Source: Achromobacter sp. MFA1 R4 (lineage in GTDB: Bacteria; Pseudomonadota; Gammaproteobacteria; Burkholderiales; Burkholderiaceae_B). From it: a stretch of DNA of 64,000 nt. Made by a program: the position numbers and the translations under genes. Below the pieces are notes generated by a model. It had not been told where the DNA came from. It made no database searches and saw only the letters and a program-made list of their open reading frames with translations. The stretch covers positions 3,968,001 through 4,032,000 of the forward strand of contig NZ_LT707065.1 of the NCBI RefSeq assembly GCF_900156745.1. Reading direction: 5' to 3'. Positions 1-64,000 of the stretch are shown here, one piece after another; the first letter of the stretch is position 1; each line of letters opens with the position of its first letter.

Positions 1-133
1 CGCCAGGCGGCGCGGGCACGAGCAGGACTTCGTGCGCCAGGCCGATCTGCGTGAGCAGTTCGCGCCGGCGCGGGCTGGCGGAGGCCAGGTAGAGGCGTGG
101 GGCGGGCAGGGAAGTGTCGGCGGTGTCGGTCAT
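1..133 (-). CDS. Maf-like nucleotide pyrophosphatase, N-terminal part (cut by window edge)
   Basis: Only the first 44 codons are inside the window; the gene continues beyond position 1. The start ATG is at 133-131. The visible protein carries the Maf signature LASASPRRRELL at residues 16-27, in which the S-x-S-P-R-R core contacts the nucleotide phosphates. Maf/YhdE/YceF proteins hydrolyse non-canonical or free nucleoside triphosphates in the cytoplasm, and some affect septation. It follows rlmH on the same strand with a 31-nt gap and is probably the last gene of the purD-hemF-nadD-rsfS-rlmH operon. The subfamily (dTTP/UTP or m7GTP type) cannot be decided from this fragment. Confidence 0.9.
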   Translation of the reverse strand, partial: MTDTADTSLPAPRLYLASASPRRRELLTQIGLAHEVLLVPAPPG

Positions 134-164
134 GCGGTGCACAGGGCGGGCGCCGCCGGAGCGG

Positions 165-635
165 TCAGGCGCGGTGATAGGGATGGTTGGTCATGATGGC
201 CCAGGCGCGATAGAGCTGTTCGGCCAGGACGACACGCACCATGGGGTGCGGCAATGTCAGCGACGACAGGCGCAGTTGGCCGCTGGCGGAGGCCTTCAGG
301 CCGGGGTCCAGCCCATCGGGCCCGCCAACGAGAAACGCGACATCCTGTCCGCCCGCGCGCCATTGTTCGAGCTTTTGCGACAGCGCCATGGTGGTGAGGT
401 CGCGGCCGCGCTCGTCCAGCGCCAGCCGCAGCGCATTGGCGGGCAGGGCCGCCTCGATACGCTTGGCTTCGGCCGCCATCATCTGAGCCGGCGTCTTGCC
501 GGTGGTGCGGGGTTCGGGCTTGATCTCGCGCAGTTCCAGCGCGCAGTCGGCGGGAAGGCGTTTCGCGTAGTCGTCCCAGGCAGTCTGCACCCAGTCCGGC
601 ATCCGCGTGCCCACCGCAACGACGATCAGTTTCAC
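165..635 (-). CDS. rlmH: 23S rRNA (pseudouridine-1915-N3)-methyltransferase RlmH
   Basis: The 156-residue length is that of the RlmH family (155-160). RlmH is a small SPOUT methyltransferase that uses S-adenosylmethionine to methylate pseudouridine 1915 in helix 69 of 23S rRNA on the assembled 70S ribosome. The SAM-binding knot motif FLVGGPDG lies at residues 101-108. The protein ends in the expected LYRAWAI...HPYHR tail, which shapes the active site. It begins 7 nt after the rsfS stop on the same strand, so the two are almost certainly co-transcribed; the rsfS-rlmH pairing is conserved in many bacteria. Confidence 0.97.
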
Positions 636-642
636 GACGCGC

Positions 643-1053
643 TCAGTCGTCGGCGTCGTCGTAGCCGTTGCCGCTGTCGCTGGCGACAGGGGCGGGCCGG
701 GAGGACTCGGGCAGCAGCTTCACGCGCACCGGCTTGCCGCCCCAGATTTCTTCCAGGTTGTAGTACTGGCGGATGGCCGGCTGCATGATGTGCACGACGA
801 CATCGCCCAGGTCGACGACGACCCATTCGCCGGTGTCTTCGCCTTCGATGGTGATGCCGGTGAGCGACATGGCGCGGCCGCGGTCGGCGACGCTGGATGC
901 GAGCGCGCGGGTCTGGCGGTTGGAGGTGGCGCTTGCAATCACGACGCGATCGAACAGGCTGGTCAGATGCGTGGTGTTGAAGACCTTGATGTCTTGCGCC
1001 TTGACGTCTTCGAGGGCGTCGATGACGGCGCGTTGGAGTTTCTGTATATCCAT
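643..1053 (-). CDS. rsfS: ribosomal silencing factor RsfS (Iojap/YbeB family)
   Basis: RsfS binds ribosomal protein L14 and blocks joining of the 30S and 50S subunits, lowering translation in stationary phase or starvation. The protein is 136 residues from the ATG at 1053. It has the Iojap core, including the conserved stretch [20 protein letters not shown] (71-90), followed by the [10 protein letters not shown] element (97-106). The C-terminal 18 residues are an acidic, probably disordered tail. The open frame extends far upstream, but only this methionine begins the family domain. It lies between nadD (73 nt upstream) and rlmH (7 nt downstream), the usual nadD-rsfS-rlmH order. Confidence 0.96.
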
Positions 1054-1126
1054 AGCTGCAAATATAACCCGCTCGATGCGCGCGATGGCAGCGCAGGCTG
1101 GCCGGTGGCGCCGGGCGGGAAGGGGT

Positions 1127-1714
1127 TTATCGGTAGAGTTTGTGCGCTGCAATATACGCGGCGACGCGAGCGTCGAGCAGTCCGTCGGTGGATTCGCCCT
1201 GCGCCAGCCGCCGGCGGATGTCGGACGCCGAGACCGGCATGGGCGGGAAAGGCAGTTCCTGCAGTTCGCGGCCTTGTTCCCGCAGCCATTGCGCCAGTTC
1301 CGGCGGTGCGCTGAGGGCCGTGCCGGGGCGGGTGGCCACGGCCAGGTCGACCAGGCTGGAAATGTCGCGCCAGTTGCGCCAGGTGCAGAAATTGGCGAGT
1401 TGGTCGGCGCCCAGCAGCCACACATAGCGCGCGTCCTGCGGCAGGGCGCGCAGCGTGTCGATGGTGTACGTGGCGCCGCCGCGCTCGATTTCGATGGGAT
1501 TGACCGCCAGGCCCGGGTGGCCGGCGATGGCCAGTTCCAGCATCTGGCGGCGCTGTTCGCCGGTCGCGTTCAGCGCGGCCCGCTGCCAGGGATTGGCGGC
1601 GGGGATGAGTTGCACCTGGGCCAGGCCGAGCGATTGCAGGGCGTTCTGCGCCAGGGCGATGTGGGCGACGTGGACGGGGTCGAAGCTGCCGCCCAGCAGG
1701 CCGATGCGCTTCAA
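1127..1714 (-). CDS. nadD: nicotinate-nucleotide adenylyltransferase
   Basis: NadD transfers AMP from ATP to nicotinate mononucleotide, giving nicotinate adenine dinucleotide in NAD synthesis. The 195-residue protein starts with the nucleotidyltransferase signature [11 protein letters not shown] (8-18), whose HxxH-type histidines bind ATP. LLGADQL (100-106) and the C-terminal SASDIRRRL (162-170, equivalent to the ISSTxIR motif) complete the family pattern. Its ATG overlaps the hemF stop by four bases (ATGA), indicating translational coupling. Length and motifs are those of active enzymes. Confidence 0.97.
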
Positions 1715-2622
1715 ACCCAGTCCCGCGGTTTGAGGAACGCGGCCAGTTCGGCCTCGGGCGTGCCGGCTTGCGGCTGCCAGTCATAGCGCCAATGGGCCAG
1801 CGGCGGCATGGACAGCAGGATCGATTCGGTGCGCCCGCCGGATTGCAGGCCGAACAACGTGCCGCGATCGAAGACCAGGTTGAATTCGACGTAGCGGCCG
1901 CGCCGATAGGCCTGGAAATCGCGTTCGTGCTCGGTGTAGGCGATGCCGCGCCGCTTTTCGACGATGGGCAGGTAGCTGTCCAGGAAGGCGTCGCCGACGG
2001 ACCGGGTCAGGGCGAAGGAGGCATCGAAGCCGGGGGCGTTCAGGTCGTCGAAGAAGACGCCGCCGATGCCGCGGGTTTCGTTGCGATGCTTGAGGAAGAA
2101 GTATTCGTCGCACCAGCGCTTGAAGCGCGGGTAGTAATCGGGCCCGTGGGGCGCCAGCGCATCCCGGCATACCGTGTGGAAGTGGTGCGCGTCTTCCTCG
2201 AAAGGATAGTAGGGCGTCAGGTCGATGCCCCCGCCGAACCAGAAGACATCGGCCTCGTCATGGCCGGGCCGGGCCGCGGCGACGAACATGCGCACGTTCA
2301 TGTGCGTGGTGGGCACGTAGGGATTGCGCGGATGCAGCACCATGGACACGCCCATCGCCTCCCAGGAGCGGCCGGCAAGCTCGGGACGGTGCGCGCTGGC
2401 GGACGGAGGCAGCTTGGTGCCCTGGACATGGCTGAACAGCACGCCCGCGCGTTCGAAGAGCTGGCCGCCTTCGAGCAGGCGCGACAGCCCGCCGCCGCCC
2501 TCGGGCCGCACCCATTCGTCGGCGCGGAAGGGGCCGCCTTCGGCGGCTTCCAGCGCACCCACGATGCGGGCCTGCAGGCCGGTGAGGTAGTCCCGGACGG
2601 CGGAGACGGGCAGAGCGGTCAT
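1711..2622 (-). CDS. hemF: oxygen-dependent coproporphyrinogen III oxidase
   Basis: HemF uses O2 to decarboxylate two propionates of coproporphyrinogen III, giving protoporphyrinogen IX in haem synthesis. From the ATG at 2622 the protein is 303 residues, standard for the family. Signatures are the [12 protein letters not shown] segment (100-111), [11 protein letters not shown] (130-140) and the C-terminal block [16 protein letters not shown] (244-259) followed by [14 protein letters not shown] longer open frame exists upstream but overlaps purD. The purD stop is 13 nt upstream and the nadD start overlaps the hemF stop, so it is an internal operon gene. It requires oxygen, which fits an aerobic organism. 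Confidence 0.97.
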
Positions 2623-2635
2623 GGGCGGTTCCGGA

Positions 2636-3943
2636 TTACGCGTTGGACTTGGGCTTTTGCTGCGACGGCTTGAGCGCGCGCCAGCCGATGTCGGTGCGGT
2701 ACTGGCGGCCGTCGAAGTGGATGCCGTCGATGGCTTCGTAGACGCGGTCGCGCGCCATCTTGACGGAATCGCCCAGCGCCGTGACGCACAGCACGCGTCC
2801 GCCCGTGGTCTTGGTTTCGTCGCCGTCGAGCTTGGTGGCCGCATGGAAGACCATGCAGTCTTCGGCGTCGGCGGGCAGGCCGCGGATGACGTCGCCCGTG
2901 CGCGGGGTGTTCGGATAGTTGTGCGCGGCCAGCACGGCGCCCAGGGCGGTGCGGCGGTCCCAGACGATGTCGGCCTGGTCGAGCGTGCCTTCCACCGCAT
3001 GCTCCAGGGCATCCAGCAGGTCGCTCTTGACGCGCATCATGATGGGCTGGGTTTCGGGGTCGCCCATGCGGCAGTTGAATTCCAGAGTCTTGATGTCGCG
3101 GTCGGGATCATCGCCGGGGGCGATCATCAGGCCGGCGTACAGGAAGCCGGTGTAGGGGATGCCGTCGCGCGTCATGCCCTGCACGGTGGGCAGGATGATT
3201 TCGCGCATGATGCGGTGGTGGAGTTCGGGGGTGACGATGGGCGCGGGCGAATAGGCGCCCATGCCGCCCGTGTTGGGGCCGCGGTCGCCGTCCTGCAGGC
3301 GCTTGTGGTCCTGGCTGGTGGCCAGGGCGAGCACGTTGCGGCCGTCGCACATGACGATGAAGCTGGCTTCCTCGCCGACCAGGCATTCCTCGATGACGAC
3401 GCGGGCGCCCGCCACGCCCATGGAGCCGTCGCCCAGCATGGCGTCGACGGCGGCGTGCGCTTCTTCCAGCGTGGCGGCGACCACGACGCCCTTGCCGGCG
3501 GCCAGGCCGTCGGCCTTGATCACGATGGGGGCGCCTTCCTGGTCGATGTAGGCATGGGCCTTGGCCGGATCGGTGAAGGTCTCGTAGCGCGCGGTCGGGA
3601 TGTTGTGCCGGACCATGAAGGCCTTGGCGTAGTCCTTGGAGCTTTCGAGCTGCGCGGCGGCCTTGGTGGGCCCGAAGATCTTCAGGCCGCGGGCGCGGAA
3701 GACGTCGACGACGCCGGCGGCCAGCGGCGCCTCGGGGCCGACGACCGTCAGGGCGATGCCCTCGCGCTGGACGAAATCAGCCAGTTCCTCGGCATTGGTG
3801 AGCGCGATGTTCTCCATCTGCTCGGCCCGTTGCGTGCCGCCGTTACCCGGGGCGACGTACACCTTGTGTACGCGCGGGGAGCGGGCCAGCCGCCAGGCGA
3901 GGGCATGTTCGCGGCCGCCCGAGCCAATTACCAGGAGTTTCAT
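2636..3943 (-). CDS. purD: phosphoribosylamine-glycine ligase (GAR synthetase)
   Basis: PurD joins glycine to 5-phosphoribosylamine using ATP, step two of purine synthesis. The start at 3943 gives 435 residues with the N-terminal [28 protein letters not shown] is the family signature. An ATP-grasp domain follows, with [17 protein letters not shown] in its N-terminal half and the metal-binding [13 protein letters not shown] segment in the C-terminal half. It appears to be the first gene of the minus-strand operon that continues with hemF 13 nt downstream. The open frame extends 22 codons further upstream, but the family N-terminus fixes this start. Confidence 0.97.
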
Positions 3944-4041
3944 GTTGCGTGAGTCTGAGTGGTTGCCACGCCAGGATCCGTGAGGGGCCCTGGCCCGTGG
4001 AGAAGGCAACGGATCCGATACGGCGCGGATCCGGATTACAC

Positions 4042-4079
4042 CCTGGCGCGCCGGCGGGCGGTGCCGCCTGCGCGCCAGG
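4042..4079 (-). terminator. strong GC hairpin between yebC and purD
   Basis: The 147-nt gap between yebC and purD holds an inverted repeat with 10-bp perfect arms, CCTGGCGCGC (4042-4051) and GCGCGCCAGG (4070-4079). A second GC-rich stem could form inside the loop. It begins 11 nt beyond the yebC stop on the minus strand, so it is well placed to end or process the yebC transcript. No T-run follows, so its role as an intrinsic terminator is uncertain. Confidence 0.4.
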
Positions 4080-4090
4080 AAAAGGGGGAT

Positions 4091-4822
4091 TTACTGCGCT
4101 TCGTCGAAAACGACGTTTGTATAGACTTCCTGCACGTCGTCCAGGCTTTCCAGCGCGTCGAGCAGTTTCTGCATCTTGGCGGCGTCGTCGCCAGCCAGTT
4201 CGGTTTCGTTCAGGGCTTTCATGACGATGCCGTCGACTTCGGCCTTCAGGCCGGCGTCGTCGAACGCCTTGCGCACGGCGGCGTAGTCGGACGGGGCGCA
4301 GACGACTTCGATCACGCCTTCTTCGTCGGTGGTGACGTCTTCGGCGCCGGCCTCGAGGGCGGCTTCCATGACCTTGTCTTCCGGGGTGCCGGGGGCGAAC
4401 ACGAATTGGCCGCAGTGCTTGAACATGAAGGCCACGGAGCCTTCCTGGCCGAGGTTGCCGCCGTTCTTGGAGAAGGCGTGGCGGACTTCGGCCACGGTGC
4501 GGGTGCGGTTGTCGGTCATGCAGTCGACGATCACGGCCGCGCCGCCGATGCCGTAGCCTTCGTAGCGGACTTCTTCGTAGGCTTCGCCGTCGGCGCCACC
4601 GGCGCCGCGCTGGATGGCGCGCTGGATGTTGTCCTTGGGCATGTTGGCGTCGGTTGCCTTGTCCCAGGCCATGCGCAAGCGCGGGTTGCTGTCCGGGTCG
4701 GGGCCGCCGGCGCGCGCCGCCACGGTGATTTCACGAATGATCTTGGTCCAGAGCTTTCCGCGCTTGGCGTCTTGGCGCCCTTTGCGGTGCTGAATATTGG
4801 CCCATTTGCTGTGTCCGGCCAT
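4091..4822 (-). CDS. yebC: YebC/PmpR (TACO1) family protein
   Basis: The 243-residue protein begins with the family hallmark [14 protein letters not shown] and keeps the typical three-domain length (about 240-250). Members act as DNA-binding regulators (PmpR of Pseudomonas) or as ribosome-associated factors that relieve stalling at proline-rich stretches; sequence alone does not choose between the roles. The gene stands alone here, minus strand, divergent from the HerA-like NTPase gene 160 nt away. It is not next to ruvC as in many gammaproteobacteria. Family assignment is secure. Confidence 0.95.
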
Positions 4823-4982
4823 GGCTTCCCAGGAAAATGTGTCTGCAAAGACGGCATTTTACCGTGCCGGCGGCCCTCGCGTCCGGCCAGAGGGCTGCAT
4901 GTGTCCATATAGCCACGCGCACAAGGCGGGCGGCAGGCTCTACACTTGGGCATCCTTTTGAATCCCTGGTCCGGAGCCGCAC

Positions 4983-6521
4983 ATGTCCAACCCCCTTGTC
5001 ATCGCCAAGAACGCGCAGACCGAGTTGGGGCTGCTGCCGGCCCTGGCCAACCGCCACGGGTGCATCACGGGCGCCACCGGCACCGGCAAGACCGTCACCT
5101 TGCAGGTCCTGGCCGAATCCTTTTCCCGGATCGGCACGCCGGTATTCATGGCCGACGTCAAGGGCGACCTGACCGGCATTTCGCAGGCGGGCGTGGCCAG
5201 CCCGAAGCTGCAGGAACGCCTCAAGAACCTGGGCCTGGCCGAACCGGCCTGGGGCGCCAGCCCCGTTGCGCTATGGGACGTCTACGGCGAGCAGGGCCTG
5301 CCGGTGCGAGCCACCATCACGGACATGGGCCCGCTGCTGTTGTCGCGCATCCTGGAATTGAACGACACGCAGGAAGGGGTCCTGACCCTGGTTTTCAAGG
5401 TGGCCGACGACGAGGGGCAACTGCTGCTGGACCTGAAGGACCTGCGGGCGATGCTGCAGAACGTGGCCGACCGCTCGGCCGAGCTCAAGACGCGGTATGG
5501 CAATGTGTCCTCGGCCAGCGTCGGCGCCATCCAGCGGGGCCTCTTGGCGCTGGAATCCCAGGGCGCCGAAAAGTTCTTCGGCGAACCGATGCTGGACGTC
5601 GCCGACCTGATGCGCACGGACGCCCAGGGGCGCGGCATCGTCAACATCCTGGCCGCCGACAAGCTGATGCAGGCGCCGCGCCTGTATGCCATCTTCCTGC
5701 TGTGGCTGCTGGCCGACCTGTATGAAAAGCTGCCCGAAGTGGGCGACATGGACCAGCCCAAGCTTGTGTTCTTCTTCGACGAAGCGCACCTGCTGTTCAA
5801 CGACGCGCCCCAGGCGCTGCTGACCAAGATCGAGCAGGTGGTGCGCCTGGTGCGTTCCAAGGGCGTGGGCGTGTACTTCGTGACGCAGAACCCCCTGGAC
5901 ATCCCCGATACCGTGCTGGGCCAGTTGGGCAACCGCGTGCAGCACGCCTTGCGTGCGTTCACGCCGCGCGACCAGAAGGCCGTCAAAACGGCCGCCCAGA
6001 CCATGCGCCCCAATCCCGGCCTGGATATCGAGGCCGCCATCACGGAACTTGGCGTTGGCGAGGCCCTGGTGTCGCTGCTCGATGCCAAGGGGCGGCCGAT
6101 GCCGACCGAGCGCGCGTATATCGTGCCCCCTGGCAGCCGCATCGGGCCGGCCACGGATGCCGAGCGGCAGGCGCTGCGCCAGGGCAATCCCCTGGCGGCC
6201 AAGTATGAAAAGGCGGTGGACCGGGAGTCCGCCTATGAAATCCTGGCCGGTCGCGCGGCCGTGCCGGCCGATCCCCAGGTGGCGCAGGATGATCCGGCCA
6301 GGCCTGGACAGCCGTCTGCCCGGTCCGGCCAGCCGCCTGCCGAAGAGAGCGGCGGCCTGATGGACAGCCTGAAGGACGTGCTGTTCGGATCGACCGGACC
6401 GCGCGGCGGCAAGCGCGACGGGGTGGTGCAGACCTTCGCCAAGAGCTCGGCGCGCTCCATTGCCCGCGAACTGACGCGCGGGATATTGGGGTCGCTGCTG
6501 GGCTCGAAAGGCCGTCGCTGA
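4983..6521 (+). CDS. HerA-like NTPase, DUF853 (YjgR) family
   Basis: The 512-residue protein has a Walker A motif GATGTGKT at residues 30-37 and a Walker B segment [10 protein letters not shown] at 261-270. The sensor-like stretch [20 protein letters not shown] (298-317) follows. This is the FtsK/HerA fold of the DUF853 family, represented by E. coli YjgR. The ATPase core ends near residue 400. The remainder is a proline/alanine-rich linker and a basic C-terminal tail, so the protein may oligomerise or bind DNA through that end. The cellular role is not established. A GGAG ribosome site sits just before the ATG. No nuclease such as NurA is adjacent, so a DNA-end-resection role cannot be argued from context. 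Confidence 0.9.
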
Positions 6522-6576
6522 GCCGCATCGGCAGTCATCGACGCCTCGCCTCCCGTTGGTTTTGTAACGGGGGGTG

Positions 6577-6611
6577 TTGTGTTGCCCGCATTTATGCCTA
6601 AGATTGCGGGC
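6577..6611 (+). promoter_or_regulatory. promoter with flanking inverted repeat before tartrate dehydrogenase gene
   Basis: A plausible sigma-70 promoter reads TTGTGT (6577-6582), a 16-nt spacer, then TAAGAT (6599-6604). A perfect 7-bp inverted repeat, GCCCGCA (6584-6590) and TGCGGGC (6605-6611), brackets the -10 box with a 14-nt centre. This is the geometry of a dimeric repressor or LysR-type site. No regulator gene is adjacent. Confidence 0.45.
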
Positions 6612-6639
6612 GTTGAACCAATGAAAACCAAAGGAAAAC

Positions 6640-7710
6640 GTGGTGGCTAAGAAACACAAGATTGCAGTGCTTCCAGGAGACGGGATCGGCAAGGAGGTCG
6701 TGCCGGAAGGGTTGAAGGTGCTCGATGCGGTGGCGACGCGGTTCGATATCGCGTTCCAGTGGGACCACTTCGACTGGAGCTGCGACTACTACGCCAAGCA
6801 TGGCAAGATGATGCCCGACGACTGGAAGGCGCAGATCGGCCAGCACGAAGCCATTTTCTTCGGCTCGATCGGCTGGCCCGCCACGGTGCCCGACCACGAG
6901 GCGCTGTGGGGCTCGCTCTTCAAGTTCCGCCGTGAATTCGACCAGTACATCAACCTGCGCCCGGTGCGCCTGATGCCTGGCGTGCCGTCGCCGCTTGCCA
7001 ACCGTCAGCCCGGCGAGATCGATTTCTTCATCGTGCGCGAGAACACCGAAGGCGAATACTCCAATAGCGGCGGCCGCCTGTTCGAGGGCACCGACCGCGA
7101 GGTGGTGATCCAGGAAAGCGTGTTCACGCGCATTGGCGCCGAGCGCGTGCTGAAGTTCGCGTTCGAATTGGCGCAAAAGCGCGGCAAGCACCTGACCGCG
7201 GCCACCAAGTCCAATGGCATTTCGATTTCGATGCCCTGGTGGGACGAGCGCGTCGCCGAGATGGCCGGGAACTATCCGGACGTGCGCTGGGACAAATATC
7301 ACATCGATATCCTGTGCGCGCACTTCGTGCAGCATCCCGACTGGTTCGACGTGGTGGTGGCCTCCAACCTGTTCGGAGACATTCTCTCCGACCTGGGACC
7401 GGCATGCACCGGCACGATCGGTATCGCCCCGTCTGCAAACCTGAACCCGGAGCGCAAGTTCCCGTCGCTCTTCGAACCGGTGCATGGTTCGGCGCCCGAC
7501 ATCTATGGCAAGGGCATCGCCAACCCGATCGGGCAGATCTGGAGCGGGGCATTGATGCTGGATTTCTTGGGGTATCCCGACGCTTCGGCCGCGGTCGTGA
7601 AGGCGATCGAATCCGTGCTGGCTGACGGGCCGCGGACGCGGGATATGAAAGGCAACGCCTCGACGGCCGAAGTCGGCGACGCAATCGCGTCGCTGGTCAA
7701 GGCTGGTTGA
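6640..7710 (+). CDS. tartrate dehydrogenase / D-malate dehydrogenase (decarboxylating)
   Basis: This 356-residue member of the isocitrate/isopropylmalate dehydrogenase family fits the TtuC/DmlA branch, which oxidises D-malate, tartrate or related 2-hydroxyacids with NAD+. Visible signatures are LPGDGIGKEVVPEG near the N-terminus, FFIVRENTEGEYS, the metal-site segment NLFGDILSDLGP and the cofactor loop HGSAPDIYGKGIANP. LeuB proteins have a different substrate loop, and leuCD are absent here, so 3-isopropylmalate is not favoured. Translation starts at GTG 6640 or the next GTG at 6643, behind AAAGGAAA. A nine-codon ATG frame at 6621-6650 overlaps the start and is probably chance. Confidence 0.85.
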   Translation: MVAKKHKIAVLPGDGIGKEVVPEGLKVLDAVATRFDIAFQWDHFDWSCDYYAKHGKMMPDDWKAQIGQHEAIFFGSIGWPATVPDHEALWGSLFKFRREFDQYINLRPVRLMPGVPSPLANRQPGEIDFFIVRENTEGEYSNSGGRLFEGTDREVVIQESVFTRIGAERVLKFAFELAQKRGKHLTAATKSNGISISMPWWDERVAEMAGNYPDVRWDKYHIDILCAHFVQHPDWFDVVVASNLFGDILSDLGPACTGTIGIAPSANLNPERKFPSLFEPVHGSAPDIYGKGIANPIGQIWSGALMLDFLGYPDASAAVVKAIESVLADGPRTRDMKGNASTAEVGDAIASLVKAG

Positions 7711-7743
7711 GTGCTTTGGCGGGCAGGCCTGTCCGATTGGTAG

Positions 7744-8703
7744 ATGAACGACTCGATTTTTTCTCCCCCCTCCGACCACGTGGGCGGCGGGCGGGCCGAC
7801 CGCTTCGTGCGCAAGCTTTTCCGCATGCTGCGCTCGCGCACTCAGCGGCACAATCAACACCTGTGGCCGTTCGTACGAATCTGGCGGGACAAGGACGGCG
7901 CGATCAGCGGTTTTCGCGCCTTCGGCCGTTCTCTGCCCGTCACGCCCCTGTCGCAGGGCTACGACCCTGCCGACAAGGTGGTGCACCTGATCCTGAGTGG
8001 CCCGTCGATCGCCGAGATTCCCTATGACCGGATGAACATCGGCGTCGCGATGGGCGTCAATGGCGCCATCGCGCTGTCGCGCAAGTTCGATCTGCAATTC
8101 AAGTACTACTGCATCATCGACCAGAATTTCGTGCGCGACCGCATCGACCTGGTGCGCGAGATCGTGGCGCGGGACCTCACGCTGTATGTGTTCCCCGAGG
8201 TGCTGCGCTACATCATGCAGGGCATTCCCCAGGAGCAGATCCGCTGCCGCATCTGCATCATCGAACTGATCTCCAGGCGGGCCTACGAGCGCAGCGTGGC
8301 GCCGGCCGTGCTCAAGCGCATTGCCGCCGCTTCGCCCGACGTCCAACTGCTGGACGCCAAGCAGGGACTGGGCTACAGCTTCGACGCCTCGCTCGGGGTC
8401 TTCGATGCCGATACCGTCGCCTACGCCGCCTTGCAGGTTTTGGTGTCCGGCGGCGCGCGCGAGGTCTACGTGCACGGGCTGGACCTGACCCTGCAGGGCG
8501 GATTGCGTTTCTACGACGAGGGGGGAAAGCCCCAGACCAGCCGGTTGACACGCAACTTTCCGCGCCTCATCGAACCGTCGTTCCGCTTTGCATCGGCGCT
8601 CTGGCGCGCGCGAGGGGTGTCCGTGTTCAATCTGTCTCCGATCAGTGCGCTGTCGGCCGACATCATCGAACGCCGGGACTGGCAAACGCTGCTCAGGGAC
8701 TGA
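7744..8703 (+). CDS. WaaZ/RfaZ-like LPS core biosynthesis protein (putative Kdo transferase)
   Basis: From memory of enterobacterial RfaZ/WaaZ, this 319-residue protein has the same sequence skeleton. It has HLILSGPSIAEIP near residue 80 (RfaZ: IFLSGPTS), then a GVNGA segment. Later come LGYSFDASLGVFDADTVAYA (RfaZ: LGYCSCHTIAFA), VYVHGLDLT (RfaZ: ICSGLDLT), RFYDE, PSFRF and FNLSP-x-S-x-LS-x-DII near the end. WaaZ is linked to addition of a third Kdo to the inner core. There is no signal peptide or membrane segment, so it should act at the inner face of the cytoplasmic membrane. It starts 33 nt after the dehydrogenase gene and is followed by a terminator. Fold relationship is likely; donor and acceptor are unknown. 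Confidence 0.65.
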   Translation: MNDSIFSPPSDHVGGGRADRFVRKLFRMLRSRTQRHNQHLWPFVRIWRDKDGAISGFRAFGRSLPVTPLSQGYDPADKVVHLILSGPSIAEIPYDRMNIGVAMGVNGAIALSRKFDLQFKYYCIIDQNFVRDRIDLVREIVARDLTLYVFPEVLRYIMQGIPQEQIRCRICIIELISRRAYERSVAPAVLKRIAAASPDVQLLDAKQGLGYSFDASLGVFDADTVAYAALQVLVSGGAREVYVHGLDLTLQGGLRFYDEGGKPQTSRLTRNFPRLIEPSFRFASALWRARGVSVFNLSPISALSADIIERRDWQTLLRD

Positions 8704-8723
8704 CGGGCACGCTGCCAAAAGGA

Positions 8724-8745
8724 CAAGGCGCCGCGAGGCGCCTTG
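8724..8745. terminator. bidirectional hairpin between convergent genes
   Basis: A 9-bp perfect stem, CAAGGCGCC (8724-8732) and GGCGCCTTG (8737-8745), with a GCGA loop and TTTG after it on the plus strand. It lies between the WaaZ-like gene and the emrB-like gene, which converge, and can serve both. Confidence 0.7.
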
Positions 8746-8768
8746 TTTGCGTCTGGCAACAGGGCGGC

Positions 8769-10382
8769 TCAGTGGGCGCCCGCCGCCGCTTCCGCCGCGC
8801 CGTCGCCGCCCGCCTTGGCCGACCGGGGCCGGGCGAACCAGACCAGGCCCGTCAGCAGCAGGAAGATGAGCGCGGACGCATAGAACACGTCCGTCGCCGA
8901 CATCGTGAAGGCCTGCGCGTTGATCAGGCCGTCGACCATCGTGAGCGCCTGTTGATGCGTGACGCCCAGCCCGTTCTGCAGGGTGTTCATGGTCTGGTCG
9001 AACGCCTGCTGGCCCGGCTTGGCAACCTCGGTCAACTGCGCGTGGTGCAGGGTTGCGCGGTTTTCCCACAGCGTGGTGGAGATCGACGTGCCGAACGCGC
9101 CCGCCGTCAACCGCAGGAAGTTCGACAGGCCCGACGCCGCCGGGATGCGCCATGGCTCGATGCTGGACAGCGTGATGGAGGTGAGCGGCACGAAGAACGC
9201 CGCCATCGCCGCGCCCTGGATGATGGTCGGGATCATCAGCGTGCGCACGTCCGTCTGGGTGTTGAAGCCCGAGCGCATGAAGCAGACCAGCGCAAAGATC
9301 AGGAAGGCGACGGTCACGATCTGCCTGGGATCACGCGTGGCCAGCATCTTGCCCACGATGGGCGTGAGCAGGATGGCGAGCAGGCCGACGGGGGCGGTCA
9401 CCAGACCCGCGTAGGTCGCGGTGTAGCCCATATTGCTTTGCAGCCACAGGGGCAGCAGCACCACGTTGCCGAAGAAGACGCCATAGGCCACCGCCAGCGT
9501 CAACGCGCCGACCGTGAAGTTTCGGATCTTGAACAGCCGCAGGTCGACCACGGGGTGGGCGTCGGTCAGTTCCCAGATCAGGAAGAACACGAAGGCCACG
9601 AAGGCGATCGCCGCCAGCGCGATGATGGTCGGACTGGCGAACCAGTCCAGTTCCTTGCCCTTGTCCAGCATGATCTGCAGCGCACCCACCCAGACCACGA
9701 GCAGGACGAGGCCGAGCTTGTCGATGGGCAGCTTGCGGGTCAGGGATTCGCGCTTGCCGTAGATGCGCCAACTGATCCAGGCGGCCAGCAGGCCCACCGG
9801 CACGTTGATGTAGAAGATCCAGGGCCAGGTGTAGTTGTCCGAGATCCATCCGCCCAGCAACGGCCCGGCCACTGGGGCCACCAGCGTGGTCATGGACCAG
9901 ATCGCCAGCGCCATGCCCGCCTTGGCCTTCGGGAAGCTGGCCAGCATCAGCGCTTGCGACAGCGGAATCATCGGGCCCGCCACCGCTCCTTGCAGCACGC
10001 GAAAGGCGATCAACGCCTCCAGCGACGGCGAGAAGCCGCACAGCCAGGAGGCCACCACGAAGAGCAGGGTGGAAATCAGGAACAGGCGCACCTGGCCGAA
10101 GCGTTGCGTCAGCCAGCCCGTGAGCGGCACGGTGATGGCGTTGGCCACCGCGAACGACGTGATGACCCAGGTGCCCTGGCTGGAACTCACGCCAAGGTCG
10201 CCGGATATCGTGGGGATGGACACGTTCGCGATCGAGGTGTCCAGCACGTTCATGAAGACGGCGGTGGACAGCGCGATGGAGCCGATGATGCGGGTCGCGC
10301 CCTCCAGGGGCGGGTAGGTGCCCGGCGGGCGGGCGGCGTCACCGGGCGCGCCTGCGCCCGCGGGCTGGGCGGCGGTGCTCAT
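8769..10382 (-). CDS. emrB: EmrB-type MFS drug exporter (DHA2 family, 14 TM)
   Basis: This 537-residue inner-membrane protein has the DHA2/EmrB pattern. TM1 carries the motif LDTSIANVSIPTI, and the loop after TM2 carries GWLTQRFGQVRLF (MFS motif A). TM5 contains the motif-C type APVAGPLLGGWI. Hydrophobic segments fit 14 TM helices, with a proline- and alanine-rich cytoplasmic N-tail. It should use the proton gradient to pass toxic compounds to the periplasmic adaptor encoded by the overlapping emrA-like gene (ATGA overlap at 10379-10382). The substrate is not readable from sequence. It is the last gene of the efflux operon. Confidence 0.9.
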   Translation of the reverse strand: MSTAAQPAGAGAPGDAARPPGTYPPLEGATRIIGSIALSTAVFMNVLDTSIANVSIPTISGDLGVSSSQGTWVITSFAVANAITVPLTGWLTQRFGQVRLFLISTLLFVVASWLCGFSPSLEALIAFRVLQGAVAGPMIPLSQALMLASFPKAKAGMALAIWSMTTLVAPVAGPLLGGWISDNYTWPWIFYINVPVGLLAAWISWRIYGKRESLTRKLPIDKLGLVLLVVWVGALQIMLDKGKELDWFASPTIIALAAIAFVAFVFFLIWELTDAHPVVDLRLFKIRNFTVGALTLAVAYGVFFGNVVLLPLWLQSNMGYTATYAGLVTAPVGLLAILLTPIVGKMLATRDPRQIVTVAFLIFALVCFMRSGFNTQTDVRTLMIPTIIQGAAMAAFFVPLTSITLSSIEPWRIPAASGLSNFLRLTAGAFGTSISTTLWENRATLHHAQLTEVAKPGQQAFDQTMNTLQNGLGVTHQQALTMVDGLINAQAFTMSATDVFYASALIFLLLTGLVWFARPRSAKAGGDGAAEAAAGAH

Positions 10383-11572
10383 GATGCGAGGTTGGCGGCG
10401 ATGATCTTGCCGATCATGGCGTCGACTTCCTTATGCGCGGGCTCGAACGCGCGCGTCGACCATGCCGGTTCCTTGCGCGCGACCTGGGCCAGCGGCGCGC
10501 CGTCGTCCTTGCCCACGTCGACTTCCACGTCCATCGACAGGCCCACGCGCAGCGGATGCTGCTTCAGGTCTTCGGGATCGAGCGTGATGCGCACGGGTAC
10601 GCGCTGCACGACCTTGATCCAGTTGCCGGTGGCGTTCTGCGCGGGGAGCAGGGCAAAGGCGCTGCCCGTGCCGGCGTCCAGGCCGGCGACGGTGCCGTGG
10701 TAGGTCACGGAGCTGCCGTACAGGTCGGCCACCATCTTGACCGGCTGGCCGATGCGCATCTTGCGCAACTGGCCTTCCTTGAAATTGGCCTCGACCCAGA
10801 CCTGGTCCAGCGGCACGACGGTCATCAGCGCGGCGCCGGGGGCGACGCGCTGGCCGACCTGCGCGCTGCGGCGCGCGATGACGCCGCCGACGGGCGCGGG
10901 CAGCACGGTGCGCGATTGCGCCAGCCAGGCGTTGCGCAGCTCGGCGGCCGCCTGGCGCACATCGGGGTGCTCGGCCACGGAAGTGCCTTGCGTCAAGGCC
11001 TGGTTGGTCGCCAGCTTGGCCTTCGCGGCGGCCAACGCCGCCTTGGCCTGCGCGACGCCGGACTGGGCGGACTTCAGGGCCACCTCGGCGTGCAGGATTT
11101 CCTCGCCGCTGACGCCGCCCGACTTGGCGAGCTGCTGGCGGCGCTTCACGTCGCTCTGCGCGCGGGTCAGCTCGGCCTGGGCGCGCAGGATGTCGGCATT
11201 GCGCAGGTCGACGTCGGCGGCGAGCGCATCGTTCTGCACGTAATAGGTCTGCACCTGGCGCACCGTCTGGGCCAGCTTGGCCTGCGCCTGCTGCAGGGCG
11301 ATGTCCGTATCGGCGGGATCCAGTCGCACCAGCGGCTGGCCGGCGGTGACGGTTTCGGTGTCGTCGGCTTCGATGGCCACCACGGTGCCGGGCACCTGCG
11401 GCGTGATCTGCACCAGGTTGCCGTGCACGTAGGCATCGTCGGTGCTTTCGAAGTGCGCGCCGAACAGCGCCCACCAGATGCCGTAGGCGATGGCGACAAC
11501 GATAAAGGCCCCGGTCGCCATCAGCAGCAGGCGTTTACGGGCGGGATGGGTCGAGGGAGTGGCAGCGTTCAT
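10379..11572 (-). CDS. emrA: EmrA-type periplasmic adaptor (HlyD/membrane fusion family)
   Basis: The 397-residue protein has one N-terminal membrane anchor (about residues 14-34). A biotinyl-lipoyl half-motif follows, then a long alpha-helical coiled-coil hairpin rich in A, Q, K and E (about residues 85-200), and a beta-barrel domain with APVGGVIARRSAQVGQRV. It should bridge the EmrB-like exporter to the outer-membrane channel encoded upstream. The start is 21 nt after the channel gene and its stop overlaps the emrB start by 4 nt. The family EmrA/FarA is well supported. Confidence 0.92.
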   Translation of the reverse strand: MNAATPSTHPARKRLLLMATGAFIVVAIAYGIWWALFGAHFESTDDAYVHGNLVQITPQVPGTVVAIEADDTETVTAGQPLVRLDPADTDIALQQAQAKLAQTVRQVQTYYVQNDALAADVDLRNADILRAQAELTRAQSDVKRRQQLAKSGGVSGEEILHAEVALKSAQSGVAQAKAALAAAKAKLATNQALTQGTSVAEHPDVRQAAAELRNAWLAQSRTVLPAPVGGVIARRSAQVGQRVAPGAALMTVVPLDQVWVEANFKEGQLRKMRIGQPVKMVADLYGSSVTYHGTVAGLDAGTGSAFALLPAQNATGNWIKVVQRVPVRITLDPEDLKQHPLRVGLSMDVEVDVGKDDGAPLAQVARKEPAWSTRAFEPAHKEVDAMIGKIIAANLAS

Positions 11573-11593
11573 GACGTCTGAATCCGGGATCGT

Positions 11594-13009
11594 TCAATGA
11601 ATGGAGTTCGGGGCGGGCTCGGCCGGGGGCGCGTAGCCGCCGCCCAGGGCGGTGGCCAGGTTGGCGTCGAGCTGGTAGGCGCGGATGCGCAGATCGGTGT
11701 CCAGGCGAGCCTGGGTGAGGACGCCCGTCTGCGCGATCAGCACGGTGATGTAGTTGCCCATGCCCGCCTTGTAGCGATCGACGGCCAGGGCGTAGGCCGC
11801 CTCGATGGCCTCCCGCGCCTGGCGTTGCTGGGCTTTTTCCTGGTCCAGCAGGCGCAGGCCATCCAGCGCGTCGGCGACCTGATGCGCGGCGTCCAGCACG
11901 GTCTGGTTGTAGTCCGACACGGCCAGGTCGGCATCGGCGCGGCGGCCTGCCAGGTTGGCGTTGAGCTCGCCGCCGTGGAAGATGGGAAGCGTGATGGCCG
12001 GGCCAAAGCCGGCCATGCGGGCGTCGGCGCCCAGCAGGTTGCCGGTGCCGATGGCCTGGAAGCCCACGAAAGCGGCCAGGTTCACGTTGGGATAGAACTC
12101 GGCCTTGGCCGTGTCGATGGCGTGGCGCGCGGCCTCGGCGCGCCAGCGCGCGGCCGTTACGTCGGGACGACGCCCCAGCAGATCGAGCGGAACGCTGGAC
12201 GGAATGCTGCCCGAAGGCGCGGTCAGCGTGACCTGGACCAGGTCCTGCCCGCGCTGCGGACCGGCGCCCGCCAGCGCGGCGACCTGGTTGCGCAATTGCG
12301 CCAGCGTGGTTTCGATCTGGGTCAGTTCGACCTTGCCCGAGGCGAGGGACGATTCCGCCTGCTTGACCTCGACCTGGGTGTCCAGCCCCGCCGTGTAGCG
12401 GCCCTGGGTCAGCGACAGCACTTCGGCGCGCTGCGAAATCACCCGGTTCAGCACGTCGCGCTGCGCAAAGGCGTTCTGCAGGTTCAGGTAGGCGCGCACG
12501 GTGGCGCTGGCCAGCAGGTTGCGCGCGGCTTGCGCGTCGGCGCTGGCGGCTTCCTGCTGCGACACCGCGGACTGCAGGCGCGAGCGGTTCTTGCCCCAGA
12601 AATCCAGTTCATAGCTGAAGTCCAGCGCCAGCCGGTTGTCGCTGACGACGGAACCGCCCAGCGGCGCGGGGTAGATGTAGTCCTTGGACAGATGCTCGCG
12701 GGTGAGCGTGTAGCCCGCGTCCACGCGGGGCAACAAGGGCGCGCGCGCGATGCCGACCGCTGCGTTGGCCTTGGCCAGGCGCGCCTGCGCGGCGCTCATC
12801 GACGGACTGTTTGCCAGCGCTTCGGCCATCAGGGCATTGAGCTGCGGATCGCCGTAGCGCTCCCACCAATGCGTGGCAGGCCAGTCGGCGGTCTGGCCGG
12901 TCAGCCCAAGCTTGGCCGCGTCCAGCGCCGCGACGGGCTGCGGCGCCGGTTCCATCAGCGCGCAACCGCCGAGGGCCAGCACCATTACGGTAGATAAAAG
13001 GCGTTTCAT
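11594..13009 (-). CDS. NodT-family outer membrane efflux lipoprotein (TolC-like)
   Basis: The 471-residue precursor has a lipoprotein signal with lipobox LGGCA, so Cys16 is the likely acylated residue. Two OEP repeats follow (roughly residues 55-245 and 270-450), with the helical, alanine-rich composition of TolC-like trimers and the conserved LLGRRPDV segment near residue 275. It would form the outer-membrane duct for the EmrA/EmrB-like pump encoded directly downstream. Being first in the operon, it is preceded by a palindromic operator and a candidate -10 CATAAT. Confidence 0.92.
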   Translation of the reverse strand: MKRLLSTVMVLALGGCALMEPAPQPVAALDAAKLGLTGQTADWPATHWWERYGDPQLNALMAEALANSPSMSAAQARLAKANAAVGIARAPLLPRVDAGYTLTREHLSKDYIYPAPLGGSVVSDNRLALDFSYELDFWGKNRSRLQSAVSQQEAASADAQAARNLLASATVRAYLNLQNAFAQRDVLNRVISQRAEVLSLTQGRYTAGLDTQVEVKQAESSLASGKVELTQIETTLAQLRNQVAALAGAGPQRGQDLVQVTLTAPSGSIPSSVPLDLLGRRPDVTAARWRAEAARHAIDTAKAEFYPNVNLAAFVGFQAIGTGNLLGADARMAGFGPAITLPIFHGGELNANLAGRRADADLAVSDYNQTVLDAAHQVADALDGLRLLDQEKAQQRQAREAIEAAYALAVDRYKAGMGNYITVLIAQTGVLTQARLDTDLRIRAYQLDANLATALGGGYAPPAEPAPNSIH

Positions 13010-13045
13010 CCTGACTGTTAGCTGAAAGTAATTGATTAATCTGTA

Positions 13046-13066
13046 TTTGCCTAGGCAAAGATTATG
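13046..13066 (-). promoter_or_regulatory. palindromic operator at the efflux operon promoter
   Basis: A perfect 14-bp palindrome TTTGCCTAGGCAAA (13046-13059) lies 37 nt before the efflux lipoprotein start. Reading on the minus strand it directly follows CATAAT (13066-13061), a fair -10 box, so a bound repressor would cover the transcription start. The core TGCCTAG recurs in the marR promoter, which suggests that the neighbouring MarR protein binds both. Confidence 0.6.
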
Positions 13067-13076
13067 CCAAATAAAA

Positions 13077-13096
13077 GCCCCGGTTCGGTACGGGGC
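13077..13096 (-). terminator. intrinsic terminator after marR
   Basis: On the minus strand the stem GCCCCG...CGGGGC (arms 13091-13096 and 13077-13082, 8-nt loop) is followed by TTTTATTT. It starts 6 nt past the marR stop and precedes the efflux operon promoter, so marR may be mostly monocistronic. Confidence 0.6.
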
Positions 13097-13102
13097 GGCG
13101 GG

Positions 13103-13618
13103 TCAGCGTTCGGCGGGCGAGCCGGATGCGGACCCGTTGGCGATCATCCGCCGCAGAAAATGCATGAGCTGGGCGACTTCGTCGGTGGAGAAGCCGCGCA
13201 GGTGGTGATTGAGGGCGCGGGCGATGTTCGCGGGGATCTGGCGGGCCTTGGTTTCGCCCAGTTCGGTGAGTTCGATCTTGACCACGCGGCGGTCCTCCTG
13301 GCAGCGGTTGCGGCGCAGCAGGCCCTTGGCTTCCAGGCGGTCCAGGGCGCGGGTCATGGCGCCGGTGTCCATGTCGTTGAGCCGCGCCAGTTCGGCAGGC
13401 GTGTCGGCGCGGCCCAGGAACACCATGGCCAGCGGCCGCCACTGCATGGCGGTGAGATCGAGCGGCGCCATTTCCTGGTCCAGCATGCGGGTCAGGGAGT
13501 GATAGACCAGCTTGATCAGGAAGCCCGCGTTGTCGTCCGCCATGCTGCGCGTGTCGCTGCGGTAATGAACGGGAGACTCGGAAGGTTCGGACGTGGAGGG
13601 GGAAGGCGCGGCAGTCAT
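13103..13618 (-). CDS. MarR-family regulator of the efflux operon (EmrR-like)
   Basis: The 171-residue protein has a winged helix-turn-helix: TPAELARLNDMDTGAMTRALDRLEAKGLL (about residues 77-105) is the recognition region. The wing RNRCQEDRRVVKIELTELG with its conserved D-R-R follows. EmrR-like MarR proteins repress drug pumps and release DNA when a phenolic or lipophilic ligand binds. It sits immediately upstream of the EmrAB-type pump on the same strand. TGCCTAG-type sites lie in its own promoter and in the pump promoter, which supports autoregulation and pump control. Translation may instead begin at the internal MADDNAGF methionine (residue 26); the first 25 residues look disordered. Confidence 0.9.
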   Translation of the reverse strand: MTAAPSPSTSEPSESPVHYRSDTRSMADDNAGFLIKLVYHSLTRMLDQEMAPLDLTAMQWRPLAMVFLGRADTPAELARLNDMDTGAMTRALDRLEAKGLLRRNRCQEDRRVVKIELTELGETKARQIPANIARALNHHLRGFSTDEVAQLMHFLRRMIANGSASGSPAER

Positions 13619-13625
13619 GCGGCGA

Positions 13626-13653
13626 ATTTTACTGCCTAGTCAGTTATTGTCAA
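13626..13653 (-). promoter_or_regulatory. marR promoter with operator in the spacer
   Basis: On the minus strand this reads TTGACA (13653-13648), a 16-nt spacer, then TAAAAT (13631-13626), a near-consensus sigma-70 promoter. The spacer contains CTGACTAGGCAG (13643-13632), an almost perfect palindrome sharing TAGGCA with the pump operator. The -35 box contains the TGA stop codon of the upstream EamA gene. Confidence 0.7.
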
Positions 13654-14546
13654 GGCTGTATCTTCGAGGGCGCTTCGGCGGCGGAGGACGGCGGCGTCTG
13701 CTTGCGCAGCCCCGACCACACGATGGCGGCCACGATGAGCGCGGCGCCCGCCAGCATGCGCGGCGTGGGCTGCTGGCTGAACAGCACCCAGGCGAAGGCA
13801 ATCGCATAGACGGGTTCCAGCGCGATCACCAGGCCGGCGCTGCGGGCATTCAGGCGCGTAAGGCTGGACACGAACAGGTAGTGCGACAGCCCGGTGCAGA
13901 AGATACCCAGCAGCGCCAGCCAGAACCAGTCCAGCGCGGGCACGGCGGGCAGTTGGCCGACCGCGAAGGGCACCATCACCAGCGCAACCACCAGGTTCTG
14001 CCAGCATGACACCTGCATCGGGTCCATGCCCGAGGCCGACCGCCGGTTGCTCAACGCCAGCAGCGCAAAGCTCAGGCCCGACAGCAGGCCCCACGCGAGG
14101 CCGATGGTGCCCTGGTCGGCCAGGTCGAACGACGGGGTGACCAGCACCAGGCCCGCGGTGACCAGCCCCAGCAGCAGCCATTCGGCCAGGCGGACGCGTT
14201 CGCGGAATAACAGGCCTTCAAAGAGGGTGATGAACGCCGGAAAGCTGGCAAAGCCAAGCGTCGCGATGGCGATGCCGCCCACTTTCACGGAAATGAAGAA
14301 CGTGACCCAGTGTGCGGCAAGTAGCGCGCCGGCGATCACCAGGACGAACAATTGCGCCGGGGTGAGCACGCCCAGGAGCGGCTTGCGCCGCATGCGCGCG
14401 AAGATGCCCAGCGCCATGACGGCGAACGCCGCCCTGCCCAGCGTGATGACCGCGGCGCTCGCCTGGATCAGTTCGCCAAAGACTCCGGTCAGCCCGAACA
14501 GCACGGCGGCGATATGGATGTAGGTGAGGGCGCGGTGTCGGGTCAT
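13650..14546 (-). CDS. EamA/DMT-superfamily permease
   Basis: From the ATG at 14546 the protein is 298 residues with ten predicted TM helices arranged as two EamA repeats. Examples are AALFGLTGVFGELI in the first and WGLLSGLSFALLALSNRR opening the second. It belongs to the RhaT/YdcZ-like drug/metabolite exporter superfamily; members move amino acids, sugars or other metabolites, and the substrate here is unknown. The 3-prime end abuts the marR promoter. It is divergent from a second, different EamA gene with 69 nt between the starts. The longer upstream frame overlaps that gene and is not used. Confidence 0.85.
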   Translation of the reverse strand: MTRHRALTYIHIAAVLFGLTGVFGELIQASAAVITLGRAAFAVMALGIFARMRRKPLLGVLTPAQLFVLVIAGALLAAHWVTFFISVKVGGIAIATLGFASFPAFITLFEGLLFRERVRLAEWLLLGLVTAGLVLVTPSFDLADQGTIGLAWGLLSGLSFALLALSNRRSASGMDPMQVSCWQNLVVALVMVPFAVGQLPAVPALDWFWLALLGIFCTGLSHYLFVSSLTRLNARSAGLVIALEPVYAIAFAWVLFSQQPTPRMLAGAALIVAAIVWSGLRKQTPPSSAAEAPSKIQP

Positions 14547-14615
14547 GCGGCGGAAAAGGCAGAATGCGTCATGGAAGGTGTGCAAATATTTTCGCGGTGA
14601 ACTTAAAATCATCGC

Positions 14616-15593
14616 ATGAATCGTATTGCCAAGCTTACGGCGCTTCCGCTGGCCTCCGGCCGCGCCGCCGGAATCGCCATGGCCGTGCTTGGCGCGATCC
14701 TCTTTTCCGCCAAGGCCATCGTCGTCAAATTCACCTACCGCTACGGCATCGACGCGGTCACCCTGATCGCCTTTCGGATGCTGTTCGCCATGCCGTTCTT
14801 CGCGGCGGTGGCCTGGCACCAGTCCCGCCGCGCGGCGCGGGGCGAAATCGTCGTGATGACCACCAAAGAGCGCGTGCAGGTGTGCGTGCTTGGCCTCCTG
14901 GGCTATTACCTTTCCAGTTTCCTGGACTTCCTGGGCCTGCGCTACATCACGGCCAGCCTCGAACGCCTGATCCTGTTCCTGTCTCCCTCGCTCGTCGTCC
15001 TGTTGTCCGCGATCTGGTTCAAGCGTCCGATCGAGCGCCGGCAATGGCTGGCCATGGTGCTGTCCTACGCCGGCGTGGTGCTGGTGTTCGCGCACGACCT
15101 GTCGTTCGGCGGGGGCGGCGAGGTGCTGTTAGGGTCTTTGTTCGTTTTCGGCTCCGCCGCGAGCTATTCTGTGTACCTCATCTGTTCCGGGGAACTGATC
15201 AAGCGGATCGGTCCGACGCGGCTGGTGGCGTACGCGATGCTCGTGTCGTGCGTGGCGTGCATCATCCAGTTCTTCGTCGTGCATCCGCCGTCGATGCTGA
15301 TCCAGCCTGCCGCGGTCTATAAATATTCGATCATCCATGCCACGCTCAACACCGTGGTGCCGGTGTTCATGCTGATGTGGGCGGTATCGCTGATCGGCGC
15401 GCCGACGGCATCGCTGCTGGGCATGGTCGGGCCGGTATCGGTGCTGTTCCTGGCGTCATGGTTCCTGGACGAGCCCATTACGGTGTGGCAGATGGCCGGA
15501 ACCGTGCTGGTGCTGGCGGGCGTGTTCGCATTGATGGGCGGCGGCGCGGCCCGGCCGGCCGCGAGGCAGGACGACCGGCAATCTCCGCGGTGA
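14616..15593 (+). CDS. EamA/DMT-superfamily permease
   Basis: This 325-residue inner-membrane protein also has ten predicted TM helices and two EamA repeats. The second begins near GSLFVFGSAASYSVYLI, and LDEPITVWQMAGTVLVLAGV near the C-terminus is typical of the family. An extra hydrophilic loop of about 17 residues follows TM2. It is only distantly similar to the neighbouring divergent EamA protein, so this looks like two family members side by side rather than a recent duplication. Substrate unknown; metabolite export is the usual role. Confidence 0.85.
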   Translation: MNRIAKLTALPLASGRAAGIAMAVLGAILFSAKAIVVKFTYRYGIDAVTLIAFRMLFAMPFFAAVAWHQSRRAARGEIVVMTTKERVQVCVLGLLGYYLSSFLDFLGLRYITASLERLILFLSPSLVVLLSAIWFKRPIERRQWLAMVLSYAGVVLVFAHDLSFGGGGEVLLGSLFVFGSAASYSVYLICSGELIKRIGPTRLVAYAMLVSCVACIIQFFVVHPPSMLIQPAAVYKYSIIHATLNTVVPVFMLMWAVSLIGAPTASLLGMVGPVSVLFLASWFLDEPITVWQMAGTVLVLAGVFALMGGGAARPAARQDDRQSPR

Positions 15594-15683
15594 ACGCTGT
15601 GAACGCTGTGGCTCCCCCGGGGTAAGGTCGGCATTTTTGGATCAGTTCGCGTTATTTCCAATTTCCAATGAAAGGAGGCCAGC

Positions 15684-16673
15684 ATGGCCAGCAATCTCGT
15701 CAAGGCAATTCGTATCGAGCAGCACGGTGGTCCCGAAGTCCTGAAGCTGGTTGAGGTGGAAGTTCCGCCGCCGGCCGCCAACGAAGTCACGATCGAGCAG
15801 CACGCTGCCGGGCTGAACTTCATCGATATCTATTACCGCACGGGCTTGTATCCGCATCCGCTGCCGCATGGCCTGGGCTTCGAAGGCGCCGGCGTGGTGA
15901 CCGCCGTGGGCGCCGACGTCAAGCACCTGAAGAAGGGCGACCGCGTCGCCTACGGCCAGAGCCCCTTGGGCGCGTACGCCCAGGCGCGCAACGTGCCTGC
16001 CGCGCAGGTCGTCAAGGTGCCCAAGGGCATCGCGTTCGACGAGGCCGCAGCCTTGATGCTCAAGGGCCTGACGGTGCAGTACCTGTTCCGCCAGACCTAT
16101 CGTCTGCAGGGCGGCGAGACCATCCTGTTCCATGCCGCGGCCGGCGGCGTCGGGCTGATCGCCTGCCAATGGGCCAAGGCGCTGGGCGTCAAGCTCATCG
16201 GCACGGTGTCCAGCCCCGAAAAGGCCGAACTGGCGCGCGCCAACGGCGCCTGGGAAACCATCGATTATTCGCGCGAAAACGTGGTCGAGCGCGTGCTGGA
16301 ACTGACCGGCGGCAAGAAGGTGCCGGTGGTGTATGACGGCGTGGGCAAGGACACCTGGGAAACCTCGCTGGACTGCATCGAGCCGCGCGGCCTGATGGTC
16401 AGCTTCGGCAACGCGTCCGGTCCGGTGGCCGGCGTCAACCTGGCCGTGCTGAACCAGAAGGGCAGCCTGTACGTGACGCGCCCGTCGCTGGGCATCCACG
16501 TCAATACGCTGGAAAAACTGCAGTCGGCGTCCGAAGAGCTCTTCGACCTGGTGCTCAAGAAGAAGATCAAGGTTCGCATCGACCAGCGCTATTCGCTGGA
16601 TCAGGCGGGCGAGGCGCAGACCGCGCTGGCTTCGCGCAAGACGACGGGCGCGACGGTGCTCACGCTGGACTGA
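15684..16673 (+). CDS. qor: NADPH:quinone oxidoreductase (zeta-crystallin type)
   Basis: The 329-residue protein is a zinc-free medium-chain reductase. The N-terminal GroES-like domain has GLNFIDIYYRTGLYP (43-57) and GFEGAGVV (65-72). The Rossmann domain has the NADPH motif AAAGGVG at 151-157, and the quinone reductase signature runs through LMLKGLTVQYL (124-134). Zinc-ligand cysteines of alcohol dehydrogenases are absent. It should catalyse one-electron quinone reduction in the cytoplasm. A strong AAAGGAGG ribosome site precedes the ATG. It is monocistronic and ends before a hairpin shared with queH. Confidence 0.93.
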   Translation: MASNLVKAIRIEQHGGPEVLKLVEVEVPPPAANEVTIEQHAAGLNFIDIYYRTGLYPHPLPHGLGFEGAGVVTAVGADVKHLKKGDRVAYGQSPLGAYAQARNVPAAQVVKVPKGIAFDEAAALMLKGLTVQYLFRQTYRLQGGETILFHAAAGGVGLIACQWAKALGVKLIGTVSSPEKAELARANGAWETIDYSRENVVERVLELTGGKKVPVVYDGVGKDTWETSLDCIEPRGLMVSFGNASGPVAGVNLAVLNQKGSLYVTRPSLGIHVNTLEKLQSASEELFDLVLKKKIKVRIDQRYSLDQAGEAQTALASRKTTGATVLTLD

Positions 16674-16690
16674 TCGCCCCATAAGAGAAA

Positions 16691-16710
16691 CGGCGCCCCG
16701 TGGGGCGCCG
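16691..16710. terminator. hairpin between convergent qor and queH
   Basis: Arms CGGCGCCCC (16691-16699) and GGGGCGCCG (16702-16710) form a 9-bp stem with a two-base centre. On the minus strand it is followed by TTTCTCTTAT, so termination of queH is better supported than that of qor. Confidence 0.6.
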
Positions 16711-16796
16711 ATGCAGGCCTGGAGGACGCGCGGCGCGCGGACTGCCAGGCTTTTTCATTGGCGGCGGTGCGCCGCCGGGACAGGCTCAGCGGGCGG

Positions 16797-17471
16797 TCAG
16801 AGCTGTTCCTCGTTGATGAGGTCTTCCTTGCCGTAGAACTTCACGCCGATGTGGATGCGTTCGCGGCCCTGCGCGCGGCGATGGCGGTTGGTGTCGCGCA
16901 GCGAATAGACGCAGCCGCAATATTCCTGCTGGTAGAAGTTCTCGCGCTTGCTGATTTCGATCATGCGGGCCGAGCCGCCGCCCTTGCGCCAGTTGTAGGT
17001 CCAGTAGACCAGGTCGTCGTAGCGCGCGGCCGCGCGTTCGCCGCAGCCGTTGATCTGGTTCATGTCCTTCCAGCGCGAGATGCCGAGCGAGCTGGTGATG
17101 GTGTCGAAACCGTGCTCGTGGGCGTACAGCGCCGTGCGCTCGAAGCGCATGTCGAAGCACGCCGTGCAGCGTTCGCCGCGCTCGGGGGCGTCTTCCATGC
17201 CCTTGACGCGTTCGAACCAGTTGTCCATGTCGTAGTCGGCGTCGATGAACTCGATGCCGTGCTTTTCAGCGAAGCGGATGTTCTCCTGCTTGCGGATTTC
17301 GTACTCTTTGACCGGATGGATGTTCGGGTTGTAGAAGTAGATCGCGTAATCGATGCCGGAGGCGGTCATGGCCTCCATGACCTCGCCGGAACAGGGGGCG
17401 CAGCACGAATGCATCAGCACCTTGCTGCGGCCGGCAGGCAGGTCGAGTTTGGGGCGGACGAGTTCAGACAT
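16797..17471 (-). CDS. queH: epoxyqueuosine reductase QueH
   Basis: QueH (formerly DUF208) reduces epoxyqueuosine to queuosine in the wobble position of GUN tRNAs, replacing the cobalamin-dependent QueG. The 224-residue protein has all expected cysteines: SCCAPC with C23-C24, then C102 and C105 (ERCTAC), which together bind a [4Fe-4S] cluster, plus the C185-x-C187 pair in YCGCVYS. The gene begins 48 nt after the glnE stop on the same strand and may share its transcript. No other queuosine gene is nearby. Confidence 0.93.
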
Positions 17472-17519
17472 GGCTGGCAGGCAAAAGCGGAAAAACCCTT
17501 ATTTTACGACGAGTTGCCG

Positions 17520-20300
17520 TCAGCTCAGCACCGTGGTCCAGAGTTCGCGCACCGCAGCCCGCTCGGCCTGCAACTGCTCGGGCGCGACGCGCGCCTTTTC
17601 CACGCCCTGCAGGCGCAACTGATGCTGGACGCGCCGCAGGGTGCGGTAGGCGTCCCCCGAGCGCGCCGCCAGTTCCGGCGGGATCAGGCCAGCTTCGCCG
17701 GCCAGCCGCAGCAGCGCGATGTTGCCGAGGTTGCGCACCAGCACCGGATGCGTGCCGGCGTGGCACAGCACCAGATACTGCGTGACGAACTCCACGTCGA
17801 CCATCCCGCCGCGGTCGTGTTTCAGGTCGAATCGGTCGGTGGTGTTCGGATGGCCGGCGTTGATTTTTTCGCGCATCGCCAAGACCTCGTCGCGCAGCGC
17901 CGCCGTATCGCGCGGCAGCACCAGGATGTCCTCGCGGATTTTCTCGAAGCGGGCGCCCACGCTGGCGTCGCCGGCGGCAAAGCGCGCCCGGGTGAGCGCC
18001 TGGTGTTCCCAGGCCCAGGCGTGCTTGTGCTGGTATTGCTCGAAGGCCTCGAGCGACACCGCGAGCAGTCCCGCGTCGCCGTCGGGCCGCAGGCGCAGGT
18101 CAATCTCATAGAGCCGGCCCGACGAGGTCATGGTCGACAGCCAGGACGTCATGCGCCGGCCCAGCTTGGCATAGACCTCGGCAGCGTCCTCGCGCGGGTC
18201 GTCGAACAGGAAGACCAGATCCAGGTCCGACGCGTAGCCCAATTCCTTGCCGCCCAGCTTGCCATAGGCGATGACGGCAAAGTGCGGTTCGGCGCCCTCG
18301 ACCTTGTTCACGAGCGGCCAGGCGCGGCGGATGGTTTCGGCCAGAAGCAGGTCGGCCAGCGCCGACAACTGGTCCGCCAGCTTTTCGACCGTCAGTTCGC
18401 CTTCCAGGTCCTGCGCCAGGAGCTGGAAGCTGGCCTGGCGCTGCACGTCGCGCATCAGATTCATCTGGCGCTCGATGTCCGGGCTGCCGTCCGGCAGGCG
18501 GCACGCATCCAGGTCCGCCGTCAGTTGGCGGGCGATCTGGTTGAAGTCCAGCGCTTCGAAGAGAGTGCGCCAGTCGATCAGGCTGTCGAGCAGCAGCGGA
18601 TGCTGCGTCAGGTACTGCGCGGCCCAGGGGCTGGCGGCCACCATCCGCGCCACGCGGGCCAGCGTGTCCGGATACTCGGCAAGCAGCGCCAGATAGGCGC
18701 TGCGCTGCGCGATCTTCTCGATCAGGTCGAAGAGGCGGACCGCGGCGTCGCGCGGGGCCGGCGTCTGCAGGGCGGCGCGCAGGGCGGCCGGCAGCAGGAT
18801 CTCCATGCGGCGGCGGCTGCTTTCGGGCAGGCTGCGCACGCGGTGGCTGCCGGACAGCGTCTGGGCCCGGCGCAGCAGGTCGTCCGCGTCGTCGCCGAAA
18901 GCCTGGCGGATCTGGTCGCTCAGTTCGCTTTCGCTGTCGGGTTCGTCCTGGCCGGACGGCGCGTCGCTGCCCGCGGGGGCCGGCGCGGCGTCCTCCTCGC
19001 CCATGCCCACCATGCGGAACACGTTGCGAAAGGTCTGCGACACGAAATCCCGGTGCGCGGCCAGCGTGCTTTCGAAGTCGTCGGGGGCGAAACCCAGCGC
19101 CGCGGCCAGGGCGGCGCGCTGGGCTGGGTCGCCGGGCAGCAGGTGGGTCTGCTCGTCTTCCCGGTATTGCAGCGCGTGCTCGGTGCGCCGCAGGAAACGA
19201 TAGGCGTCTTCCAGGCGCCGGGCGTCGTCCTCGGGCACCAGGCCGGCCACGCATTCGGCGTGCAGCGCCTCCAGCAGGCCGCGCTTTTGCAGGGCGGGCA
19301 TGCGCCCGCCGCGGATGAGCTGCGCCAGTTGCACCACGAATTCGATCTCGCGGATGCCGCCGTCGCCCAGCTTGATGTTGTTGGCGCTGTCGATGCCATT
19401 GCGCGCCGACGCGCGGCGCTGCCAGTCCTGGCGGATGCGCTCGCGCAGCGCGCGCAGGGCGGCCAGCGCGTCGAAATCAAAGTACTTGCGATAGACGAAG
19501 GGCACGCGCAGGCTTTCCAGTTGCGAGGCCTGGGCCGCGCTGTCGCTGCCCTCAAAGGCCTGCGCGGGCATCAGCCGGGCTTTCAGCCAGGCGTAGCGTT
19601 CCCATTCGCGCCCCTGGCCGATCAGGTAATGCTCCAGCGCATCGAGGCTCCAGGCCAGCGGGCCGGCATCGCCATCGGGGCGCAGGCGCAGGTCGGTGCG
19701 GAACACCTGGCCGTTGGCGTCCACCTCGGACAGCACCGGCATCATGCGGCGCGTCAGGCGCCCGTAGAACTCGTGGTGGCTGATGCGGCGGGGGCCGTCG
19801 GTTTCGCCTTCCTCGCCATAGAGCATGATGAGGTCGATGTCGGACGACACATTCAATTCGCAGCCGCCCAGCTTGCCCATGCCCACGATCAGCATTTCCT
19901 GCGGCTTGCCGGTGGCGGGATCGCGCGGGACGCCGTGCACCGCCGCCAGCTCCGCCGCCACGCTGCGGTACGCGGCTGCCACCGCCATGTCCGCCAGCGT
20001 GGTCATGGCGCCGACCACTTCCTCAAGCGCGGCCTGACCGGCCAGGTCGCGCACGATGAGCACGCTGAAAACGCGTTCGCGCAGCTTGCGCAACACCATG
20101 CGGCACACGTCCACCGGCAGGGTGTCGGACGCGGCGGCGGGGCCGGCGAGTTCGGCCTGCCATTGCGCCATCAGGGCCGGCGTGACGGGTTGCTTCACGG
20201 CTTCGGCCAGCCAGGCGGCCAGGTCCGGATGGGCGTCGAGCCGGCGGCGCAGATGGCCGGACCAGGCGAGGGCGGGGGCGAGGGGGGATGGATTCGACAT
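17520..20300 (-). CDS. glnE: glutamine synthetase adenylyltransferase/deadenylase
   Basis: GlnE switches glutamine synthetase off and on by adding or removing AMP, under control of PII proteins. The protein is 926 residues from the ATG at 20300, close to E. coli GlnE (946). Two nucleotidyltransferase domains are visible. The deadenylylase half has [19 protein letters not shown] (about 143-160). The adenylyltransferase half has [20 protein letters not shown] (near 675-695), with the paired aspartates of the D-x-D catalytic motif. A short acidic insert (near residues 425-460) separates the halves. The frame is open upstream, but this start gives the normal N-terminus. Confidence 0.95.
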
Positions 20301-20385
20301 GGTGCAAAGGGCGGCAGACGGATGGACGTGTTTCAGGTATAAGTGGGGACGATACTGCAAGACCTCTCCTCCTGCCCACTGATCC

Positions 20386-23300
20386 GTGTCTGTTCCAAAA
20401 AAAGTGCTCCGCAGCCTGTTCTGGGCCGCGCTGATCGTATATGGCGTTGTCGCCATCGGGTTTCTGGGCGTGCGCTATTGGGTTCTCCCGCGGGTGGACC
20501 AATGGCGCCCTCAGATCGAAGCCTACGCCAGCCAGGCGTTGGGCGCCCGAGTTACGATCGGCGCGATCGACGCGAATTGGCAGGGGCTCAATCCCAGGCT
20601 CGATCTTGCCTCCGTCCAGGTCCACGACGACGAGGCCGGTCCGGTATTGAGCCTGCCGTCCGTGTCCGCGGTGGTGGCCTGGCGCAGCATTCTGTCGCTG
20701 TCGCCCACGCTGGTGCGCCTGCGGGTGGAAAGGCCGGAGCTGATCCTGCGGCGCGACCCATCCAATCATTTGTGGGTGGCCGGGCAGGACATCGACCTCA
20801 ACACCAGCGACCATGCCTCCGACCTGAATCATCCCGGCCTGCGCTGGCTGGCGGCGCAGCGCGAGCTGCTGGTGCGCGACGCCACGCTGCGCTGGCAGGA
20901 CGAATTGCGCCAGGCGCCCGAGCTGACGCTGGACGGCGTGGACCTTCTGGTGCGCAACGGCAATCTGTCGCACCGTTTCGTGCTGCAGGCATCGGCGGGC
21001 GCCGCGCTTGCCCACAAGCTGGAACTGCGCGGCGAATTCAACCGCAGCCTGTTCGCGACGGACGCCAAAAAGCCGGCCAACTGGAGCGGCCAGCTCTTTG
21101 TCCAGGCCGATGACGTGGAGCCGCTGGCCTGGGCACACTGGGTGGACGTGCCGCCGGTGGCCGGGCGGCTGGCCGCGCGGGCGTGGTGGCAGTTCGACCA
21201 TGGCAAGTTCACCACGGTAACGAGCGACGTCGCGATGCGCGGCGTTTCCTGGACGTCCGGGCCGGACGGGCCCGCGGTCCAGGGCGGCTCGGGGCAGGTG
21301 CGGATGTCGGCGCTGCCCGGCGATTTCGTGCAGATCGATGGCCTGCCGCTGGCGCGCAGCGCGGGCGCGCCGGATGTCGCGGTCAAGGGGGCGCTGCATC
21401 AGTTGCGCGTGACGGTGCCGCGTGTTTTCGAAACGCCCACGCTGCTGGCGAACGACCTGGAGCTCGACGCCCGGGTCAAGGGCCCGGATCCGAAAAGCTG
21501 GTTCGTGGACGTGGCCCAGCTGCGCGTGGCCAACGACGACCTGGACGTGCGCCTGCAGGGCCAATGGCGCCGGGAAGGCAAGACCGCCGCCGGCAGCGCC
21601 GACGTACGCGGCACGATGGTCCGCGGCTCCATGCCGGCCATCCATCGCTATCTGCCGCTGGAGGTCAACGCGGATGCCCGGGAATGGCTGGCGACCGGGC
21701 TGCCGGCCGGGCAGATGCATTCGGCGGCGATCACCCTCAAGGGCGATCTGGACGACTTTCCGTTTGGCGCCCCGGACGCCGCGGGCGAATTCGTCATCGT
21801 CGGGGGCTACTCCGGCGCCAAGGTCGACTACGCGCCGGCCCGGCCGCACAGCAAGGGCTGGCCGATGCTGGAAAACCTGTCGGGCAATTTCCGCATCGAC
21901 AAGGTGAGCCTGTCGCTGGACAGCGCGGGCGGCGCCGTGGCTCATACGGGTCCCGGTCACACCATCACGCTGGGCACCGTGAAGGCGTCCATTCCCGACA
22001 TGGAAAACAACTCGCAGCTCCAGCTCACGGGCGAGACCGCGGGGCCGGTGGCGGCCTATCTGGCCCTGGCCGCGAATTCGCCGCTGGGCGAGCTGCTGGA
22101 CGGCGCGCTGGACGAGGCGCACGGCACGGGCGACTGGCGCATGCCGCTGGATTTGAAGGTGCCGCTGCTGCATACGGACGACGCGCAGGTGCAGGGGACC
22201 ATCAGGTTCTCGGACAATTCCTTCACCTTCATGCCCGAGATTCCGCTGCTCAGCCAGATCCACGGCGACCTGGAGTTTTCCGAAAAAGGGGTGCAGACCA
22301 AGGGCCTCCGGGCGCAATTCCTGGGCGGACCCGTCACCATCCTGGGCGCGCTGGCGAAGGGCTCGGACGTCCTGCGCTTTGACGGCACGTTGACGGGGGA
22401 GGGACTGTCGCAGTTGAGCCGGGCCCCCTCGATGTCGCGCTTTTCGGGCCGGGCGGCCTACAAGGGGCGGTTGAGCTACCAGAAGGGCGGCGCCATCGAC
22501 ATTTCGGCCGAATCCGACCTGGTGGGCATGGCGATCGACATGCCGGCGCCGGCGGGCAAGTCCGCCAAGTCCGCCCAGCCGCTGAAGGTGCAATGGGCGC
22601 CGGCGCAGGACCGCGGCGCGCGCGACCGGCGCTGGCTGACGGCCAACCTGGGCGAAAACGTGAACGCGCTGTTCGAACGGGATCCGGCCGATCGCTCGGC
22701 GTCCTATTTCTCGCGCGGCGCCCTGGGCATCGGGCGGCCGGCCAGCCTGCCGGAGCGCGGGCTGAGCCTGAATGCCAGCCTTCCGGAACTGGACATGGAC
22801 GGATGGGAGGCGGTGTCGGACGGATTCAGCGTGGCGCCGGCCAAGGGCCGGGCCCCTTCCAAGCCGATCCTGCCGCAGCCGGAGCGCGTCAGCCTGGCGG
22901 CCGGCGTCCTGCGCGCCAGCGGCTACACGCTCAATGACCTGACGCTGTACGCGACGCGTCCCGCGCCGGCGCAGTGGCGCGTCGACCTGGAATCGCGCCA
23001 GGCGGCGGGCACGCTGGCGTGGCGGGAGGCGTCGGGCGCCATTGCGGGGCAGATCACCGCGCGCCTGAAGCACCTGTCGTTCGGCGGAGAGGGCGACGCC
23101 AATGAGGCCGACAAGGCGCTGGCGTCGGGCAATGACCTGTCGGACATTCCCGCCATCGACCTGCAGGCCGACCGATTCCTGCTGTATGGAAAGAATCTGG
23201 GCGTGCTGCAGGTGACCGGCACGAATCTCGAGCGCGGGCGGCATTGGCGGCTGGACAAGCTGTCCATCACCAATGATTCGGCGGCCTTGAACGCCACGGG

Positions 23301-24039
23301 CAATTGGCGCCTGGAAGGACCGGATCGCGGCTTGGCCGTCGACGCGGCCCTAAAGCTGGACAACATCGGCGAGCTCATGAACCGGCTCGGCTTCCAGAAC
23401 GTCGTGTCCAACGGCAAGGGCACCGTCCAGGGCAAGGCGACCTGGCGCAACCTGCCCTGGACGCACAACATCGCGGACGTCCAGGGCGACGTGATCGTCA
23501 GCCTGGACAACGGCCGCTTCATGCACGTGAACTCGCGCACGGCGCGCCTGCTGGAATTGCTGTCGCTGCAATCGCTGCAACGGCTGGCGCGCCTGGACGT
23601 CAATCCCACCAACCTGCTGCGCGACGGGTTTCCCTTCGACACCATCCGCGGCCACGTCAAGGTGGCAGACGGCTTGCTGACCACCGAGGGCTACAAGATC
23701 AACGGGCCGGTCGCCGCCATCGTGCTGGCCGGTGGGGTGAACCTGATCAAGGAGCGCTGGGACCTCAAGGCGGTGGTCATCCCCAACCTGGATGCGAGCG
23801 GCGCGGCAATGGTGACCGCGCTGGCCGTCAATCCGCTGATCGGCCTGGGGGCTTTCGTGACGCAGTGGCTGCTCAAGCAGCCCCTCGCGCGCGCGATGAC
23901 CATGGAATATTCCGTGACGGGCAGTTGGGACGACCCGCGCGTCGAGCCCATCGAAAGCTCAGGCAAGGAGCCGCCCAAGCAGACGCCGCGGCCGGCCGAT
24001 TCGATGCCGCGCCGGATGCCGGAGTTCATCGAGCACTGA
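20386..24039 (+). CDS. yhdP: YhdP-family envelope protein (AsmA-like, DUF3971)
   Basis: The 1217-residue protein starts at GTG 20386. It has one N-terminal signal anchor (about residues 10-32) and then a very long beta-rich periplasmic region typical of YhdP (TIGR02099; E. coli about 1266 residues), closing with an AsmA-like C-terminal domain. AsmA-like proteins form hydrophobic grooves spanning the periplasm; in E. coli YhdP with TamB and YdbH moves phospholipids to the outer membrane. The gene is divergent from glnE (85 nt between starts). The C-terminal 25 residues are a proline-rich tail. No tldD follows, unlike some relatives. Confidence 0.9.
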
Positions 24040-24096
24040 AGCGGTGCGCAGCGGGGGCGGGCGGGGCATTCCCCTGCAAATGTCGCGCGCAATGAA

Positions 24097-24119
24097 AAGC
24101 CGCCCTGCGAGGGCGGCTT
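24097..24119 (-). terminator. intrinsic terminator after rho
   Basis: Arms AAGCCGCCCT (24097-24106) and AGGGCGGCTT (24110-24119) form a 10-bp stem with a GCG loop. On the minus strand it is followed by TTCATT directly after the stem T residues, and it lies 27 nt past the rho stop. It also faces the yhdP 3-prime end and may act in both directions. Confidence 0.7.
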
Positions 24120-24146
24120 CGGCGCTTGCGGGCGCGGACGGCCTGC

Positions 24147-25406
24147 TTACTTCTTCTTCATCATGTCGAAGAATTCGGCATTGGTCTTGGTGGCGCGCAT
24201 CTTGTCCAGGATGAACTCCATGGACTGGACTTCGTCCATGTCGTGGATGAACTTGCGCAGCACCCACACCTTCTGGAGCAGGTCGGGGGCGATCAGCAGC
24301 TCTTCGCGGCGGGTGCCCGACTTGTTCAGGTTGATGGACGGGTAGACGCGCTTTTCGGCCAGGCGGCGCTCGAGGTGGACTTCGGAGTTGCCGGTGCCCT
24401 TGAATTCTTCATAGATGACTTCATCCATGCGGCTGCCGGTTTCGATCAGCGCGGTGCCCAGGATGGTCAGCGAGCCGCCTTCCTCCAGGTTGCGCGCGGC
24501 GCCGAAGAAGCGCTTGGGGCGCTGCAGGGCGTTGGCGTCCACGCCGCCGGTCAGCACCTTGCCGGAGGCCGGCACGACGGTGTTGTACGCGCGGGCCAGA
24601 CGGGTGATCGAGTCCAGCAGGATCACGACGTCCTTCTTCATTTCGACCAGGCGCTTGGCCTTTTCGATGACCATTTCGGCCACTTGCACGTGACGGGTGG
24701 CGGGCTCGTCGAAGGTGGAGGCCACCACTTCGCCGCGCACCGTGCGCTGCATTTCGGTCACTTCCTCGGGGCGCTCATCGACCAGCAGGACGATCATGAC
24801 CGCGTCGGGGTAATTGGTGGTGATGGCGTGCGCGATGTGCTGCATCATCACCGTCTTGCCGGACTTGGGGCTGGCGACGATCAGGCCGCGCTGGCCCATG
24901 CCGATGGGGGCGAAGACGTCGAGGATGCGGCCGGTGAGGTTTTCCTCGCTCTTGATGTCGCGTTCCAGGCGGATGACGCGGTTCGGGTGCAGCGGCGTCA
25001 GGTTCTCGAACATGATGCGATGCTTGATCGCCTCGGGCGCCACGCCGTTGACCTTGTCCACCTTCACCAGCGCGAAATAGCGCTCGCCATCCTTGGGGGT
25101 GCGCACTTCGCCTTCGATGGAGTCGCCGGTGTGCAGGTTGAAACGGCGGATCTGCGACGGAGAAATGTAGATGTCGTCGGTGCTGGCCAGATACGAGGTT
25201 TCCGGCGAGCGCAGGAAACCGAAGCCGTCGGGCAGGACTTCCAGGACGCCGTCGCCGAAGATCTGCTCGCCTTGCTTGGCGCGCCGCTTCATGATGGCGA
25301 ACATCAGTTCCTGCTTGCGCAGGCGGTTGGCGTTCTCGATTTCCAGGCCAGCGGCCATTTCGAGCAGCTGCGAGACGTGCAGCGCCTTCAGTTCGTTGAG
25401 GTGCAT
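24147..25406 (-). CDS. rho: transcription termination factor Rho
   Basis: Rho is the hexameric RNA-dependent ATPase that ends transcription at unstructured C-rich RNA. The 419-residue protein is standard length. The N-terminal RNA-binding domain has the RNP-like GFGFLRS (61-67). The ATPase core has Walker A within [12 protein letters not shown] (174-185), Walker B in [16 protein letters not shown], and the Q-loop/R-loop region [23 protein letters not shown]. The C-terminus is the usual MMKKK. It lies downstream of trxA on the same strand, a common trxA-rho order. Confidence 0.98.
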
Positions 25407-25482
25407 CGCGGTGAGTGTTGGGGGAAAAGTAAAGGAGGGCTCTGGCGGCGCGCCACGGACGGGCTCGCGCGGTACTGAATGA

Positions 25483-25503
25483 GCGCCGCCTCAGCGGCGG
25501 CGC
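25483..25503 (-). other. hairpin in the trxA-rho spacer
   Basis: Perfect 8-bp arms GCGCCGCC (25483-25490) and GGCGGCGC (25496-25503) with a 5-nt loop. It lies 21 nt past the trxA stop and 77 nt before rho. There is no clear T-run on the minus strand. It may partly terminate trxA mRNA or structure the rho leader, which in many bacteria is an autoregulatory target. Confidence 0.4.
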
Positions 25504-25523
25504 CTTCGTTTACAGCACGCGGT

Positions 25524-25850
25524 TTACAACGCGCCGTCCAGGAATGCGGTGAGTTGCGACTTCGACAGCGCGCCAACCTTGGTGGCGGCCGCCTGGCCGT
25601 CTTTAAAGAGCATAAGGGTAGGAATGCCGCGGATGCCGTACTTGGTGGCCGTGCCCTGGTTTTCGTCCACGTTCAGTTTCGCGATCGTCAGGCGACCCGC
25701 GTATTCGGTGGCGACTTCTTCCAGGATCGGGGCAATCATCTTGCAGGGGCCGCACCAGGCAGCCCAGTAGTCCACCAGCACCGGCTGGCCGGATTTCAAC
25801 ACATCGGCATCGAAGCTCGCGTCACTGACGTTCTTGATTTGGTCGCTCAT
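25524..25850 (-). CDS. trxA: thioredoxin 1
   Basis: The 108-residue protein is a single-domain thioredoxin with the active site WCGPC at residues 32-36 and the cis-proline segment RGIPTLMLF. It keeps protein thiols reduced in the cytoplasm, with electrons from thioredoxin reductase, and supports ribonucleotide reductase. It precedes rho (117-nt spacer). A terminator-like hairpin lies in its short leader. Confidence 0.97.
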
Positions 25851-25874
25851 GATGGTGATTCTCGGTTCGGCAGC

Positions 25875-25898
25875 AAAAGGCGCGTTAAGACGCGCCTT
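25875..25898 (-). promoter_or_regulatory. terminator-like hairpin in the trxA leader
   Basis: On the minus strand AAGGCGCG, a 6-nt loop and CGCGCCTT (arms 25891-25898 and 25877-25884) form an 8-bp stem that runs into TTTT. It ends about 25 nt before the trxA start. It has the form of an intrinsic terminator, so it could attenuate trxA or insulate it from upstream transcription. Confidence 0.5.
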
Positions 25899-25929
25899 GC
25901 CGTTGTTCTTGTTTGTGGAATGGGCTCAA

Positions 25930-25977
25930 GCATACCACTGTCAATAACAACAGGCATACCACTGTTAATAACAACAG
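25930..25977. repeat. tandem 24-bp direct repeat containing CTGT-N8-ACAG
   Basis: Two copies of a 24-bp unit (25930-25953 and 25954-25977) lie head to tail and differ at one base. Each contains CTGT, eight mostly A/T bases and ACAG (25938-25953 and 25962-25977), which matches the LexA-box pattern CTGT-N8-ACAG. The copies are two helical turns plus a few bases apart. Confidence 0.9.
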
Positions 25978-26149
25978 GGTTTGCTGGATTTGTGTAGGAT
26001 GTTGCGGCGCGGCCGTCGCGATCCGGGTCACTGAACCCCGGTGTGCCGGTCGTGACTGTCATCATCCTACCGAAATCGGACTTGGTCAGGTCGTGCGCAT
26101 CCCACCCGGAGCCGCGCAGAATCTAGGCTTGTCCGTAAAATGTCGGTTT

Positions 26150-26172
26150 TTTTCCACAGATGTTGGGGATAA
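26150..26172. promoter_or_regulatory. DnaA-box-like pair at the parE start
   Basis: TTTTCCACA (26150-26158) fits the relaxed DnaA box TTWTNCACA. TGGGGATAA (26164-26172) is the reverse complement of TTATCCCCA, one base from the consensus. They face each other immediately before the parE start codon. Chance occurrence is possible. Confidence 0.3.
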
Positions 26173-26173
26173 C

Positions 26174-28134
<1,961 letters not shown>

Positions 28135-28135
<1 letters not shown>

Positions 28136-28734
28136 TGACGCCGTCCGCGCCCGGGCAAGCCCGCATGGTCGTCGACCTGACCGCCGACGACTACGCGGAT
28201 TTTGCCGCCTATGTGTACAAGCGGCCGGAACTGCGCCGCCGCCGTTACCGGTCCCATCTGCGCTTTGCGATCCTGATGATCGTGGCCCTGCTTGCCTACC
28301 TGATGTGGCAGACGTGGGACGGCAAGGGGCCCAATTGGGGCCTGCTGCTGCCCGTGTACTTCCAGGGGCTGGCGGTGGGGCTGGGCATCCTGGCCTTGCT
28401 GGCGCTGTCCTATGAATACCTGCTGCCCGGCCTCGTGAGGATGAACACGCGCCGCATGCTGGCCAGGCAGCCCGACACGCTGTATCTCGGCCGGCACGAG
28501 CTGGACTTCGGCCCCGAGGGCGTCACGGACACCACAGCCACCGCCTCCGGGCGCATGGACTGGACCGACGTGCGCCGGGTCGAGGAAACCCCGGAACACC
28601 TGTACGTCATCCTCGGCACCCTGCAGGGCGTGATCATTCCCAAGCGCGGGCAGGACGCCACCACGCTGCAGGCGGTGCGCGCCCAATTGCGCGCGCACGT
28701 CGCCGACACGCAGCTCATGGCCGCGTCCGCCTGA
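28135..28734 (+). CDS. small membrane protein, YcxB-like C-terminal domain
   Basis: The ATG overlaps the parE stop (TGATG at 28133-28137), giving 199 residues. A 40-residue basic N-terminal segment is followed by two TM helices (about 43-60 and 70-92). The cytoplasmic C-terminal domain LYLGRHELDFGPEGVTDTT...MDWTDVRRVEETPEHLYVIL resembles the YcxB-like fold, related to PH-type domains. Function is unknown. It sits between parE and parC (45 nt before parC) and is probably co-expressed with topoisomerase IV, but nothing in the sequence shows a functional link. Confidence 0.75.
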
Positions 28735-28779
28735 GGCGCATTGGCGCCGTTTCGATGAAATTGTCTACCTGAAACCATC

Positions 28780-31110
28780 ATGACCGACAGCAATCAACCC
28801 GGCCTGTTCGACTCCAACCCGCCCGGCGGCGATGGCGATGACAACGCCGCCATCACGCTGGCGCGCTACGCGGAGCAGGCCTATCTGGACTATGCGGTGT
28901 CCGTGGTGCGCGGCCGCGCCTTGCCCGACGTGGGCGACGGACAAAAGCCCGTCCAGCGCCGCATCCTTTTCGCCATGCAGGCGATGGGACTGGGCGCCGG
29001 CGCCAAGCCCGTGAAGTCCGCGCGCGTCGTCGGCGACGTGCTGGGTAAATACCATCCGCACGGCGACCAGGCCGCCTACGACGCCATGGTGCGCATGGCG
29101 CAGAATTTTTCGCTGCGCTATCCCCTGATCGACGGCCAGGGCAACTTCGGCTCGCGCGACGGCGACAACGCCGCCGCCATGCGTTACACGGAAGCGCGCC
29201 TGACCCCCATCGCCAAGCTGCTGCTCGACGAGCTGGACGAAGGCACCGTCGATTTCGTGCCCAACTACGACGGCAGCCAGCAAGAGCCGCAGATGCTGCC
29301 CGCGCGGCTGCCGGTGATGCTGCTCAACGGCGCCTCGGGCATTGCCGTGGGCATGGCCACCGAGATCCCGCCGCACAACCTGCGTGAAGTCGCCCAGGCG
29401 TGCGTGGCGCTCATCAAGCAGCCGCAGTTGCCGGACGAGGAACTGTACGCAATGATCCCCGGCCCGGACTTCGCGGGCGGTGGCCAGATCATCACGCCGG
29501 CGGCCGACATCGCGCAGATCTACGGTGGCGGCCGCGGGTCGCTCAAGGTGCGCGCGCGCTGGCAATTCGAGGAACTGGCGCGCGGCCAGTGGCAGCTCGT
29601 GGTCAACGAACTGCCACCCGGCACCTCCTGCCAGAAGGTGCTGGAAGAAATCGAGGAAATCACCAACCCCAAGGTCAAGACGGGCAAGAAGAGCCTGACG
29701 CCCGAGCAGACGCAGTCCAAGGCCGTCATGCTCAACCTGCTGGACGCCGTGCGCGACGAGTCCGGCAAGGACGCTGCGGTGCGCCTGGTCTTCGAACCCA
29801 AGACCTCGCGTGTGGACCGCGACGAATTCGTCAACACGCTGCTGGCGCAGACCAGCATGGAAGGCAGTTCGTCCGTCAACCTGGTGTGCATCGGCACCGA
29901 TGGCCGGCCGCGCCAGAAGGGCTTGCGCGACATCCTGGTCGAATGGCTGGCGTTCCGCACCAACACGGTGGTGCGCCGCACGCGCTTTCGCCTGGACAAG
30001 GTCATCGACCGGATCCACGTGCTGGAAGGGCGCATGGTCGTCTACCTGAACGTGGACGAGGTCATCCAGACCATCCGCGAATCCGACGAGCCGCGCGCCG
30101 CGCTGATGGAACGCTTCAAGCTGTCCGAGCGCCAGGCCGAGGACATCCTGGAAATGCGCCTGCGCCAGCTCGCGCGCCTGGAAGGGTTCAAGATCGAACA
30201 GGAGCTGGCTGACAAGCGCAAGGAACAGGTTTCCCTGCAGGAGCTGCTGGACAACCCCACGACGCTCAAGCGCCTGCTGGTCAAGGAAATCGAGGCCGAC
30301 GCCAAGCAGTATGGCGACGACCGCCGCACCCTGATCGAGACCGCCGAGCGCGCCGTGCTCGAAACCAAGGTGCTGGACGAGCCGGTCACCGTGATCGTCT
30401 CGCAGAAGGGCTGGCTGCGCGCCCGCCAGGGCCACGGCCACGATGCCGCGCAATTCGGCTTCAAGCAGGGCGACGACCTCTACGGCGCTTTCGAGTGCCG
30501 CACCACCGACACGCTGATCGCGGTGGGCGACAATGGCCGGGTCTATTCGGTCCCGGTGTCCGGCCTGCCGTCCGCGCGCGGCGACGGCCAGCCGGTCACC
30601 ACCATGATCGACCTCGAATCCGGCACGCGCATCGTCCATACGATCGCGGCCGCCAGCGACAGCCGCTGGCTGCTGGCCACGCGCGGCGGCTATGGCTTCG
30701 CGGCCAAGCTGTCGGACATGGTCAGCCGCCAGCGGGCGGGCAAGCAGTTCATCACGCTCGAAGAGGGCGACGAACTGCTGCGTCCGGTGCCGCTGTTTGC
30801 AGGCGCCGTGCAACTGGCGCTGCTGTCGCAGAAGGGCAAGTTCCTGGTGTTCGGGCTGGACGAGGTCAAGTCGCTGTCTGGCGGCGGACGCGGCACCATC
30901 CTGATGGGGCTGGACGGCGCGGACAAGCTCGACCAGACTGTGCCCATCGGTCCGCTGGGATTGCGCGCCACAGGCATCTACCGCAACAAGATGACCGAAG
31001 ACATCCTGGTCGGCGCCGCGCTGGCGGTCTACGTCGGCAAGCGCGCGCGCAAGGGCCGGGCGCTGGACGTGCGGCCCAAGCAGCCGCTGCTGTCCCCGGT
31101 GCTGGGTTGA
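28780..31110 (+). CDS. parC: DNA topoisomerase IV subunit A
   Basis: ParC is the DNA-cleaving subunit of topoisomerase IV. The protein is 776 residues, as expected for a proteobacterial ParC. The N-terminal winged-helix domain has the catalytic R135-Y136 in [15 protein letters not shown], preceded by [11 protein letters not shown]. The tower and coiled-coil regions follow, then a C-terminal domain with degenerate beta-pinwheel repeats. In the quinolone-resistance region, [14 protein letters not shown], the residue matching E. coli Ser80 is Gln97 and that matching Glu84 is Asp101. It lies 45 nt after the small membrane-protein gene. Confidence 0.96.
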
Positions 31111-31186
31111 ACCGGGCGCGCCGCCTGATGCCCGAGCCGGCAGGCGGCGCGCGCCCCTTGCGCCGCCCGCGCCGCCAAGGGCACGC

Positions 31187-32386
31187 ATGAGCGGCGCGGC
31201 TGCCCGCCAGCCCAGGCTGGCGCATGTCGATGCCCTGCGCGGCTTTGCGCTCTTCGGCATCCTCGTCGTCAACATCGGCGTGCTCGCGTTTCCGTTCTAT
31301 GGCGCGGGCGTGCCGGACCCGGCCTGGTCCAGTCCGCTGGACGTGACGGTCCGCTGGTTCGTCGCCTGGCTGTTCGAGACCAAGTTCTACCTGCTGTTCT
31401 CCTTCCTGTTCGGCTACAGCTTCACGCTGCAGATGGCGGCGGCCGAACACGCCGGCGCGGCGTTCGCGCCGCGTTTCCTGCGCCGGCTTGTCGGACTGGC
31501 CGTGCTGGGCCTGGCCCACGCGATCCTCTTCTACCAGGGCGACATCCTGGTGACCTACGCCTTGCTGGGCCTGGCGCTGCTGCTATGCCGGCGCATGGAC
31601 CCGGGCCGCGCGCTGCGCCGCGCCCTGTGGCTGATCGCGCTGGCGTCGGCGGCGTGGCTGATCCTGGGCGCGTTGAGCCTGCTGGGGCCCGCGCCGGCGG
31701 ACTATGGCGCCCAATACAAGGCCGAGGCGCTGGCCTCGATCCAGGCATACCGCGGCACCATCGGCACCACGATCGCGCAACACATCAAAGAGCTCTCCGA
31801 GACCGTCTGGTTCACGTTGCTGTTCGTGCAGGGGCCGTTCGCCTTTGCCATGTTCCTGGCGGGCTACGCGCTGGGCCGGCGCAATGCGCTGGCGGATCCC
31901 TGGCGTTCGCCCCGCGCGCTGGGGCTGTTGTGCGCGCTGGGCCTGTTGCCCGGGCTGGCGGGGGCCGCGGCCTACGCGACCAGCGCCTTGCCCCAGGCCC
32001 GCGTGGTGTGGGAACTGCCGGGGCTGGCCGTGGGCCTTTTCACCGCGCCGTTACTGAGCCTTTCCTACGCAGCGGCGTTCCTGCTCGCGCTGCGCACGGG
32101 CCCAGGCCGGCGCCTGGGCGAGTGGCTGGCGCCCGCGGGCCGCATGGCCCTGAGCAATTACCTGATGCAGTCCGTGGTCTGCGCCTGGCTTTTCACGGCA
32201 TGGGGGCTGCGCCTGTACGCCGCCGTCTCGCCGCTGGCCGCGTTTGTCATCGCCGTCGCGATCTGCGCCGTGCAGATGCCGCTGTCCGCCTGGTGGCTGC
32301 GCCGGCACGCCTACGGCCCCGTGGAGTGGTTCCTGCGCGCGCTCACCATCGGCGCGTGGCCGGCCTGGCGGCGCGTGCAGGGTTGA
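31187..32386 (+). CDS. DUF418 domain membrane protein (YeiB-like)
   Basis: The 399-residue protein has about nine or ten TM helices. It begins with RLAHVDALRGFALFGILVVNI, a pattern typical of DUF418/YeiB and related acyltransferase-like membrane proteins. The C-terminal DUF418 portion contains LAPAGRMALSNYLMQSVVCAWLF and ends with PVEWFLRALT. The family has no established biochemical function; a role in transport or envelope modification is often proposed. It follows parC by 76 nt and converges with the TRAP transporter gene, whose stop is only 4 nt away. Confidence 0.85.
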   Translation: MSGAAARQPRLAHVDALRGFALFGILVVNIGVLAFPFYGAGVPDPAWSSPLDVTVRWFVAWLFETKFYLLFSFLFGYSFTLQMAAAEHAGAAFAPRFLRRLVGLAVLGLAHAILFYQGDILVTYALLGLALLLCRRMDPGRALRRALWLIALASAAWLILGALSLLGPAPADYGAQYKAEALASIQAYRGTIGTTIAQHIKELSETVWFTLLFVQGPFAFAMFLAGYALGRRNALADPWRSPRALGLLCALGLLPGLAGAAAYATSALPQARVVWELPGLAVGLFTAPLLSLSYAAAFLLALRTGPGRRLGEWLAPAGRMALSNYLMQSVVCAWLFTAWGLRLYAAVSPLAAFVIAVAICAVQMPLSAWWLRRHAYGPVEWFLRALTIGAWPAWRRVQG

Positions 32387-32390
32387 CCGT

Positions 32391-35009
32391 CTAGACCGCC
32401 CGGGTGCGCAACCGGCCTTGCGGCGTGCCGCCGTCGCGCCGGCCCTGCCAGGCCCACATGCCCGCCAGCAACGCCATCGCGGGCAGGTAGACCCAGAAAT
32501 CGGACCAGCGGTGCGGGTTGGGCGCCTTCACGCTGACCACGTCCCATCCCTGTTCCCAGCCTGCGCGTTGCGCGCGGCTGCCGAAGCGCACCCCGCCGAT
32601 CTGGATCTGGTCGCCCAGGCGCATCAGCGTCAAGCCGGCTTCGGCCAGCCGCTTGCGCCCGGCGTCGGCGCCGCCGCCGCCCGCTTCAAGCGCGGGCAGG
32701 GCGACCGCCACCGTCTTGGTCAACTCGTCGCCTTCCAGGTTCAGACCCTTGAGCACCACGGTCAGCCGGCCGTTGTCGGGCAGGGCGGCTGCCGTGGCCT
32801 GGATCTCGGACGCCGGCCGGCTTTCATGGCTGGGCGCGAAATGGTCCATGAACCAGTCGGGCCGGAACAGCATGAACGTGACCAACAGCAGCACCGCGAC
32901 TTCCGCCAGGGTGCAGCGGACCCTGAACCATCGCATGGTGGCGGCGGCGAAGGTCAGCGACGCCAGCGTGGCGCCCGCGACCACCAGCGCCAGCTCCCAG
33001 CCGTAGTTCACGTCGATCAGCAGCAGCGTGGGGTTGAAGACGAACATGAACGGCAGGATGGCCGTGCGCGCCGCGTAGGTAACGCCCTGGATGCCCGTTT
33101 TGATCGGGTCCTCGCCGGAGATGGCGGCGGCCGCGAAGGTGGCCAGCCCTACCGGCGGCGTGATGTCGGCCATGATGCCGTAATAGAACACGAACATGTG
33201 CACGGCGATCAGCGGAATGACCAGGCCGTTCTGCGCGCCCAACTCCACCACCACGGGCGCCATCAGGGTCGCCATCAGGATGTAATTGGCCGTCGTGGGC
33301 ATGCCCAGTCCCAGGACCAGGCAGACCGCCGCGGTGAAGATCAGCATCAGCAGCACATTGCCCATCGACACCAGTTCGACGAAGGCCGTCATGCGCAGGC
33401 CCAGCCCGGTCAGCGTGATGGCGCCGACGATCAGCCCGGCGGTGCCGCAGGCGATGGCGATGCCGATCATGTTGCGCGCGCCGTCCTGCAGGCCCCCGAC
33501 GGCGTCGCGCCAACCCTGGCGCCAGGCGGGCGCGGCCGGCTGCTTGCGGAACCAGGCCAGGATCGGACGCTGCGTGACCATCTGGAACAGCATCGCCATC
33601 GCGGCCCAGAAGGCCGACAGGCCGGCCGACAACTGCTCCACGCTCAGGCACCAGACCAGGATGCCGATCGGAATCAGGAAGTACAGGCCGGCGCGCACCG
33701 TGGGCCACGGCTGGGGGCGCACGGGATGATTGATGTCGATGTCCTGCGGCAAGTCGGGGTGGCGGGCGGCCACGCGCAGCAGCCACACGTAAAGGACCGC
33801 CAGGAGGACCAGCAGGATCGGCGTCGCCGCCTGCCCGGCCAGCGCCTGCACGCCCGTGCCGATTCCGTAGACCGCGCCCATCACGAGCAGCGTGCCGCTG
33901 ATGCCCATGCCCCAACCGGCCAGCTTTTGCAGCGGCGTGCGGGCGGGGCCCGACGCCATCATCGGCTGGATGCCCAGCTTCAGCGCTTCCAGGTGGACGA
34001 TGTAGAAGAGCGCGACGTACGAGATCGCGGCGGGCAGGATGGCGTGGCGGATGATGTCGGCATAGGGGATGCCCACGTACTCGATCATCAGGAACGCGGC
34101 GGCGCCCATGACGGGCGGCATGATCTGGCCATTGACCGAGGACGCCGTTTCGATCGCGCCGGCGCGCACGCCGCCATAGCCCGCCTTCTTCATGAGCGGG
34201 ATGGTGAAGATGCCGCCGGTCACCACGTTGGCGACGGACGATGCGGACACCAGGCCGTTCACCGCCGAGGACATGACCGCCACCTTGGCGGGCCCGCCGC
34301 GCAGGTGGCCCAACAGCGCGAACGACACCTGCATCATGTAGTTGCCGGCGCCGCACTTGTCGAGCATGGAGCCCAGCAGTACGAAGATGAAGATGTACGA
34401 CACCGATACGCCCAGCGCCACGCCGTAGACGCCTTCGGTGGTGAGCCACATGTGCGACATCAGCCGTTCGAGCGATGCGCCGCGGTGAGCCAGCACGTCG
34501 GGCAGCCACGGACCGGCCAGCGCATAGGCCACGAACACCAGGCCCAGCACCGTCATGGGCAGGCCCAGCGCCCGGCGGGTCACTTCCAGCAGCAGCGCGA
34601 GGCCGATCACGGCGGTGCCCACGTCCAGCGGCGTCGGCTGGCCGGGCCGGGCCGCCAGCTCGTTGTAGAAGACATAAAGATAGCTGCCGCAAAAGCCCGC
34701 CGCCAGGGCCAGCACCCAGTCATACCAGGGCATGCGGTCGCGGGCGGAGCGCTTGCTGGCCGGATAGGCGAGATAGCCCAGGAACATGGCGGTGCCCAGG
34801 TGCAGCGCGCGCGCCTCGGTGTCGTTGAAGATGCCCCAGTTCAACGAGAACGGGATCGGCGAGGCGTACCAGAGCTGGAAGAAGGACCAGAGCAGCGCGC
34901 CGGCGGCCAGCGTGGCGCCGGCCATGCCGCGCGCGTCGCGGCCGCCGCGGTCCGCGTCGGCGACCAGCTGTTCCAGGTTCGGGGTCGGCGTGTGCGACTC
35001 GTTTGTCAT
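32391..35009 (-). CDS. TRAP transporter fused permease (4TM/12TM, TAXI type)
   Basis: This 872-residue inner-membrane protein is a fusion of the small DctQ-like and large DctM-like TRAP subunits (TRAP-fused family, TIGR02123). DctM signatures are SASSVANVVTGGIFTIPLMKK and LGLGMPTTANYIL. The last 170 residues include a hydrophilic DUF3394-type region and a final TM helix. With the TAXI binding protein encoded 138 nt upstream it would drive sodium- or proton-coupled uptake of an organic acid or amino-acid-like solute. The substrate is not determined; the adjacent class III aminotransferase hints at an amino compound. Confidence 0.93.
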   Translation of the reverse strand: MTNESHTPTPNLEQLVADADRGGRDARGMAGATLAAGALLWSFFQLWYASPIPFSLNWGIFNDTEARALHLGTAMFLGYLAYPASKRSARDRMPWYDWVLALAAGFCGSYLYVFYNELAARPGQPTPLDVGTAVIGLALLLEVTRRALGLPMTVLGLVFVAYALAGPWLPDVLAHRGASLERLMSHMWLTTEGVYGVALGVSVSYIFIFVLLGSMLDKCGAGNYMMQVSFALLGHLRGGPAKVAVMSSAVNGLVSASSVANVVTGGIFTIPLMKKAGYGGVRAGAIETASSVNGQIMPPVMGAAAFLMIEYVGIPYADIIRHAILPAAISYVALFYIVHLEALKLGIQPMMASGPARTPLQKLAGWGMGISGTLLVMGAVYGIGTGVQALAGQAATPILLVLLAVLYVWLLRVAARHPDLPQDIDINHPVRPQPWPTVRAGLYFLIPIGILVWCLSVEQLSAGLSAFWAAMAMLFQMVTQRPILAWFRKQPAAPAWRQGWRDAVGGLQDGARNMIGIAIACGTAGLIVGAITLTGLGLRMTAFVELVSMGNVLLMLIFTAAVCLVLGLGMPTTANYILMATLMAPVVVELGAQNGLVIPLIAVHMFVFYYGIMADITPPVGLATFAAAAISGEDPIKTGIQGVTYAARTAILPFMFVFNPTLLLIDVNYGWELALVVAGATLASLTFAAATMRWFRVRCTLAEVAVLLLVTFMLFRPDWFMDHFAPSHESRPASEIQATAAALPDNGRLTVVLKGLNLEGDELTKTVAVALPALEAGGGGADAGRKRLAEAGLTLMRLGDQIQIGGVRFGSRAQRAGWEQGWDVVSVKAPNPHRWSDFWVYLPAMALLAGMWAWQGRRDGGTPQGRLRTRAV

Positions 35010-35091
35010 GAAATTCCCCTGCGTATCGTGGCGCGCGCCGACGCGTTGGCGCGCGATGAGCCGCCCCGCGCGCCAGGCGCGCGCAAGGACG

Positions 35092-35133
35092 GCGCCCGCG
35101 GCCCGAGGCGGATGCCTCCGGGGCCGCGGGCGC
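35092..35133 (-). other. very stable intra-operon hairpin between TRAP binding protein and permease
   Basis: A perfect 13-bp outer stem (arms 35092-35104 and 35121-35133) encloses a second 5-bp stem GAGGC/GCCTC (35105-35109 and 35114-35118). It starts 14 nt after the binding-protein stop. No T-run follows on the minus strand. Such structures commonly protect the 3-prime end of binding-protein mRNA or reduce read-through to the permease. Confidence 0.65.
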
Positions 35134-35147
35134 GGCTGCGACGGGCC

Positions 35148-36152
35148 TTAGAGCAGGCCCTTTTCCTTGAAGTACTTCGCGGCGCCCGGATGCAGGGGCG
35201 CGGACAGGCCGTTCTTCACCATGTCGGCGGCCTTCAGGTTGGCGAAGGCGGGATGCAACTTCTTGAAATCGTCGAAGTTGTCGAAGACAGCCTTGACCAC
35301 GATGTAGACCGTGGCCTCGGGCACGTCGGCCGAGGTGACGAAGGTGGCGGTGACGCCGTAGGTCTGGGTCGCTTGCGGATTGCCCGGATACAGCCCAGCT
35401 GGAATCGTGGCGTGGGCGTAGTAGGGGTACTTTTCAACCAGCTTGTCCACGGCCGGGCCGGTCAACGGCACGAGCTTCGCGCCGCAGCTCGTCGTGGGAT
35501 CCTGGATGTTGGCGGACGGGTGGCCCACGCCATAGAAGAAGCCGTCGATCTTGCCGTCGCACAGCGCCGAGCCATGCTCGTCCGGGCGCAGCTCCGACGC
35601 GAGCGAGAAATCCTTCATCGTCCAGCCCATCGTGGCCAGCAGCTCTTCCATCGACGCGCGCGTGCCCGATCCCGGATTGCCCACGTTGAACCGCTTGCCC
35701 TTGAAGTCTTCGAATCCCTTGATGTTGGACTCTTTGCGCGCCACGACGGTGAACGGCTCGGGATGGATCGAAAAGACCGAGCGCAGCTTGGTGAAGGCGC
35801 CTGCCTGCTTGAACTGGCCTTCACCGTTGTAGGCATTGAAGCCGACGTCGGATTGCACGACCCCCAGGTCAAGCTCGCCGGCCTTGATGGTGTTGGCATT
35901 GAAGACCGAACCGCCGGTCGATTCGACCGAGCAGCGGATGCCGTGGTTGGCGCGGTCCTTGTTGACCAGGCGGCAGATGGCGCCGCCCGCCGCATAGTAG
36001 ACGCCGGTGACGCCGCCCGTTCCGATGCTGACGAACTTCTGCTGGGCGGCGGCCGGAGCCGGCGCCGTGGACAGCAATGCCGTCGCCAGGCCCGCCGCGG
36101 CGAGCGTCCAGGCATTGCGATGGCCCAAGGGGTGTTTGAAAGACCTGGTCAT
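35148..36152 (-). CDS. TAXI-family TRAP transporter solute-binding protein
   Basis: The 334-residue precursor has a signal peptide cut after APAAAQ (about residue 37). The mature protein opens with [27 protein letters not shown], the TAXI signature. The body follows the family pattern [12 protein letters not shown]...[12 protein letters not shown]. It should bind the solute in the periplasm and deliver it to the fused permease downstream. Some TAXI proteins bind glutamate or glutamine, but the ligand here is unknown. A strong AAAAGGAG ribosome site precedes it, suggesting high expression. It lies 156 nt after the aminotransferase gene; that gap contains a small GCCCGC/GCGGGC hairpin (36253-36269). 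Confidence 0.93.
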
Positions 36153-36308
36153 GCAAACTCCTTTTGGGGGTTTTCCCCGTGTGATTGCCGGTCTGTGCCG
36201 GCGGTGTTGGCAGCCCGCGAGCCGCGGATTGCCCTGTGCTGAATCATCACGTGCCCGCTGTCGGCGGGCGGCGCGCGCGGAACCCGCCGTCGCGCGCGCA
36301 GGCGGCGC

Positions 36309-37649
36309 CTAGGCGCCGGAGTGGGCTATCGCCGCGTCGATCGCGCCGGCGAGCCTTTCCGTCAGTTGGTCCAGTTCATCGTCGGAAATGATGAAGGGAG
36401 GCGCGAGCAGCACGTGGTCGCCCTGGCGGCCGTCGATGGTGCCGCCCATCGGATACACCATCAGGCCGCGGGCCATGGCTTCGCGCTTGACGCGCGCGTG
36501 CAGCGCCAGCGCCGGGTCGAAGGTCTGCCTGGTGGCGCGGTCCCGCACGAGTTCCACCCCCATGAACAGGCCGCGTCCGCGGATATCGCCCACATGCGGA
36601 TGGTTGCCCAGCGCGGCCTCCAGCCGTTGCCGCAGGCCGGCGCCCTGGACGCGCACCCGTTCAAGCAGGTTGTCGCGGCGGATCACGTCCTGGACCGCCA
36701 GCGAGGCCGCGCAGGCCATCGCATGGCCCAGGTAGGTATGGCCATGCTGGAAGAAGCCGCTGCCCTGCTGCATGGCGTCGACGATGCGACCCTGCGCCAT
36801 GACCGCGCCGATCGGCTGGTAGCCGCCGCCCAGGCCCTTGGCGATGGTGATGAGGTCGGGCGTCACGTCCTCCTGTTCGACGGCGTACAGCGTGCCGGTG
36901 CGGCCCATGCCGCACATCACCTCGTCGGCGATGAGCAGCACGCCGTGGCGGTCGCAGACCTCGCGGATGCGTCGAAAGTAGCCGGGCACCGGCGTCACGG
37001 CGCCGACGGTCGCGCCGACCACCGGCTCGGCCACGAACGCCATCACGCTGTCGGGCCCCAGCCGCTGGATCGTTTCCTCCAGCTCCTGCGCCAGCCGTTC
37101 GCCGTATTGTTCGGCGCTTTCGTTGTCGCGCTGGTCGCGGTAGGCGTAGCAGGGCGACACGTGCGCCACGTCGATCAGCAGCGGCGCGAACTGCGCGCGG
37201 CGCCACGCATTGCCGCCGACCGCCAGGGCGCCGAGCGTGTTGCCGTGATAGCTCTGCCGGCGCGCGATGATGTGCCGGCGCTGCGGCTGGCCGATTTCCA
37301 CGAAATACTGGCGCGCCATCTTCAAGGCCGCTTCCACGGCTTCGGAGCCGCCGGAGACGAAGTAGGCGTGCGAGGTGCCCGCCGGCGCATCCGCCACCAG
37401 ACGGTCGGCCAGCCGTTCGGCGACGTCGGTCGTGAAAAAGCCGGTATGGGCGTAGGCCAGCGCATCGATCTGGGCATGCATGGCGGCCTGCACGTCCGGG
37501 TGATTGTGACCCAGGCAGGACACCGCGGCGCCGCCCGAGCCGTCGAGATAGGCGCGGCCAGCGCTGTCATGGATCCAGACGCCCTGTCCGCGCACGGCGA
37601 CGGGAGGGGTTTGGCGTAGGGAACGATGCAGGACGTGTGTCTGACTCAT
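36309..37649 (-). CDS. class III PLP-dependent aminotransferase
   Basis: The protein is 446 residues from MSQTHVLHRS (start 37649, with GGAAAA upstream); ATG 37664 would add five residues but has no ribosome site. It is a fold-type I class III enzyme: GGSEAVEAALKMARQY binds the PLP phosphate, LLIADEVMCGMGRTG provides the PLP-ring aspartate, and K271 in ITIAKGLGGGYQPIGAV is the Schiff-base lysine. Such enzymes transfer amino groups from omega-amino acids, polyamines or taurine-like compounds to pyruvate or 2-oxoglutarate. The context with a TAXI-TRAP transporter and an RpiR regulator suggests catabolism of an imported amine; the exact substrate cannot be named. Confidence 0.9.
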   Translation of the reverse strand: MSQTHVLHRSLRQTPPVAVRGQGVWIHDSAGRAYLDGSGGAAVSCLGHNHPDVQAAMHAQIDALAYAHTGFFTTDVAERLADRLVADAPAGTSHAYFVSGGSEAVEAALKMARQYFVEIGQPQRRHIIARRQSYHGNTLGALAVGGNAWRRAQFAPLLIDVAHVSPCYAYRDQRDNESAEQYGERLAQELEETIQRLGPDSVMAFVAEPVVGATVGAVTPVPGYFRRIREVCDRHGVLLIADEVMCGMGRTGTLYAVEQEDVTPDLITIAKGLGGGYQPIGAVMAQGRIVDAMQQGSGFFQHGHTYLGHAMACAASLAVQDVIRRDNLLERVRVQGAGLRQRLEAALGNHPHVGDIRGRGLFMGVELVRDRATRQTFDPALALHARVKREAMARGLMVYPMGGTIDGRQGDHVLLAPPFIISDDELDQLTERLAGAIDAAIAHSGA

Positions 37650-37699
37650 GCTGCGGTTTTCCATGGATCAAGGGTTGAGAACGGCTGCGGCCCCGGGCC

Positions 37700-38632
37700 T
37701 CAGCCGGGCCGGCGCGCAGGCGCGCCGCTCCAGTAGACGTTGTCCGCGCGCAGGCGCGCCTCCACCTCGGTCAGGCGGTTCAGGACGGCATCGCCGCCGC
37801 GCGCGGTCAGCCGGGCGATCAGGTGTTCAGCCAGTCCCAGCAGGCCCGCGGTGGTGTGGAAAAACGAGCCCGGGCCCTGGCGCGCGGGGCGCGCCTGCAC
37901 GCCGTCGCGGTCGGGCGGCGCAAAGCGCAGCGTGTGGCGCGCGTCCACGGCCAGCGGCGAGAGCGGGTCGTCGGTCAGCGCAACGAGGGCGACGCCGCGC
38001 TGCGCCGCCTGGCGCGCGAGCTGGACCGTCGCGGTGGGGTAGGGCGCCTGCGAGATGACGATCAGCGCATCTTCCGGGCCCAGGTTGTCGGTCTGCTCCG
38101 CGGGCGCGCCGCCCAGTCCGTCGATGAGGACGCTGTTGCGCCGCACAAGCTGGTAGGCGTAGCGCATCTGGAACGCGATGCCGAAGGCCGAGCGCGTTCC
38201 CAGGAATCCGACCTGCCGGGCTTCGAGCAGTGTCTGCACCGCCGCGTCGAACGCGGCGGGCGGGTTCAGCGTGCACACCGAGGACATGGCCTGGACCTGG
38301 TAGTCGGTCAGGACATCGGGGCCGGGCTCGGCGGGGTCGCCCGCCGCGGCCTGCAACGCGGCGGCGCGGTCGCGCAGGCCGGGCTGTCCGTGCCCCACCA
38401 GCGCCTGTTGAAAGGGTTGGCGGAAGTCTTCGTAGCTGGCGTAGCCGACCGCGCGCGCCAGTCGCAGCATCGTGGCCGGCGCCACGCCCAGTGCCTGCGC
38501 CTGGCGCCGCATCGACCACAGGCCCACCTCCGCGGGATGCGCCACCACCCAATGCGCTGCCCGCTGCAGCTCGGGGGGCAATTGCTCCAGCTTTTCCTGA
38601 AGTGTGGCGAGCAGGGATGACGGCAGGGACAT
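37700..38632 (-). CDS. MurR/RpiR-family transcriptional regulator
   Basis: From the ATG at 38632 the protein is 310 residues. It has an N-terminal HTH_6 domain (about 1-80), with the helix-turn-helix around RRQAQALGVAPATMLRLARAVGYASYEDFRQ. A C-terminal SIS domain (about 125-260) contains VGFLGTRSAFGIAFQMRYA and ALIVISQAPYPTATVQLA, which would sense a phosphorylated or small polar ligand. It is divergent from ectR and precedes the aminotransferase gene by 50 nt on the same strand. It probably controls the aminotransferase-TRAP unit and itself through the CATATG palindromes upstream. Confidence 0.9.
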   Translation of the reverse strand: MSLPSSLLATLQEKLEQLPPELQRAAHWVVAHPAEVGLWSMRRQAQALGVAPATMLRLARAVGYASYEDFRQPFQQALVGHGQPGLRDRAAALQAAAGDPAEPGPDVLTDYQVQAMSSVCTLNPPAAFDAAVQTLLEARQVGFLGTRSAFGIAFQMRYAYQLVRRNSVLIDGLGGAPAEQTDNLGPEDALIVISQAPYPTATVQLARQAAQRGVALVALTDDPLSPLAVDARHTLRFAPPDRDGVQARPARQGPGSFFHTTAGLLGLAEHLIARLTARGGDAVLNRLTEVEARLRADNVYWSGAPARRPG

Positions 38633-38656
38633 GAGGGCGGGGAGAGGGGGCGTTAA

Positions 38657-38700
38657 AAAACATATGATAAATAAAATCAATGAAACAAAACATATGTTTT
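38657..38700 (-). promoter_or_regulatory. paired CATATG operator-like sites upstream of the rpiR gene
   Basis: An A/T-rich patch within GC-rich DNA contains a perfect palindrome AAAACATATGTTTT (38687-38700). A second AAAACATATGAT (38657-38668) lies exactly 30 bp away. They are 25-68 nt before the regulator start and flank sequence suited to a promoter. They are probable operators for the RpiR protein. Confidence 0.55.
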
Positions 38701-38860
38701 TTATAGGGGCTTCCCCCTGTGCTGCGCTGCGTCCGGCCCCTGTCGCGACAGCCCGGCACCCGCCCCGGCAACCCCGCCGGCACCCCATAAGTGCGCCCAT
38801 ACTGCAGCGATCCTCGGCAAATCCGCGTTCATTTATTTACATCGCGCGGCGCCTTTTTGT

Positions 38861-38892
38861 TTGACTCGAATTAATTGGGCGCATATGATTCG
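38861..38892 (+). promoter_or_regulatory. ectR-ectABCD promoter with overlapping inverted repeat
   Basis: TTGACT (38861-38866), a 17-nt spacer, then TATGAT (38884-38889) is a near-consensus sigma-70 promoter. An imperfect inverted repeat with ends CGAAT (38867-38871) and ATTCG (38888-38892) covers the spacer and -10 box. In methylotrophs EctR binds an inverted repeat at the -10 of the ectoine promoter, so this is the likely EctR operator. Confidence 0.75.
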
Positions 38893-38926
38893 TGTAGAAA
38901 TGATTTTGTCCGAACCACCCGCAACC

Positions 38927-39475
38927 ATGACTGACGCCGCGAAAATCGAAACCTCACAGCAGTACGACCTGCGCATTTTGCGAGCCCTGCGCCGCATCAC
39001 GCGTTCGATCGCCCTGCATTCGCGCCAGTTGTCCGCGGTCAGCCACATCACCGCGCCGCAATTGATGTGCCTGCGCACGGTGATCGCCAACGGGCCCATG
39101 ACGGCCACGGCGATCAGCCGCGAGATGCACGTCAGTCCCAGCACCGTGGTCGGCATCCTGGATCGCCTTGAAGACAAGGCCTTGATCCGCCGCGAGCGCG
39201 GTCGTGAAGACCGCCGCATCGTGTTCGTCACCGCCACCGAGGCGGGACGTGAATTGGCGCAAGGCGCGCCGTCGCCGCTGCAAAAGCACCTGGCCGACGC
39301 GCTCAATGCCTTGCCGGAGTTGGAACAGGCCACCATCACCCTGTCCCTGGAGCGCATCGTGGCGCTCATGGAACAGGATGGTCAGGCCGCAGTCGACACG
39401 CATGGCGACGTGTCGTCGCCCATCCTTGAAGTGCCCACGGGCGGGGCACCACCAGAATCGGGAATCGTTGCATGA
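38927..39475 (+). CDS. ectR: MarR-family regulator of ectoine synthesis, EctR
   Basis: The start at ATG 38927 gives 182 residues and a leader of about 30 nt from the sigma-70 promoter; ATG 38900 in the same frame is possible but would be nearly leaderless. The winged helix-turn-helix spans [40 protein letters not shown] with the MarR wing D-R-R. EctR proteins repress ectoine genes and themselves at low salt. Its stop overlaps the ectA start (ATGA at 39472-39475), so regulator and pathway are translationally coupled, unlike the separately transcribed ectR1 of many methylotrophs. Confidence 0.88.
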
Positions 39476-40032
39476 AGAAAAACGAACTGGACACCCCCAC
39501 ACTCTCAAGTGCCGTGGCGCCGGCGGTCAGCGCGCAGACCCACACCATGCGTCTGCCCGACCGCAAAGACGGCGCCGCCATCCACCGCCTCATTTCCGAG
39601 TGCCCGCCACTCGACCTGAATTCCCTCTACGCGTACCTGCTCCTGTGCGAGCACTTTCGCGACACCTGCGTCCTGGCTGAAAGCGCCGGGGGACGCATCA
39701 ATGGTTTTATTTCCGCTTATGTGGACCCGTCCCGTCCAGACGTGCTGTTCGTCTGGCAGGTTGCGGTGCACGCCCGCGCTCGCGGCCATCGCCTTGGCCG
39801 CGCCATGCTCCGGGAGCTCTTGCAGCGCAAGAACCTGGCGCATGTCCGCTATCTTGAAACCACGGTGGGGCCTGACAACCAGGCTTCGCGCCGCACCTTC
39901 GCCGGCCTGGCCGCCGAGGTGGGCGCCCATGTCTCCGAGCAGCCGTTCTTCGACCGGCAACTCTTCGGCGGCGCGGATCACGACGACGAGATGCTGTTGA
40001 GGATAGGTCCGTTCACCTTGCCGTCCCCCTAG
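39472..40032 (+). CDS. ectA: L-2,4-diaminobutyrate N-acetyltransferase
   Basis: EctA acetylates L-2,4-diaminobutyrate with acetyl-CoA, the second step of ectoine synthesis. The 186-residue protein is a GNAT acyltransferase with the EctA hallmarks [35 protein letters not shown] (acetyl-CoA loop R-x-x-G-x-G/R) and [15 protein letters not shown]. The first 25 residues look disordered. It overlaps ectR by 4 nt and is followed by a 125-nt gap before ectB. Confidence 0.97.
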
Positions 40033-40157
40033 GGACGCCGCAAGCCGGTCGGGCTTATCGATTTACCGGGATGGTTCACACCGTCCGGATGCGCCTGACG
40101 CACCCGGAGGGGAGCTGGCCGTCTGTCAATTTATGAGATGAAAAGGGAGGATTAATC

Positions 40158-41465
40158 ATGGACTTGAAGATCTTTGACCGTATGGAGTCTGAAGTGCGGG
40201 GCTACATCCGGTCGTTTCCCGTGATATTCAATCAGGCCCGGGGCTCGACGCTCATCGATGAGGATGGCGCCGAATACATCGACTTCTTCAGCGGCGCAGG
40301 CACGCTGAACTACGGCCACAACAATCCTGTTCTCAAGGAAAAGCTGCTGGAGTATGTGCAGGCGGACGGCGTCGTCCATGGCCTGGACATGGCCACCAGC
40401 GCGAAGAAGCGTTTCCTTGAGACGGTGGATCGCGTGCTGCTCAAGCCGCGCAACTGGCAGTACACGCTGCAATTCACCGGCCCGACCGGCACCAACGCCG
40501 TCGAAGCCGCGCTGAAGATCGCGCGCCAGGTCAAGGGCCGTCCCAATGTGATCTCGTTCACGCATGGTTTTCACGGCGTCACCGGCGGCTCGCTGGCCGC
40601 CACGGCCAACATGAAGTTTCGCGACGCCGCCGGCTACGCGCTGGGCAACACGACGTTCATGCCCTACGACGGATACTTCGGTCCGGACGTGGACACCATG
40701 TCGTACCTGGAACGCATGCTGGAAGATCCGAGCAGCGGCCTGGACAAGCCGGCCGCCGTCATCGTGGAAACGGTGCAGGGCGAAGGCGGCGTCAACGTGG
40801 CCACGCTGCGCTGGTTGAAAGAGCTGGAAAAGCTGTGCAAGCGGCACGACATGCTGCTGATCGTGGACGACATCCAGGTCGGCTGCGGCCGCACCGGCAC
40901 GTTCTTCAGCTTCGAGGCCGCCGGCATCCGTCCCGACATCATCACGCTGTCGAAGTCGCTCTCGGGCTTTGGCCTGCCGATGTCCCTAGTGCTGATGAAG
41001 CCCGAGCTGGACATCTGGAAGCCGGGCGCCCACAGCGGCACGTTCCGCGGCAACAACCTTGCCTTCGTCACCGCGACCCAGGCACTGGAAACCTACTGGA
41101 CCAACACCGCGTTCACCGCCGACATCCAGCGCAAGGAGCGCCTGGTGGGCGACTGGCTCGAAAACCTGGTGCATAGCTATCCCAACGCCGGCCTGTCGGC
41201 GCGCGGCCGCGGCCTGATCCAGGGCCTGGTGTCCAACACCACCCCGGCGCTGTCCAACCGCATCGCCCAATGCGCGTTCAAGAAGGGCGTCGTGATCGAA
41301 ACCTCGGGCGCGCATGACGAAGTGCTCAAGCTGCTGCCCGCGCTGACGATCGAGGAAGACCTGCTGGCCAAGGGCCTGGATCTGATCGAGGCCAGCGTGG
41401 CCGAAGCGCTGGCCGATGAGGGGCAGTCCGCCCGCATCCTGAAATTTGGAGGAAAACGTCAATGA
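40158..41465 (+). CDS. ectB: diaminobutyrate-2-oxoglutarate aminotransferase
   Basis: EctB converts aspartate-4-semialdehyde to L-2,4-diaminobutyrate with glutamate as amino donor. The 435-residue class III aminotransferase has FTGPTGTNAVEAALKIARQ (phosphate binding), DDIQVGCGRTGTFFSFE and the PLP lysine K266 in ITLSKSLSGFGLP. A strong GGGAGGA ribosome site precedes the ATG, so translation is independent of ectA. The ectC start overlaps its stop by 4 nt. Confidence 0.97.
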   Translation: MDLKIFDRMESEVRGYIRSFPVIFNQARGSTLIDEDGAEYIDFFSGAGTLNYGHNNPVLKEKLLEYVQADGVVHGLDMATSAKKRFLETVDRVLLKPRNWQYTLQFTGPTGTNAVEAALKIARQVKGRPNVISFTHGFHGVTGGSLAATANMKFRDAAGYALGNTTFMPYDGYFGPDVDTMSYLERMLEDPSSGLDKPAAVIVETVQGEGGVNVATLRWLKELEKLCKRHDMLLIVDDIQVGCGRTGTFFSFEAAGIRPDIITLSKSLSGFGLPMSLVLMKPELDIWKPGAHSGTFRGNNLAFVTATQALETYWTNTAFTADIQRKERLVGDWLENLVHSYPNAGLSARGRGLIQGLVSNTTPALSNRIAQCAFKKGVVIETSGAHDEVLKLLPALTIEEDLLAKGLDLIEASVAEALADEGQSARILKFGGKRQ

Positions 41466-41860
41466 TCGTACGCAATGTCAAAGATGTGATCGGCACCGCC
41501 GACGAAGTCCGCACCGACACCTGGGTCAGCCGCCGCGTGCTGCTCAAGAAGGATGGCATGGGCTTTTCTTTCCATGAGACCACCATTTTTCCGGGCGGCC
41601 GCACGCACATCCACTACAAGAACCACCTTGAAGCGGTGTGGTGCATCGAGGGCGACGGTTCGATCGAGACCATTGCCGACGGCAAAAAGTATGAACTGGG
41701 CCCCGGCGTGGTCTACGCGCTGAACGAACACGACGAGCACTGGCTGTGCGGCGGCAAGGAGCCGCTGCGCGTCATCTGCGTCTTCAATCCGCCGCTGACC
41801 GGCCAGGAAGTGCACGACGAGCATGGTGTCTACGCGCTACCCGACGCCGTCGCGGCCTGA
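41462..41860 (+). CDS. ectC: L-ectoine synthase
   Basis: EctC is a metal-dependent cupin that cyclises N-gamma-acetyl-diaminobutyrate to ectoine. The 132-residue protein has the metal ligands found in Paenibacillus EctC at the same numbers: E57, Y85 and H93. The cupin segment is PGGRTHIHYKNHLEAVW. It starts inside the ectB stop (ATGA) and is followed 15 nt later by ectD. Confidence 0.97.
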   Translation: MIVRNVKDVIGTADEVRTDTWVSRRVLLKKDGMGFSFHETTIFPGGRTHIHYKNHLEAVWCIEGDGSIETIADGKKYELGPGVVYALNEHDEHWLCGGKEPLRVICVFNPPLTGQEVHDEHGVYALPDAVAA

Positions 41861-41875
41861 AAATAGGAGGTTCGC

Positions 41876-42802
41876 ATGATCTCACCCGCGAAGGATCCGT
41901 ACGCCTCCCGTACGGATCGTGGTTCCGCCATCATTTCCCGCCAGGATCCCGTCGTCTATGAAGACGGCAAGTACGCCAGCGCGCTGTCCGACGAGCAGGT
42001 CGGCCAGTATGACCGCGACGGCTTCCTGCTGCTGGAAAACCTGTTCTCGGAAGCCGAAGTGCGCGCCCTGTCGGGCGAGGTCGAGCGCATGACGCGCGAT
42101 CCGTCGATCGTGCGCCGCGAAGAGGCCATCACCGAGCCGGGCAGCAACGCCGTGCGTTCCATCTTCATGGTGCACGTGCTCAACCCCATGCTGGCCCGCC
42201 TGGTGCGCGATCCGCGCCTGGTCAACGTGGCGCGCCAGATCCTCGGTTCCGAGGTCTACATCCACCAGTCGCGCGCCAACATGAAGCCGGGCTTCAAGGG
42301 CAAGGAGTTCTACTGGCATTCGGACTTCGAGACCTGGCACGTCGAGGACGGCATGCCCTCGATGCGCGCGCTCAGCTGCTCGGTGCTGCTGACCGACAAC
42401 AACGAGTGCAATGGCCCCCTGATGCTGGTGCCGGGCTCGCACCGCCAGTTCATCTCGTGCGTCGGCGAGACGCCGAACGAGCACTACAAGCAATCGCTGA
42501 AGAAGCAGGAATACGGCGTGCCGGATCCTGTCAGCCTGCAACTGCTGGTGGAGCAGGGCGGCATCCGCACGATGACGGCCAAGGCCGGCTCCGTGGTGTT
42601 CTTCGACTGCAACACGATGCATGGTTCGAACAGCAACATTTCGCCGTGGCCGCGCGCCAATGTCTTCATGGTCTACAACAGCATGGAGAACACCCTGAAC
42701 CCGCCCAAGTACGGGCTGACCCCGCGTCCCGAGCACATCGCGACGCGCAAGGGATTCAAGGCGGTCACGCCGCTGGATGCGTTGAAGCTGGTTGGCGGTT
42801 GA
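41876..42802 (+). CDS. ectD: ectoine 5-hydroxylase
   Basis: EctD is an Fe(II)/2-oxoglutarate dioxygenase that hydroxylates ectoine to 5-hydroxyectoine using O2. The 308-residue protein carries the signature WHSDFETWHVEDGMPSMR with iron ligands H148 and D150, and H249 in CNTMHGSNSN. It is the last gene of the operon, 15 nt after ectC with an AGGAGG site, and is followed by a strong terminator. No ask_ect aspartokinase gene is attached. Confidence 0.97.
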   Translation: MISPAKDPYASRTDRGSAIISRQDPVVYEDGKYASALSDEQVGQYDRDGFLLLENLFSEAEVRALSGEVERMTRDPSIVRREEAITEPGSNAVRSIFMVHVLNPMLARLVRDPRLVNVARQILGSEVYIHQSRANMKPGFKGKEFYWHSDFETWHVEDGMPSMRALSCSVLLTDNNECNGPLMLVPGSHRQFISCVGETPNEHYKQSLKKQEYGVPDPVSLQLLVEQGGIRTMTAKAGSVVFFDCNTMHGSNSNISPWPRANVFMVYNSMENTLNPPKYGLTPRPEHIATRKGFKAVTPLDALKLVGG

Positions 42803-42821
42803 GCATCCGCCGTCCACACCT

Positions 42822-42848
42822 GGCCCGGGCCCGTCCCGGGCCTTTTTT
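42822..42848 (+). terminator. intrinsic terminator after ectD
   Basis: An 8-bp GC stem GGCCCGGG (42822-42829) and CCCGGGCC (42835-42842), 5-nt loop, followed by six T residues. It closes the ectoine operon. Confidence 0.85.
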
Positions 42849-42925
42849 GTCTCTTGCCGGCGGCCCGGCGCGCCGCATTTCTTGTATTCTCTGCGGCATT
42901 CGCAACCCGTTGAGCCATCGCCGCC

Positions 42926-43798
42926 ATGTCTGCCCGTATCCTCAGCCTGCACATCTATCCCGTCAAATCCTGCGCGGGCATCGACCTGACCGAATCTCCC
43001 ATCGACCGCGCGGGCCTGGCGCATGACCGGCGCTGGATGGTCGTGGATGACGGCGGCCAGTTCATGACGCAGCGGCAATGGCCGGCCATGGCGCTGATCC
43101 GCACGGCGCTCTCGGCGGACGCGCTGCGCCTGTCGGCCCCGGGCATGGCGGACCTGGAGGTCGCCCTGGACGGATCTGGACTGGAAGGCGAGGGGCAAAC
43201 GGTGGGCGTCTGGAGCGACACCATTTCCGCCCGGCGCGAAGGCGCGGCCGCGGAACGGTGGCTGTCCGAATTCGTCAAGACGCCGTGCCGCCTGCTCAAG
43301 GTGGATGCCGCCGCGCGCCGCAACGCCAAGCCCGACTGGGTATCGCGCTGGGCCGACGCGCATCCCGATCTGGCCGATGCCTTCGTGGGGGAACACCACT
43401 TCGGTTTTGCCGACGGCTTTCCGCTCCTGATCGCCAACCAGGCCTCGCTGGACGACCTGAACGCCCGCCTGCAGGCCAAAGGGGCGGCCCCGGTGCCGAT
43501 GGACCGGTTCCGTCCCAACATCGTGGTCCAGGGCGAATGGGAGGCCTTCGACGAAGACCACACGGCCATGATCACGGCGGGCGGCGTACGGATGGCGTTC
43601 GTCAAGCCGTGCACCCGTTGCTCGATTCCCGACATCGACCAGCGCACGGCCCAGCAATATGAAGAGCCGGGCCGCACGCTGGCGGGCTACCGCAATCTGG
43701 ATATTGGCGTCGTATTCGGCCAGAACGCCATCGTGGATGCGCCGGCCGGCGCGCGGCTGAAAGTGGGCGACGCGGTCGACATCGAACTGGATTTCTGA
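42926..43798 (+). CDS. MOSC domain protein (YcbX-like)
   Basis: The 290-residue protein has an N-terminal MOSC_N beta-barrel domain (SLHIYPVKSCAGI near 7-19). The C-terminal MOSC domain (about 140-285) has FPLLIANQASLDDLN and the conserved K-P-C-T-R-C at 227-232; Cys229 is the expected molybdenum-cofactor sulfur ligand. YcbX-type proteins reduce N-hydroxylated compounds, with electrons from a flavoreductase. There is no attached ferredoxin domain here. It is monocistronic after the ectoine terminator. Confidence 0.9.
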   Translation: MSARILSLHIYPVKSCAGIDLTESPIDRAGLAHDRRWMVVDDGGQFMTQRQWPAMALIRTALSADALRLSAPGMADLEVALDGSGLEGEGQTVGVWSDTISARREGAAAERWLSEFVKTPCRLLKVDAAARRNAKPDWVSRWADAHPDLADAFVGEHHFGFADGFPLLIANQASLDDLNARLQAKGAAPVPMDRFRPNIVVQGEWEAFDEDHTAMITAGGVRMAFVKPCTRCSIPDIDQRTAQQYEEPGRTLAGYRNLDIGVVFGQNAIVDAPAGARLKVGDAVDIELDF

Positions 43799-43817
43799 CC
43801 CGCCGCCCGCCGCGGCG

Positions 43818-44135
43818 TCACGGCGAGGACAGCTTCAGGCCAACCAGGCCCAGCACGATGAAGGCAACGCTGGCAATGCGCAGCCAGCTTGCCGACTCAC
43901 CGAAGAGCACGATGCCCGCCACGAAGGCGCCGATCGTGCCGATGCCCACCCACACCGCATAGGCGGTGCCCAGCGGCAGGCTTTTCATGGCCAGGGCCAG
44001 CAGCCAGAAGCTGATGAGCATGCCCGCCACGGTCACGACGGACGGCCACAGCCGGGTGAAGCCGTTGGTGTATTTCAGGCCGACCGCCCAGACGATTTCA
44101 AACAGGCCAGCCAACACCAGGATGATCCAGGTCAT
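43818..44135 (-). CDS. sugE: SMR guanidinium exporter Gdx/SugE
   Basis: The 105-residue protein has four TM helices and belongs to the SugE (Gdx) branch of small multidrug resistance proteins. The essential glutamate is Glu13 in [18 protein letters not shown]. The K-x-x-x-G-x-x-R-x-W/Y pattern after TM1 and the [16 protein letters not shown] segment fit the guanidinium-exporting subtype rather than EmrE. It is controlled by an upstream guanidine-II riboswitch, which supports guanidinium as the substrate. The start is preceded by GGGAG. Confidence 0.93.
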
Positions 44136-44180
44136 GCACGACTCCCAAGATTGCGATGCCGGCGAGATGCCGACATAAAT

Positions 44181-44243
44181 GGGGTCGTCCCCGGAAAAGG
44201 CGCCGGCCGTTTGACCGGGCGCAGCAACGGGCCGTCCCGTTGC
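44181..44243 (-). promoter_or_regulatory. guanidine-II (mini-ykkC) riboswitch
   Basis: On the minus strand the leader contains two hairpins with the diagnostic ACGR loops. P1 is GCAACGGG-ACGG-CCCGTTGC (44243-44224), a perfect 8-bp stem. P2 is GGGG-ACGA-CCCC (44192-44181). The linker is 31 nt, in the range for this class, and the sugE start is 45 nt after P2. Guanidine binding to paired ACGR loops is known to raise expression of guanidinium exporters. Both the structure and the downstream gene support the call. Confidence 0.88.
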
Positions 44244-44250
44244 GGCAAAA

Positions 44251-44256
44251 ATTATA
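44251..44256 (-). promoter_or_regulatory. -10 box for the riboswitch-sugE transcript
   Basis: A consensus TATAAT on the minus strand (complement of ATTATA) lies 8 nt before the first riboswitch stem, so transcription would start at the base of P1. No good -35 hexamer is seen at 16-18 nt. Confidence 0.55.
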
Positions 44257-44343
44257 GAATACCGGCTTTCGACGGCAGATCCGGATGCCGGGCATCAACC
44301 TAGCAACACTTCGCGTTCCGGGCCGCGAAACCAGGATATTTTT

Positions 44344-44712
44344 ATGCAACGCATCATGCTGCGGGCAAAGCTGCACCGCGTCACGGTCACGGAAGCCGAC
44401 CTTCACTACGAAGGATCTTGCGGCATCGACGAAGACCTCCTCGACGCTGCCGGCATGCGCGAGTTCGAACGCATCGAGCTCTACAACGTGACGAATGGCG
44501 AACGCTTCGACACTTACATCATCAAGGCTGCGCGCGGCAGCGGCGCCATCTCGCTGAACGGCGCGGCGGCGCGCCGGGCCCAGGTGGGCGATCTGCTGAT
44601 CATCTGCACGTACGGCCCGATGTCCGAAGAAGATTCGGCCACGCACAAGCCCCAGGTGGTGCTGGTCGACGACGCCAACCGCGTCAAGGAAATCCGCAAG
44701 TTCCCGGCGTGA
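44344..44712 (+). CDS. panD: aspartate 1-decarboxylase (pyruvoyl-dependent) proenzyme
   Basis: PanD makes beta-alanine from aspartate for pantothenate and CoA. The 122-residue proenzyme self-cleaves between Gly24 and Ser25 (YEG-SCGID); Ser25 becomes the pyruvoyl group. [21 protein letters not shown] is the family core around the substrate arginine region. panB and panC are not adjacent. It is divergent from sugE, and its leader overlaps the start region of the riboswitch transcript. Confidence 0.97.
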
Positions 44713-44781
44713 CGCCGGGCCGGGCGAAGCGCCATGCCGGCTCGGCCGGATAGCGCTTCGTCGCCTCTGAACCGTTTCATC

Positions 44782-45828
44782 ATGAGCTTCCAGGTCATCA
44801 TCCAACCCAGCAAGCATCAATTCCCGGTCGAGCCCGGCCAGACCGTGCTCGACGCCGCGCTGGCGGCGGGCATCGTCCTGCCCTATAGCTGTCGCAATGG
44901 CGCATGCTCCACCTGCAAGGGCAAAGTGGTGTCCGGGGAGTTCGACGCCGGCCAGTACCCCGCGCAGATCCTGTCGCCGGAAGAACTGGCCGACGGCTTC
45001 ACCCTGTTCTGCCAGGCCCGGCCCCAGTCCGACCTGGTGGTCGAGTCCACCGAGGTCCGGCTGGCGAGCGACATCCAGATCCGCAAGCTGCCGTCGCGCG
45101 TCCAGACCATGGAGCGCGTCGCGCCGGATGTCACGGTGCTCAAGCTGCAACTGCCGGCCTCCGAGCAGTTCCGCTACTACGCGGGGCAGTACGTCGAAAT
45201 CATCCTGAAGGACGGCCGCCGCCGCAGCTACTCGATGGCGGGCGCTCCGCACACCGGCAGCCCGCTTGAACTGCACATTCGCCACATGCCCGGGGGCCTG
45301 TTTACCGACCACGTGTTCGGCGCCGGCGACACGCAGATGAAGGAACGCGAGATCCTGCGCCTGGAAGGGCCGTTCGGATCGTTCTTCCTGCGCGAAGACA
45401 GCGACAAGCCCATCGTCCTCTTGGCCAGCGGGACGGGCTTCGCGCCGGTCAAGGCCATCGTGGAACACATGATCCACAAGAACATCAGCCGCCCCGTCGC
45501 GCTGTACTGGGGCGGGCGCCGTCCGCAAGACCTCTACATGGACGCGCTGGCGCAGTCCTGGTCGGCCCAGCTTCCGGACTTCCGCTACGTGCCCGTGGTG
45601 TCCAACGCGCTGCAGGAAGACAACTGGACTGGCCGCACCGGCTTCGTCCACGAAGCCGTCATGCAAGACATCGCCGACCTGTCCGGCCACCAGGTCTATG
45701 CCTGCGGCACGCCCTTGATGGTCGATGCGGCGCGCCGCGAGTTCAGCGCGCAGAACGGCCTGCCGCCGGAAGAGTTCTACGCGGACGCCTTCACGTCCGA
45801 GGCCGATCTGGCGAAGGCCGGGTCGTAA
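44782..45828 (+). CDS. 2Fe-2S ferredoxin-FAD/NAD(P)H reductase (CDP-6-deoxy-delta-3,4-glucoseen reductase-like)
   Basis: From ATG 44782 the protein is 348 residues. The N-terminal plant-type ferredoxin domain (1-90) has cluster cysteines C37, C42, C45 and C77. An FAD domain follows with RRRSYSMAGAP (FAD-binding RxYS), then a NAD domain with LLASGTGFAPVKAIVEHM and a final CGTPLMVDAAR. Betaproteobacterial homologues are often named AscD after the deoxysugar enzyme, yet no CDP-sugar genes are here. It more likely supplies electrons to an unidentified oxygenase or reductase. It follows panD by 69 nt. Confidence 0.88.
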   Translation: MSFQVIIQPSKHQFPVEPGQTVLDAALAAGIVLPYSCRNGACSTCKGKVVSGEFDAGQYPAQILSPEELADGFTLFCQARPQSDLVVESTEVRLASDIQIRKLPSRVQTMERVAPDVTVLKLQLPASEQFRYYAGQYVEIILKDGRRRSYSMAGAPHTGSPLELHIRHMPGGLFTDHVFGAGDTQMKEREILRLEGPFGSFFLREDSDKPIVLLASGTGFAPVKAIVEHMIHKNISRPVALYWGGRRPQDLYMDALAQSWSAQLPDFRYVPVVSNALQEDNWTGRTGFVHEAVMQDIADLSGHQVYACGTPLMVDAARREFSAQNGLPPEEFYADAFTSEADLAKAGS

Positions 45829-45954
45829 GTCGTATGTTTTTTTATTACTTAGGCGGCTGCAAAACGGCAAGGTAAACTGCTTTGGCAGCGGCTTGCCGGG
45901 CTGCGCGGACATCGGGTCCGCCCCCAGAACCGGCATGCAAGGAGCGATGCGGGC

Positions 45955-47211
45955 ATGAAAGTAGCGGTATTGGGTAGCGGCATTATCGGCATCTCCAGCG
46001 CCTGGTGGCTAAGCCAGGCCGGTCATGACGTCGTGGTCATAGACCGCTGCACCGGTCCCGCGCAGGAAACCAGCCTCGCCAATGGCGCGCAGATTTCCGT
46101 CTCCTACGCCGAGCCCTGGGCCAATCCCCAGGCGCCGCTCAAGCTGCTCAAGTGGATGTTCCGCGACGACGCGCCGCTGCTTTTCCGTCCGCAACTGGAC
46201 TGGCGGCAATGGATGTGGGGCCTGGCATTCCTGCGCGAATGCATGCCCGGCCGGCTTGCCCCCAATATCCGCGCCATGGTGCGCATGGCGGAGTACAGCC
46301 GCGCTACCTTGCGCGGCATGCGCGCCGAGCTCGGCATCCAGTACGACCACCTTGAACGCGGCATCCTGAATTTCTATCGCGATCCCCACGAATTCGAAAA
46401 CTCGCAGCGCGCCGCCGGCCTGATGCGCGACTTTGGCGTCGAGCGCCGCGTCGTCACGGCCGACGAAGTCGTGGCCATCGAGCCCGCGCTGGCGCCGCAT
46501 CGCGCCACGATCGTCGGGGGCGATTACACGCCCGAGGACGAAAGCGGGGACGTGCACCTATTTACCGTCGCGCTGGCGCAGCACTGCGAGCGTGCCGGGG
46601 TCGAGTTCCGCTACAGCACGCGCGCGACCCGGCTGCTCACGCAGGGCGGGGCCGTCACGGGCGTGGAACTCATTCAGCCCGACGGCCGCTACACCAGCCT
46701 GTCGGCCGACGCCTACGTCGTGGCCATGGGCAGCTTCAGCCCGGTGATGCTGCGTCCGCTGGGCATTCCGTGCAACGTGTATCCGGCCAAGGGTTATTCG
46801 GCCACGTTCCCGGTCTTGAATCCGGATGCGACCCCGACCGTCAGCCTCACCGACAGCAGCCATAAGGTCGTTTTCTCGCGCCTGGGCGACCGGCTGCGCA
46901 TGGCGGGCACGGCGGAACTGTCCGGCTATTCCCGCAGTCTCAATTCTGGTCGTTGCGAAGCCATGACTCGCCTCGCCAGATCGCTCTTTCCCGACGCGCT
47001 CGATTTCGAGCGCGTCAGCTATTGGGCGGGCTTGCGCCCGTCCACTCCCTCGAACGTGCCCATCATCGGCCGCAGCCGCATTCCGAATTTGTATATCAAT
47101 ACAGGACACGGTACGCTTGGCTGGACGATGGGTGTTGGCTCGGGCCGGGCATTGGCCGATCTGCTCAGTGGACGGCGGCCAGAACCGGAATTCCCTTTTC
47201 TTGGTCTGTGA
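45955..47211 (+). CDS. dadA: D-amino acid dehydrogenase DadA-like
   Basis: The 418-residue protein is an FAD-dependent DAO-family enzyme with the dinucleotide motif GSGIIG at 7-12. The DadA family pattern includes TSLANGAQISVSYAEPWANP and, at the C-terminus, YWAGLRPSTPSNVPIIGRSR...NTGHGTLGWTMGVGSG. DadA oxidises D-alanine and other D-amino acids at the membrane and passes electrons to quinone. No alanine racemase is adjacent. A binding-protein gene begins only 4 nt after its stop. Confidence 0.9.
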   Translation: MKVAVLGSGIIGISSAWWLSQAGHDVVVIDRCTGPAQETSLANGAQISVSYAEPWANPQAPLKLLKWMFRDDAPLLFRPQLDWRQWMWGLAFLRECMPGRLAPNIRAMVRMAEYSRATLRGMRAELGIQYDHLERGILNFYRDPHEFENSQRAAGLMRDFGVERRVVTADEVVAIEPALAPHRATIVGGDYTPEDESGDVHLFTVALAQHCERAGVEFRYSTRATRLLTQGGAVTGVELIQPDGRYTSLSADAYVVAMGSFSPVMLRPLGIPCNVYPAKGYSATFPVLNPDATPTVSLTDSSHKVVFSRLGDRLRMAGTAELSGYSRSLNSGRCEAMTRLARSLFPDALDFERVSYWAGLRPSTPSNVPIIGRSRIPNLYINTGHGTLGWTMGVGSGRALADLLSGRRPEPEFPFLGL

Positions 47212-47215
47212 ACCT

Positions 47216-48556
47216 ATGAAGAAACTGCAATTGGCGGGCGTTGCCCGCGCGATGTTCGCCAGCCGGCGAGCATGGGTGTTCGGCGCCGCGATGGCGATGG
47301 CAGGCGTGGCAAACGCCGCACCCGTCGAAATCCAGGTCTGGCACACCCTGACCGACGCAAACAAGGCCGAGTTCGAAAAGCTCGCCAAGCAATACAACAA
47401 GGAACAGGACGACGTCCGGGTGACGCTTCGCGGTTTCGCGACGCCGGGCGCCCTGGAACAAGAGGCCGTGTCCGCGGTGAAGGCCAAGAAGGGCCCGAAC
47501 CTGCTGCAACTGTCGGACAACCACTCGCCGGAAGTCGTGGCCCAGCACAAGGCGGTCCTCCCGCTGTATGAACTGCTGGCCAAATACCCGATCAAGGACC
47601 TGAACTGGTTCATCCCGGCCACCAGCAGCTTCACGCGCGACAGCAAGGGCCGCATCCTGGCGTTCCCCTGGATGGCCGAAGTCCCGGTGATGTTCTACAA
47701 CACCGCGGCCTACAAGAAGGCCGGCCTCGATCCCAACAAGCCGGCCCGCACCTGGACCGCCTTGCAGGCCGATCTCCTGAAGCTGCGCGACGTGGCCGAC
47801 ATCGATTGCCCCTACGCGTCCAGCGACCAGGTCTCGGTCCACCTCGAAAATCTGGCGCCCATCAACAACCAGCAGTTCACCAGCAACAACAACGGCCTGG
47901 ACGCGGTCTCCAAGAAGTCCGTCGCGCCCGCCATGCAGTTCGATACGCTGTACATGCGCCACATCTCGATGATGGTGAGCTGGAAGCGGTCGCTGCTGTT
48001 CATGGCGCACTCGGGCGACAACGCCAGCGACAAGCTGTTCGCCAAGGGCGAATGCGCGGTGCTGACGTCCAACTCGGGCGCGTTCGGCCAGTTCCTGGCC
48101 ACCAAGTCGCTGTCCTTCGGCGTGGCTCCCTTGCCCTACTACGAGCAGGCCACCAAGGAAGGCGGCAAGCCCTTCGTGAGCGGTTCGGCCCTGTGGGCGC
48201 TGCAAGGCCATCCCCAGGCGCAGGAAAAAGCCACGGCCCAGTTCCTGGCCTGGCTGTCTAAGCCGGTCGTCGCCGCTGAATGGCATCAGCGCACGGGCTA
48301 CCTGCCGCTGACGGAAGCCGCGTTCCGCGCGTCCGATGTGTCGTTCTACAGCCGCATTCCGGGCGCGCAGACGCTGATCGCCTCGATGAGCGCCAAGCCC
48401 GTGGCCAACAGCCGCGGCTTCCGCATGGCCAACTACGAGCGCATCGAGCCCGTGCTGAACAAGGAGCTCACCGATGCCTTCGAAGGCAAGGTGCCGCCCG
48501 TCGCTGCGCTGAACAACGCCGCCTCGCAGGCGCGCAGCATCGCCGCGCAGCGCTGA
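47216..48556 (+). CDS. ABC transporter solute-binding protein, UgpB-like
   Basis: From ATG 47216 the precursor is 446 residues with a signal peptide ending GVANA at about residue 34. The mature chain VEIQVWHTLTDANKAEFEKLAKQYNK is that of the extracellular solute-binding family 1 (UgpB, glycerol-3-phosphate; also sugars). The segment RILAFPWMAEVPVMFYNTAAYKKAGLDP supports UgpB-like folding. No permease or ATPase genes accompany it, so it is an orphan that must use components encoded elsewhere. It is closely coupled to dadA. Confidence 0.87.
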   Translation: MKKLQLAGVARAMFASRRAWVFGAAMAMAGVANAAPVEIQVWHTLTDANKAEFEKLAKQYNKEQDDVRVTLRGFATPGALEQEAVSAVKAKKGPNLLQLSDNHSPEVVAQHKAVLPLYELLAKYPIKDLNWFIPATSSFTRDSKGRILAFPWMAEVPVMFYNTAAYKKAGLDPNKPARTWTALQADLLKLRDVADIDCPYASSDQVSVHLENLAPINNQQFTSNNNGLDAVSKKSVAPAMQFDTLYMRHISMMVSWKRSLLFMAHSGDNASDKLFAKGECAVLTSNSGAFGQFLATKSLSFGVAPLPYYEQATKEGGKPFVSGSALWALQGHPQAQEKATAQFLAWLSKPVVAAEWHQRTGYLPLTEAAFRASDVSFYSRIPGAQTLIASMSAKPVANSRGFRMANYERIEPVLNKELTDAFEGKVPPVAALNNAASQARSIAAQR

Positions 48557-48606
48557 ACGCCGCACGCGGCGCCGCTCTCGCGCGCGCCGCGTGACGCAGT
48601 GAAATC

Positions 48607-48633
48607 GCCCGGTCTTCGGACCGGGCTTTTTTT
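48607..48633 (+). terminator. intrinsic terminator after the UgpB-like gene
   Basis: Perfect 8-bp stem GCCCGGTC/GACCGGGC (48607-48614 and 48619-48626) with a UUCG tetraloop and a run of seven T residues. Confidence 0.9.
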
Positions 48634-48641
48634 CGCCTGCC

Positions 48642-48713
48642 GATTCGTCGATTCGGCGATCCGTTGATGCGTCGATGCGTTGATCCGTTGATCCGTCGAT
48701 GCGTTGATGCGTC
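48642..48713. repeat. nine tandem copies of an 8-bp repeat (GATNCGTY)
   Basis: Immediately after the terminator lie nine head-to-tail 8-mers of consensus GATNCGTY (one unit ends in GGC). They form 72 bp that end 119 bp before the first pilus gene. The array is non-coding in the likely arrangement. Octanucleotide arrays expand and contract by slippage, so it could alter promoter spacing for the pilus cluster. Confidence 0.9.
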
Positions 48714-48832
48714 GTCGGCCGGGTGGATGAATCCATCCATGCGTACATGCCAGTCTGGCGGCGCCTCAAGCGCTCGGCCAACATGCCGCTCATGCGTGTC
48801 GCTTCCGATGCGCCTTTTGCTCGCGGTGAGGC

Positions 48833-49699
48833 ATGGTACGAATCTTCTTCCTGGCGGCCGGGCTGTCCTGTCTCGGCGCATGCTCGTGGTCGGGCCCCGG
48901 CCCGGGCGCACCCTCCTGGCAGGCGGCCCGTCCGTCGGCGCAAGGCTTCCGCTTTGATTGGCAGCTATCCGGCGATCCCGCCGTCGCGCCCCTGCAGGTC
49001 TTCGACGATGGGCGCGAGACCTGGCTGCAGTTCCAGCCCGGCCAGCCGCTGCCGGCCATCTTTGGCGTCGGCGCCGACGGCGAACACGCCTTGCCGTACG
49101 TGCGGCGCGACCCCTACGTCGTGGTCGGTGGCGCGTGGAAAGGGCTGGCGTTTCGCGGCGGGCGGCTGACCGCCAGGGCGCTGCGCGCGACGTCCTTGGC
49201 TGCTGTTTCGGCGCAGGGTCCGCAGACCGGCGCCGCATTGCCGGCGCCTGTCGCTACCGACCCGACGCACCCGCGGACGGATCTGGCGGCGGCTGCCGCG
49301 CTTGCGGCAGAGTCGCCGGCCGCCGCGTACAAGGACGCCGCAGTCAAGGACGCCGCCGTCAACGAAGCCGCATCCAGGCGCGCGCCTGATGCCGCACAGG
49401 CATCCCTGTTTCGCGCGGCGCCGCCCGACGCCACGTTGCGGGCGGTGCTCGCGCGCTGGGCCGATGCGGCAGGCTGGACGTTCCAGCCCCAGCACTGGGC
49501 CGTGGACGTCGACATTCCACTGGCCGCCACCGCTGAATTCTCCGGCGACTTCAAGACTGCGGTGCGCGGACTGCTCGGCGCCACGGAACTGGCCGACCGG
49601 CCCCTGCAGCCCTGCTTCTACGGCAATCGCGTGCTGCGCGTCGTGCCGCTGGCACAGTCCTGCTCGCGCGCGGCAACGCCACAAGGAGCCGCGGCATGA
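48833..49699 (+). CDS. pilus lipoprotein: VirB9/TrbG-like domain fused to TcpQ/PilL-like C-terminus
   Basis: The 288-residue precursor has a lipobox LGAC with Cys17. Residues about 40-118 (FDWQLSGDPAVAPLQVFDDG...TWLQFQPGQPLPAIFGV...YVVVGG...FRGGRLTARAL) follow the TrbG/VirB9/CagX pattern of type IV secretion. After an alanine-rich linker, residues about 188-275 (ATLRAVLARWADAAGWTFQPQH...FSGDFKTAVRGLL) resemble the TcpQ C-terminal domain of R64 PilL and TcpQ, which support secretin assembly. It heads the pilus cluster, and its stop overlaps the secretin start. The VirB9-like call rests on pattern recognition only. Confidence 0.65.
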   Translation: MVRIFFLAAGLSCLGACSWSGPGPGAPSWQAARPSAQGFRFDWQLSGDPAVAPLQVFDDGRETWLQFQPGQPLPAIFGVGADGEHALPYVRRDPYVVVGGAWKGLAFRGGRLTARALRATSLAAVSAQGPQTGAALPAPVATDPTHPRTDLAAAAALAAESPAAAYKDAAVKDAAVNEAASRRAPDAAQASLFRAAPPDATLRAVLARWADAAGWTFQPQHWAVDVDIPLAATAEFSGDFKTAVRGLLGATELADRPLQPCFYGNRVLRVVPLAQSCSRAATPQGAAA

Positions 49700-51285
49700 G
49701 CCCGAGACTGCTAGCGTTCGCCACGTTGTCCGGCATGCTGGCCGGCTGCTCGGTCACCGGGCAGGTCTCGGACATGCATCGCAGCGCCAAAGGCCGGCAT
49801 GCCGACGTCGCCGCACGCCATCAGGCGTATGCCGACGGCCTGTCCGATCGCCAGGCGCGCCTTGCCGCGCAGGAAGTATCGACGCCCTGGCTCGCGGGCA
49901 AGCCGCAACCGCTTGCCCGCGAGGTCGTGCTGCCCCCGGCGCTGCGCGAAAACGTGCAGACCACGCTGATGCTGGCCGACGACGCCGACCTGTCCACGCT
50001 CGCCCAGCGCCTGACCGCCGCCACGGGCATCGCGGTTCGGGTGCGTCCGGACGCGTTGCTGCCGCAGGATCAGTTCCTGCCGCGGCTTGCCATCAGCGGG
50101 TCGATCGCCCTGGCCGCGCCCGCGCGCATCGAGGTGCGCGCCGATCCCCAGCCGCTCGCTGATCTGCTCGACGCGCTGGCCGCGCGCTTTTCTGTTTATT
50201 GGCGCTACGAACACAATGCGCTCGAGTTCTACCGGACCGAAACGCGCGTCTTCGACCTGCGGGCCCTGACGCTGGCCAGCAAGGTCGACGTGCGCCTGGG
50301 CCGGTCGGGCAGCGCGGAAGGCGAGGGCTTCGAAAGCACCTCCAACACCACGCTGTCGGCGGGCGAGCACAACGCGCTGGCCATCCTGCGCGCGAACATC
50401 CTGCCGTTCCTCACCCGGTCCGGCGTGATCGCCGAGCCCGTCGAAGGCGCGGCCGCGCTGGTCGTCACCGATACGCCGGACGCGCTGGACCGCGTCGCGC
50501 GCTACCTCGAACGCGAAAACAAGGCGCTGACCCGGCGCGTTCGCCTCGTCTTCGAAGAAATCACGCTCATCGCCAATAGCGAAGCCTCGGCCGGCATCGA
50601 CTGGAACGCCCTGTATGCGGCGGCCGGCGCCACGGCGCGGCTCGCCGTGCCCGGCACGCCCGCCACCGGCGCCGGGCTGTTGCAGGCGGCGGCCGGCACG
50701 GGGCCGTTCCAGGGCTCGCAGGCCATCGTATCGGCGCTCAGCGCCATGGGGGCGGTCGTGCGGCACAGCAAGATTCCGGTCCTCACCCTGAACCGCCGTC
50801 CGGTCACCCATGCGGTCAGGACCACGTTTTCCTACATCGATCGGGTGCAGAGCACCGCCGTCCCGGGCATGACGTCCGCGGGCGCGAACGGTTCGCTGCC
50901 CGCCGTATCCATCAGTCAGAAAGAGGAAACCGTCGGCTCGTTCCTGACGCTGGTGCCGGACGTCCAGGAAGACGGACAGATCCTCTTGTCGATCGCCTAT
51001 GACAACGCGGTCGCGCAACCCCTGAAGACCATCACCTTCGGAGAAAACGCCAACCAGGTCCAGGTGCAGCAGATCACCATCGACGGCAGCGGCACCGTGC
51101 AGCAGATCGAGCTGCGCCCGGGGCAGCCCATGATCGTTGCGGGCTTTGATCGCAAGCAGGACCAGCATGATCGCCAACGGCTCGCGCCCGGCATGCCGCT
51201 GCTTGCCGGCGGCATGGACAGCGCCGCCTCCGAGCGCCTGACGACCCTGGTCCTGGTAACGGCCCAGGTCGAGGAAGGGTACTGA
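49696..51285 (+). CDS. pilN: type IVb pilus secretin PilN
   Basis: The 529-residue lipoprotein (lipobox LAGC, Cys18) is an R64 PilN/BfpB-type secretin. An N-terminal region with STN and N0/N1-like repeats (about 75-285) precedes the secretin core (about 330-525). The core contains VPGMTSAGANGSLPAVSISQKEETVGSFLTLVPDVQEDGQILLSIAYD. It would form the outer-membrane pore for the pilus. Overlap with the upstream gene (ATGA) and a 2-nt gap to pilO show tight coupling. Confidence 0.9.
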   Translation: MSPRLLAFATLSGMLAGCSVTGQVSDMHRSAKGRHADVAARHQAYADGLSDRQARLAAQEVSTPWLAGKPQPLAREVVLPPALRENVQTTLMLADDADLSTLAQRLTAATGIAVRVRPDALLPQDQFLPRLAISGSIALAAPARIEVRADPQPLADLLDALAARFSVYWRYEHNALEFYRTETRVFDLRALTLASKVDVRLGRSGSAEGEGFESTSNTTLSAGEHNALAILRANILPFLTRSGVIAEPVEGAAALVVTDTPDALDRVARYLERENKALTRRVRLVFEEITLIANSEASAGIDWNALYAAAGATARLAVPGTPATGAGLLQAAAGTGPFQGSQAIVSALSAMGAVVRHSKIPVLTLNRRPVTHAVRTTFSYIDRVQSTAVPGMTSAGANGSLPAVSISQKEETVGSFLTLVPDVQEDGQILLSIAYDNAVAQPLKTITFGENANQVQVQQITIDGSGTVQQIELRPGQPMIVAGFDRKQDQHDRQRLAPGMPLLAGGMDSAASERLTTLVLVTAQVEEGY

Positions 51286-51287
51286 AC

Positions 51288-52625
51288 GTGAACCGCGCTC
51301 CCCATTTCCTGCTGATCGAATGCCCAGGCTCGGAGCGGATGCTGGCGTTCGGCCTGCGCTGGTTCGCGCTGATCGGCTCCAACGTCCCCCGGCTGGCGCG
51401 GTCACGCGGGCGTCGCTTGCGGGCAACGCATTACGTGGTGGGCGGGTCCCCCGCGATGGTGGCCGGTTATGGGCGCGCGCGTCCGGGCCTGCGCCGGGGC
51501 CGCCGCGCGCAGGGCGGGGACGCGGCGCCTTTGCAGTCGGCCGCGCAGCTGTTTGCCTTGCTGTACCCGCAGGGCGGCCATAGCCTGGTCCGCCTGCCGG
51601 ATGGGCGGCATTGGCTGGTGGCCGCGCAGGGCGGCGCGGTCCTGTCGCAGACGGACCGGGTGTTCGGTTCGTTCGACGACGCGCAGCAGGAACGGCGCGC
51701 GTTGATCGCGCAACGTCCTTCCTTGCAGGAGCACCCCGCCGACCAGGTCTGGACCGCGCTGGTGCAGGCTGTGGAACCGGGCGCGGCGTTGACGGCGTTG
51801 CCCACGCGCTGGGCCGAACTGCCCGTCGCGTTGCGTCTCTTTCTTGCCTGCCTCGGGTTGGCCGCCGGGGCGCCCTTGGTGTGGAACGGCACCGTCAAGC
51901 CGCTCTGGCGCAAAGAGGCCGTCCGGCCCGAGCCGGTTCAGGTCCGGGACCCGGTGGTCGATGCGTACCACGCCATGCTTCGCGGTACGACCCTGCATCC
52001 GGCCGCGGGCCTCATGCGCCTGCTGGCCGGGGTGGCCGCGCTGCCCGTGCAGGTGCAGGGCTGGGCCTTGCGCCGCGCCCAGTGCGAAGCCGGACCCCAG
52101 CATTGGCACTGCACCGCCGTGTACGCCAGGGCCCATCCGCTCGCCACCAATGACGGTCTTTACGCCTTGCGCCCCGCCGGTTGGCAGGTGTCGTTCAAAC
52201 CGCTCGAGGAAGCCACGCTGGCGTGGCAAGTGGCGTCGGCCCCGATCCGGCTGGCCGATATGACGCTGCCTACCGCTTTGCAGGTCGACACGCGGGTGGC
52301 CGGCGGGCTGCAAGGGCTGCGGCCGGCATTCGCTTCCGTGACGTTGTCGCCGTCCACGCCGCTCGTGCCCCGGATGCCGAGCGTGCCGGCGGCGGGGCGC
52401 GCCTCTGCCGCGCAAGCCGGCGCAGCGGCGCCGGACATGCCCGCGATCCGGCGCCGCAGCCTCGTGCTGCACGGGCCCTTGCGCTCCATGGCGCTGATGC
52501 CCGGCCCCGTCTCCGCGGTCCGCTGGTCGCGCCTCGTGGTGGACGTGCAGCCGCAGGCGCGGCCGAGTCTGGCGGCCAGCGCGCTCGTCGCCGAATTGCA
52601 GGGAGATCTCTATGAAATGGACTAA
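51288..52625 (+). CDS. pilO: type IVb pilus protein PilO
   Basis: The 445-residue protein (GTG start 2 nt after pilN) matches the PilO2 family: a cytoplasmic N-terminal part (1-175) with the pattern FALLYPQGGHSLVRLPDGRHWLVAAQGGAVL, one TM helix at about 180-198, and a periplasmic C-terminal part. In R64 PilO joins the inner-membrane platform. It overlaps pilP by 14 nt. Confidence 0.82.
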   Translation: MNRAPHFLLIECPGSERMLAFGLRWFALIGSNVPRLARSRGRRLRATHYVVGGSPAMVAGYGRARPGLRRGRRAQGGDAAPLQSAAQLFALLYPQGGHSLVRLPDGRHWLVAAQGGAVLSQTDRVFGSFDDAQQERRALIAQRPSLQEHPADQVWTALVQAVEPGAALTALPTRWAELPVALRLFLACLGLAAGAPLVWNGTVKPLWRKEAVRPEPVQVRDPVVDAYHAMLRGTTLHPAAGLMRLLAGVAALPVQVQGWALRRAQCEAGPQHWHCTAVYARAHPLATNDGLYALRPAGWQVSFKPLEEATLAWQVASAPIRLADMTLPTALQVDTRVAGGLQGLRPAFASVTLSPSTPLVPRMPSVPAAGRASAAQAGAAAPDMPAIRRRSLVLHGPLRSMALMPGPVSAVRWSRLVVDVQPQARPSLAASALVAELQGDLYEMD

Positions 52626-53127
52626 ACATCGCTTCGATCGCCGCCGCGTCGTCGGACGGACATTCTTCGGTCTCGTCATCGGGCTGACGTTGACCGCCAC
52701 GGCAGCCTCGCCGGCACCATCGCAGGCCGGGTCGGCCGCGGCAACGGACCTGCAGCCCTGGCCGGAAGCCGAAACCGTGCGCACGCTGCTGCGCGCGGAT
52801 GCCGCCGCCGCGCTGGCGGCTTGCCGCGTGCCGGGCATCTGCGCCGCGGGCGACGGAGCCGACATGGCGTCCGAGCCGCCCGCGCCCGCGCGCTTGCGCG
52901 ACGACATCCGGGTGGCCGCGATATTCGGCACGGCGCGCAGCCTTAACGTCGACATTGTCGTCAACGGGTCGCTGCTGCGTTACCGGGCGGGGCGCGCCGA
53001 TCCCGTGGCGGGAAGCGCCGCGTTGGAGCCGTATCGGCTGCTGGCCATCGATGGCGCCTGCGTGCGCCTGCATCGAGACGGCCGCGACCAGACTGCATGC
53101 CTGGAAGCGCGAGGCCCGCGGCCATGA
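52612..53127 (+). CDS. pilP: type IVb pilus protein PilP
   Basis: The 171-residue protein has a basic N-terminus and a signal anchor (about 15-33). The small periplasmic domain contains VAAIFGTARSLNVDIVVNGSLLRYRAGRADPV, a pattern typical of PilP-like proteins that link the platform to the secretin. Sequence similarity is modest, but its place between pilO and the ATPase gene is that of R64 pilP. It overlaps both neighbours. Confidence 0.78.
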   Translation: MKWTKHRFDRRRVVGRTFFGLVIGLTLTATAASPAPSQAGSAAATDLQPWPEAETVRTLLRADAAAALAACRVPGICAAGDGADMASEPPAPARLRDDIRVAAIFGTARSLNVDIVVNGSLLRYRAGRADPVAGSAALEPYRLLAIDGACVRLHRDGRDQTACLEARGPRP

Positions 53128-54875
53128 CGAACCAAACCCTGCTTCCCGCCGGGGCGGGCGAGCGCGTCCCCGAACTGCACACGCCTGAAGACGTCGCGAG
53201 CCTGGATCCGGCATTCGTCCGCGCGCTGGGCCGCCAGTTCGACCTGGCCTCGCTTGCCGGCCGGCTGTGCCCGGTCCTGCTCGAAGGCGGCGAGGCCGCG
53301 ATCTTCGCCGTGAAGGAATACACCGTGGGCGACCAGATCGACGAGGTCGAACGCATGGTCAGGGCGGCGGGGTACCGCCTGGCGCAGCCCGCGCGCTACA
53401 TGCTACCCGCGCCGCTCCTGCTGATGATCGCGCGCGGCCAGTTCGTGCCGTCGGGACCGGGGCGCCTGGCCCGCGCCAATCAGGCCGAGCGCGCCTCGGC
53501 GCTGGCGGCCTTGTTTCTCGACATCGTCCGCTGGGGCGTCATGCAGGGCGCCAGCGATGTCCACATCAACGTCGACCAACGGCGCGACACGGGAGAAATC
53601 CGCTACACCATTCACGGCGAATATGTCGGCACCGATCGGTTCGCCGGCCTGTCCAGCGCCACCTTGCTCGAAGTCCTGGCCGTGGCATGGATGGACGTGC
53701 GCGGCGGAAACGGCGCCGTGTTCGATCCGGCGGTCGAGCAACAGGGACGCATCTCGCTGGACGTCGACTCGGCGCCCATCGTCTTGCGCTGGGCCTCGCT
53801 GGCCGCTGATGCGGGACCCTCGGTGTGCCTGCGCATCCTGCGCCTGGACGCCACCGTCAATGGCGACCTGCAGGCGCTGGGCTACCTGCCGGGGCAAGCC
53901 GAAACCCTCTTGCGGGCGCGCGAGCGCGAGGGCGGGGCGATCGTGCTGGCGGGCGTGGTCGGCTCCGGCAAGTCCACCACCATCGCCGCATTGATGCGCG
54001 GCATCGCACCGACGCGCAAGGTCATCACGCTTGAAGACCCGGTGGAATACCACATCGGCAATGCGCTGCAGAACACGCTGTCGGGGGCGCTCGCGGATTC
54101 GGCCTGGCCCACGCTGGACGCCAAGCTCAAGACTATCAAGCGGTCCGCCATGAATGACCTGCTGATCGGCGAAATCCGCGACATCCAGACCGGCCGCGCC
54201 TTCATGGACCTCGCCAGTTCGGGCGTCAGCCTGTATGCGACGACGCACGCCGCTTCGGCCGCGATGATCCCCGAGCGGCTGGCTTCCGATGCGATCGGCG
54301 TCTCGCGCGAATTACTTGCGTCGCCCGGCATCCTGAAGCTGCTCGTCTACCAGACCCTGCTGCCAAGGCTTTGCGAGGGCTGCGCCTTGCCGGTCGACAG
54401 CCTGTGGTCTCGCGGCGCCGCGCTGCAGGCGGGCGGCTGGGACTGGCGCGGCTGGGTGCATGGCCTGCAAGCGGCTTTCGGCCTGGACGCCAATGCGCTC
54501 AAGGTCCGCAACGCGGCCGGCTGTTCCTATTGCCGGCGCCCTCACATGCCGGAACTCAATGGCACGTCGGGCCGCTGCGTCGCCGCCGAGATGATCGAAC
54601 CCGAGCGGGCGCAGGGCTTTCTGGACCTGGTGCGACGGCGCGACAACCTGGGGCTGAAGCAGCAATTTCAGCAGGCAACGGGCACGGCCTGGCGCGACGC
54701 CGCCGCGCACGGCGTGCGGGCGCTCGATTGCGCCGTGTACCGGGTCAGTCTCGGCGAAATCGATCCCCGCACGCTGTTGCGCAGATTCGAACTGCCCGTC
54801 GCGCCACGCATCGGTGCCTCATTGAGCCATGCGGATATCCATGCGGCGGCGCCCGTGGGGGGGCGCCATGCCTGA
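53124..54875 (+). CDS. pilQ: type IVb pilus assembly ATPase PilQ (GspE family)
   Basis: The protein is 583 residues from ATG 53124 (ATGA overlap with pilP). The N-terminal domain is followed by the GspE-type ATPase: QGASDVHINV (141-150), Walker A GVVGSGKST (277-285), Asp box region TLEDPVEYHIG (302-312), Walker B LLIGEIRD (346-353) and His box with H375. Two CxxC pairs, CEGC (417-420) and CSYC about 85 residues later, form a zinc site as in extension ATPases. The stretch before Walker B (KRSAMNDLLIGEIRD) lacks the usual RxDPD pattern. Confidence 0.9.
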   Translation: MTNQTLLPAGAGERVPELHTPEDVASLDPAFVRALGRQFDLASLAGRLCPVLLEGGEAAIFAVKEYTVGDQIDEVERMVRAAGYRLAQPARYMLPAPLLLMIARGQFVPSGPGRLARANQAERASALAALFLDIVRWGVMQGASDVHINVDQRRDTGEIRYTIHGEYVGTDRFAGLSSATLLEVLAVAWMDVRGGNGAVFDPAVEQQGRISLDVDSAPIVLRWASLAADAGPSVCLRILRLDATVNGDLQALGYLPGQAETLLRAREREGGAIVLAGVVGSGKSTTIAALMRGIAPTRKVITLEDPVEYHIGNALQNTLSGALADSAWPTLDAKLKTIKRSAMNDLLIGEIRDIQTGRAFMDLASSGVSLYATTHAASAAMIPERLASDAIGVSRELLASPGILKLLVYQTLLPRLCEGCALPVDSLWSRGAALQAGGWDWRGWVHGLQAAFGLDANALKVRNAAGCSYCRRPHMPELNGTSGRCVAAEMIEPERAQGFLDLVRRRDNLGLKQQFQQATGTAWRDAAAHGVRALDCAVYRVSLGEIDPRTLLRRFELPVAPRIGASLSHADIHAAAPVGGRHA

Positions 54876-56004
54876 CCTCACGCCACGTGCTTCCCCCTGG
54901 TTGCCGCGTTTCGGCGGCCAGCATCGCCTGCGCTGGGATGCGCTGCGCTTTCGCGCGCAGCGTGCCGACTACTACGACTACCTCGCCGACGTCGTCGAAG
55001 GCACGCAGGGGCGCAAGAGCCTGCGCGACATTTTCGAGGACGACGCGCGCCGCTACGGGCCTGACACGGTGCGCGGCCGTCTCTGCCAGCACTGGGCGGT
55101 CGCCTATCTCGACGCTGGCGGCTATCTGGGTGTGGCGTGGTCGGAAACGCTGCCGCACAACGAATGCCAGTTGCTGAGCTGCGTACAGGAAGAGGGCGGC
55201 GACCTGGCCGCGGCATTGCGGGATCTGGCCCGCGCCGTCAGGCTCGCGTCCGAGGCCTGGGGGGCATTGGTGTCGGCGGCCGCCACCGGCGTGGTCGCGG
55301 CCATCGTGGCCTTCGCCTTGCTGTGCGCCATCCCGTTCTTCAGCGTTCCCCGGCTGCAGCAGGTTTTCCAGGTCGTACCTGCCGAAGACTACGCGCCGCT
55401 GACCCGTGCGCTCTTCGCGCTGGCCAGCGGACTGAAGCAATGGCTCGCGCTATGGGTTGTCCTGATCTTCGGCGCCGTCTTGCTGGTCCTGTGGTCGCTG
55501 GCCAATCTCACGGGCGATTGCCGTGCCGTGCTCGAACGCTGGCTGCTCTGGCGGCTGTACCGCGATTTTCAGGCGATCCGCTTCCTGTCGTTGCTTGCGG
55601 TGCTCATCAGGCAGCACGGCGCGGCCGACACACGGTTGCGCCGCGCGCTGGCGGTGCAGGGGCGGGACGCGCCGCCGTGGCTGCACGCCCATCTGCAGGC
55701 CATGCTGAGCCGCATCGACGCCGGCGCCAGCGGCGCCGACATATTCGGCACCGGGCTGCTGGATCCCGAAACCTGGTGGTACATGGCCGACATGATGGAC
55801 GCATTGGGCGTGGAGCCCGGCCTGGCTCGCGTGCGCCTGCGCGTCGAGTCGCGGCTCCTGGCGCGGGTGCGGCGACAGGCGCTCGTGTTGCGCTGGTCAT
55901 TGCTGATCTCGTCGCTCGCCACGGTGCTGGGCATCACGCTCTGGCATTACGCGGTGATAGACCAGCTACGCCAGGCATTGACGAATTTCTATGCCAGCCA
56001 GTAG
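54868..56004 (+). CDS. pilR: type IVb pilus inner-membrane platform protein PilR (GspF family)
   Basis: The 378-residue protein overlaps pilQ by 8 nt. It has two T2SSF-like halves. Long TM helices at about 132-155 and 188-212 surround the central region, and a final helix is near 345-370. The cytoplasmic segments YDYLADVVEGTQGRKSLRDIFEDDARRYG and FQAIRFLSLLAVLIRQHG are those of PilR/TcpE-like platform proteins. It would pair with the PilQ ATPase to polymerise pilin. Confidence 0.87.
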   Translation: MPDLTPRASPWLPRFGGQHRLRWDALRFRAQRADYYDYLADVVEGTQGRKSLRDIFEDDARRYGPDTVRGRLCQHWAVAYLDAGGYLGVAWSETLPHNECQLLSCVQEEGGDLAAALRDLARAVRLASEAWGALVSAAATGVVAAIVAFALLCAIPFFSVPRLQQVFQVVPAEDYAPLTRALFALASGLKQWLALWVVLIFGAVLLVLWSLANLTGDCRAVLERWLLWRLYRDFQAIRFLSLLAVLIRQHGAADTRLRRALAVQGRDAPPWLHAHLQAMLSRIDAGASGADIFGTGLLDPETWWYMADMMDALGVEPGLARVRLRVESRLLARVRRQALVLRWSLLISSLATVLGITLWHYAVIDQLRQALTNFYASQ

Positions 56005-56067
56005 GGCATCACGGGTTGGCGACAACGGCGCGGCTCGCGCTGCGCGCTTTATTCAAAGAGGGTAGTC

Positions 56068-56685
56068 ATGAAAGAAATCGGGAAGTCTCGATTCGGCGCC
56101 GCGCGCCAGCAAGGGTTTTCGTTGATGGAAGTGTCCATCGTCACCGCCATCGTCCTGCTCATCGCCATCGTCGGCATCCCCGCCATCGGCGGTTACGTCA
56201 TCGAGAACAAGGTGCCCAAAGTCGGCGAAGAACTGCAACGATTCATCGCCAGCATGAAGATCAATGCGCAGGGCGGCGGCGTGACGCCCTATATCGGTCT
56301 CGATACCGGCGCCCTGGCCAACGCGCTGCGCGATTCGACGGTGCTTGCCGTGCAGGGAACGGGTGCGGCGGCCAGCGTGGCGCACGGCCTGGGAGGCAGT
56401 GGAACCGGCGGCAGCGGCACCGTCGAGGTCGAGCCCGCGGCCGTCGATGGCGCGGGCATGGGCTCCGCGTTCACGCTCACCCTCACCAGCGTCAGCCATG
56501 CGGCATGCCCGGCACTGGCTTCCGTGCTGCAGCGGGTGTCGGAAATCATCTCCATCACCGGGAGCAGCGGCGCCAAGGTCGTCAAGGACTCGATCGCCCA
56601 GCCCGCCACGCCTTATCGCGCCGCGCAGGCCCAGGCGCAGTGCAGCCAGGGCGACGTGAACACATTCGTGTTTACCGCAAGATGA
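56068..56685 (+). CDS. pilS: major type IVb prepilin PilS
   Basis: The 205-residue prepilin has a 16-residue leader, cleavage at G16|F17 (QQG|FSLMEVSIVTAI), and the conserved Glu5 of the mature helix. The C-terminal domain includes a glycine-rich stretch (about 132-143) and two cysteines that could form the D-region disulfide. PilS-like pilins of R64 and TcpA have similar length. It starts 63 nt after pilR with its own AGAGGG ribosome site, consistent with higher expression. Its stop overlaps pilV. Confidence 0.88.
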   Translation: MKEIGKSRFGAARQQGFSLMEVSIVTAIVLLIAIVGIPAIGGYVIENKVPKVGEELQRFIASMKINAQGGGVTPYIGLDTGALANALRDSTVLAVQGTGAAASVAHGLGGSGTGGSGTVEVEPAAVDGAGMGSAFTLTLTSVSHAACPALASVLQRVSEIISITGSSGAKVVKDSIAQPATPYRAAQAQAQCSQGDVNTFVFTAR

Positions 56686-57761
56686 GCGCGCCCCTGCGCA
56701 GCCCCGGCGTCCCGGGGCGCGACTGGTGCCGGGCCGGCAGCCGCGCGCGCCAGCCGGGCTTTTCCCTGGTCGGGATGGTCGTGGCCCTGGCCATCACCAC
56801 CGCAGTCGCCATTTGGGCCTCCAACGAAGTCGTCCACGTCATCGAGGCGTCCGCGGCGCGATCCACGGGCGTATGGATGACCCAGATTCGACTGGCGGTG
56901 GCCGGCGTGCTGTCGCGGCATGCCGACGCACTGTCCAAGGGCGAGGCGCCTACGGACGACCAGGGCCGGCCGTTGTTCGGCGACGCCTTGCGGCCCACCC
57001 TGGCCGAACTGCGCGGCCAGGGTCATCTGCCTGCCGATTTCCCCGACCAGTCGGCCCTGGGTTTCGGCGCCGATATCCGGATCTGGCGCGGTCCGACGTG
57101 TCCGGGCGAGCCGTGTCGCCTGGACGGCGTCGTCTATGCCGACAAGCCTTTGCTGAAAAAGGGGACGCAAGTTCCAGACCCTCTTGCCATGGCCGCCGTC
57201 ATCGAGGCGGCGGGGGGCTACGGCGGGGCGGTGTGGCCGCAAGCGCCCGCGCAGATCCGGGGCGCCGCGTACAGTTTTCCCAATCCCCCGGCCGCCGGGG
57301 CGCCCACCTACGCACCCGGCACCTTGGCCTTGTGGGCGGGGGCGGGCAGCGGACAGCCCGATCTGAGCGGCTACGTCAAGCTGCGCGACACCCGCGACCC
57401 GGACCTGCAAGGCAAGCTGTCCGTGGCGGGCGATCTCAATGCGGGCGGCCACGTCACCGTGGGCGCGCGGGAGGTCCCCGGACATGCCTGCGGCGCGCAA
57501 CCGGGGGCGCTGGCCACGTCCGCCGTCGGCCAACTGCTCTCCTGCGAGTCGGGCGCCTGGATGCAGGCGAGCGGGGGCTTCGGCGGCGCCTTCAGCATCA
57601 ATTACCCCTTGGGCTGCTTTCATTACACCGGCGTCTCCACGGCCAATCCCCGCACGGGCCAATGCTCGTGCCCCGAAGGCTACGCAGGCGTCATTGTGTC
57701 GGCGGGCGGCAAATGGACGGAAACCGAAGGCTGGACCACCGGCTATGTCTGCGTCCGCTAA
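56682..57761 (+). CDS. pilV: PilV-like minor pilin/tip adhesin (shufflon constant-region type)
   Basis: The 359-residue protein has a prepilin-type leader with cleavage at G26|F27 ([20 protein letters not shown]). Position 5 of the mature helix is Gly instead of Glu, a feature of tip pilins. The body (about 45-285) resembles the PilV constant region, and the last 60 residues with four cysteines would be the receptor-binding tip. There is only one C-terminus, with no inverted segments or Rci recombinase; alaS begins 80 nt later. It overlaps pilS by 4 nt. Confidence 0.78.
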
Positions 57762-57801
57762 GCCCGCCCCAACCCGTTCCCGCGGTTTCCCGCCAACCCT
57801 C

Positions 57802-57807
57802 TATAAT
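57802..57807 (+). promoter_or_regulatory. candidate -10 box before alaS
   Basis: TATAAT lies 34 nt before the alaS start. No clear -35 element is visible at the normal distance. Confidence 0.4.
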
Positions 57808-57840
57808 TGGCGATTCGCCCTAAATTCTGCTTCATCCACG

Positions 57841-60465
57841 ATGAAATCCTCCGAGATTCGCCAGCAGTTCCTGCAATTCTTCAAGTCCAAGGGACACACC
57901 ATCGTCCCTTCGTCGTCGCTCGTCCCCGGCAACGACCCGACCCTGCTCTTCACCAATTCGGGCATGGTCCAGTTCAAGGACGTCTTCACGGGCAAGGAAT
58001 CGCGGTCGTATACGCGTGCAACCTCGTCGCAGCGCAGCGTGCGCGCCGGGGGCAAGCACAATGACCTGGAGAACGTGGGCTATACCGCCCGCCACCATAC
58101 GTTCTTCGAAATGCTGGGCAATTTCAGCTTTGGCGACTACTTCAAGCGCGACGCCATCCAGTACGCATGGGAGCTGCTGACGCAGGTCTACAAGTTGCCG
58201 GCGGAAAAGCTCTGGGTCACGGTCTACCAGGAAGACGACGAGGCCTATGACATCTGGGCCAAGGAAGTCGGCGTGCCGACCGAGCGCATCATCCGCATCG
58301 GCGACAACAAGGGCGCGCGCTACGCCTCCGACAACTTCTGGCAGATGGCGGACACCGGCCCCTGCGGTCCGTGCTCGGAAATCTTCTTTGACCACGGCCC
58401 CGAGATCTGGGGCGGCCCTCCGGGATCCCCCGAAGAAGACGGCGACCGCTACATCGAAATCTGGAACCTCGTGTTCATGCAGTTCGAACGCGATGCCGCG
58501 GGCAACATGCCGCGACTGCCGCGTCCCTGTGTCGATACCGGCATGGGTCTCGAACGCATCGCCGCCGTGCTGCAGGGCGTGCATTCCAACTACGAAATCG
58601 ACCTCTTCCAGCACCTCATTGCGGCCGCCGCGCGCGAAACCGGCATCAAGGATCTGGAAGACAACTCGCTCAAGGTCATCGCCGACCACATCCGCGCCTG
58701 CTCGTTCCTCATCGTCGACGGCGTGATTCCCAGCAACGAAGGCCGGGGCTACGTGCTGCGCCGCATCGTCCGCCGCGCCCTGCGCCACGGCTACAAGCTG
58801 GGCCAGACCAAGCCTTTCTTCCATCGCCTGGTGCCGGATCTCGTCGCCGAAATGGGCGAGGCCTATCCGGAGCTGGCCGCCGCGGCCGAGCGCGTGGCCC
58901 AGGTGCTCAAGCAGGAAGAAGAGCGCTTCGGCGAAACCCTCGAACACGGCATGCGCATCCTGGACTCCGCCCTGGCCAACGTGCCCAAGGGCGGCGTGCT
59001 GGACGGCACCACGCTGTTCACGCTTTACGACACCTATGGCTTCCCGGTCGACCTCACCGCCGACATCTGCCGCGAACGTGAAGTCGAGGTCGACATGGCC
59101 GGCTTCGAAGTCGCCATGGAGCGCCAGCGCGACCAGGCCCGAGCCGCCGGCAAGTTCAAGATGGCCGAAGGCCTCAGCTACGAAGGCGCCGAGACGCGCT
59201 TCGAAGGCTACGAAAAACTTGAACTGGACAACGTCAAGGTCACGGCCCTGTACGTGGATGGCACGCAGGTCCAGCAAGTGAAGGCCGGCCAGAGCGCGGT
59301 CGTCGTGCTGGACGCCACCCCGTTCTACGCGGAGTCCGGCGGCCAGGTGGGCGACACCGGTCTGCTGCAAGCCGATGGCGTGCGTTTTGCCGTCGCCGAC
59401 ACCCTGAAAATCCAGGCTGGCGTGTCCGGCCACCATGGCGTGCTGGAATCCGGATCGCTGTCGGTCGGCGATACGCTGCTGGCGCGCGTGGACGCCGTGC
59501 GCCGCGCCCGCACGGTGCGCAACCACTCGGCCACGCACCTCATGCACAAGGCCCTGCGCCAGGTGCTGGGCGCGCACGTGCAACAGCGCGGCTCGCTCGT
59601 CGATCCCGACAAGACCCGTTTCGACTTTGCGCAGGACGCACCGCTGACGGCCGAGCAGATCGCTCGCGTCGAAGCCATCGTCAACGCCGAAGTCCTGGCC
59701 AACCAGCCCACCGTTGCCCAGGTCATGGGCTATGACGACGCGGTCAAGGGCGGCGCCATGGCGCTGTTCGGCGAAAAATACGGCGATACGGTCCGCGTCC
59801 TCGATATCGGCTTTTCGCGTGAACTCTGCGGCGGCACGCACGTCAGCCGCACCGGCGACATCGGCCTGTTCAAGATCGTCTCCGAAGGCGGCGTGGCGGC
59901 GGGCGTACGTCGCATCGAAGCCATCACCGGCGATAACGCGCTCGCATGGGTGCAGAACCAGAACGCCTTGCTGACCCAGGTCGCCGGCATGCTGCGCACC
60001 ACGCCCGCCGATCTGCCCGCGCGCATCGCGCAGGTGCAGGATCAGGTCAAGACGCTCGAAAAGGAACTGGAGCAATCGCGCAACAAGCTCGCTGCCAGCG
60101 CCGGCAACGATCTGGCGTCCAGCGCCGCTGTCGACGTCAAGGGCATCAAGGTCCTGGCGGCCAGCATCGGCGACGTCGATCCCAAGGCGCTGCGCGGCAT
60201 GGTCGACAACCTGAAAGACCGCCTGAAACCCGCTGTCGTGCTGCTGGCCACCGGTTCTGCCGATGGCAAGATCAGTGTCGTGGGTGGCGTCACGGCCGAC
60301 CTGACCGACCGCATCAAGGCCGGTGATCTGGTGGGCTTTGTCGCCGGCCAGGTGGGCGGCAAGGGTGGCGGCCGTCCCGACATGGCCATGGGCGGCGGCA
60401 CGGACATCGCCGCGCTCCCCGCGGCCATCGCCGGGGTGCAGAAGTGGGTGGACGAGCGCCTCTGA
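57841..60465 (+). CDS. alaS: alanyl-tRNA synthetase
   Basis: The 874-residue enzyme starts [20 protein letters not shown], the AlaS N-terminus; a longer frame runs upstream through pilV and is not used. The class II aminoacylation domain has [14 protein letters not shown] and [23 protein letters not shown]. The editing domain has zinc ligands H562, H566, C663 and H667 (HSATH and CGGTH). A glycine-rich DHHA1 domain [15 protein letters not shown] ends the protein. It charges tRNA-Ala and removes mischarged Ser or Gly. The next gene starts at its stop codon. Confidence 0.98.
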
Positions 60466-60734
60466 TGAGCGACGTCGATTCCAGCCTCGATGCCGGCGCC
60501 CAGGCGCCGGCCTTCGAGCAAGAGGTCGATGCCAGCGGCCTGACCTGTCCCTTGCCCATTCTGCGGGCAAAGAAGGCGCTTGCGCAGATGGAAAGCGGAC
60601 AGGTGGTGCGCGTCATCACCACCGACCGCAATGCCCTCCGCGATTTCCAGGCCTTTGCCCGCCAGACCGGCAACACGCTGGTCGCGCAGCAAGAGGCCGA
60701 GGGGCGCTGCGTGCATTTCCTGCGCCGACGCTAG
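60465..60734 (+). CDS. TusA/SirA-family sulfurtransferase-like protein
   Basis: The 89-residue protein begins at the alaS stop (TGATG). It has the family signature LTCPLPILRAKKAL with the catalytic-type Cys28 in CPLP, and the DFQAFARQTGNTL segment. TusA relays persulfide sulfur for tRNA thiolation and other pathways; YedF relatives have related roles. The first 18 residues are an extra acidic leader. Which of the subfamilies it belongs to is not decided here. A terminator follows. Confidence 0.88.
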   Translation: MSDVDSSLDAGAQAPAFEQEVDASGLTCPLPILRAKKALAQMESGQVVRVITTDRNALRDFQAFARQTGNTLVAQQEAEGRCVHFLRRR

Positions 60735-60761
60735 TCCGCCGACCTCCCGCGCCCAAACGTC

Positions 60762-60788
60762 AAGGCCCGCTCATCGCGGGCCTTGTTT
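60762..60788 (+). terminator. intrinsic terminator after the tusA-like gene
   Basis: Arms AAGGCCCGC (60762-60770) and GCGGGCCTT (60776-60784) with a 5-nt loop, then GTTT. It lies just after the tusA-like gene and before the convergent periplasmic-protein gene. Confidence 0.7.
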
Positions 60789-60801
60789 CATGCCGCGCCG
60801 T

Positions 60802-61392
60802 CTATCTGTGGATGGCCGCGGCGACCGCCTGGGTGACCGTGAAGTCCACCAGATCGCCTTCCTTGAGCTGCTGAAGCTTCTCGCGCAGGGCCGGGTCTCG
60901 GACCTGGATGGTGCGCCTGCCGCCCTGGGGCCCCTTCAATATGACCAGATTCGCGCTGCGATTGATATGCCAGATCTCGGCCGTGATCGTGGTCTGCCGG
61001 CCGATGGCGCCGCCCGGCATCGCGCCCTTGGCCGCGCGGGTGGCCGCGGTCTCGGTCACGACCTCCGGCGCGCCGGAGCCCGCCGGGCGCACGTCCACCG
61101 CCACGGACTCGTAATAGTCCAGCGTCAATGTGTCCCCCGGCTTGATTTGCTGGAAGTTGCGAATGTCCGGCCCTGCAACGATTTCCACGGTGTTCCCATC
61201 GGCGCCCCGCAGCGTGATCGTCCGGCTGGCCGGGTCCACCGCCGTGACCTGGCCCGAGGCCGTGGTCAGTGCGGCGCCGATCACCCGCGCGGATGTGCCA
61301 GTGGGCAACGCAAGTGATCCCGCCAGCAGTCCAGCCACAGCCAGGCGCGCGACGGGAGCGAAGACTGATTTTTGGTTCTTCATGGTGTGCAC
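60802..61392 (-). CDS. exported protein of unknown function with an internal repeat
   Basis: The 196-residue precursor has a signal peptide (about 1-36, cut near TSA-R). The mature part contains two related units of about 55 residues. The first (about 45-101) reads ASGQVTAVDPASRTITLRG...IKPGDTLTLDYYESVAV. The second (about 135-193) reads ITAEIWHINRSANLVILKG...LKEGDLVDFTVTQAVAA. Each looks like a small beta-barrel in which a linear segment ends in K-x-GD-x-(V/L)-x-(F/Y). I do not recognise a named family. It is probably periplasmic. Neighbours give no clue to function. The second possible start (MKNQK) is three codons inside. Confidence 0.8.
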   Translation of the reverse strand: MHTMKNQKSVFAPVARLAVAGLLAGSLALPTGTSARVIGAALTTASGQVTAVDPASRTITLRGADGNTVEIVAGPDIRNFQQIKPGDTLTLDYYESVAVDVRPAGSGAPEVVTETAATRAAKGAMPGGAIGRQTTITAEIWHINRSANLVILKGPQGGRRTIQVRDPALREKLQQLKEGDLVDFTVTQAVAAAIHR

Positions 61393-61824
61393 ACTCCAGT
61401 GAAAGGTAGTTCGTGGGGGGGAAGTGGGGCAAAAAGCAGGGACGTGGCCGCATGGTCCGATAAGTCCGGACGCCGGGCAGGGAGGCGGGGAGGGGGAGAA
61501 AGCGGTCGCTGGACGGCGACCAGCAAAGACGTGGCGTAGAGTTTTGCGCGGGTCGACATGAATCCGATCGCTCCAATCAGATTGCTCTTCAGACGCAACA
61601 ACTGCTCAAACGCATTAAAACGGGCTGTTTGCAGGCACAAGCAGCGCGGGGAGGCTACACTTCGGGCTGCGGCGGGCCTGGGGCCTTGTTTTGTAGAATA
61701 CCCGGATGTGGTGTTTTAGGATATAAATCGCGCCGCATCGCAGAATTCAGCACTCCCATTTGCCAGCAGGCTTTAATCAGTGCTAGAATTTCCCGTTTTT
61801 CACAACTAATTCAAGGGATTACCT
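61393..61824. other. 432-nt intergenic region before rpsP
   Basis: No convincing gene. The left part (61393-61640) is the upstream region of the minus-strand exported protein; a short minus-strand frame here (61380-61640) lacks a ribosome site or recognisable family. The right part carries the rpsP promoter. TAGAAT also occurs at 61694-61699 and may mark a second promoter. Confidence 0.6.
61760..61789 (+). promoter_or_regulatory. rpsP operon promoter
   Basis: TTGCCA (61760-61765), an 18-nt spacer and TAGAAT (61784-61789). The transcript would begin about 28 nt before the rpsP start. Confidence 0.6.
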
Positions 61825-62085
61825 ATGGTGGTGATTCGCCTGGCCCGCGGTGGGTCCAAGAAGCGTCCGTTCTACAACCTGGTGGCCACCGATTCGCGTA
61901 ACCGTCGCGATGGCCGTTTTATCGAGCGCGTGGGTTTTTACAACCCCGTGGCTAGCGAAGGCACGGAAAACCTGCGCATTGCGCTGGATCGCGTGCAGTA
62001 CTGGACCGGCACCGGCGCGCAACTGTCGCCCGCCGTCGAGCGTCTGGTCAAGGAATACTCGGCCAAGGTTTCCGCTGCGGCCTGA
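61825..62085 (+). CDS. rpsP: 30S ribosomal protein S16
   Basis: The 86-residue protein has the S16 N-terminus [41 protein letters not shown] and normal length. It is required for 30S assembly. It opens the conserved rpsP-rimM-trmD order; rplS, which often follows, is not seen here. Confidence 0.98.
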
Positions 62086-62104
62086 TTGCCCGCGTCGCGT
62101 ATTT

Positions 62105-62204
62105 TTGGCTGATACTCTTGGCTGATGCTGATACGCGAACTGCTGGTTTTTCCACGCTGAAAGCTACACGCTTGAAAGCTACCATTCATAGCTGATTCAT
62201 AGCT
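62105..62204. repeat. three consecutive short direct duplications in the rpsP-rimM spacer
   Basis: The spacer contains three adjacent pairs: TTGGCTGAT (62105-62113, 62118-62126), TGAAAGCTAC (62158-62167, 62173-62182) and ATTCATAGCT (62184-62193, 62195-62204). They look like small slippage duplications in the leader of rimM. Confidence 0.8.
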
Positions 62205-62231
62205 ATCTAAGCCCGATAAAGAGCACGATAC

Positions 62232-62849
62232 ATGCCTGATGCCGCAACCTCCAACGCGGCGCCCACGGATTTGGTCGAGCTTGGCCGCATCACTGCAGCC
62301 TACGGTGTGAAAGGCTGGGTTAAAGTGCAGCCGCATTCGGCCAACGCCGAAGTGCTGCTCTCAGCGTCTCAATGGTGGTTGACTCGCCCTGTGCCTGAAT
62401 TGGCGCGGGGCGCTGTCGCGTCTGCACCTGTCGCATTCAAGGTCCTGCAAGCCCGTTCGCAGGGCGCCACCGTGGTGGCGCAACTGCAGGGCATCACGGA
62501 TCGCGACCAGGCCGAGGCGCTGCGCGGGCATACCGTGCAGGCGCCGCGCGGGTCATTTCCCGCGCCCGAGGAAGACGAATACTACTGGGTCGATCTCATC
62601 GGTTGCGCGCTGTATTCCAGCGCCAACGGCGAACCCGCGCTGATAGGCGTGGTAAGCGAGGTCCTCGACAACGGCGCGCATGCCGTGTTGAAGGTCCAGC
62701 TCCAGAAGGCTGGGGACCAAGGTCCCGAGACCCTGTTGGACGCCAAAGGCCGGCCCGCCGAAATGCTCGTTCCGTTCGTACGCGCGCACATCCACGCCGT
62801 CGATCTGGCTGCCCGCCGCATCGACAGCGATTGGCCCGCGGATTTCTGA
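62232..62849 (+). CDS. rimM: ribosome maturation factor RimM
   Basis: RimM assists maturation of the 30S head, near S19. The 205-residue protein has the N-terminal RimM barrel with [16 protein letters not shown] (about 16-31). The C-terminal PRC-barrel has [16 protein letters not shown] and [21 protein letters not shown]. It lies between rpsP (146 nt) and trmD, and its stop overlaps the trmD start (TGATG). Confidence 0.96.
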
Positions 62850-63721
62850 TGCGTATCGACGTCGTTACGCTGTTCCCCGAGATGTTCGGGGTGGTGCGCG
62901 ACCTCGGCGTCACCGGCCGGGCCCATGCCCAGGGCCGGTGGCAGTTGCGCACCTGGAATCCGCGCGATTTCACCCACGACGTGCATCGCACCGTGGACGA
63001 CCGCCCCTACGGCGGGGGGCCTGGCATGGTCATGATGGCCGGTCCCCTGGAGGCCGCCGTCAGTGCGGCTCAGCGATCCCGCGCCGAGCAAGGCCTAAGT
63101 CCCGCGCCGGTCGCGCTGCTGGCCCCCGTGGGCCGGCGCTATGACCAGGCGGGCGCTGAAGCCCTGGCCGCCAGCGATGGCCTCATCCTCATCTGCGGCC
63201 GCTACGAAGGCGTCGACCAGCGGTTCATCGATCGCTGCGTCACCCATGAAATCTCCCTGGGCGACTTCGTGCTGTCCGGCGGAGAGATCGCCGCACTCGC
63301 GGTGATCGATGCCGCCGTGCGCCTCTTGCCCGGCGTGCTCAATGATGGCGATTCCGCCCTGCAGGATTCGTTCAACGACACCTTGTCCGGTCTGCTGGAC
63401 AGCCCGCACTACACGCGCCCGGAAGTCTATGAGGGCGAGCCGGTGCCGGCTCCCTTGTTGAGCGGGCATCATGCCAATATCGCGCGTTGGCGCCGTGAGC
63501 GCTCGCTGGCGTTGACCGCGGCGCGACGGCCCGAGCTCATCGATGCAGCCCGAGCCAAGGGCTGGCTGAACAAGCTGGACGAGCGTTTCCTGGCCGAGCT
63601 GGCCGGGTCGCCGCTTCCTGCCGATACGACGCCTTCCCGCCGCCGCCGGCCGCGCAAGGCGTCAGGCGCCGACACCGCGCCTTCCACGGCCGGCGCTTCC
63701 AAGCCGACCGACGCCGCCTGA
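62849..63721 (+). CDS. trmD: tRNA (guanine-37-N1)-methyltransferase
   Basis: TrmD methylates G37 in tRNAs reading CNN codons, preventing frameshifts. The protein is 290 residues, somewhat longer than E. coli TrmD (255). The SPOUT core is intact: [22 protein letters not shown] (54-62), GRYEGVDQR (117-125) and [11 protein letters not shown] (136-146) of the SAM-binding knot. The last 35 residues are a basic, alanine/threonine-rich tail that is probably disordered. It begins at the rimM stop. Confidence 0.97.
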
Positions 63722-63856
63722 CGTCTCCGCCGGCCGTTTCCCCCTGATGTTTCCGCAGGGGTCTCCGCCCCGCCTGTCCGCCATCTGCCGCTCGTCGCCG
63801 TCACGCGGCTGCGCCCGCGATGCGCGGGACGCCGGTCTGCGCGGCAAGCAAAACAA

Positions 63857-63881
63857 AAGCCCCGGAACGTGTCCGGGGCTT
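63857..63881 (-). terminator. hairpin between trmD and the valS-like gene
   Basis: A perfect 10-bp stem AAGCCCCGGA/TCCGGGGCTT (63857-63866 and 63872-63881). On the minus strand it is followed by TTGTTTTGC, so it ends the convergent gene at 63908 and may also stop trmD transcripts. Confidence 0.75.
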
Positions 63882-63907
63882 CTGGGTTGCTGCGAGCGAA
63901 GCGGAGA

Positions 63908-64000
63908 TCAGTCCCCCAGCTTGGCGCGCTGCTCCTGCACCTTCTGCAGGGTCTCGCCAAACTGCGCCATGCGCGCCTTCTCCTGTTCGACCACGGCCGC
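63908..64000 (-). CDS. probable valyl-tRNA synthetase, C-terminal end (cut by window edge)
   Basis: The last 30 codons of a minus-strand gene lie in the window, ending at TGA 63910-63908. The peptide is an amphipathic coiled-coil segment [20 protein letters not shown] followed by EQRAKLGD. It resembles the C-terminal coiled coil of bacterial ValS, which ends with E-x-x-R-x-x-x-F-x-x-T-L-x-K-x-x-x-Q. The match is short, so other coiled-coil proteins are possible. A terminator follows. Confidence 0.5.

Follow-up and report, generated by a model that had tools for sequence, protein, structure and literature searches.

The closest described system is the guanidine-II (mini-ykkC) riboswitch of the E. 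coli sugE/gdx leader, in which two GC-rich hairpins with ACGR loops, arranged as P1-linker-P2, stand before the gdx ribosome site and for which a translational ON switch has been proposed. According to the passages of PMC9300104 on this RNA, its linker is 13 nt long, natural members mostly keep ACGA in P1 and rarely have a G in both loops; the linker passage of PMC7544219 gives a range of 7-40 nt for the class, and the passages of PMC9300104 and PMC9094411 on the E. coli mechanism place the anti-Shine-Dalgarno (anti-SD) sequence in the linker. The gdx leader described here, from Achromobacter sp. MFA1 R4, shares the E. coli layout and differs in its loop letters (P1 ACGG and P2 ACGA, where E. 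coli has P1 ACGA and P2 ACGG), in a linker of 31 nt that is mostly hairpin, in a ribosome-site complement that lies in the P2 loop and 3' arm, and in a score below the Rfam cut-off. A nearer relative is the gdx leader of Bordetella genomosp. 12 (L073), whose Gdx is 79% identical and which likewise has a GGGG/CCCC stem in P2, with UCC as the last linker letters ahead of GGGG; unlike the Achromobacter leader, it has an 8-nt linker without a hairpin, ACGA in P1 and ACGG in P2, and it scores 38.6 bits.

The initial annotation had proposed a guanidine-II riboswitch before a Gdx-type exporter, and this is still the best reading, with a hairpin pair conserved across the genus and its sister genera. 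The element is very probably a divergent guanidine-II riboswitch that switches on the translation of Gdx, the guanidinium exporter. The class is known; the divergent parts are the linker-hairpin layout and the swapped loop letters. A literature search returned nothing on guanidine-II or guanidine riboswitches in Achromobacter.

Layout of the gdx leader and its class

The features of the leader and its neighbours in the window (the whole 64-kb stretch of DNA that was analysed) are the following:

44256-44251, minus strand: -10 box TATAAT, as read in the sequence
44243-44224, minus strand: P1 hairpin, GCAACGGG-ACGG-CCCGTTGC, 8 bp, loop at 44235-44232
44223-44193, minus strand: linker from P1 to P2, 31 nt
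44222-44200, minus strand: linker hairpin beginning 1 nt past P1, made of GCGCC, a bulged C, GGUC, the loop AAAC, GGCC and GGCGC
44199-44193, minus strand: 7-nt single-stranded tether CUUUUCC, joining the linker hairpin to P2
44192-44181, minus strand: P2 hairpin, GGGG-ACGA-CCCC, 4 bp, loop at 44188-44185; loop and 3' arm are the proposed anti-SD
44176-44156, minus strand: P3 hairpin between P2 and the ribosome site, up to 8 bp
44148-44138, minus strand: ribosome site UUGGGAGUCGU, whose SD GGGAG (44146-44142) is extended by a conserved GUCG and which is complementary to ACGACCCC in P2
44135-43818, minus strand: gdx/sugE, 105 aa, SMR family, with its ATG at 44135, 45 nt beyond the end of P2
44344-44712, plus strand: panD, aspartate 1-decarboxylase (TIGR00223, 172.2 bits), a divergent neighbour outside the switch

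The initial annotation had described an 8-bp P1 with ACGG and a 4-bp P2 with ACGA, 31 nt apart, with a TATAAT upstream and the sugE start 45 nt downstream, and its coordinates and counts are right. The distance from TATAAT to P1 is constant across all 30 distinct leaders of the genus, and a scan of 43700-44400 for consensus promoters gives nothing that reaches threshold; transcription would start at about the first base of P1 (44243). A terminator-based mechanism was dropped because no terminator-like site occurs in 43700-44400. Both strands of the window together hold five ACGR hairpins with GG/CC-closed stems of at least 4 bp (three on the plus and two on the minus strand), and the only two of them that sit within 100 nt of each other are those of the gdx leader. 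At lower window positions, ectB, ectC and ectD, for ectoine and hydroxyectoine, occupy 40158-42802 on the plus strand and are followed by a MOSC-domain gene at 42926-43798.

The downstream gene encodes a protein that scores 149.6 bits against NCBIfam NF008512 (cut-off 126) and matches Pfam PF00893 (SMR); its closest PDB match is 6wk5 (56% identity over 104 aa), titled 'SMR family', which we take to be Gdx-Clo. In the PDB match list 6wk8 is grouped under the same sequence as 6wk5, and 6WK8 is Gdx-Clo in PMC9000954, whose passage on Gdx-Clo and the subtype lists E13, S42, Y59, W62 and W16 for the site, plus K101 on helix 4. Glu13 of SugE, pointed out in the initial annotation as a mark of the Gdx subtype, is present along with W16, S42, Y59, W62 and K101; the window Gdx, known from sequence, is identical to 6wk5 at all of these positions, with no difference there, and its product is presumed to be a guanidinium/H+ exporter.

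The leader shows most of the traits by which guanidine-II is recognized. It has two GC-rich hairpins with ACGR tetraloops and the kissing C and G in both loops, loop positions 2-3 (CG) being invariant in 25 of 25 rows of the genus alignment; its 31-nt linker falls within 7-40 nt, a range that five genus relatives (74 nt) exceed; and it lies near the ribosome site of a guanidine exporter, 45 nt before gdx. Its P1 loop is ACGG instead of ACGA, the latter being usual in the class and not defining, with ACGR as the consensus.

Under lax filters guanidine-II (RF01068) is the top Rfam match in 43600-44800, with 27.3 bits (cut-off 32) and E 0.0037, in an alignment that spans the full model, inserts 16 nt in the linker and sets ACGG against the consensus ACGA. 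At the gathering score there are zero Rfam matches across the 64-kb window, and in a whole-genome search with fast filters the gdx leader comes first of 13 weak matches, at 19 bits and E 0.46, so that Rfam alone is not decisive. No guanidine-I was detected elsewhere in the host genome at E 0.001. The initial annotation had proposed to give up the assignment should the covariance score fall below threshold, which at 27.3 bits it literally does. The score is nevertheless a poor refuter, given the 16-nt linker insertion, ACGG in place of ACGA and the conservation in the genus and sister genera, and we rejected it as disproof; by its conservation the element is real. The gathering cut-off marks the curators' detection limit and is no structural feature, and none of the 20 genus gdx loci tested (20 of 30 fetched) passes it. 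We file the element as a guanidine-II variant and not as a canonical member because its score lies under this cut-off.

Conservation of the hairpins, the linker and the loop letters

A close gdx orthologue (86-100% identity) occurs in 32 of the 43 genus genomes, and all 32 have the P1 and P2 pair before gdx; since this pair is also the sole one of its kind in the window, we regard it as more than a product of chance. The genus alignment holds 25 distinct leaders, those with 74-nt linkers being left out of a total of 30. In these 25 the P1 helix is 98.5% paired and the P2 stem is unchanged throughout. Our own covariance model, R1, was made from 24 distinct P1-linker-P2 sequences, all among the 32 genomes, and matches its training sequences by construction; the training set did not include G026, G036 or the five 74-nt leaders. 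Each of the 32 genomes is matched with an E of at most 8.1e-6, a level that none of the 11 other genus genomes reaches; two of these, without a close gdx orthologue (G019 and G029), give E 0.02-0.03. In genus g8, which lies outside the training, five of nine genomes match directly before gdx (E 1.3e-7 to 1.1e-4).

At E 0.05 R1 matches 51 of 268 family genomes, the 32 genus genomes included. Further matches stand before gdx in G082, G093, G096, G097, G098, G101, G207, G209 and G211, the match in G029 is at a ChaA-like gene, G157 is also among the 51, and eight of the 51 (G019, G090, G106, G113, G114, G192, G256 and G266) have no adjoining gdx. One of the latter, G113, reaches E 6.8e-6, a value on a par with the 74-nt leaders; an R1 E of about 1e-5 therefore proves little alone, and it is the position before gdx that counts. 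An order-wide search of 399 drawn genomes yields three weak matches outside the genus (E about 0.001), none with gdx: the one in G315 is a standard ACGA/ACGG pair that precedes another gene and has a 14-nt linker, and the other two have no ACGR pair.

The most distinctive feature of the leader, absent from the initial annotation, is the hairpin inside the linker. Across the 25 distinct genus leaders 94.5% of its cells are paired, and 11 cells are changed on both sides (shuffled mean 2.7, with 0 of 500 shuffles as high); three pairs show a two-sided change, a number reached in 39 of 500 shuffles, and sliding the pairing partners abolishes the signal. Five genus leaders (L049, L050, L051, L053 and L060) have linkers of 74 nt, beyond the published 7-40 nt, with a UGCG/CGCA closure directly after P1, 7 free nt at the end and no P3.

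For the family, the sample consists of the 92 genomes, among 268 searched, whose gdx match has an E of at most 1e-33. Our hairpin finder reports an ACGR pair in 80 of these 92 gdx leaders and none in G071, G080, G086, G104, G105, G123, G184, G192, G193, G195, G203 and G212. The linkers of the 80 measure 8-23 nt in 20 and 25-76 nt in 60. In 57 of the 60 long linkers a single domain starts at most 5 nt past P1 and leaves 6-13 nt before P2, as it does in 17.5% of mononucleotide shuffles (100 per linker), and these counts are not independent events, the sequences being related and 32 of the 60 coming from one genus. The tether measures 7-11 nt in 51 of the 57; the long linkers without the one-domain layout are those of G079, G109 and G226. 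Each of the 10 family genera with long linkers has at least one leader of this layout, and the sequences of the linker hairpins are unrelated from genus to genus. Genus g7, which includes Bordetella genomosp. 12, combines hairpinless linkers of 8-14 nt with linkers of 39-51 nt, and its G087 leader is identical to that of L073. The gdx leaders L226 (G104) and L205 (G105) of genus g9 keep TATAATTTTTGCCG with no ACGR pair, and the riboswitch has possibly been lost there.

An outside comparison used the best 80 of a larger number of gdx loci, taken by similarity to the query with one genome per species. An ACGR pair is present in 33 of these best 80, seven of them in the host family (L069-L073, L110 and L126); L069-L072 are Achromobacter loci, with leaders identical to those of four loci of the genus, and the linker is 52 nt in L110 (Candidimonas) and 44 nt in L126 (Pusillimonas). 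Among the 73 best-listed loci titled outside the family, where L113, titled only Burkholderiales bacterium, is counted, 26 have a pair, with linkers of 9-21 nt. With such short linkers elsewhere, the long hairpin linker looks like a family trait on this sample of the best 80 loci. The linker passages of PMC5486947, PMC9300104, PMC7544219 and PMC9094411 describe no structured linker of this kind.

The loop letters set the lineage apart as well. P1 carries ACGG in 32 of 32 genus leaders, and P2 carries ACGA in 24 and ACGG in 8, hence ACGG in both loops in 8 of 32; both loops are ACGG in eight of nine g8 genomes. This lineage is an exception to the pattern of a mostly ACGA P1 and rare GG. The fourth letters of P1 and P2 read AA in 14, AG in 11 and GG in one (L076) of the 26 pairs outside the family from the best 80 gdx loci, and all four combinations AA, AG, GA and GG occur among the family gdx leaders. 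The window leader is GA (P1 ACGG, P2 ACGA), a combination that in the E. coli construct has a KD of 165 uM, next to 59 for AA, 133 for AG and 264 for GG (binding passages of PMC9300104). Among family gdx leaders ACGG in P1 goes with 44 of the 60 long linkers and 0 of the 20 short ones; we do not claim this link as a rule because GG pairs with short linkers occur before ChaA-like genes (L250, L251 and L260) and before gdx in an alphaproteobacterial MAG (L076).

The proposed switch at the ribosome site

Our model predicts a translational ON switch in which the P2 loop and 3' arm hide the ribosome site GGGAGUCGU unless guanidine keeps P2 closed. In the ligand-free RNA ACGACCCC of P2 would pair with GGGAGUCGU, so that the ribosome site is hidden; with guanidinium bound, P1 and P2 would kiss via their ACGR loops, and P2, held closed, would leave the ribosome site free. 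The linker hairpin would reduce the long linker to a tether about as long as those found elsewhere, and P3 would do likewise between P2 and the ribosome site. In the predicted ensemble of the window leader from P1 on, P2 is formed at 0.003 and the SD is paired at 0.75, nearly all by the P2 arm; in genus g8 the predicted SD pairing by the P2 arm is 0.84, via another match. The lowest-energy folds from TATAAT on vary among orthologues, with P2 kept in 7 of the 30 distinct leaders.

Across the 25 alignment rows P2 ACGRCCCC complements the ribosome site in 88.8% of cells, and the A, G, C and G of AGUCG in the ribosome site are invariant. Covariation between the P2 arm and the SD amounts to a single two-sided cell, in L056 only, which 145 of 500 shuffles reach; this pairing is thus backed by conservation and not by covariation, which is nearly absent because P2 is invariant. 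When the P2 arm was compared with shuffled ribosome sites, an anti-SD role was supported in most genus leaders with ACGA in P2 (p 0.004 to 0.16) and also in L017 (0.004); those genus leaders whose P2 loop is ACGG (p 0.07 to 0.65) gave it no support, and neither did the majority of other leaders. A class-wide anti-SD role of the P2 arm was rejected on this failure in most other leaders, and we claim the role for the genus and g8 only, the latter through its own sequence (GCCCC with GGGGC in four of nine, GCCCCAU with AUGGGGC in two of nine). In the literature, a passage of Huang et al. (PMC5486947) mentions that in Gloeobacter a stem may form that overlaps both P2 and the ribosome site. A passage of PMC13064478 reports high gdx expression in E. 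coli ZX-1, which has a 20-bp deletion over P2 (RNA-seq, n=1, the cause being presumed by its authors), as is expected if P2 carries the repressing arm.

The initial annotation had suggested that a third weak stem (GTCGGC/GCCGGC) may be the switching element. This stem, P3, does exist at 44176-44156; 85.9% of its cells are paired, and its inner 6 bp are intact in 23 of 23 rows that have it. It is missing in two of the 25 alignment rows and in the five leaders with 74-nt linkers, and in these seven of the 32 genus genomes (L047, L062 and the five) only 17-21 nt separate the end of P2 from the start codon. A switching role for P3 was rejected on this absence, and it is more likely that P2 itself, with a loop and 3' arm complementary to the ribosome site, is the switch. 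P3, missing when the gap is short, is probably a replaceable spacer and seems to occupy the loop that the repressing hairpin encloses.

Should the published E. coli model (mechanism passages of PMC9300104 and PMC9094411) apply here, the element would still be guanidine-II, with the anti-SD in the linker tail and the P2-arm complement incidental. The tail is at least an equal complement to the ribosome site in many leaders, such as CUUUU with GGGAG in the window; over the 60 long-linker leaders the longest complement is longer in the arm in 23 and in the free tail in 25, with predicted pairing of 0.57 by the arm vs 0.10; in several long-linker leaders of other genera the stretch read holds no SD, the true start being probably upstream of the matched one. 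Most of the genus linker, however, is locked in its own hairpin, the genus mean of predicted SD pairing is 0.10 by the linker vs 0.55 by the P2 arm, and the P2 loop and arm match the AG-CG behind the SD core, which is invariant in all 25 rows, all of which makes a linker-tail anti-SD unlikely. We consider it improbable that the riboswitch is worn or weak, its affinity cut by the swapped loops (ACGG in P1) and gdx mostly constitutive or off. ACGG is indeed weaker in the E. coli constructs and an isolated ACGG P2 showed no binding, but all four loop combinations bind guanidine in the linked construct (binding passages of PMC9300104); and although the g9 leaders of G104 and G105 keep TATAATTTTTGCCG without an ACGR pair, P1 and P2 persist in 32 of 32 genus genomes, and their loops and inner stems hardly vary even as the linker drifts in sequence.

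That the linker hairpin is a third guanidine-binding hairpin and not a spacer seems very improbable. Its loop in L056 is ACGG, which gives three ACGR hairpins in a row, a shifted-register ACGG hairpin can be drawn in L048, L057, L058 and L070, and a vertebrate cluster of guanidine-II hairpins with three guanidine-responsive loops is described in a passage of PMC12335538; against this, the hairpin is capped by AAAC in the window and by that or some other non-ACGR sequence in most of the 25 rows, and a third ACGR hairpin was rejected as a general feature, being found in the main register only in L056. We give hardly any credence to a ligand-independent device, either an RNA thermometer or a simple brake on translation, made by pairing of the P2 arm with the ribosome site: heat could shift the window leader, whose optimal predicted fold lies only 3.9 kcal/mol from the best one that contains P2, but neither would need two ACGR hairpins and a downstream guanidinium exporter, and the pair recurs in 26 of the 73 gdx loci titled outside the family among the best 80. 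The guanidine-responsive ON switch with its repressing arm in P2 is the reading we prefer.

Guanidine-II before ChaA-like genes and the family gdx leaders

In the Rfam survey of the family, guanidine-II is above the cut-off in 55 of 268 genomes; those of the genus (G006, G014, G027 and G029-G032) all have it at a ChaA-like gene and not at gdx. Eight of the 11 genus genomes without a close gdx carry guanidine-II (above the cut-off in seven, below it in G008) before the gene of a ChaA-like member of the CaCA family, about 380-420 aa long, and the other three (G019, G024 and G033) have neither guanidine-II nor a ChaA-like gene. The copy at L014:296-1477 (minus strand) matches TIGR00846 at 2.7e-56 and PRK10599 at 1e-59, both under the curated cut-offs, and Pfam PF01699 at 77 bits. 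Relatives at 63% identity or more occur in 20 family genomes, from g1 (8), g3 (8), g7, g26, g27 and g34, and 20 of 20 have an Rfam guanidine-II match upstream, below the cut-off in G008, G176 and one of two G208 copies. Of the 20 loci (L241-L260), 18 show an ACGR pair by the hairpin finder, as do none of 10 more distant ChaA homologues (L261-L270). Separately, G027:C32:44014-44213 holds three weak guanidine-II matches of 21 bits each at 81-nt spacing, probably a tandem repeat.

A riboswitch-gdx unit and the ChaA-like gene occur together in none of the 20 genomes (chance 6e-4 in the family and 1e-6 in the genus, kinship ignored); G080 has gdx as well, without the riboswitch there. That the two are never found in the same genome suggests that one exporter was replaced by another; against replacement, the genus genomes with ChaA-like genes keep more distant SMR homologues (34-57% identical). 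Judging from sequence, the ChaA-like antiporter is possibly a replacement exporter for guanidinium, and ChaA-like genes could be a further kind of guanidinium exporter. A literature search for guanidine riboswitches or ykkC with ChaA or an antiporter, which covered the earlier papers on the class in part, returned only chaA as a strain marker.

The form of the riboswitch described here is missed at the Rfam threshold in 20 of 20 tested genus leaders, so a regulated exporter can go unannotated for its switch. The gdx leaders of the family, which differ in their linker hairpin and show all four loop combinations, form a natural series in which tuning by the fourth loop letter, and the linker as spacer or as anti-SD, are directly testable. 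It is conceivable, if on balance doubtful, that the family guanidine-II is a structural subclass of gdx leaders, with a variable helix beside P1, the repressing arm moved into the loop and 3' arm of P2 and, in part of the family, the loop letters swapped (ACGG first). If so, its members would be expected to differ from the E. coli type in guanidine affinity or cooperativity, or to prefer another guanidino compound.
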